The notes under the pieces were generated by a model. The model saw only the letters and a list, made by a program, of their open reading frames with translations. It ran no database searches and had not been told where the DNA came from. Both the position numbers and the translations under genes were made by a program. A stretch of DNA of 32,761 nucleotides from Candidatus Aquidulcis sp. (GTDB lineage: Bacteria; Chloroflexota; Limnocylindria; Limnocylindrales; Limnocylindraceae), in contig RGCW01000007.1 in NCBI GenBank assembly GCA_009919005.1, forward strand, positions 1 to 32,761. The letters are read 5' to 3'. Positions 1 through 32,761 of the stretch are shown here, one piece after another (the first letter of the stretch is position 1; each line of letters starts with the position of its first letter).

Positions 1-342
1 GTGGGCATGCCTGGTCGCAAGGTGGTGTCCATCAATGGCGACGGTGGATTCGCCTACAACGTGATGGAGCTTGCCACGATGGTCGAGCAGAAAATCCCGC
101 TCACAGCCATCGTGTTCAATGACAATGCCTACGGCAACGTCAAACGTATCCAGCAGATGCGTTTTGGCGGCCGCACCATCGTTTCCGATCTGCATAACCC
201 CGACATGATGAAACTGGCTGACGCTTATGGTGTCGAGGGACGCAGGGCCCAATCTCCCGCGGAATTGAAATCCACCCTGGTTGATGTGTTCAAACGCGAT
301 GAGCCGGTGTTGATTGAGGTTCCTGTCGGCCCCATGCCGATT
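1..342 (+). CDS. C-terminal fragment of a thiamine-pyrophosphate-dependent enzyme (acetolactate synthase-like), 5' cut by window edge, 3' end apparently lost at a junction
   Basis: Translation VVSINGDGGFAYNVMELATMVEQKIPLTAIVFNDNAYGNVKRIQ...VLIEVPVGPMP is typical of the TPP-binding C-terminal domain (GDGGF...NDNAYG). Family-like sequence stops at about 339; the downstream frame is antisense to ppk. Confidence 0.8.
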
Positions 343-1161
343 GTCAATTTCAAGACCCGTCGCGAGCATCGTTCGAAGGTCTGGTGGCATAGAACTCTGG
401 ACTTCAAGGCGAACCACACTGCCGAAGCGACGCTGACGCAGACCCGCTTCAATTGCCTCGAGTAGATCGTCCGCCTCATCCTCAACCGTATCAAGGTCGG
501 CATCGCGAGTGACGCGGAAGAGATGTGCATCGATAATCTCAGAACCTGGAAAGAGCAGGTTGAGATGCGCAGAGATGATCTCTTCAAGCAGCATCCAATC
601 ACTCGCACCGAATTGCACGATGCGGCCAAGGATCGTTGGCACCTTGACCCGGGCAAGCGTGACCTCACCTCCGTCGTGAATTCGGAGTCGCACGGCAAGG
701 GAGAGACTGAGCGAACTGACCAGCGGGAACGGCTGCTCAGCATCAATCGCAAGCGGGGAGAGCACGGGGAAGATCTCTCCCATGAACCGTTCGCTTAGCA
801 TGGACCGCTCTGCAGGATCAATTTCGGCCCAAGTGCGGAGCTGTCGATGCTCGCGACGAAGCTCTTCCGTGAGGTTCGTCCAGCAAGCTTGTGCTGTCTG
901 CGTCAGCAGCTGCGTCGCATCACGAATCTGGGCAAGTTGCTCAGTCGGCGTCCGACCATCCGGGCCGACGACACGAACCGTCGCGAGTTGCTGCTCGCGT
1001 ATCCCAGCGACGCGGACCCCATAAAACTCGTCAAGGTTTGTGGCTACGATCCCAAGGAACCGGAAGCGGTCGAGAAGGGGTCGGCGCCGGTTCTGCGCTT
1101 CGGAGAGCACTCTCGCGTTGAACGCGAGGAGAGAGAGTTCACGGCTAACGCCGTAGCTCAT
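343..1161 (-). CDS. ppk1: Polyphosphate kinase 1, N-terminal part (3' truncated at the ~340 junction; frame stays open to the window start)
   Basis: Manual minus-strand translation from ATG at 1161: MSYGVSRELSLLAFNARVLSEAQNRRRPLLDRFRFLGIVATNLDEFYGVRVAGIREQ...VQFGASDWMLLEEIISAHLNLLFPGSEIIDAHLFRVTRDADLDTVEDEADDLLEAIEAGLRQRRFGSVVRLEVQSSMPPDLRTMLATGLEID; classic PPK1. Not in the ORF track because the frame has no stop before position 1. Confidence 0.9.
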
Positions 1162-1499
1162 CGTGGTCCGCTCATGCAGGTCGGGCAGGCACAGCGTTGT
1201 CGAAGGAGCGACCAGGTGTAGTACCCAGTTCTATGTCCATCGCCCCAAAAGAGACAGAGCGCGTAACTCCCGACCATCTCGCCCCCCTCGAGTCGAGTCT
1301 GGCTGGCGCTGAGGGTTGGGTTAGCGTCAAGCCATCCGGGAAGCCCGGCTTCGCCGCGGCAGTAGGCGCACGGGCAAAGCCAACGCAGGGGAACCGCCTC
1401 GTAAGTGCTGACATGTCCATCACGCCACTCCAGTTCAAGGCGCTGCTCTTCACGGAGGATCCGAATGGCGACAGGGGCCTCGTGCGCTGACTCTGACAT
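1158..1499 (-). CDS. DUF971 (gamma-butyrobetaine hydroxylase-like N-terminal) domain protein
   Basis: 113 aa, LEWRDGHVSTYEAVPLRWLCPCAYCRGE...GSYALCLFWGDGHRTGYYTWSLLRQRC, matching the DUF971 pattern; stop overlaps the ppk1 start (ATGA). Confidence 0.75.
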   Translation of the reverse strand: MSESAHEAPVAIRILREEQRLELEWRDGHVSTYEAVPLRWLCPCAYCRGEAGLPGWLDANPTLSASQTRLEGGEMVGSYALCLFWGDGHRTGYYTWSLLRQRCACPTCMSGPR

Positions 1500-1505
1500 T
1501 GCTCG

Positions 1506-1511
1506 ATTCTA
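1506..1511 (-). promoter_or_regulatory. -10-like TAGAAT 6 nt upstream of the DUF971/ppk1 operon ATG
   Basis: Minus strand ...CACC TAGAAT CGAGCA ATG. Confidence 0.6.
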
Positions 1512-1532
1512 GGTGCCGCTCGTAAACGCCCG

Positions 1533-2717
1533 ATGAGCGACTACGATGCTCTTCATGGTGAAACGAGGGCAGAGTCACGACACAGCCGCATGTTTGGTCG
1601 GGTCGCGAGCGTGAGTCGAGCGTGGCCTGCGGTGGCAGCACGCCTGGTCGGCGTAACAGTGCTCCTGCTGGCTATCACCGCCGTCCCCAGCCCCTGGAGC
1701 ATGCCGACCGATGAAAACGCGCCAGCCCTCCTGCGGGCCGTCATCGTCTCAGACCCGCTTCCGGGTCGAGATGGACTCTCGGGGAGTGCCACCGTCGAAC
1801 TCCTTGAGGGCACCCGCGCAGGGGAGCGCCTCGTCGCGGCAGTAGACCAGGCCACCGATATCGCCGGCTCCATTCCGTATCGCGTTGGCGACGAGGTGCT
1901 GCTCGCCCAGGTGACGGACGCGGGCGGTGGCGAAGTATTCGCCGTTGCCGATCGCTCGCGCGGGGTGGCACTGGCCCTAGCCCTGGGGCTCTTGGCAGCG
2001 GCGGTGATTGCGATCGCTGGTGCGGTTGGCGCACGGTCACTCCTCGCACTCGCCGTTACGGGAGTCGTCCTTGTGCGATTTGGCATCCCCGCACTCCTCT
2101 CTGGGGTCTCACCGCTGGTCGTCGCCGGTGCTATCTCTCTTGTCGTCGGCGTCTCATCCGTGGTGATCACCGAGGGGGTGAATCGACGAGCCTCGGCAAC
2201 AATCATGGGGATTGGCGGCAGCCTTGCTGCCGTGGCTTGCATCTCAATCGTTCTCGATCGCCTCCTTGCCTTCACGCCGTTCGCAGGCGATGCGGATCTT
2301 GTCAATCTGATTCCACTCTTGGGCGGCAGTGTCGATCTGCGGGGGGTCGGCCTCGCCGCCGCGATGATCGGAACTCTTGGCATCGTCGATGATGTTGCGG
2401 CCACGCAAGTTGCTGCGGTCGAACAGATTCGGCAGAGCGATCAGCATGCCGGAGCGCTTGAGGTGGGCCGCAGAGCCTTGGCGATCGGTCGCTCCCATGT
2501 TGGCGCCGTGATCAATACCCTTCCGCTCGCCTACTTTGCAGCGTCACTGCCGCTTGTAGTTGCGACCCTTATCGCGCCAGGCGACCTTGCAAACCGTGTG
2601 AGCACCGAGACCGTCGCCGTCGAGATAGTACGCGCGATCGCCGGGACGGCAGGGGTTCTCTTAGCAATGCCACTTGCGACCGCGAGCGCGCTCTTGATTG
2701 GAGTTGGCGAAGAGTAG
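1533..2717 (+). CDS. YibE/F-like multi-pass membrane protein
   Basis: 394 aa with many TM segments; IDLRG-like 'SVDLRGVGLAAAMIGTLGIVDDVAATQVAAVEQIR' and 'RALAIGRSHVGAVINTLPLAYFAASLPL' are typical of the YibE/F family. Confidence 0.8.
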   Translation: MSDYDALHGETRAESRHSRMFGRVASVSRAWPAVAARLVGVTVLLLAITAVPSPWSMPTDENAPALLRAVIVSDPLPGRDGLSGSATVELLEGTRAGERLVAAVDQATDIAGSIPYRVGDEVLLAQVTDAGGGEVFAVADRSRGVALALALGLLAAAVIAIAGAVGARSLLALAVTGVVLVRFGIPALLSGVSPLVVAGAISLVVGVSSVVITEGVNRRASATIMGIGGSLAAVACISIVLDRLLAFTPFAGDADLVNLIPLLGGSVDLRGVGLAAAMIGTLGIVDDVAATQVAAVEQIRQSDQHAGALEVGRRALAIGRSHVGAVINTLPLAYFAASLPLVVATLIAPGDLANRVSTETVAVEIVRAIAGTAGVLLAMPLATASALLIGVGEE

Positions 2718-3428
2718 CTAGCTCGCGTCGAGACGGTAGCCGACACCTCGTACCGACTCCGGTAACGGCCCACCCGCCTCCTCAAGTTTCCCCCGAAGGC
2801 GAGCGACGTGTGGCTTCAAGAGCAGCGGGTCAGGGTTCGCCTTATTTGGCCAGGCTGCGGCGAGGAGGCGCTGCTGAGTCACAACGCGCCCTTTCACCGC
2901 GGCGAGTGCCTCCAAGATATTGAACTCAGTCTTGGTGAGCGCGAGGAGTCGCGTGCCAACGTGCACCTCATGTCGGCTGATGTCGATACGAAGCCCAGCG
3001 GCGCCCAGAATCGTTCGGTCGCGTGCTGAACCGTCGGCTGGCTCACCACCACGCCGCAATGCGGCACGTACTCGAGCAAGGAGTTCTTGGCGGCCGAACG
3101 GCTTCGTAATGTAATCATCCGCACCAGCGTCGAGTGCGTCGACCTTCGCCGTCTCATCGGATTCGCCGGTCAATACGATGATCGGTGTGGCGCTGCGCGC
3201 GCGAATCTCGTGGATCACATTAAGCCCGTCGCGCCCTGGCATCGCGAGATCAAGCAGCACGAGTGACGGTCGAGTCGCATCAAATCGCTCAACTGCCGCC
3301 ACCCCGTCGTAGGCCGGATGCACAACATAGTTAGCCGCACTCAGCAGGGCCGAGATCGCTCCGACCAGGGCGGGATCGTCGTCAACGACCAGGACCGACT
3401 GTTGGGGGAGCGTCGTGTCGGTGCTCAT
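2718..3428 (-). CDS. OmpR/KdpE-type response regulator
   Basis: Receiver domain VLVVDDDPALVGAI...LVLLDLAMPGRDGL...VLTG...ADDYITKPF plus winged-helix C-terminus; start taken at MSTDTTLPQQ (3428), overlapping the kinase stop. Confidence 0.9.
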   Translation of the reverse strand: MSTDTTLPQQSVLVVDDDPALVGAISALLSAANYVVHPAYDGVAAVERFDATRPSLVLLDLAMPGRDGLNVIHEIRARSATPIIVLTGESDETAKVDALDAGADDYITKPFGRQELLARVRAALRRGGEPADGSARDRTILGAAGLRIDISRHEVHVGTRLLALTKTEFNILEALAAVKGRVVTQQRLLAAAWPNKANPDPLLLKPHVARLRGKLEEAGGPLPESVRGVGYRLDAS

Positions 3429-4165
3429 GAGGGGAGTATGCCGTGCGGGGCGGATGCGAGGGGGAGCGTCAGCAGAAATCGACTTCCGCCAAAGCCGTTC
3501 GGTTCGATCCTGATCTCGCCACCCATTGCCACCAACAGCCGCCGAGCGGCGTACAGGCCGATCCCTGATCCGCTGGTCGCTGGACGCTGTGTTCGGCGGA
3601 CAAACGCCTCGAAGATCTCTTCCCAATCTTCGCGGGGGATTCCCTCTCCGTCATCCGTGAGATAGAGCTCAGCATCTCCGTCTCCAATCCAGCAGCCTAT
3701 TGAGATGGGCTCTCCGGCAGGTGCGTATTTCGCCTCATTTTCCAGGAGGTGGCCCAGCACCTGTCGAAACCGGCTCTGATCGGCGAGCACCATGATGTGT
3801 TGCTCGGGCTCCTCCCAGCGCAGTGGGTGATTGCGAAGGAGCGGCGACATTTCGCGGATCACCTCACTCGTGACCGCCCCGAGGTTCATTGGCGCGCGTT
3901 CAAGGGGAAGGCTGGAGCCTGGTCGCGCGGCCGTGAGGATGGAGTCGATCTGTAGATTCAGCCGCCCAACCTGCTGGATCGCAGCTTCTCGCCATGTAGC
4001 AAGGTCTGCGGCGCTTGCGGGCGATACCCCCGTTGCAGCATCGGCGATCAGTTCGACGTAGGCGCTCAGCACCGCCAGTGGGGTCCGAAGCTCATGTGTG
4101 ACAAGGGAGAGGAGCTCGGCGCGAGCAGTGTCGATGAGCGCGATCTCCTCATCGCGATGCGGCAC
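3425..4165 (-). CDS. Soluble histidine kinase (HisKA + HATPase_c) with no obvious sensor domain
   Basis: 246 aa; H-box SLVTHELRTPLAVLSAYVELI, N-box LGHLLENEAKYAP, G-boxes DDGEGIP and GSGIGLYAARRL; no TM segment or long N-terminal region. Confidence 0.88.
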   Translation of the reverse strand: MPHRDEEIALIDTARAELLSLVTHELRTPLAVLSAYVELIADAATGVSPASAADLATWREAAIQQVGRLNLQIDSILTAARPGSSLPLERAPMNLGAVTSEVIREMSPLLRNHPLRWEEPEQHIMVLADQSRFRQVLGHLLENEAKYAPAGEPISIGCWIGDGDAELYLTDDGEGIPREDWEEIFEAFVRRTQRPATSGSGIGLYAARRLLVAMGGEIRIEPNGFGGSRFLLTLPLASAPHGILPS

Positions 4166-5212
4166 TTACGACCTCGAGGCGTCGCGCTCCGCGAGCCAGC
4201 GCTCTGCATCGAGTGCGGCGCGACATCCATCACCCGCGGCGGTCACGGCCTGGCGGTATCGGTGATCGTGCACATCTCCGGCGATGAAGACACCGTCAAT
4301 TTGAGAGGCGGTGGTGTCGCTCTCGAGCTGCAGATATCCCGCGGCATCGACCGGTAGCGCCCCACCGAGCAACGCAGTATTTGGCTTATGGCCGATCGCC
4401 ACGAAGAGACCACCAACGGCGAGCCGCTCTGGAGTGCTCAATGAGCCGGTGGTGTCTCGGAGCAGCACCGCCTCGGTGCTCCTCTCACCAAGCACCTCAA
4501 CCACCTCACGATTCATGTGCAGTTGAATATTCGGATGAGCCTCGACGCGCGAGATCATGATCTTGCTGGCTCGGAAGGAATCGCGACGATGTACGAGGTG
4601 CACCTTGGTAGCAAAGCGAGTCAGGAAGAGCGCCTCCTCTAGTGCGGTGTCGCCACCGCCGACCACGACGACCTCTTGGCCCTTAAAGAAAAACCCATCG
4701 CAGGTCGCGCAGGCACTAACGCCGCGTCCACGGAGGCGTGTCTCTGATTCCAGCCCGAGCCAGAGTGCCGATGCACCCGTTGCAACGATAATCGCTTCCG
4801 CCTGGAATTCACGCCTTGCGCTCCATACCCGCAAGGGCTGAGCGCTCAGGTCTACTCGGTCGACGTCCTGATCCACCATCGTTGAACCGAATCGTTCGGC
4901 CTGCGCCCGCATCTTCGCCATCAGGTCCGGACCGTCGATGCCGTCGGGGAACCCAGGGAAGTTTTCGACCTCACTGGTGAGCATCAGCTGTCCGCCAGGG
5001 GCGTACCCGCCGATGACGATCGGCGCGAGTCCAGCCCGCGCCGCATAGATAGCCGCGGTGAGACCGGCTGGCCCAGAGCCGAGGATCAGGAGCCTCGCCG
5101 TCGTGGGCGCGGTGGCTGTGGTGCTCGTTGCGGTGGAGGTGCTTGCGGATTGGTCACCGGCACCAAAGTCGATTGCCGCTCCGAACCCGTTAGGTACCTT
5201 CCCCTCTGTCAT
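4166..5212 (-). CDS. trxB: Thioredoxin reductase (FAD-dependent, CxxC) with Ser/Thr/Ala-rich N-terminal extension
   Basis: LLILGSGPAGLTAAIYAARAGL, redox motif SACATCDGFF, second NAD(P) site VVVVGGGDTALEEALFL, FIAGDVHD. Confidence 0.92.
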   Translation of the reverse strand: MTEGKVPNGFGAAIDFGAGDQSASTSTATSTTATAPTTARLLILGSGPAGLTAAIYAARAGLAPIVIGGYAPGGQLMLTSEVENFPGFPDGIDGPDLMAKMRAQAERFGSTMVDQDVDRVDLSAQPLRVWSARREFQAEAIIVATGASALWLGLESETRLRGRGVSACATCDGFFFKGQEVVVVGGGDTALEEALFLTRFATKVHLVHRRDSFRASKIMISRVEAHPNIQLHMNREVVEVLGERSTEAVLLRDTTGSLSTPERLAVGGLFVAIGHKPNTALLGGALPVDAAGYLQLESDTTASQIDGVFIAGDVHDHRYRQAVTAAGDGCRAALDAERWLAERDASRS

Positions 5213-5218
5213 GTGACG

Positions 5219-5224
5219 ATTCTA
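5219..5224 (-). promoter_or_regulatory. -10-like TAGAAT 6 nt upstream of trxB ATG (putative leaderless promoter)
   Basis: Minus strand ...GCG TAGAAT CGTCAC ATG; the same box and spacing as upstream of the DUF971 gene (1506-1511). Confidence 0.6.
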
Positions 5225-5251
5225 CGCCCCCAGCGGTTTGAGGCTTGGCCC

Positions 5252-6634
5252 TTATCGAAAGAGATCCCAATCCGGGGGCATCAGACTCGAGCGTGCGCTC
5301 CCGTCTTCGGCAATCTGGGGATGGGCGCCGCGGATGAGAGCGAGCGGCCGTCGTGCGGTCTTCCCGAGAGCGAGCTCTGCCGTCGCCGCGATCTGATCAG
5401 CGACCGCACGGACCGTCGCCGCCATGGTTCGTCCGTCGGCGTCGGGTGTGCCTCGAAGATCTTCGAGTGCAGCGATTCCCGCAACGCCGATCGCGACATC
5501 GGTGATGCCGAGGCGCCAGGGGCGGCCAAAGGAGTCGGTGATGATCACGCCAGGCGCCACGCCAGTGCGGAGGCGAATCGCCTCGCGAATCGCGCGGGCC
5601 GAACCGTCGGGATCACGTGGAAGGAGTGTGACGACCTCGCCGCTACGCGGACCGACATTACTGGCGTCAACGCCAGAGTTCGCGAGAACAAACCCGTGTG
5701 CTGTCTCGGTGATGATCACGCCGCGATCCATGCGAACGACACGTACGGCCTCTTGCAGCACGACCTCAACCTGGCGTGCGTCGCGACTCCACTTCGCGGC
5801 GTACTCGAGCGCCTCTTGTCGGGGGGTCACAGTGTCTAGCTCGACGATGGCCCCCTCCGCCTTTGAGACGATCTTCTGGGTCACGGCGATCACATCGTCG
5901 CTGCGTAGACCGCCAATCGCACCGGTTGCGGCAATCTTCGCAACGCAGCGGGCGATCATTGCTGGGAGGTCGTCGCCCGGTTCGATCTCTCCGAGGCCAT
6001 CAATGGGGAGTGCGAGCAGGCCCTCCGTCGCCCCTTGCGCCGTCGCAGCCCGCTCGCGCTCTATGGCAAGGGTCAGGTCCCTCGGGGTATCGAGGTCTGC
6101 GGCGAGTGGCGAGTTGAGCATCTCGATCTGAGCACCGTCACGCGACAGTTCGGCGCGATGCGCCGCTGCGCTATCCGCTCCGAACTGCGGCGTGAAGTCG
6201 CGGGGGAGCGGCACCAAGAGCGCCGAGGTCCCACCGTCTGGCGATGGGAGAAGACCCGGCTGAGACCCAGACCAGCTGCTCACAAGTGCGTCGATATTTG
6301 TCGCGGTGATCTCAGCGAGGTCTACTGGCAGGATCAGCACCGCAGATGCGCCACTCGCTGTGGCCTGAGCGACGCCGAGTGCAATCGCCGCATTCAAATC
6401 AACACCGCCGTCATCGAGTGCCTCGTGTCCGCCGCTGCGCGCCAGTGCGCGGGCGAGCGGGTCAGGCGAGACCAGGATCACGTTGCTGACGATGGTGGCG
6501 CGGCCGAGCGCCAAAAGGGTGCGCTCAAGAAGGCGTGCGGAGAACTCACGGCGCTCCTCCTCAGTGAGGAGAGGCGCCATACGCGACTTCGCTGAGTCGA
6601 TCGAACGGAAGGGGAGGATTGCGGTGACGGTCAC
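5252..6634 (-). CDS. Bifunctional fusion: 2-phospho-L-lactate guanylyltransferase-like (CofC/FbiD) + F420-0:gamma-glutamyl ligase (CofE/FbiB)
   Basis: 460 aa; N-terminal ILPFRSIDSAKSRMAPLLTEEERREF...DLDTPRDL (CofC) and C-terminal LPIDGLGEIEPGDDLPAMI...DVIAVTQKIVSKAEG...ITETAHGFVLANSGVDASNVG...ITDSFGRPWRLGITDVAIGVAG (CofE). Confidence 0.88.
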   Translation of the reverse strand: MTVTAILPFRSIDSAKSRMAPLLTEEERREFSARLLERTLLALGRATIVSNVILVSPDPLARALARSGGHEALDDGGVDLNAAIALGVAQATASGASAVLILPVDLAEITATNIDALVSSWSGSQPGLLPSPDGGTSALLVPLPRDFTPQFGADSAAAHRAELSRDGAQIEMLNSPLAADLDTPRDLTLAIERERAATAQGATEGLLALPIDGLGEIEPGDDLPAMIARCVAKIAATGAIGGLRSDDVIAVTQKIVSKAEGAIVELDTVTPRQEALEYAAKWSRDARQVEVVLQEAVRVVRMDRGVIITETAHGFVLANSGVDASNVGPRSGEVVTLLPRDPDGSARAIREAIRLRTGVAPGVIITDSFGRPWRLGITDVAIGVAGIAALEDLRGTPDADGRTMAATVRAVADQIAATAELALGKTARRPLALIRGAHPQIAEDGSARSSLMPPDWDLFR

Positions 6635-7578
6635 GAAACGGCGAGAACGGCGCGCGCAACGGCGAGGCGCGCAGCATCATCGGTCATGACGATCGGCGCA
6701 GCCACGCTCTTGCGAACGTGCGGCGTCAGCGCGGCGGCTAGGGCAGGGGTGAGGTCTGCCGTTTCAACGAGGAACGCATCCATCAGCCCGGTCAGGTGCT
6801 TGGCAACTCCGGCCGGCGAGACGTCCAGCCCTGCGGCGGCGAGCATACGATCGGCCGGTCCCTTGAGCGCTTTCCCGCCAACTATTGGCGATACGCCAAC
6901 AACAAGGGCGCCACGAGCACGTGCCGCAGCGATTGCGTCGCGGATGCCAGGGATCGCGAGGATCGGGCCAATCGAGATCAGCGGGTTGGACGGCGCGATG
7001 ACGATACGCTCTGCGGCGGCGAGGGCATCGAGCGTTTCTGCGGTGGGGCGCGCCGCGTCGGCGCCGTCGAAGGCGACCTCAAGCACCTCAGGTTTCGCCT
7101 GTGCGCCAACAAACCAGGGCTGGAACTCCATCCAGCCGTCAGTGGTTCGCAGTCGCGTGCGCAGTGGGTCGTCGGTTGCCATCAAGATCGGCGCTTCGCT
7201 GAGTCCGAGTTTGCGCTGAATCTCGCGGTTCACCTCGGTGAGTCGCCCGCCAGCGCGCAGTTGTGCGGTGCGATGAATGTGCAGTGCAAGGTCGCGATCG
7301 CCAAGTCGGAACCAGTCGGGTGCGCCGATCTTGCCGATCTGCTCGAGGGCGTTCCAGGTTTCACCGGCGAGCCCCCAGCCGCGCTCACGGTCACCGAGGT
7401 CGGTGAGGGTGTACATCAGGGTGTCGTGGTCTGGGCAGATCGTGAGCCCATGCAACTCAAAGTCGTCGCCAGGATTGGCGATGATCGCCAGGTCGCCGGC
7501 CGGGAGCGCGGCACGTAACCCGTGGGCGAGCTTCGCGCCGCCGACGCCGCCGGCGAGGAGCGCGACGCGTGGGCTCAC
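6631..7578 (-). CDS. cofD: 2-phospho-L-lactate transferase
   Basis: VSPRVALLAGGVGGAKLAHGLRAAL...NPGDDFELHGLTICPDHDTLMYTL...APSNPLISIGPILAIPGIRDA...SPIVGGKALKGPADRML; GTG start at 7578 chosen over the ORF-track start because it overlaps the upstream stop. Confidence 0.93.
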   Translation of the reverse strand: MSPRVALLAGGVGGAKLAHGLRAALPAGDLAIIANPGDDFELHGLTICPDHDTLMYTLTDLGDRERGWGLAGETWNALEQIGKIGAPDWFRLGDRDLALHIHRTAQLRAGGRLTEVNREIQRKLGLSEAPILMATDDPLRTRLRTTDGWMEFQPWFVGAQAKPEVLEVAFDGADAARPTAETLDALAAAERIVIAPSNPLISIGPILAIPGIRDAIAAARARGALVVGVSPIVGGKALKGPADRMLAAAGLDVSPAGVAKHLTGLMDAFLVETADLTPALAAALTPHVRKSVAAPIVMTDDAARLAVARAVLAVS

Positions 7579-8570
7579 GCCGTGAGGGAGGGGAGCACCT
7601 CGCGCCCGAAGGCGGCGGCCCACTCAGCCTGATTGCGACCCACGTTATGGAGGTAGATCTTGTCGAACCCCATATCGAGATAGCGCTGAATCGTCTTCCG
7701 GTGAGTCTCTAGGTCACTTGAGATCACCATCCGCCCAGCGAAATCTTCGGGACGCACGAGCTTTGCCATCTGCTGGAAATCTGACGGGTTGCGAATATCT
7801 TGCTTCGGGAACTTCATGCCGCCGTTCGGCCACTCGCGCATGGCGTTTGCGAGTGCCTCTTCATCGGTCGGCGCCCACGAGAGGTGGAGCTGCAGGATCT
7901 TCGGCATTGTGTCAGGGTCCTTTCCAACCGCGCGAGCACCCTCCGCGAACTTGTCGAAGACCGTCTGGATCTTCTCGTCCGCCGCGCCGACGGTGATGAT
8001 GCCGTCGCAAAGCTCGCCCGTCTTCTTGGCGGTGATGGGGCCAGCCGTCGCAACGTAGATTGGTGGTGGGGCAGGGGGGAGCGTCCAGAGTCGTGTGCTC
8101 TCCAACTGATACCAACGTCCGGCGTGCTTCACCTCTTTGCCGGTGAAGAGCTTCCGGATGATTTCAATCGCCTCAAACATTCGCGCAATGCGCTCACCAA
8201 CCTCAGGCCAGTAGCCGCCAACGACATGTTCGTTCAGCGCCTCGCCCGAGCCGAGGCCGAGCCAGTGGCGACCGGGATACATCGCTTCGAGTGTTGCCGA
8301 CGCCTGGGCCACCGTGGCCGGATGCATGCGCCAACCTGGGCAGGTGACACCGGGGCCAACGTCGCCCTTGGTTCGTTCAGCAAGAAGGGTCATGACGTTC
8401 CAGACGAACGGTGCGGAGCCCTGCTCGGGGACCCACGGCTGGAAGTGATCGGCGGCCATCACGCCGCTAAAGCCTGCCTGCTCGGCGGCAACGGAGTAGT
8501 CGACGACTTCCGTTGGGCCGAACTGCTCGAGCATGGCGGCGTAGCCGATCTTTGCGGAGCCCTTACTCAT
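7575..8570 (-). CDS. LLM-class F420-dependent oxidoreductase (F420-dependent glucose-6-phosphate dehydrogenase-like, TIGR03557 type)
   Basis: IGYAAMLEQFGPTEVVDYSVAAEQAGFSGVMAADHFQPWVPEQGSAPFVWNVMTLLAERT...LGLGSGEALNEHVVGGYWP. Confidence 0.9.
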   Translation of the reverse strand: MSKGSAKIGYAAMLEQFGPTEVVDYSVAAEQAGFSGVMAADHFQPWVPEQGSAPFVWNVMTLLAERTKGDVGPGVTCPGWRMHPATVAQASATLEAMYPGRHWLGLGSGEALNEHVVGGYWPEVGERIARMFEAIEIIRKLFTGKEVKHAGRWYQLESTRLWTLPPAPPPIYVATAGPITAKKTGELCDGIITVGAADEKIQTVFDKFAEGARAVGKDPDTMPKILQLHLSWAPTDEEALANAMREWPNGGMKFPKQDIRNPSDFQQMAKLVRPEDFAGRMVISSDLETHRKTIQRYLDMGFDKIYLHNVGRNQAEWAAAFGREVLPSLTA

Positions 8571-8572
8571 GG

Positions 8573-9001
8573 CTACTCCTCACCGACCGGCTTGCCGTGC
8601 GCACCGATGCGCTCCGGAATGATTTCGATGAGGATGCGTTGCTGCGTCTTGAACGTCGCAAGATTTTTCGCCAAGAGGGCGGGATCGCTCAGGTACTTCG
8701 CGGCCATTCGCGCCATCTGCGCCTGAGCCGCCTCCTGATCGTCCACGATGCGCACTCGACCAAGGACCTGGACGTAGTCGTAGCGGTCCTCAACCATGAA
8801 GGAGCAGCGGGGATCGCGGCGGAGATTGGCCGGCCAGCGGCGCCCCTCGGCACTGTTCACGAGGATGCGGTCGCCGACGAGCTCGTACCAGACCACCGCG
8901 GCGAACGGCGAACCATCGGGATCGATGGTCGCGAGGCTGCCAAACCGTGGTCGGTCAAGGAACTTCCGGATCCCAGGATCGCTAATTCCTAATGGGCTCA
9001 T
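8573..9001 (-). CDS. PPOX-class (probably F420-dependent) flavin/deazaflavin oxidoreductase
   Basis: MSPLGISDPGIRKFLDRPRFGSLATIDPDGSPFAAVVWYELVGDRILVNSAEGRRWPANLRRDPRCSFMVED; start set at 9001 because the extension in the track contains no family-like sequence. Confidence 0.85.
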   Translation of the reverse strand: MSPLGISDPGIRKFLDRPRFGSLATIDPDGSPFAAVVWYELVGDRILVNSAEGRRWPANLRRDPRCSFMVEDRYDYVQVLGRVRIVDDQEAAQAQMARMAAKYLSDPALLAKNLATFKTQQRILIEIIPERIGAHGKPVGEE

Positions 9002-9068
9002 GAGGCGTACGCTACACGCAACGGAGCCCGCCGTCCTTAGGAGGGCCCAGAAGTTGCGGAGGTGCCCC

Positions 9069-9848
9069 ATGGCCCAGATCCATCTACACGCTGAGAGTGG
9101 CGACTACGCCCCGATTGTCCTCATGCCAGGCGACCCGAACCGCTCCAAGCGGATCGCGGCGCGCTTCGATGGCGGCCTCGAGAAGGCGAAGCTGGTCAAC
9201 GAGCACCGCGGCCTTCTCGGTTACACGGGAACCATCAACGGTGTTGCGGTGAGCGTGCAGACCACAGGGATGGGTACGCCAACGACCAGTATTGTGATGG
9301 AGGAGTTGCTCAACCTTGGCGTTGAGACCTTCGTGCGCATCGGTACCTGCGGTGGCTTCTTGCATCTCGAGACGGGTGACGTGTTGGTCGCCTCCGCCGC
9401 AGTTGCAAGCAGTGGGATCGGACCAATTCTCGGATTCGACGAGCCGACCGCACCGACCGCAGATTTTGATGTCACGAATGTGCTCGTCTCCGCCGCAAAG
9501 GGTGAGGGGCTCACGACGCATGTCGGTCCGATCGTTACCTCCGACGTCTTCTACGACCCGAATCCTCTCGGCACCGCTCGCTGGGGGGCCCGTGGCTATC
9601 TCGGCGTCGAGATGGAATCGGCTGCGATGTTCTTGCTTGCGATGCGCGAGCGCGCCAAGGGCCGACCCGTACGCGCCGGAACGATCCTTACTGTCTCTGA
9701 CACCATTCGCGATCCGAAGCTTGTCGCAGAGGCGCGTAAGGGCGGGAGTGAGCCGTGGTATCGACTCCCTGAAGATGAGCTGATTCAGCGCATCGATCGC
9801 ACCATTGGTGCGGCGTTGAAAGCGGCGGCAACCCTCGGCGCACGGTAG
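9069..9848 (+). CDS. Nucleoside phosphorylase (DeoD/Udp family)
   Basis: APIVLMPGDPNRSKRIAARF...GTINGVAVSVQTTGMGTPTTSIVMEELLNLGVETFVRIGTCGG...GVEMESAAMFLLA. Confidence 0.9.
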   Translation: MAQIHLHAESGDYAPIVLMPGDPNRSKRIAARFDGGLEKAKLVNEHRGLLGYTGTINGVAVSVQTTGMGTPTTSIVMEELLNLGVETFVRIGTCGGFLHLETGDVLVASAAVASSGIGPILGFDEPTAPTADFDVTNVLVSAAKGEGLTTHVGPIVTSDVFYDPNPLGTARWGARGYLGVEMESAAMFLLAMRERAKGRPVRAGTILTVSDTIRDPKLVAEARKGGSEPWYRLPEDELIQRIDRTIGAALKAAATLGAR

Positions 9849-9874
9849 CTCTCGTTGAGATCGAGGCACTGCAC

Positions 9875-10708
9875 GTGATCCCAATCGGCGTTGCCCTCGG
9901 CACGATCGGCCTCGATGCCGACAGTTGGTTGCGGGCCGCTGGACACCTTGCCGCGGCACCAATCGATCGCCTCTGGGTGTGGGATCACCTGATGGGACGT
10001 GGTGCCCCTGAACGCCCGGTCCTCGAGGCGACAACTCTCGCCTCTGTCGCTCTGACGCTCTATCCAACGCTCCACGTGGGGACGCTGGTGCTCGATGTGA
10101 CGAAGCGACACCCAGCGCTCACGGCAAAGATCGCGGCCACGATCGATGCCTGTGCGCCGGGGCGCTTCACCTTAGGAGTGGGTGCAGGAGGCGATGCTTC
10201 TGAGCATGAAGCGCTGGGGATGGAGTACGGCGACGTCGCCCAGCGAATTGCGCGGCTCACCGACCACGTTACCGTGGTGCGTTCCATGCTGCTTGGCGAT
10301 CCACATGAGCGCGTCACGCTCTCGTCGCCAAGAAGCCTTCGGGAGGCGTCGAGTTCACCACGACCTGGCCCGCGGCTGCGCCTGCTGATCGCCGGGGATC
10401 ATCCGAGTTCGATCCGACTCGCTGCATCCTCGGCCGACGAGTGGGTTGCCCCCGTTACCACCTTTGCCCGAGGAGAGGCGCTCTTGCGGGAAGCAGAACG
10501 GGCGAGTGAGCGCACCGCGCCACCGGTGCGAACCCATCTCCTTCACGAACTTGGCGCGAGCGAGGCCTTCGCAGGCTCTCCGTTCGGCATGAATCCGAAG
10601 CGACTACTGGCTGAGGCGCACGAGGCTGGCGCAACGGGGCTGATCATTACGGTGCGCACCGAACGCGATGCCGCCGACGCAGCTCTCCTCATCAAGAACC
10701 TGCGATGA
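9875..10708 (+). CDS. LLM-class flavin/F420-dependent oxidoreductase
   Basis: LWVWDHLMG...TLYPTLHVGTLVLDVTKRHPALTAKIAATIDACAPGRFTLGVGAGG is the luciferase-like TIM-barrel pattern; GTG start. Confidence 0.83.
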   Translation: MIPIGVALGTIGLDADSWLRAAGHLAAAPIDRLWVWDHLMGRGAPERPVLEATTLASVALTLYPTLHVGTLVLDVTKRHPALTAKIAATIDACAPGRFTLGVGAGGDASEHEALGMEYGDVAQRIARLTDHVTVVRSMLLGDPHERVTLSSPRSLREASSSPRPGPRLRLLIAGDHPSSIRLAASSADEWVAPVTTFARGEALLREAERASERTAPPVRTHLLHELGASEAFAGSPFGMNPKRLLAEAHEAGATGLIITVRTERDAADAALLIKNLR

Positions 10709-10715
10709 TACGAGG

Positions 10716-11177
10716 ATGACTGTGAGTTCAGATCGCAATCAGTTCCAGCCGTGCGTGCGTTGCGGCGCGCCAGTGCCACTACAGACCGCCCTTTGCGAGA
10801 GGTGCAACCCACTCGGCCTCGCGCAGCCCTCCGCAAGCCAGGCACACGGAACTGTCTTTCTCGGCATTGGTGCTGCAGTGCTCCTCCTGGCCTCACTTGC
10901 TGGGAGTGCCTCCCGTGGCGTTGGCCCATTCACAGCAACGATGACAGCTGGGAGTTCAGTGCCCGGCGGTCTCGCGGTGACCATCTCCGTCTCCAATACT
11001 GGAGCGACGGCTGGCTCGGCTACGTGCCAGGTCACCACGACCAAGATCGGCAGCGCCGGTCTCTCTGAGATCATCTCCACGCCCCGGATTGAGCCGGGCG
11101 CAACGACTCAAGTGGAGCGCGAGTTGAAGCAGTTCGGCAGCGATCCCATCCCGCTGGTGATCACCTGCGGGAACTAG
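10716..11177 (+). CDS. Small zinc-ribbon, single-TM protein with C-terminal extracytoplasmic beta domain
   Basis: N-terminal CVRCGAPVPLQTALCERC (CxxC...CxxC), TM segment VFLGIGAAVLLLASLAG, then CARDB-like 'VPGGLAVTISVSNTGATAG'. Confidence 0.65.
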   Translation: MTVSSDRNQFQPCVRCGAPVPLQTALCERCNPLGLAQPSASQAHGTVFLGIGAAVLLLASLAGSASRGVGPFTATMTAGSSVPGGLAVTISVSNTGATAGSATCQVTTTKIGSAGLSEIISTPRIEPGATTQVERELKQFGSDPIPLVITCGN

Positions 11178-11713
11178 CTCCCCGTCGCTCCGCTCTCCAG
11201 GATCCGTTGCAGACGGCGCAGATCTGAGCGAAAGATTGCCGTAAGGATCGGTCGCTGCAGGAATCCCCCAAGATGCCCGAAGAGCGGGGGCCGCAGGTAC
11301 TCCATCCAGTCGATCCGTGTTTGATCAACTGCAGTCGAGGTGAAACTGAGCAACCCTTCGCCAACAAACGCTCCCTCATGGCGGATCGCAAAGGTGCTCG
11401 GCGGATCATATTGTGTGATCACGACCTCATCTGTCGTTGAGATGCCAAAGATCCGTACGGTGGCGCGACCACGGGACCCGGGAGCAACGGGCGGAGGCGT
11501 GAGCATCTCAACGCGTTTCATCTCGTGCATCCACTCGGGTTGCCGTGCAATGTCCGAGGCATAGGCCCAGACAGCCGGCCTCGGGGCGGCGATCACAATG
11601 GTTAGATGGATTTCGGGTCGGCGAAGTCGACCAGTGCTAATCAGCCATGCGAGTGCGATCTCAGTGACCGTTGCTCCAAGCAGGAGGATGAGCGCAAGCG
11701 GTGCGAGCGGCAT
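11174..11713 (-). CDS. SRPBCC (polyketide cyclase/dehydrase-like) protein with N-terminal TM segment
   Basis: LALILLLGATVTEIALAWLI TM, then TIVIAAPRPAVWAYASDIARQPEWMHEMKRVEML, typical of SRPBCC. Confidence 0.75.
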   Translation of the reverse strand: MPLAPLALILLLGATVTEIALAWLISTGRLRRPEIHLTIVIAAPRPAVWAYASDIARQPEWMHEMKRVEMLTPPPVAPGSRGRATVRIFGISTTDEVVITQYDPPSTFAIRHEGAFVGEGLLSFTSTAVDQTRIDWMEYLRPPLFGHLGGFLQRPILTAIFRSDLRRLQRILESGATGS

Positions 11714-12303
11714 TAGCAGAGCACTCCGCCCGCGGCCTCAATCTCTCTGAGCGCCGCTGCGGTATCACCGACGCGAAGTTCGACTCCAGCGGTTGCGTCA
11801 ACAGCAACCTCAACGGTGAAACCGGCCGTCAGTGCATCCAGGGCGGTCGCCTTGACGCACCAGTCTGTTGCAAGCCCACAGACCGTCACGAGTGTCACGC
11901 CCGCCGCCTGCAGCTGCGCCGCCAGCCCCGTGGATCGCACCTCGCCAGTAAGGGTGTTGCGCATTGAGAAAGCGCTGTAGCCATCCTCGCCCGCCACCCC
12001 TTTGCGGATCACGAGGTCATCAGGTCGTTGTGCGAGGACCGCCGCTGGGAGGAGCTCGGCGCCCGCGGTTCCGGCGACACAGTGCACGGGCCACCTGCCA
12101 CCGAATGGGGCGAAGTGCGGGGTGCTCGCGGGGTGCCAATCTTGACTCCACACAACCAGATCGCCGTGCGCGCGGGCCTGCTCAACGCGTCGTAGCACGA
12201 AGGGGAGAGCGGCCGGCGCTCCTGCCACAAAGAGGCTCCCCGACGGATCGGCGAAGTCAACCTGGAGGTCCACGATCAGGAGGGCGCGCTTCGGTTTCGG
12301 CAT
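11713..12303 (-). CDS. pncA: Nicotinamidase / isochorismatase-family hydrolase
   Basis: ALLIVDLQVDFADPSGSL...VVWSQDWHPASTPHFA...WPVHCVAGTAGAEL...VTVCGLATDWCVKATALDA (catalytic D, K, C context). Confidence 0.9.
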   Translation of the reverse strand: MPKPKRALLIVDLQVDFADPSGSLFVAGAPAALPFVLRRVEQARAHGDLVVWSQDWHPASTPHFAPFGGRWPVHCVAGTAGAELLPAAVLAQRPDDLVIRKGVAGEDGYSAFSMRNTLTGEVRSTGLAAQLQAAGVTLVTVCGLATDWCVKATALDALTAGFTVEVAVDATAGVELRVGDTAAALREIEAAGGVLC

Positions 12304-12341
12304 ACCCGCATCCTCGCACGGGGCGCTACCCTTGTGCCATC

Positions 12342-15029
12342 GTGCAGAACTTCGACTTCCTAGAACAGATCCCTGATGCCGACCCGACGGAGACGGCGCG
12401 CCTGATCGGCGAGATCGAGCGCTCCATTACGGCACACGGTCCCGAGCGCGCCAAGCTCTTGCTCATGCGCCTCCTCGCTCGGGCCCGAGACCTCGGCGTT
12501 GCATTGCCGACCCTCGTCACGACCCCATACATCAACACCATCAAGACGAGTGATGAGCCGAACTTCCCGGGCGATGAAGCGATGGAGACGCGGATCCGCC
12601 ACATCATCCGATGGAACGCGGCAGCAATGGTGCTGCGCGCCAACAAGGCGCATGCAGGGATCGGAGGGCACCTTGCCACCTACGCCAGTGCCGCCAGCCT
12701 CTATGAGGTTGGCTTTAACCACTTCTTCCGCGGCAAGAGCGGAGGCGCTGGCGACCAGGTGTTTTATCAGGGTCACGCAGCGCCAGGTATCTACGCGCGC
12801 GCCTACCTTGAAGGTCGCATCACGGCGCCACAGCTTGATCGCTACCGACAAGAGACGGCGGGCCATGGTGGACTCCCTTCGTATCCTCACGCACGACTCA
12901 TGCCCGACTTCTGGGAGTTCCCGACCGTCTCAATGGGGCTTGGTGGCATCGGTTCGATCTATCAGGCGCGCTACAACCGCTATCTCCAGAACCGCGGCCT
13001 CGCCGACACAACGGGGAGTCGCGTCTGGGCCTTTCTCGGTGATGGTGAAATGGATGAGCCTGAATCAGCTGGTGCCCTCACCCTCGCAGCGCGAGAGGGG
13101 CTGGACAATCTCACATGGGTGGTGAATTGCAATCTGCAGCGACTTGATGGTCCGGTTCGGGGTAACGGGAAAATCATCCAAGAGCTTGAGGGGCTCTTCC
13201 GAGGCGCTGGTTGGAATGTCATCAAAGTGATCTGGAGTCGTGAGTGGGACGAACTCTTGGCGAACGACACGGGCGGCCATCTTGTGCGGAAGATGGATTC
13301 AACTGTTGACGGCGAATTCCAGAAGTACATCGTTGCCGGCGGCGCCTACATTCGCGAACACTTCTTTGGCCCTGAACCAGAACTCGGCGCCCTGGTGACG
13401 CACCTCTCGGACGATGAGCTACTGCACCTGCGGCGCGGCGGGCACGACTATCGCAAGATCTACGCGGCATACGCGGCGGCGGTCGCCCACAAGGGGGCCC
13501 CAACCGTGATCCTCGCCAAGACGGTAAAGGGGTACTCACTCGGTCCTTCGGTTGAGGCGACCAATGTCACGCACCAGGCGAAGAAGCTCTCTGAGGCCGA
13601 GCTCGTCGCCTTCCGAGATCGACTCGGCCTGCCGATCCCCGATGAGAAGATCCCAGAGGCGCCGTACTACCACCCGGGCCCTAACAGCGCGGAGGTGAAG
13701 TACATCAATGAACGTCGGGCGGCGCTCGGTGGCCCGCTGCCACAGCGCGTTGTGCACCCAGTAGTGTGGAGCGCCCCCGAGCCGGCGACCGATGCCGAGT
13801 TTTCTGCTGGCAGCAGCGTGCCGGTAAGCACCACGATGGCGTTTGCCAAACTCCTTCGCAACCTCCTTCGGGATCCGAAGGTTGGCCCGCAGATCGTGCC
13901 GATCGTCCCCGATGAGGCGCGCACATTCGGCATGGACCCGCTCTTCAAACAGAGCGGCATCTATGCGCCGTTCGGTCAACGTTACGAGCCGGTTGATTCA
14001 GAGCTGCTCCTTAGCTACCGCGAGTCGCAAAGTGGCCAGTTGCTCGAAGAGGGGATCACCGAGGCTGGATCAATGGCCTCCTTCCAAGCCGCTGCAACGG
14101 CCTATGCGACGCATGGTGTGCCGACGATTCCCTTCTATGTCTTCTACTCAATGTTTGGGTTCCAACGCGTCGGCGATCAGATCTGGCAGGTGGGCGACGC
14201 GCGCGGTCGTGGCTTCTTGATCGGTGCAACAGCCGGGCGAACGACACTCGCGGGAGAGGGGCTGCAGCACGATGACGGTCATTCTCTGATGATCGCCCAC
14301 CTGCACCCTCATGTTCTTGCCTACGATCCGTCATTCGCGTATGAGATGGCAGCGCTCGTTCGTCGCGGCATGGAGCGGATGCACGGTGGCCAGGAAGATA
14401 TCGTGTACTACCTCACGATCTACAACGAAAATCAGGCACAGCCCGCGCGCCCCCAGGGCGAACATGTAGATGAGGGGATCCATCGAGGGCTCTACCGATT
14501 TGCCGAAGCCGATTCCACTTCGAGTGGTCCTGTGGTGCGCCTGTGGGGTTCGGGCGCGATTATGGGCGAAGTCCTTGCTGCGCGAGACTTGCTACGTGAA
14601 CGGTTTGGCGTCCGTGCCGAGATCTGGTCAGCAACCTCCTACTCGGAGCTCCGTCGTGAGGCCCTCGTCGTTGAGCGGTGGAATCGCCGCCACCCTGAGA
14701 GTGCGCCGCGCACATCGTGGCTGCACGATCAGATCGGTAGCGGCGGCGCGCCAATCGTTGCCGCGAGCGATTGGGTCACCGCCCTCCCAGACCTCCTGGC
14801 CCCATGGATTGATGTCCCGTACCTGGTACTCGGCACGGACGGCTTCGGCCTCAGCGATACCCGCGAGGCGCTTCGAGAGTTCTTCTCGGTTGATGCAAAG
14901 CACATCACGGCGGCGGCGATGGTGGCCCTTGCTCGCAGCGGCGAGCGGAGCCGTGCAGAGGCATCAAGCGCGATCAAAGAGCTCGGGATCGATCCAGACC
15001 GTCTCCCAGTCTTCGTCCTCGACCGGTAG
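12342..15029 (+). CDS. aceE: Pyruvate dehydrogenase E1 component (homodimeric)
   Basis: FDFLEQIPDADPTETARLIGEIERSI...FYQGHAAPGIYARAYLEGR...AFLGDGEMDEPESAGALTLAAREGLDNLTWVVNCNLQRLDGPVRGNGKIIQELEG; GTG start at 12342 in frame. Confidence 0.95.
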   Translation: MQNFDFLEQIPDADPTETARLIGEIERSITAHGPERAKLLLMRLLARARDLGVALPTLVTTPYINTIKTSDEPNFPGDEAMETRIRHIIRWNAAAMVLRANKAHAGIGGHLATYASAASLYEVGFNHFFRGKSGGAGDQVFYQGHAAPGIYARAYLEGRITAPQLDRYRQETAGHGGLPSYPHARLMPDFWEFPTVSMGLGGIGSIYQARYNRYLQNRGLADTTGSRVWAFLGDGEMDEPESAGALTLAAREGLDNLTWVVNCNLQRLDGPVRGNGKIIQELEGLFRGAGWNVIKVIWSREWDELLANDTGGHLVRKMDSTVDGEFQKYIVAGGAYIREHFFGPEPELGALVTHLSDDELLHLRRGGHDYRKIYAAYAAAVAHKGAPTVILAKTVKGYSLGPSVEATNVTHQAKKLSEAELVAFRDRLGLPIPDEKIPEAPYYHPGPNSAEVKYINERRAALGGPLPQRVVHPVVWSAPEPATDAEFSAGSSVPVSTTMAFAKLLRNLLRDPKVGPQIVPIVPDEARTFGMDPLFKQSGIYAPFGQRYEPVDSELLLSYRESQSGQLLEEGITEAGSMASFQAAATAYATHGVPTIPFYVFYSMFGFQRVGDQIWQVGDARGRGFLIGATAGRTTLAGEGLQHDDGHSLMIAHLHPHVLAYDPSFAYEMAALVRRGMERMHGGQEDIVYYLTIYNENQAQPARPQGEHVDEGIHRGLYRFAEADSTSSGPVVRLWGSGAIMGEVLAARDLLRERFGVRAEIWSATSYSELRREALVVERWNRRHPESAPRTSWLHDQIGSGGAPIVAASDWVTALPDLLAPWIDVPYLVLGTDGFGLSDTREALREFFSVDAKHITAAAMVALARSGERSRAEASSAIKELGIDPDRLPVFVLDR

Positions 15030-15041
15030 GAGTCCTTGTAA

Positions 15042-15057
15042 GACAAGCCCACTTGTC
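15042..15057. repeat. Perfect inverted repeat GACAAG-CCCA-CTTGTC between aceE and FTR1
   Basis: 6-bp arms with a 4-nt loop; ACAAG can alternatively pair with CTTGT at 15035-15039. Confidence 0.6.
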
Positions 15058-15097
15058 GTAGTAGACAGGTGCGGTTGACACCTTCTCCTCGTTGGTG

Positions 15098-15110
15098 GCA
15101 CCATCGGTGC
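15098..15110. repeat. Inverted repeat GCACC-ATC-GGTGC upstream of FTR1
   Basis: 5-bp perfect arms, 3-nt loop, about 34 nt upstream of the FTR1 GTG start. Confidence 0.45.
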
Positions 15111-15143
15111 ACGCGCGCTGCTGTGTTGAGAGAGGGGGTTCCT

Positions 15144-16001
15144 GTGGAGAGCATTGTTGCTTGGGGCCTGGGCGGTCTCCTCACCGGTCTTCGCGAAGGG
15201 GTCGAAGCGGCGCTTATCGTGGGCATCATCGCCAGCTATCTCGTGAAGACAGGTCGCGCCGATCGGTTGACCAGCGTGTGGATCGGTGTCATCGCAGCAG
15301 TGATCTCGTCAGCGGCCATCGGGCTCGTCGCCTTCGTGGCACTTGGCAGCCTTCAAGGAGCCGCCGAGAAGATCATCGCTGGCACAACCTCGCTTCTCGC
15401 CGTGGTGATCTTGACCTACATGCTCTTCTGGATGCGCAAGCAGGCGGTCTCGATGGGCGCCGACCTACGAAAGGGCGTTGACCGAGCTGTTACGTCGACC
15501 TCAATCGTTGGACTTACACTTCTCGCCTTCACCGCGGTGATCCGAGAGGGGATTGAGACCGCACTCTTCCTGCTCGGGCAGACGACGGCGGCGGCGGGGG
15601 AGGGACTCGCTGTGGTCGCTGGTGCAGTTCTTGGCCTTATCGCGGCCGCGGGCATCGGACTTCTGATCTTCCGCGCTGGACTGCGACTGAACCTCTCCGC
15701 GTTCTTCAACATCACAGGCGCGGCGCTCGTCGTGATCGCCTCTGGACTTCTCTCCTATGGGGTTCATGAATTTATTGAGGTCGGACTCCTGCCAGGCTTG
15801 GTCGCCCCTGTCTACGACATCTCTGCCGTGCTGCCACACACGGAGGGGATCGGGCAATTCCTGCGGGCGATCGTGGGCTACAGCGCCACGCCCGAGTTGA
15901 CGACGCTCCTTGCACAGGGGGCGTATCTGATCTTCGGCCTGCTCTTGTATGTGCGCCCAGTGCGTCGAGCCGCTGCTACCCGAGCTACCGCCACCGCCTG
16001 A
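15144..16001 (+). CDS. FTR1-family iron permease
   Basis: Seven-TM-like protein with paired REGVEAALIVG and REGIETALFLLG (REXXE) motifs; GTG start with purine-rich SD upstream. Confidence 0.9.
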   Translation: MESIVAWGLGGLLTGLREGVEAALIVGIIASYLVKTGRADRLTSVWIGVIAAVISSAAIGLVAFVALGSLQGAAEKIIAGTTSLLAVVILTYMLFWMRKQAVSMGADLRKGVDRAVTSTSIVGLTLLAFTAVIREGIETALFLLGQTTAAAGEGLAVVAGAVLGLIAAAGIGLLIFRAGLRLNLSAFFNITGAALVVIASGLLSYGVHEFIEVGLLPGLVAPVYDISAVLPHTEGIGQFLRAIVGYSATPELTTLLAQGAYLIFGLLLYVRPVRRAAATRATATA

Positions 16002-16037
16002 TTGGCGCGCGCGAGCGCGACGGGCGATGATTGTCTA

Positions 16038-16787
16038 ATGGCGCACCTGCAGATCCAGGGCCTCTCGCACTCCTTCGGGGAGCGCCTCATATTGCGTAAC
16101 CTCTCACTCTCAATTGCAAGTGGCGAATCGGTGGCACTACTGGGTCCCAACGGTTCGGGGAAATCCACGCTCCTGCGACTGATTGCCGGACTTCTTACCC
16201 CCACGGAGGGGAGCATCATCATTGGTGGCAGTGGCGCAGCCGCGGGGCGACCTGATGTCGGCATCGCCTTTCAAGATCCCCGGCTCCTGCCGTGGCGTAC
16301 GGTCTTGCGTAACGTCACCCTCCCACTTGAGATTGCGGGGGAGGATGAACGAGGCGCTCGAGAGGCCGCTGCGGCGGCGCTGCGGCGTGTTGCCGCCGAC
16401 CTCTTGCACGATCGCAGGCCAGCCGAGATCTCGGGAGGCGAGCGTGGACGTGTGGCGCTCGCACGTGCGCTCGTTCGAGCGCCGTCACTCTTGCTCTTGG
16501 ATGAACCCTTTGCGGCGCTCGATGCGATCACGCGCGCTCGACTCGATGACGAGCTCCCCGAACTGACCGCTGGGGCAGCCACCCTGTTAGTTACACATGA
16601 CGTTGCTGAGGCGCTGCTAGTCGCTGATCGAGTGCTGCTCCTTGACCCAGTCGGCTCGATCTCTGTTGAGGTGCCTGGGCTGCGTAGCCTCCCTCCCGCT
16701 CACCGTCGTAGCGCCCTCCTCTCTGCCGACGGTGCTGCCCGGCAATCGCGCCTCTACGAAGCCCTCGCTGCGGTGGACCATGCGTAG
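16038..16787 (+). CDS. ABC transporter ATPase (nitrate/sulfonate/NMT1-type importer)
   Basis: Walker A LLGPNGSGKSTLL, signature ISGGERGRVALARAL, Walker B SLLLLDEPFAALD, switch His VTHDVAEA. Confidence 0.93.
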   Translation: MAHLQIQGLSHSFGERLILRNLSLSIASGESVALLGPNGSGKSTLLRLIAGLLTPTEGSIIIGGSGAAAGRPDVGIAFQDPRLLPWRTVLRNVTLPLEIAGEDERGAREAAAAALRRVAADLLHDRRPAEISGGERGRVALARALVRAPSLLLLDEPFAALDAITRARLDDELPELTAGAATLLVTHDVAEALLVADRVLLLDPVGSISVEVPGLRSLPPAHRRSALLSADGAARQSRLYEALAAVDHA

Positions 16788-17532
16788 GTTCTTGCGGCTC
16801 TCTCCGCTCCTTCTTGCAGCGATGCTGATCTCCATCTGGGAGGTCGGTGTGCGCGTTGCGGCGGTGCCGACCTTTATCCTGCCAACACCCTCGGCGATCC
16901 TGGTGCGATTCGCAGCGGCGTGGGCAGATGGAACGATGGTTCGGCACCTCGTGCCGACCGTCATCGAAGTGACGATCGGAGGATTCATCGGAGGGGGAGC
17001 GGGTCTCGCCCTCGGTATCGTTCTCGGCCTTTCGGGTGCCGCTCGTCGCGTTGTCAGCCCCTATCTCGTCGCTGCACAATCGACGCCAATTCTTGCTCTC
17101 GGACCCGTTCTTGTGCTCTGGTTCGGACCAGGCCTTGCCGCGAAGATCGCCGTCTGCGCGTTGATCACCCTCTTCCCTGTGGCGATTGCGACCTTAGTGG
17201 CGATCCGTGATGTTGAGCCGGGGACGATTGAACTGATGAGCTCGCTCGGTGCATCACGTTGGCAGAGCCTTCGCTACGCGCGACTGCCTGGTGCGCGCGC
17301 GGGGATCTTTGCTGGTGCCCGCGTCGCAGCGACGCTTGCCGTGGTTGGTGCGATCGTCGGAGAGTGGCTAGGCGGCAGCGCTGGGTTGGGCATCCTTCTC
17401 AATCTCGCTCGAGGTTCACTCTTTGACACTCCGTTGCTCTTCGCTGATCTTCTGCAGATTGCGATCCTTGGCATGAGCGCGTATGCGCTCGTGCTTTGGA
17501 TGGAACGGGTAACATCGCGGTCAACCGCGTGA
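16780..17532 (+). CDS. ABC transporter permease (SsuC/TauC-like)
   Basis: MRRFLRLSPLLLAAMLISIWEVG...SLGASRWQSLRYARLPGARAGIFAGARVAATLAVVGAIVGEW (EAA loop); overlaps the ATPase stop. Confidence 0.9.
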   Translation: MRRFLRLSPLLLAAMLISIWEVGVRVAAVPTFILPTPSAILVRFAAAWADGTMVRHLVPTVIEVTIGGFIGGGAGLALGIVLGLSGAARRVVSPYLVAAQSTPILALGPVLVLWFGPGLAAKIAVCALITLFPVAIATLVAIRDVEPGTIELMSSLGASRWQSLRYARLPGARAGIFAGARVAATLAVVGAIVGEWLGGSAGLGILLNLARGSLFDTPLLFADLLQIAILGMSAYALVLWMERVTSRSTA

Positions 17533-17562
17533 CGGCAGCCGACATATCTGAAGGGGTGAAGT

Positions 17563-18597
17563 GTGCGTAGAACTCTGGCGGTGCTGATCAGCGCGGCAAC
17601 ACTGATTGTGGCTGGTTGCTCGACGGGCGCCACACCCTCGCCCTCGTCTACCGCCTCACCCTCGATCTCACCATCTGCGGTCAAACTCACCGTCGGCCTT
17701 GGCTACATACCGGGTGTGCAGTTTGCCCCGTTCTATCTCGCACAACAGAGTGGAGCGTATGCCGCAGCGGGGCTAGATGTTACGTTGCAAAACCAGATTG
17801 ACCCCGATCTCATCAGCTTGGTAGGAAGCGGCGGGCTCGACCTTGCGCTCGCGGATGGCACCAGCATGATCCCCGCTGTTTCGCAGGGCATCCCTGTGCG
17901 GTATCTGGCGACGATATACGGCGTGCTCCCCAACGTGGTCATTGCGCGCACCGACGCTGGGATCCTGAGTCCAGCGGACCTGGCGGGGAAGCGGGTCGGT
18001 ACTCCTGGTCAGTATGGTTCGGGTTACCTCACCCTGCTCGGCATCCTCAGCGAAGCGTCGCTCAGTGTTGGAGATGTCTCACTTGACCTCTATCCCGACT
18101 TTGGTCAGACGCAGGCACTCATCAGTGGTGCCGCTGATGCGACGACGGGATATGCAAACAACGATCTGATCCAAGCGAAGGCGGCTGGGGTAGAGGTTGA
18201 AGTGTTCTACGCCTCGGCAGCAGCACCGTTTGCGGGTCCAGGGCTGATCTCCTCGCCAGCGACCATCGAAAAGAAACGTGACGCGATTCGGGCGTTTATT
18301 GCCGCCACACTCGAAGCGATGCGTCAGATCGCCGCAGACCCAGAGATCGGCGTCGCTGCTGCAGCGCAAGTCGTTCCTGAGGTTGTCGCCACTGACGCGG
18401 CCCGTGCAAACTCGCTCGCCGTCATGAAGGCCACGGTTGACGTGTGGGCTGGCCCCCTGCAGGAGAGTGCTGGCTATGGCGCGATCAGTCTCGAAGCCTG
18501 GGACACCTCAATTGCCTTCATGAGATCTATCCCCGGGCAGCAGGTCCTCGATGGGCTCAAAGCGAGTGACATCGTTGATGGCTCGCTTCTCCCGTAG
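17563..18597 (+). CDS. ABC transporter substrate-binding lipoprotein (NMT1/THI5-like)
   Basis: Signal with lipobox LIVAGC; KLTVGLGYIPGVQFAPFYLAQQSGAYAAAGLDVTLQ...LAGKRVGTPGQYGSGY. Confidence 0.9.
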   Translation: MRRTLAVLISAATLIVAGCSTGATPSPSSTASPSISPSAVKLTVGLGYIPGVQFAPFYLAQQSGAYAAAGLDVTLQNQIDPDLISLVGSGGLDLALADGTSMIPAVSQGIPVRYLATIYGVLPNVVIARTDAGILSPADLAGKRVGTPGQYGSGYLTLLGILSEASLSVGDVSLDLYPDFGQTQALISGAADATTGYANNDLIQAKAAGVEVEVFYASAAAPFAGPGLISSPATIEKKRDAIRAFIAATLEAMRQIAADPEIGVAAAAQVVPEVVATDAARANSLAVMKATVDVWAGPLQESAGYGAISLEAWDTSIAFMRSIPGQQVLDGLKASDIVDGSLLP

Positions 18598-18601
18598 TTG
18601 A

Positions 18602-19372
18602 TTAGACGAGCGGCCAGGGGAGGGGGGGCCAATCAGGAGTTGGCTCTGGAAAGCGGTCCGCTGCGCGGAGCGTGGAGAGGCGCTGAAGCAGCGCCTCAAT
18701 CTCCGTCGCATGCAGGAGTGGTGCGAGCGTTGCCCGAAGTGTTCCACCTACGCTGAGCATCTGTAGACCTCTGGTAAGGGCGTCGCGCTCCTCGTCGGAG
18801 AACGGCTCACCTCTCCAAGCCCACAGAACGGTGCGCAGCTTTGGTTCCGTCGAGAACGTTACGCCGTGGTCGACGCCAAGGACCCGACCATCGGCGAGCG
18901 GCAAGATATGCCCACCCTTGCGGTCACCGTTGTTGATAATCGCGTCAAAGAGGGCAAGGCGGCGCAGCACGTCATTGGACGTATTGACAAGGTCAACAGC
19001 GCGCTGCACCCCTTCATGCTGAATCCATAACTGCACGGCGCCTTCACCTGCAGGGCCATCGCGCAAGATAGTTGGTGGCACAACCCCTAATGCGAGCACA
19101 TCGCTGACGAGGTAGGCGGCAACTTCGCGAGCGGCGAGACTCCCCTCTGGAAAGTCCCAGAGGGGTAGCTCCCCGCGCGTCGGCTTGTAGATCACTTGAA
19201 GGCCGCTGGTGATCTCGCAGAGGAAACTGGCGTTGCTCGCCTCGGCGATGCGACCAATCGGCCGAAGGTCAGGGGAGTCGTGCATCATCTGAAGCGCGTC
19301 AACGAAGGTGATGCTCCCGGTTGCGGTCGGGAGTGGCCCGCGCCAATCCGGGTTCGCGTGGAGTTCGGGCAC
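18602..19372 (-). CDS. SCO1664-family protein (PI3/4-kinase-like fold)
   Basis: VIYKPTRGELPLWDFPEGSLAAREVAAYLVSDVLALGVVPPTI...FDAIINNGDRKGGHIL...VLGVDHGVTF; matches the SCO1664/TIGR03843 pattern; GTG start. Confidence 0.88.
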   Translation of the reverse strand: MPELHANPDWRGPLPTATGSITFVDALQMMHDSPDLRPIGRIAEASNASFLCEITSGLQVIYKPTRGELPLWDFPEGSLAAREVAAYLVSDVLALGVVPPTILRDGPAGEGAVQLWIQHEGVQRAVDLVNTSNDVLRRLALFDAIINNGDRKGGHILPLADGRVLGVDHGVTFSTEPKLRTVLWAWRGEPFSDEERDALTRGLQMLSVGGTLRATLAPLLHATEIEALLQRLSTLRAADRFPEPTPDWPPLPWPLV

Positions 19373-19373
19373 C

Positions 19374-19931
19374 TCAGTTCAGCAGGGCGGCTTTGCGGGT
19401 ACAGCGATGGCCACGTGGGTCTAGGGGAACTCCACAGTTTGGACAGATCGGTCGGCCCGCCGCGGCAAGCTGTAGCGCGTTTTCGGCGAACTCTAGGGCT
19501 GACGAGACGCTGAGAGAGACGCGCAAGACGTCGGGCCCCTCGGGTGAATCGTTGATGGGGGGCGGGGCACCCGCATCCTCAAGCGTCATGTCATCGCGAA
19601 ACTCGAGGATAAGTCTCAAGAGCGCAGGGTCCCACGCTAGAGCGATCGTCCCGACACGAAACTCCGCGGTGAAGGGTTCTGCAAGCGCAGGAAGCTTGCG
19701 CGGGAGGGGGAGTGACACCTGTGGCAGTTGCACGCTGCCACCTTCGCTGAGGTCTTTTAGCATCTCGACGATCCTGCGTGCGAGTACGGCGATCTGACTC
19801 TTCTCCACAACTACCGTCGCTGCGATCCCACCGCCGATCGCTTGGAGGTGGAAGACTCGTTGGCCAGGTTCACCAATGGCGCCAGCAATGAACTGGTCTG
19901 GCGGGTCGAAGCGGATGATTCGCCGCGACAT
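19374..19931 (-). CDS. DUF3090 family protein with C-terminal zinc ribbon
   Basis: RIIRFDPPDQFIAGAIGEPGQRVFHLQA...VEKSQIAVLARRI...GRPICPNCGVPLDPRGHRC. Confidence 0.9.
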   Translation of the reverse strand: MSRRIIRFDPPDQFIAGAIGEPGQRVFHLQAIGGGIAATVVVEKSQIAVLARRIVEMLKDLSEGGSVQLPQVSLPLPRKLPALAEPFTAEFRVGTIALAWDPALLRLILEFRDDMTLEDAGAPPPINDSPEGPDVLRVSLSVSSALEFAENALQLAAAGRPICPNCGVPLDPRGHRCTRKAALLN

Positions 19932-20614
19932 CAGCCTTCGCCGCGCAGTCGCCCGAGGAGTGATGGTCGTTTTGGCTGATCGACGAGGCCCGCGCCCGCA
20001 CCCTCTGCGGAGAGGTTGACACGCACGACAGTTGGTCGCTCGCCGCTATATCGAATGACCGTGATGCTCGCAGGGTCAACTGAGATTCGCTGGAAGAGAT
20101 CGAGTGGCGTGCCGAGTGCATCGGCCACGATCGCTTTGATGATGTCGCCATGGCTGGCGCAGAGCCACGTCTCGTCGCTCTTGAAGCGTGCATCGATCTC
20201 GCGCACCGCCTCAACCGCTCGCGCCGCTGCGGCGCGCAACGACTCTCCGTTTGGGAAGGTCATCGCGGAAGGCTGGCGCTGCACCGTGCTCCAGAGCGGA
20301 TCTTTCATCAAGGTACGCAGCTCTCTCCCTGACCAGTCGCCGTACTCCACCTCAGTGAGTCGCTCATCCACGACGATGTCAGGGCGAGATTTTACGCTCG
20401 GTCCACGCATCGAACGTACCGCCTCTGCAGTTTCGATGCAGCGCTGCATCGGGGACGAGATGATGCCCGCGATCTGCACGGCGCTCAACGCTTCGGCCAG
20501 AGTCGCCGCCTCTCTCCGTCCGGCGGGACTCAGCGGGATCCCCTTGATGCGGCCACTGAGCTTGATGCCCGTCTCGGCAGTTCGAGCGTGACGGACAAGG
20601 ATCAGTCGCGCCAT
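19931..20614 (-). CDS. Histidine phosphatase superfamily protein (MSMEG_4193-like)
   Basis: LILVRHARTAETGIKLSGRIKGIPLSPAGRREAATLAEAL...SSPMQRCIETAEA...WLCASHGDIIKAIVADALGTPLDLFQRISVDPASITVIRY. Confidence 0.9.
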   Translation of the reverse strand: MARLILVRHARTAETGIKLSGRIKGIPLSPAGRREAATLAEALSAVQIAGIISSPMQRCIETAEAVRSMRGPSVKSRPDIVVDERLTEVEYGDWSGRELRTLMKDPLWSTVQRQPSAMTFPNGESLRAAAARAVEAVREIDARFKSDETWLCASHGDIIKAIVADALGTPLDLFQRISVDPASITVIRYSGERPTVVRVNLSAEGAGAGLVDQPKRPSLLGRLRGEG

Positions 20615-20617
20615 CAG

Positions 20618-21676
20618 CTAGTCAAAGTGCTGAAAGAGTGGCGGATAACTCATGTCAATGGAGCGATTCTTGCCACCCACCTCGGCGAGTGGCACCTCAA
20701 CGATTGCGCCGGCGCGGAGCGCCACCATCACGCCAACGCGCCCAGCCTCCAGGGCCTCAACCGCGGCGACACCGTAGCGCGTGCCGAGCACTCGGTCAGC
20801 AGCGGTAGGGGCTCCACCCCGTTGCAGGTGACCGAGGCGAGTGCAGCGAACCTCAAGCCCCGTTCGCTCTTCAAGGATCGTCGCGAGTGCGTCGCCGACC
20901 GCCACCTTGTCGAGTCGTGGGTGACCAAACTCGTCGAGGGGGACTGAGGTTGCCACCGCACCGGCGGCTGGGAGTTTCACGCCCTCGGATACGACGATGA
21001 TGGAGCTACCGTCACCGATCGTTCGACGAACCTTGAGCGCTGCGACGAGGTCGTCGAGGGCAGCCGCGGAGAATTCAACTTCGGGGATCAAGATCGAGTG
21101 TGCGCCACCGGCGATCCCACCCCATGCCGCAACCCAGCCAGCGTCCCGGCCCATCACCTCAACTACCGCGACACGGTGGTGTGATGCGGTCGTTGTTGCG
21201 ATGCGATCGATCGCCTCCGTCACGATGTTTGCGGCGGTGTCAAAGCCGAGGCACCCTTCGGTACCCCAGACGTCGTTATCCATCGTCTTCGGAATCGCAT
21301 TGACCGCTGCGCCACGCTGGGCGAGCCCTGCAGCGACGGAGAGGGTGTCGTCGCCACCAATGGCGATGAGAGCATCGAGACCGAGGGCACGCATGTTCGT
21401 TTCGGCAGCGTCGAGACCGCCTTCACGCTTTAACAAGTTGGTTCTACTTGAGCCAAGCATCGTCCCCCCTTGGGCATGCACGCCGTGAACAGCTGCTCGA
21501 TCAAGTGGCCGCGTGAGTGGAGCGCCGACGGTCGCGAGCCCCCTCCAGCCGTCAAGGATTCCCACCACCGCATGCCCACCGCCGGTCGCGCGGTGCACAA
21601 CGGCTCGAATCGCGGGGTTTAAGCCTGGGCAGTCACCGCCGCCAGTGAGGACACCGATCTTCATCGGCCGACTCAT
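20618..21676 (-). CDS. 6-phosphofructokinase, sequence signature of a PPi-type/mixed PFK
   Basis: IGVLTGGGDCPGLNPAIRAVV...GTMLGSSRTN...IAIGGDDTLSVA...IPKTMDNDVWGT...LGHLQRGGAPTAADRVL; GGDD and PKTxDND signature. Confidence 0.92.
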   Translation of the reverse strand: MSRPMKIGVLTGGGDCPGLNPAIRAVVHRATGGGHAVVGILDGWRGLATVGAPLTRPLDRAAVHGVHAQGGTMLGSSRTNLLKREGGLDAAETNMRALGLDALIAIGGDDTLSVAAGLAQRGAAVNAIPKTMDNDVWGTEGCLGFDTAANIVTEAIDRIATTTASHHRVAVVEVMGRDAGWVAAWGGIAGGAHSILIPEVEFSAAALDDLVAALKVRRTIGDGSSIIVVSEGVKLPAAGAVATSVPLDEFGHPRLDKVAVGDALATILEERTGLEVRCTRLGHLQRGGAPTAADRVLGTRYGVAAVEALEAGRVGVMVALRAGAIVEVPLAEVGGKNRSIDMSYPPLFQHFD

Positions 21677-23076
21677 CGAGTTGGACCCGTCATGTTTTCA
21701 GGTCGTACGACCTCGTCAAACTGCTCGGCGCCGACGTACCCGAGAGCGAGCGCCGACTCACGAAGGGTCCCACCGCTGGCATGCGCATGTTTGGCGATCT
21801 CGGCCGCCTTGTCGTAGCCGATGATCGGCGTGAGCGCGGTCACCAACATCAGCGAAGTGTTGAGTAGCTCGGTGATGCGTTCCTCATTCGGCTCGGCGCC
21901 GGCGAGGCAGTGATCCGCGAACGAGCGTGCTGCATCTCCCAGCAGTTGGATTTCGGAGAGAAGGTTGAGTGCGATCAGCGGCTTAAACACGTTGAGTTGG
22001 AAGTTTCCTTGACTTGCCGCAAATGCGATCGCCGCATCAAGCCCGAAAACCTGCACACAGACCATGGTCAGCGCCTCCGCCTGCGTTGGGTTGACCTTCC
22101 CCGGCATGATCGACGAGCCAGGCTCGTTTTCTGGAATGCGGAGTTCGCCTAGGCCAGCGCGTGGACCAGAGGCGAGCCACCGTACATCGTTTGCCAGCTT
22201 CATCAGCGTTGCGGCAGCGGTGCGCAGTGCAGCTGAAGTTGCAAGCGTCGGCTCTTGCCCCGCGAGCGCAGCAAATTTGTCTGGCGCGCTGGTGAATCGT
22301 TCGCCCGTGAGCCTGGAGATCTCCTGCGCCGCTCGATCACCAAACTCAGGATGGGCGTTCAATCCGGTGCCGACCGCGGTTCCTCCGATGGCGAGGTCTC
22401 GCAACTCGCCCTGTGCCGCCTCAATGCGTGCGATGTCGTTTGCGAGGGCGGTGCCATGGGCGCCGAACTCTTGACCCAGTGTTAGCGGCACCGCATCTTG
22501 CAGATGCGTGCGTCCAATCTTTGTGATCGTGGACCAGGCTGCGGACTTCTCACTAATTACGGAGTGCAGGTGGCGAAGCGAGGGGAGGAGCCTTGTTCCA
22601 ATGGCGAGCGTTGCGGCAATGTGGATCGCGCTAGGAAACGCGTCATTTGATGATTGCGAAAGGTTCACATCGTCGTTCGGATGGATGGGGCTCTTCCCCC
22701 CACGCGTCCCCGTCGCCTGCTCGTTAGCGATCGAGGCGATCACCTCATTCACATTCATGTTGCTCTGCGTGCCCGAGCCGGTTTGCCACGTTGAGAGTGG
22801 GAACTCATTATCAGCGCGACCACTTCGGACTACCTCAGCCGCGGTAACGATGAGCTTCGCCTTATCGCTCGCGAGTAGTCCGAGGGTGGCGTTGACGCTC
22901 GCGGCGGCACTCTTGATTGTTGCGAGGGCGTGGATCACGTCGATCGGCATGGGGTTGTTGCCGATGGCGAAAAGCGCTCGGGAACGAGCGGTTTGAGCCC
23001 CCCAGTGGTGGTCCGCAGGAACGTCGATCTCACCGAAGGAGTCACGCTCCTTGCGAGTACCCTTTGTGTCGGTCAT
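21673..23076 (-). CDS. fumC: Class II fumarate hydratase
   Basis: RSRALFAIGNNPMPIDVIHALATIKSAAASVN...WQTGSGTQSNMNVNEVIA...HPNDDVNLSQSSNDAFPSAIHIA...GSSIMPGKVNPTQAEA; start at MTDTKG with an SD-like GGAGG upstream. Confidence 0.94.
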   Translation of the reverse strand: MTDTKGTRKERDSFGEIDVPADHHWGAQTARSRALFAIGNNPMPIDVIHALATIKSAAASVNATLGLLASDKAKLIVTAAEVVRSGRADNEFPLSTWQTGSGTQSNMNVNEVIASIANEQATGTRGGKSPIHPNDDVNLSQSSNDAFPSAIHIAATLAIGTRLLPSLRHLHSVISEKSAAWSTITKIGRTHLQDAVPLTLGQEFGAHGTALANDIARIEAAQGELRDLAIGGTAVGTGLNAHPEFGDRAAQEISRLTGERFTSAPDKFAALAGQEPTLATSAALRTAAATLMKLANDVRWLASGPRAGLGELRIPENEPGSSIMPGKVNPTQAEALTMVCVQVFGLDAAIAFAASQGNFQLNVFKPLIALNLLSEIQLLGDAARSFADHCLAGAEPNEERITELLNTSLMLVTALTPIIGYDKAAEIAKHAHASGGTLRESALALGYVGAEQFDEVVRPENMTGPTR

Positions 23077-23118
23077 CTCCGCCTCCGATACGGGCGCTGC
23101 GCGCCGCTGCCGTAAGTG

Positions 23119-23124
23119 TAGGAT
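23119..23124 (+). promoter_or_regulatory. -10-like TAGGAT 7 nt upstream of the alpha/beta hydrolase ATG
   Basis: AAGTG TAGGAT CCCACGC ATG. Confidence 0.55.
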
Positions 23125-23131
23125 CCCACGC

Positions 23132-23965
23132 ATGAGCACGGTGCCGGGGCGACCAGCCCCCTTTACAGCCAGTGATGGCGTAACCCTTTTCCGGCGGGTC
23201 TACGAGCCGCAGGGTGCGGTGCGTGGCGACCTCCTCCTTGGGCACGGCATCGGGGAGAACTCCAGTCGCTATGTACAGGCGGCGCATGCGTTCGCCGCGG
23301 CGGGGTGGCGGACCACTACCTGGGATCTACGAGGTCATGGGCGGTCAGGGGGTCCACGAGGATACGTTCGCGAGTTCCGACGCTTCCACATGGACCTCGC
23401 CGAGCAGGTAACCGCGCTGAAGCGCGGAGGTGGCCAGGTTGTGGTTGTGTCGCACAGCCTCGGTGGCCTCATCGCTTTCGGTGCAGTTGCCGAGCAGCTG
23501 GCATCACCTGACTTCTTGGTCCTCTCGGCACCCGCTCTTGAGGCGAACATCGCGACGTGGAAGCGCTTCGCTGCGCCAATCCTGTCGCGCATCCTGCCGA
23601 TGTTGCGGATACCCACGGGGATCGGCGCCGACACCTCGGCCGGCCAATCCCTAGAGAATCTTGATCCGGATGCCCCGGGGTACCTCTACGCCGTGACCAC
23701 TCGCCTCGGAGATGAAGGATTTCGCGCGCAGAAGGCGGCGCGAGATGTGGTGGCGCGCGGAGGAATGTTTCCGGTGCGAACTCTGGTTACCCAGGGAGAG
23801 CTTGATGCGCTCGTGCGACCAGAGTGGACGAAGCCGCTGGCTAACCTCGGCAACGTTGAATACGTAACGCTCAAAGGTTTCAATCACCATCCGTTTGCGA
23901 CTCGTGAATTTCAGATCGCTGTGGACCTGATGGTGGCGCGTATCAACGAAGCGACGGCGCGCTAA
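23132..23965 (+). CDS. Alpha/beta hydrolase (monoacylglycerol lipase-like)
   Basis: LLGHGIGENSSRYVQAAHAFAAAGWRTTTWDLRGHGRSGGPRGYV...VVVSHSLGGLIAFGA...KGFNHHPF. Confidence 0.88.
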   Translation: MSTVPGRPAPFTASDGVTLFRRVYEPQGAVRGDLLLGHGIGENSSRYVQAAHAFAAAGWRTTTWDLRGHGRSGGPRGYVREFRRFHMDLAEQVTALKRGGGQVVVVSHSLGGLIAFGAVAEQLASPDFLVLSAPALEANIATWKRFAAPILSRILPMLRIPTGIGADTSAGQSLENLDPDAPGYLYAVTTRLGDEGFRAQKAARDVVARGGMFPVRTLVTQGELDALVRPEWTKPLANLGNVEYVTLKGFNHHPFATREFQIAVDLMVARINEATAR

Positions 23966-24351
23966 TAATCCTGTCCGAGGGCGGCGCGAGCCTTGGCGGG
24001 GTCGTCAACAACGAAGGCGAATGTCGCTCGCTCTCCCCAGCGCCCCATGAAGAGATGCCCGTAGACATTGACTCCCGCGGCTGCGAGTCGATCAAGGACT
24101 GACAGCATTCCGCCCGGCTGATCGTCAACCTCGGCGAGCACTGACTCACTCTCAATAAACGTGTACGAGCCAGCCTCAAGGATTGCCCGCGTCTTGGCGT
24201 CATCTGCCGTCTTCAAGATGACGTGGCCGACGTCGCCGATCCCTCCGCCGCCAATCGCCTTGAGGTCAACCCGCTGCCGCTCGAGCTCGCGGCAGAGTTC
24301 AGCGAGCGCCCCGGGCTTATGGGCGAGTTGGACAACGAACTGGTGTGCCAT
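23962..24351 (-). CDS. Tandem ACT-domain protein
   Basis: 129 aa, VVQLAHKPGALAELCRELERQRVDLKAIGGG... and VDDQPGGMLSVLDRLAAAGVNVYGHLFM; two ACT repeats. Confidence 0.82.
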   Translation of the reverse strand: MAHQFVVQLAHKPGALAELCRELERQRVDLKAIGGGGIGDVGHVILKTADDAKTRAILEAGSYTFIESESVLAEVDDQPGGMLSVLDRLAAAGVNVYGHLFMGRWGERATFAFVVDDPAKARAALGQDY

Positions 24352-24480
24352 GCCCTGAGCGTACAGCGCGCCGCAGCGCTTCGCCAGAGGCGATCTGCGG
24401 GACAGGGCGCCCCACGGAGGGAGTCGCGGCGGTAGGCTCTAGGTGAGCCCCATCAGGGGTGCAGTGGTAGGAGGGTGCAG

Positions 24481-25905
24481 ATGCGTGCGTGGAAGCAGAT
24501 CATCGGCGGGAAATCAGTCGCCGCGAAGTCGGGGAAGAGCATCACGGTTGAGGACCCATCGACTCGCGCAGCCATAGGCACCGTTCCCCAGAGCGGCAAG
24601 GTTGATGTAGATGCAGCCGTTGCTGCCGCAGCGGCGGCTTTTCCTGGGTGGAGCGCGACAACTCCAGGCGAGCGCGCACTGGCGCTGCTTAAGCTAGCCG
24701 ATGCGCTGGAGTCTGCGAAGCGACGATTCGTCAAGGCTGAGTCCGAAAATGCTGGCAAGCCGATCAGCGCGGTCGGCGTTGAAGTAGATGCGGTTGTTGA
24801 CAATTTGCGCTACTTCGCCGGCGCCGCACGCAACTTGGAAGGGAAGGCGGTTGCTGAATATCTTCCAGGACGCACCAGCATGATCCGCCGCGATCCCGTT
24901 GGAGTGGTTGCATCAATCGCACCGTGGAACTATCCGCTGCTCATGGCTGGCTGGAAGATCGGACCCGCTCTGGTGACAGGGAACACCGTGGTGCTAAAGC
25001 CATCGGCACGCACACCGATCACAGCGCTCATGCTGGGCGCCCTCGCGCAAGAGTTTCTGCCGGCGGGCGTCCTGAATGTCATTACTGGCACGGGCGATGA
25101 GGCCGGTGCCTATCTCGCACAGCATCCTGGCGTGGCGATGGTCTCCGTAACAGGCGACACGGCGACAGGGAAACGCATCGCCGCAGCAGGTGCCTCTACG
25201 GTGAAGAGACTTCACCTTGAGCTCGGCGGCAAGGCACCCGTTCTTGTGTATGACGATGCAGATGTTGACCTCGTCGCAAGCACCATGCGCGCAGCGAGTT
25301 TTTGGAATGCGGGGCAAGACTGCACTGCGGCCTGTCGAATCATTGCGGGACCAAAGATCTACGAACGCCTCGTCGATGCGTTGATCAAGCAGGTCAAGAC
25401 GATCAAGGTTGGGCCAACCAGCGACAAGGCCACGGAGATGGGTCCGCTCATTAGTGCGGCACAGCGCACGCGCGTTGATGGCTTCGTTCAGCGTGCGAGC
25501 AAGAAGGCGGAGGTGGTTCTGGGCGGCAAGAGTGTCGCCGGCAAGGGCCACTTCTACCGTCCTACGATTATTGCTGGGCCCGCCCAGAGTTCAGAGATCG
25601 TGCAGGAGGAAGTCTTTGGTCCGGTCGTTTCGGTGCAGCGCGCCAAGAGCGCAGACCAGATCCTGGAGTGGGCAAACGATTGCCAGTTTGGACTCGCCTC
25701 TTCACTTTGGACCAGCGATATCGCACGAGCCTTTAAGGTCAGCAAGGCGTTGCAGTTCGGTACGGTGTGGGTGAACGATCACTTCACCTTGGCGAGCGAG
25801 ATGCCGCATGGCGGCTTCAAGCAGTCTGGCTACGGCAAGGATCAGTCGATGTATGCCCTTGAGGACTACACCGTGGCGAAGCACGTGATGGTTCGGAGCG
25901 AGTAG
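24481..25905 (+). CDS. NAD-dependent aldehyde dehydrogenase (gamma-aminobutyraldehyde DH-like)
   Basis: GVVASIAPWNYPLLMAGWKIGPALVTGNTVVLKPS...LELGGKAPVLVYDDAD...NAGQDCTAACRI; SD AGGAGG at 24469-24474. Confidence 0.9.
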   Translation: MRAWKQIIGGKSVAAKSGKSITVEDPSTRAAIGTVPQSGKVDVDAAVAAAAAAFPGWSATTPGERALALLKLADALESAKRRFVKAESENAGKPISAVGVEVDAVVDNLRYFAGAARNLEGKAVAEYLPGRTSMIRRDPVGVVASIAPWNYPLLMAGWKIGPALVTGNTVVLKPSARTPITALMLGALAQEFLPAGVLNVITGTGDEAGAYLAQHPGVAMVSVTGDTATGKRIAAAGASTVKRLHLELGGKAPVLVYDDADVDLVASTMRAASFWNAGQDCTAACRIIAGPKIYERLVDALIKQVKTIKVGPTSDKATEMGPLISAAQRTRVDGFVQRASKKAEVVLGGKSVAGKGHFYRPTIIAGPAQSSEIVQEEVFGPVVSVQRAKSADQILEWANDCQFGLASSLWTSDIARAFKVSKALQFGTVWVNDHFTLASEMPHGGFKQSGYGKDQSMYALEDYTVAKHVMVRSE

Positions 25906-25942
25906 CAGATCGATATCGGGCTGATGCCGTACGCTGCAGCAG

Positions 25943-26581
25943 ATGCAGCACGATCTATCGACGCCACCACCGTTTGAGGAGGGGCTCCCACAGGAGCTCT
26001 GGTTCAGCGTTGATGTGGAGTGTTCGGGCCAGACCCCGCTTGATGGGAGTCTGATCAGCATCGGCGCCTGCCTCGTTGACGATCCGAAGCAAACGTTTTA
26101 CATCGAGCTCCGACCCGACCCGACCAAGCAGTGGGGGCATAAAGAGGAGCGCGTGCATCGCCTCTCGCGAGCCCATTTAGAGCAGCACGGCGTTGAACGT
26201 CTCGAGGGGGTACGTCAGTTTGCGAACTGGGTGCGCACCACGGCTGAAGCCGTGGCACCAGAGTCAAGTCCGCTCTTCGTGGGCTTCAACACACCGTTTG
26301 ATTGGATGTGGCTCACGATGTCATTCGCTGAGGCTGGCGTAAAGAATCCGTTCGGCATGTCGGCGATGGATCTTAAGAGCGTCTACTACACCTTACATGG
26401 CGGTGAAAACCTCACGTGGAAGAAGACGGTGAAACGGTTTGTCCGTCAGGTTTATCCGACCGATCTCGTTGCCGACCATCACGCACTGGCGGATGCCATC
26501 GAACAGGCTGAGCTGGCCCGTGAACTACGTGAGAGGGCCGTGCAGAACCGCATCCCTCCGACGATCCCCGAACGTCGATGA
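25943..26581 (+). CDS. DEDD-type 3'-5' exonuclease (RNase T/exonuclease domain)
   Basis: LWFSVDVECSGQTPLDGSLISIGACLVD...FVGFNTPFDWMWL...VADHHALADAIEQAELARELRER. Confidence 0.78.
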   Translation: MQHDLSTPPPFEEGLPQELWFSVDVECSGQTPLDGSLISIGACLVDDPKQTFYIELRPDPTKQWGHKEERVHRLSRAHLEQHGVERLEGVRQFANWVRTTAEAVAPESSPLFVGFNTPFDWMWLTMSFAEAGVKNPFGMSAMDLKSVYYTLHGGENLTWKKTVKRFVRQVYPTDLVADHHALADAIEQAELARELRERAVQNRIPPTIPERR

Positions 26582-27492
26582 GTGACGCCGCGCAGGGCGC
26601 GGCAGCCCAGCCCCTTAAACCGGCACTCGTTCGAGAGATCAATCGCGCACTGCTCGCCTGGTATGGGGCAAGCGCTCGCCCTCTGAAGATTCGCGAGCGC
26701 TCGGATCCGTATGGCGTCCTTGTGAGCGAGGTGATGGCACAGCAGACCCAGATCTCTCGAGTAGATCAATTGGCAACCGCATTTCTTGAGCGATTCCCCA
26801 CCCTCGAGGCACTCGCGGAGGCGGAGACAGCCGCGGTACTGGTGGCTTGGAAGGGTCTCGGCTACAACCGTCGTGCCGTCGCGCTGCAGCGGGCTGCCGC
26901 CGTCGCAGTTGCGGCGGGAGGCCTGCCCTCCAGCGTGGAGGCGTTGATGGCCCTGCCAGGAATCGGGCCGTATACCGCCCGTGCCGTCGCAGCGATCGCG
27001 TTTCGTGGGCGTGAGATCCCAGTCGACGTCAACATCGCGCGGATCCTCAATCGTCTCCTCGGTTCGTCAACACCGCTCTCGCCGCGTGAGGCGCAGGCGC
27101 GCGCGAACGAATTCGGTTCGCAGCTTGCCGATGGCGAGGCCGGCACCTGGGCACAGGCGGCGATGGATCTCGCCTCTACCATCTGCCGCCCTGTGGCACC
27201 GCTCTGCGATAGGTGTCCGTTGCACCAGCGCTGCGCTTCAGCAGGGCAGCCATTTCACAAGGAGCCTCGTACTGCCACGCCGCGAACTCCGTTTGCGCAC
27301 ACCAGACGCTGGTTGCGCGGTCGCCTGCTTGATGAGCTGCGCGAGGCTGGGCGCGAGGGCATCTCCATTGCCGGTGCACGCGGCGTGCACAATGAAGTGG
27401 CGGTCGCGGCTACCATCAGTGCGATGGTTTCTGAGGGGCTCGCCGAGTCACTTGGAGGTGATCGATATCGTTTGCCGCACCGCGGCGACTGA
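26578..27492 (+). CDS. mutY: A/G-specific adenine glycosylase-like (MutY), lacking the C-terminal NUDIX-like domain
   Basis: DPYGVLVSEVMAQQTQISRVDQ...LPGIGPYTARAVAAIAF...PVDVNIARILNRLLG, FeS loop CRPVAPLCDRCPLHQRC (Cx6Cx2Cx5C). Confidence 0.85.
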   Translation: MSDAAQGAAAQPLKPALVREINRALLAWYGASARPLKIRERSDPYGVLVSEVMAQQTQISRVDQLATAFLERFPTLEALAEAETAAVLVAWKGLGYNRRAVALQRAAAVAVAAGGLPSSVEALMALPGIGPYTARAVAAIAFRGREIPVDVNIARILNRLLGSSTPLSPREAQARANEFGSQLADGEAGTWAQAAMDLASTICRPVAPLCDRCPLHQRCASAGQPFHKEPRTATPRTPFAHTRRWLRGRLLDELREAGREGISIAGARGVHNEVAVAATISAMVSEGLAESLGGDRYRLPHRGD

Positions 27493-27502
27493 GGGGAGGG
27501 TC

Positions 27503-30220
27503 GTGGACGACCTAGCGCTGCTGAATCAGATCTTTGAGGAGACCCTGACCGAGCAGGAGGGGGCAGCATTTGTCGCGCGGTTCCGTGAGGCCCTCCATGC
27601 GCAGCGGGCCGTCGACTTCAACCTGAACCAGGCCTCCTCTAAGCAGCTTGACGAGGTGGAACGAATCGTCCGCGCCCTGACGCTGCGCTTTCGGCTGACG
27701 AGCCTCGTTGAGGAGCGTCGACGGGCGTCGCAACTCGATACGAAAACGCACCCTGTGGTCGCACCAGAACTAGGCAGCGTTGACGCCGCACTTGCCAACC
27801 TCTCCGAGGCTGGGCTCTCCACCGCCGAGATCCGTGCTGCGGTCGCGCAGGTTGCCTTTCTCCCCGTGCTCACTGCGCATCCGACTGAGGCTCGACGCCG
27901 CACCCTGATCGCCGCGCTGAGCCGCATGCGGACGCTCCTCGATCGTCGCGCGCTTGGCGGCACCTTCACCGCAGAGGTCGACCTGCGCCTGCACGAGGAG
28001 ATGACCAACCTCTGGCGCATGGGCGGCATTCGCACCAGGCGCGTCACCGCTCTCGACGAGGTGCGATCCGCGCTCGTGCACTTTGACGGCACGATCTTCC
28101 AACTTGTACCGCGTCTCCTGCGCAGCCTTGATAACGCGCTCGGACGACTCGATGGCACCGCTGCGCCGTCAGGGCTTCGTGCGCCATTACCGCTGCCGGC
28201 CTTGCGATGGGGAACCTGGATTGGTGGCGACCGTGACGGCAATCCCAACGTTACTGCTGAAACGACCCGGGAGGCGATGCGCATTCAAGCCGACCATGCA
28301 CTTCGTGCGCTTGAGGCAGTTGCATCACGGCTCATGATGTCAATTGCCGCCACGGTTGACGGCGACATTGACGGCGCCCTTGGCGCGTCGCTCGCTCGCG
28401 ATGCTGACGAGTTAGGCGAGGTCGAACGCATCCTGACCCAGCGATTCCCTGATGAGCCCTACAGGCGACGCCTCGGTGCGATTGCACAACGAATTGCGCG
28501 CACCCGCCGCGCGAGGATCGATGGCATCCATGAGATTGGTGGCTATGCAACTCCCGCGGCGTTGATCGACGAGCTCCGCGAGCTCCGCGCCAGCCTCGCC
28601 GCAGATGGCCTTGAGCGCGCAGCCTATGGCGAGTTACTTGAATTTGAGTGGCAGGTTGAGGCGTTCGGTTTCCACTTCGCAATGATGGAGATTCGTCAGT
28701 CGCGCGGTGCGCACCACGCCGCGTGCGCGCATCTAACCACCGAGCTCGGCGAGCCTGGTGCAAGCGCCCCCCTTGCGCCTGAGCAGGTTGGGCGCGCCCT
28801 GGCGCATGAGGTCGTCCCCGGGGTGACTGTCGGCGAAGTGTTGGCAACGATCCGTGTCGCGGCGGAGATCCAGAAAGTACATGGCGACGACAGCCTCGGC
28901 CGTTACGTTATCAGCGGGTTTGAGGGCGTTGATGACCTGCACGAGCTGCTCACACTTTTTGCCTGGGCGCAAGACTCACGCATCGGCAGCGACCTCACCG
29001 CGGGCGCCGCCGCGGGCTCACCGCGAGTGGACATCGTGCCCCTCCTCGAGTCGGCGCGGGTGTTGGAGCGTGCGGCGAACCTTGTTGATGAGATCGTCGG
29101 GGATCGGGCACTACACGCCCGCATCTTGGAACGCGGTCGACGACTGGAAGTGATGCTCGGCTACTCCGACACAAATAAGGAGTCGGGTTATCTCGCCAGT
29201 GTTTGGCTACTCCATCTCGCCGAGGCGGCGCTCGTCGATCGCGCCCGCGCGCACAACCTCAATCTCACCCTGTTCCATGGGCGTGGCGGGGCGGTCGGTC
29301 GCGGGGGAGGACCAACTCATCGCGCGATCTTGGGACAGCACCCAGGCGGGCTTCTCGGCGGCTTCAAGGTCACCGAGCAGGGCGAGGTGATCGCTTCGCG
29401 GTATGCCGACCCGGCAATCGCACTCAGTGAGGCTGAGCAGATCATCTCTGCGCTGATCACCATGCGCAGTCCGGTCGCCGAACAGCGTCGCGCGGAGTGG
29501 GAGGAGGAATTTGCCCCCTCGGTTGGTGCCGTTGCACAGCGCGCACGCGAAACGTATCGAGCCTTGATCACTGGCGATCCGGGGTTTGAGCCGTTCTTTC
29601 GCGCCGCTACGCCAATCGCCGAAATCGGCGGCTTGAACCTGGGGTCGCGCCCGGCTGTCCGCGGCGGCGTCGCCAAGGGCGGATCCGGTCTGACCGGGCT
29701 TCGCGCGATCCCCTGGGTCTTCTCCTGGAGTCAGGCACGGGTCAATCTCCCGGGCTGGTACGGACTCGGCGCCCTTCAGGCAGCGCTCCACGACAACGAC
29801 ACCGCAACCATATTGGAGGCCGCCTATCGGCGCTGGCCCTTCTTCCAAGCGATCGTCGACAACGCTGCGATGATCCTGGCGAAGTCGTCACCCGAGGTTT
29901 CAGAGGAGTTCGCCGAACTGGGTGGCGCGGGTTCCAACGATGATGCCTCCCGAGTATGGCGGGCGATCGTTGCCGAGCGGACCGCTGCTGGCGATGCCCT
30001 ACGCCGCATCTCAGGGACGGCGGAACTTCTCGCGAGCGATCCAGAGCTTCGCGCTTCGATCGATGGCCGCGCCCCTGAGGTGAACGCCTTGTCGCGGGTG
30101 CAGGTGCAACTCCTCCGCTCCCTGAGGAGCGCCACCGACGAAGGGCAGCGAGCGGAACTTTCGCACCTTGTGCGCCTGACGGTCAGCGGGGTCGCCGCTG
30201 GCCTTCGCAACACCGGATAG
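27503..30220 (+). CDS. ppc: Phosphoenolpyruvate carboxylase
   Basis: PVLTAHPTEARRRTLIAALSRMR...WIGGDRDGNPNVTAETT...VMLGYSDTNKESGYLAS...LFHGRGGAVGRGGGPTHRAILGQ; C-terminus RNTG; GTG start. Confidence 0.95.
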   Translation: MDDLALLNQIFEETLTEQEGAAFVARFREALHAQRAVDFNLNQASSKQLDEVERIVRALTLRFRLTSLVEERRRASQLDTKTHPVVAPELGSVDAALANLSEAGLSTAEIRAAVAQVAFLPVLTAHPTEARRRTLIAALSRMRTLLDRRALGGTFTAEVDLRLHEEMTNLWRMGGIRTRRVTALDEVRSALVHFDGTIFQLVPRLLRSLDNALGRLDGTAAPSGLRAPLPLPALRWGTWIGGDRDGNPNVTAETTREAMRIQADHALRALEAVASRLMMSIAATVDGDIDGALGASLARDADELGEVERILTQRFPDEPYRRRLGAIAQRIARTRRARIDGIHEIGGYATPAALIDELRELRASLAADGLERAAYGELLEFEWQVEAFGFHFAMMEIRQSRGAHHAACAHLTTELGEPGASAPLAPEQVGRALAHEVVPGVTVGEVLATIRVAAEIQKVHGDDSLGRYVISGFEGVDDLHELLTLFAWAQDSRIGSDLTAGAAAGSPRVDIVPLLESARVLERAANLVDEIVGDRALHARILERGRRLEVMLGYSDTNKESGYLASVWLLHLAEAALVDRARAHNLNLTLFHGRGGAVGRGGGPTHRAILGQHPGGLLGGFKVTEQGEVIASRYADPAIALSEAEQIISALITMRSPVAEQRRAEWEEEFAPSVGAVAQRARETYRALITGDPGFEPFFRAATPIAEIGGLNLGSRPAVRGGVAKGGSGLTGLRAIPWVFSWSQARVNLPGWYGLGALQAALHDNDTATILEAAYRRWPFFQAIVDNAAMILAKSSPEVSEEFAELGGAGSNDDASRVWRAIVAERTAAGDALRRISGTAELLASDPELRASIDGRAPEVNALSRVQVQLLRSLRSATDEGQRAELSHLVRLTVSGVAAGLRNTG

Positions 30221-30229
30221 CAACGCGTC

Positions 30230-30235
30230 TATCCT
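30230..30235 (+). promoter_or_regulatory. -10-like TATCCT 6 nt upstream of the YjeF-like gene ATG
   Basis: CGTC TATCCT CTCTCT ATG. Confidence 0.55.
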
Positions 30236-30241
30236 CTCTCT

Positions 30242-31054
30242 ATGTTGAAGCGACCCTCTCGACCAAACGTTCGCGGTGTCGCTAGCCGTGATCAGATCAC
30301 TACATGGATTGCGCCACTCGCCACCCGCTGGCGAAAGCATCGTGCACTCGCACCAGTTTCAATGGCGGCGATGCGCGGCATTGAGGCGAAAGCTCTTCGA
30401 CTCGGACATACGCGTGAGCAGATGCTTGCGAGCGGAGGGGAGTCGATCGCCGAGCTAGCGGCAGCACTGGCTAATGGGCGCATAGGGTCGGGCAGCGCAG
30501 CATCCGGGGCGCCGATCTTCATTCTCGCCGGTTCGGGCCCGGAGTCTGCACTTGCGCTGGAGGCGGGTCGGCAAATTGCTGCAGGGGGCACTCCAATCGT
30601 GGTGGCCCTGTGCGCGACTCGGGCACGCCCAGAACATGCCGCCGCGTCAGTGGCGTGGGATCGACTTGAATCGCTGAAGAGCGCGCGTCGCTTCCGTATT
30701 CCCGACATGAGGGAGGCGGCACACTTCCGCGCGGGCATAGAGGATCTTGCGCTCGTGATCGAGGCGCTTGGTGGTGCCACTGATGCCGTCGTACCGCCAC
30801 TCCCCGTGCAGGCGGGGATCGACTTAGTGCGTCGCGCTCGCTCGGCGGGAGTGCCGTGCCTGGCCATCACTGCACCTGTTGGACTTGACCCAGAGTCGGG
30901 GAGCCGTCGGAATGGTGCCCCAGGCGCCGACGTGACCATCGCCTTGCACCGTCCACTCAGTACGCATCTCTCTCAGGCCGCGCAAAAACTTGTTGGCGAG
31001 TTGCTGGTGGCGCCGATCGGCTTGCCCCGCGATGCCGACAGGTTGGCAGAGTGA
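30242..31054 (+). CDS. Divergent YjeF N-terminal domain (NAD(P)H-hydrate epimerase-like) protein
   Basis: MAAMRGIEAKALRLGHTREQMLASGGESIAELAA...APIFILAGSGPESALALEAGRQIAAGGTPIVVAL...LALVIEALGGATDAVVPPLPVQAGIDLVRRARSAGVPCLAITAPVGLDPESG aligns by eye with the YjeF_N order of motifs. Confidence 0.65.
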   Translation: MLKRPSRPNVRGVASRDQITTWIAPLATRWRKHRALAPVSMAAMRGIEAKALRLGHTREQMLASGGESIAELAAALANGRIGSGSAASGAPIFILAGSGPESALALEAGRQIAAGGTPIVVALCATRARPEHAAASVAWDRLESLKSARRFRIPDMREAAHFRAGIEDLALVIEALGGATDAVVPPLPVQAGIDLVRRARSAGVPCLAITAPVGLDPESGSRRNGAPGADVTIALHRPLSTHLSQAAQKLVGELLVAPIGLPRDADRLAE

Positions 31055-31245
31055 GCCAGCCGGCGAGCCCTCTCCGATCAGCAACTCTGGCGGCGCTCGC
31101 CGCTGGGGCCGCAGTCCTCGCTCTTCAAGAGATCAGCGCCATTCTGCCACCGGTCGGCGCCGCGATACGAGACCTTCCAGTTGTCGCAATCGTGTTGGTG
31201 ATCACAACGCTACTGATCGTTGCTCAGTTGATCCGTTCGCGCTAG
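31051..31245 (+). CDS. Small membrane protein (64 aa, two predicted TM helices)
   Basis: GTG start overlapping the upstream stop (GTGA); hydrophobic segments ATLAALAAGAAVLALQEI and VVAIVLVITTLLIVAQLI. Confidence 0.6.
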   Translation: MSQPASPLRSATLAALAAGAAVLALQEISAILPPVGAAIRDLPVVAIVLVITTLLIVAQLIRSR

Positions 31246-31249
31246 CAGA

Positions 31250-31897
31250 CTAGTCGCGTTGCAACATCCCCGTATCAAAGGTTCGCTCGGTACCTGCGCG
31301 TAGGCGAGCAATGTTATCGGCGTGCGCGAGCCAGACCAGCGCGGGCCCAACGATCGCATAGGTTGCAATCGACGGACTTAGTCCAGAAGGGGAGAGTGCA
31401 CTCGCGATGATGAGGATGGGGGCAAACGCCGCAGCGGCCGTGATCGATCCAAGTGATACGAGGCGTGTTCGCCAGATGATCAGGAAGAAGAACGGGGCGG
31501 CTCCGGCCAGTGCAGCAGGTGCGATGGCGAGCGCGGTGCCGAATCCCGTTGCGATGCCGCGACCTCCCTTGAAGCCGACCCAGAGGGAGCGGGTCGCACC
31601 AATCACCGCGAAGAGGGCGGCGATCACCTCCCACCAGGATCCAGAGCTATCGCCCTGAACTGCGGCAAGGCTGCGGACGGCAAGCACGGGGATGGTTCCC
31701 TTTACGACGTCGCCAACTGCGACAACGGCGGCGCGACGTCGCCCCAGCGCGCGAAGGGCGTTGGTGCCCCCCGTCCTACCCGATCCGATTGAGCGAGGGT
31801 CGGCTCCACCGGTGAGGCGCGCCACGATCAAACCGAAGGGGATTGACCCCGCCAGATAGGCGCCGAGGGTAGCCGTGAGCAGGAGCTGCATGTCCAT
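31250..31897 (-). CDS. plsY: PlsY-like glycerol-3-phosphate acyltransferase (atypical motifs)
   Basis: GAYLAGSIPFGLIVARLTGGADPRSIGSGRTGGTNALRALG...GDVVKGTIPVL...WVGFKGGRGIATGFG. Confidence 0.82.
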   Translation of the reverse strand: MDMQLLLTATLGAYLAGSIPFGLIVARLTGGADPRSIGSGRTGGTNALRALGRRRAAVVAVGDVVKGTIPVLAVRSLAAVQGDSSGSWWEVIAALFAVIGATRSLWVGFKGGRGIATGFGTALAIAPAALAGAAPFFFLIIWRTRLVSLGSITAAAAFAPILIIASALSPSGLSPSIATYAIVGPALVWLAHADNIARLRAGTERTFDTGMLQRD

Positions 31898-31922
31898 GGC
31901 GGCGGAGGATAGCAGTGCGGCG

Positions 31923-31928
31923 TAGGAT
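31923..31928 (+). promoter_or_regulatory. -10-like TAGGAT 6 nt upstream of lpdA ATG
   Basis: GCG TAGGAT TCTCGT ATG; faces a divergent TATCCT box (31906-31911, minus) upstream of plsY. Confidence 0.6.
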
Positions 31929-31934
31929 TCTCGT

Positions 31935-32761
31935 ATGCCCGACTACGACCTCCTCGTTCTCGGCGGTGGAACTGGTGGCTACGCCGCCGCCTTCCGCGCC
32001 GCCCAACTCGGAATGCGTGTGGCGCTTGTTGAACAGGCGAAGGTAGGGGGCACCTGTCTCCACTGGGGTTGCATTCCCGCGAAGGCGATGTTGGAGAGCG
32101 GCGACCTGCTCGCCAAAATCGGTAAGGCGGCCGACTTCGGCATTCAAGTCACCCCCGCCACCGGCATCGATACGGCAGTCGTCGGTGCGAGACGCGACAA
32201 GATCGTGGCCAAGATGCACGCGGGCTTAAAGAGCCTCTTCAAGAAGAACAACGTTGAGCTGATCGCCGCTCGCGGCACCATCACCGCCCCTGGCACCGTC
32301 AAGGCAGCGCTGGTCAACGAGGCCGGCCAACCAACCGGCGAAGCGCGCACGATCACTGCTACCGACATAGTTGTCGCGACGGGATCAAGCGTGCGCAGCA
32401 TTCCAGGCCTTGAGACCGACGGCAAGGTCGTCGTAAGCAGCGATGACATCGTCACGGGGGCGCTCCATCCGAAGCGCGTCATTGTGGTTGGCGGCGGTGC
32501 CGTGGGCTGTGAGTTCGCCTCCTACTTCCGCGACCTCGGCGCCGAGACCACCATCGTAGAGATGTTGCCCGCACTCGTGCCGCTCGAAGATCGTGACGCA
32601 TCGAAAGAGCTCGCGCGCGCCTTCACCAAGCGTGGCATCGCCACTCACGTCGCACACCACATCAGTGAGGGGAGCCTGGTGCGCAGCGCTGAGGGTGTGA
32701 CCCTGAGCATTGAGCCAATTGACGGCTCGGGCGCCGCAACGCCGTTGAGTGCAGACCTGCT
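31935..32761 (+). CDS. lpdA: Dihydrolipoamide dehydrogenase, N-terminal part (cut by window end)
   Basis: Manual translation from ATG at 31935: MPDYDLLVLGGGTGGYAAAFRAAQLGMRVALVEQAKVGGTCLHWGCIPAKAMLESGDLLAKI; GGTCLxxGCIPxK redox motif. Absent from the track because no stop occurs in the window. Confidence 0.93.
   Translation, partial: MPDYDLLVLGGGTGGYAAAFRAAQLGMRVALVEQAKVGGTCLHWGCIPAKAMLESGDLLAKIGKAADFGIQVTPATGIDTAVVGARRDKIVAKMHAGLKSLFKKNNVELIAARGTITAPGTVKAALVNEAGQPTGEARTITATDIVVATGSSVRSIPGLETDGKVVVSSDDIVTGALHPKRVIVVGGGAVGCEFASYFRDLGAETTIVEMLPALVPLEDRDASKELARAFTKRGIATHVAHHISEGSLVRSAEGVTLSIEPIDGSGAATPLSADL

Follow-up and report, generated by a model that had tools for sequence, protein, structure and literature searches.

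The window analysed here, 32,761 nucleotides long, corresponds to a single contig from a 1.1 Mb genome that is 83% complete. We place its host in the Candidatus Limnocylindrus group of the Chloroflexota, because the named records closest to its kinase (58-72% identical) come from freshwater Chloroflexi, including Candidatus Limnocylindrus. The first-pass annotation described three minus-strand genes with near-zero spacing at positions 18602-20614, and the three ORFs are indeed present at exactly these coordinates: a histidine phosphatase of branch 1 (19931..20614), a DUF3090 protein (19374..19931) and a kinase-fold protein of the SCO1664 family with a GTG start (18602..19372). The phosphatase and DUF3090 genes overlap by 1 bp, and a 1-bp gap separates the latter from the kinase gene. 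Immediately upstream of the phosphatase, on the same strand, profile matches in NCBIfam and Pfam identify a 6-phosphofructokinase gene (pfk; 20618..21676), which ends 3 bp before the phosphatase gene and overlaps by 4 bp with the first gene of the run, the class II fumarase gene fumC (21673..23139). On the other side, a convergent gene for an ABC-transporter substrate-binding protein (17563-18597) ends 4 bp from the end of the kinase gene. The run fumC-pfk-phosphatase-DUF3090-kinase is thus bounded by positions 23139 and 18602 and is a probable transcription unit.

The same five-gene run occurs in six other Limnocylindrus loci, with fumC likewise in place and 0-4 bp between pfk and the phosphatase gene, and is absent from the other sampled Chloroflexota. 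PFK was considered as a conserved partner of the trio and rejected, given that direct adjacency is confined to Limnocylindrus. In two other families (f10 and f46), PFK is located at a distance of 1.9-3.6 kb, and in a third (f56, locus L205), the predicted PFK ORF extends too far, the actual start being located well beyond DUF3090.

Family assignment and conserved features of the three proteins

The family identities proposed in the first-pass annotation held up in HMM searches. In hmmscan comparisons with NCBIfam, all three proteins exceed the curated cut-offs, with 246.7 bits for the phosphatase against TIGR03848, the MSMEG_4193 family (cut-off 203.85), 164.3 bits for DUF3090 against TIGR03847 (117.25) and 271.7 bits for the kinase against TIGR03843 (172.4). 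The Pfam matches of the first two proteins are to PF00300 (His_Phos_1; E 1e-46) and PF11290 (158.1 versus 27 bits; E 2e-46), respectively. The trio is therefore an already known set of database families, of which the window copy, with the same families, order and near-zero spacing, is an ordinary member; it differs from the known trio in that it is encoded in Candidatus Limnocylindrus, lacks mshC and is preceded by fumC and pfk. In Mycobacterium tuberculosis, we take the trio to be Rv2133c-Rv2135c. Searching the open-access literature by family and gene names, we found no published pathway covering the phosphatase, DUF3090 and the kinase, in agreement with the earlier statement that their joint pathway is not established. 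What is new here, all of it computational, is the structural reading of DUF3090, the exchange of its partners and the test of the trio against mycothiol synthesis.

The kinase carries, intact, the motifs IYKPTRGE, NNGDRKGGH and GVDHG that had been pointed out previously, and residues K62, G66, E67, E82, D142, N146, N147, D149, R150, K151, H154, D167 and G169 are invariant across 25 divergent homologues. The protein scores below the gathering cut-off of the PI3/4-kinase family PF00454 (17.6 versus 27.1 bits; E 0.0037); judging by its sequence, it is related in fold to this family and not a member of it. The confident AF2 model (pLDDT 89.9) matches the PI4K-II/FAM20-like fold, the best Foldseek matches being PI4K2-beta (9hhm; E 4.5e-7) and FAM20 (~1e-5), with a TM-score normalised by the query of ~0.5, and comparison of the kinase HMM with PDB sequences agrees (E ~5e-4). 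Type II PI4K and FAM20 share the fold and the catalytic residues with the window kinase, whereas the latter is shorter and belongs to a family of its own, the structurally aligned regions being 22% (PI4K2-beta) and ~13% (FAM20) identical. From the conserved residues and the predicted fold, the SCO1664-family kinase is expected to be active.

The catalytic residues of the phosphatase (R8, H9, R58, E88 and H155) are present in the window protein and conserved in a 93-row alignment, as are the family patterns FPxGE and DxFQR. Its closest solved relatives are histidine phosphatases, including a PhoE-type phosphatase (1ebb/1h2e), phosphoserine phosphatase 1 and CobC. The window protein has the motif RHA in place of RHG; at the position following RH, alanine is found in 10 and glycine in 12 of 22 Chloroflexota homologues, and glycine is found in each of the 68 actinobacterial homologues with a residue at this position. 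The RHA motif is also found in Rv2135c of M. tuberculosis, an acid phosphatase that is slow and generic and shows no activity as a phosphoglycerate mutase (PMC3866925). The assignment of Rv2135c to the same subfamily is taken from gene naming, not from a score, and these activities were assayed for Rv2135c only. By analogy, the literature on Rv2135c suggests a phosphatase lacking mutase activity (PMC3866925), as opposed to the phosphomutase role implied by the name of the TIGR03848 family.

DUF3090 had been described as a small zinc-ribbon partner. The zinc ribbon is present at the C terminus (CPNCGVPLDPRGHRC; 19401..19445, minus strand), and each of its C2HC ligands (C163, C166, H175 and C177) is retained in 59-62 of 63 homologues; the protein is, however, not limited to this element and is predicted to contain a duplicated PUR-like domain. 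In the AF2 model (pLDDT 89.3), the order of elements is bbbb-a, bbb-a and zinc ribbon, with a long first strand in the second half, and the halves can be aligned to each other over their last strand and helix (hhalign P 2e-4). The top eight PDB matches in Foldseek are all to Pur-alpha repeats I-II, although these matches are weak (E 2.7e-3 to 7e-2; TM-score normalised by target 0.34-0.56; rmsd 7-16). PUR repeats have the bbbba topology, two repeats making up one domain (PMC2954813), and in bacteria, nucleic-acid binding is documented for the PUR protein of Borrelia (PMC2954813; PMC3764826). At the sequence level, DUF3090 has no match to PUR entries in Pfam or PDB, a sequence search of PDB returned nothing meaningful, and a viral structure library yielded no match at E 0.001. 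Taken as a lead, not as proof, the models lend moderate support to DUF3090 being a tandem PUR-like (Pur-alpha) domain followed by a zinc ribbon. With Pur-alpha and Bpur it would have the duplicated bbbba repeat in common, and it differs from them by the zinc ribbon and the conserved motifs GxPGxRxF and EKxQ, which are retained also in sequences from kinase-less genomes. Conserved residues include G20, P22, G23, R25, F27, E43, K44, L50, D101, G159 and R160 in addition to the zinc ligands. No Ser, Thr or Tyr is conserved at 80% in DUF3090, so the protein is more likely to be a partner than a phosphorylated substrate, the latter role appearing unlikely from the alignment.

Distribution, linkage and exchange of partners

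The claim that the three families co-occur is well founded. Among named actinobacterial kinase loci, 67 of 71 contain all three genes arranged, as in the window, phosphatase-DUF3090-kinase, as do 18 of the 60 sampled kinase loci of Chloroflexota, and this recurrence indicates that the arrangement is not due to chance. In a draw of 179 genomes of Actinomycetota, the kinase is present in 80, and 79 of these also encode the phosphatase (uncorrected for shared ancestry). Among 201 genomes of Chloroflexota, with presence defined as a score above the family cut-off, the kinase was found in 111, DUF3090 in 129 and the phosphatase in 30. Kinase and DUF3090 are strongly associated, DUF3090 being present in 104 of the 111 kinase-bearing genomes (odds ratio 39, uncorrected for shared ancestry), and 29 of the 30 phosphatase-bearing genomes encode all three families. 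Phylogenetic profiling, which the first-pass annotation had suggested, thus recovers strong kinase/DUF3090 and kinase/phosphatase co-occurrence, but the partners are often separable: the remaining sampled Chloroflexota loci comprise 23 in which the kinase is linked to DUF3090 but not to the phosphatase and 19 in which it has no adjacent partner. Given that the phosphatase is missing, and hence dispensable, in many Chloroflexota and that 25 of the 201 genomes encode DUF3090 but no kinase, the triad, real and conserved as it is, represents one configuration of a modular set; the order of the trio is fixed, yet its parts come off.

No further conserved neighbour was detected around the kinase across the Chloroflexota families. 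At the level of single families, a small conserved protein without a Pfam match (FAHESERDFAAILDFYQIRWEYEP...) is encoded directly 5' of the kinase in f41 (L145:9210-9623, L146:10432-10806), and in f38, a family without the kinase, a gene 3' of DUF3090 and co-oriented with it encodes a large conserved membrane protein (L196:4355-6034, L199:4883-6523).

A different partner is found in a sister family, f3, from the same class as the window host. In four of its genomes (G021, G083, G099 and G107), a DSP/PTPase gene (PF22784, CDKN3-like) follows DUF3090 on its 3' side in the same orientation, overlapping or abutting it, and genome G065 likewise has such a gene, co-oriented and 3' of DUF3090 (DSP/PTPase genes of f3 and G065: L186:7113-7715, L187:6065-6835, L188:3660-4172, L189:5908-6492 and L217:3583-4176). 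The f3 genomes contain no match to the TIGR03843 kinase. In the DUF3090 tree, the f3 and G065 sequences group with the Limnocylindrus order (support 99/98) amid actinobacterial sequences. DUF3090 of the window's own lineage is therefore found beside a DSP/PTPase where the kinase is absent, that is, one DUF3090 lineage is associated with different phospho-enzymes. The kinase tree unites the Limnocylindrus order with Actinomycetota (100/100), apart from other Chloroflexota. The simplest reading of the two trees is transfer between Chloroflexota and Actinomycetota, with moderate support for the direction, which was probably from Actinomycetota.

To our knowledge, MshA2, an unassigned phosphatase, is an open gap in the mycothiol pathway, and the phosphatase of the trio might fill it, with the kinase and DUF3090 serving the same pathway. 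In the sampled Actinomycetota, mshC is found on the 3' side of the kinase gene in 15 of 23 loci, and all 15 mshC-positive genomes encode the kinase and phosphatase, in 14 cases with the kinase no more than 1.7 kb from mshC. Close linkage of mshC to SCO1664 has already been published as invariable (PMC4255298). However, Micrococcales that retain mshC carry it elsewhere in the genome, unlinked to the kinase, and MshC above the cut-off is absent from 65 of the 80 kinase-bearing actinobacterial genomes and from all 111 kinase-bearing genomes of Chloroflexota. The trio is thus not tied specifically to mycothiol synthesis; an exclusive role in this pathway is rejected as the general function, assignment of the phosphatase as MshA2 appears highly improbable, and a local role in mycothiol producers is possible. 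Many Chloroflexota and Actinomycetota without true MshC (including loci L031-L045) encode an MshC-like CysRS paralogue, often of ~390-430 aa, which scores roughly 345-445 bits against TIGR03447, below the cut-off of 485, often alongside a normal CysRS. As a partner of the trio, this short paralogue was rejected: its sole close linkage, in genome G193, is at 4 kb, for which chance could suffice.

Candidate functions of the proposed module

The suggestion of a reversible-phosphorylation module survives as a reading of the locus, with its substrate side remaining conjectural. We tentatively propose such a module organised around DUF3090. The SCO1664-family protein would act as an active PI4K-II/FAM20-like kinase, and the MSMEG_4193-family protein would counteract it as a phosphatase rather than work as a mutase. 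DUF3090 would be the specificity component, a predicted PUR-like scaffold with a zinc ribbon, probably binding nucleic acid or protein, that recruits both enzymes to a shared target. Direct observations underlying this proposal are the family assignments, the fixed order, the co-occurrence and the retained catalytic residues, together with the predicted kinase fold. For DUF3090, a PUR-like fold and a central position in the module have support short of proof, in the latter case because the same DUF3090 lineage occurs with different phospho-enzymes. We infer that the kinase and phosphatase share one target, which would be a protein or an RNA-protein complex as opposed to a small metabolite. Given that no phosphatase is linked to the kinase in many Chloroflexota and that 19 of 60 kinase loci contain no adjacent partner at all, the enzymes need not form one cycle.

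A route acting on small molecules, in which a sugar, inositol or another metabolite is phosphorylated by the kinase and then dephosphorylated, or has its phosphate shifted, by the phosphatase (or mutase), appears unlikely, if worth considering. The name of TIGR03848, 'putative phosphomutase', the solved histidine-phosphatase relatives, which include phosphoserine, ribazole and glucosyl-phosphoglycerate phosphatases, and the placement of the Limnocylindrus trio in one run with pfk and fumC are all consistent with it, but that neighbourhood is not conserved beyond Limnocylindrus, and a PUR-like domain with a zinc ribbon would be odd for a metabolic step. Rv2135c is weakly active on PEP, glycerol-1-P and fructose-6-P, yet its Km values for the accepted substrates are millimolar, and it is inactive on 3-phosphoglycerate (PMC3866925). 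The other alternatives retain a macromolecular target. A Ser/Thr phosphorylation switch of a single housekeeping protein, HipA- or FAM20-like and with no nucleic-acid part, would fit the similarity of the kinase to FAM20 and PI4K-II, as well as the DSP/PTPase partner of DUF3090 in the sister family, enzymes of this class acting mostly on phosphoproteins; with no conserved target gene beside the trio in Chloroflexota, we regard it as quite unlikely. We consider very unlikely a cycle of RNA modification, in which DUF3090 would bind nucleic acid (RNA) for phosphorylation by the kinase and dephosphorylation by the phosphatase: the PUR-like prediction and the nucleic-acid binding of the Borrelia PUR protein (PMC2954813; PMC3764826) speak for it, whereas lipids or proteins are the substrates of the kinases closest in fold.

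With respect to the module organised around DUF3090, the predicted fold of this protein together with the exchange of its enzyme partners turns hypothetical genes into a testable module and speaks against a link to mycothiol alone. The trio is common across Actinomycetota, including Corynebacterium and Streptomyces, and Chloroflexota. A bolder and rather improbable extension, based on the structural models, is that DUF3090 might be a PUR-type adaptor that binds single-stranded nucleic acid and works with exchangeable phospho-enzymes, such that the trio would reversibly phosphorylate RNA or an RNA-bound protein. If true, this would represent an unrecognised system of post-transcriptional control in Actinomycetota and Chloroflexota.
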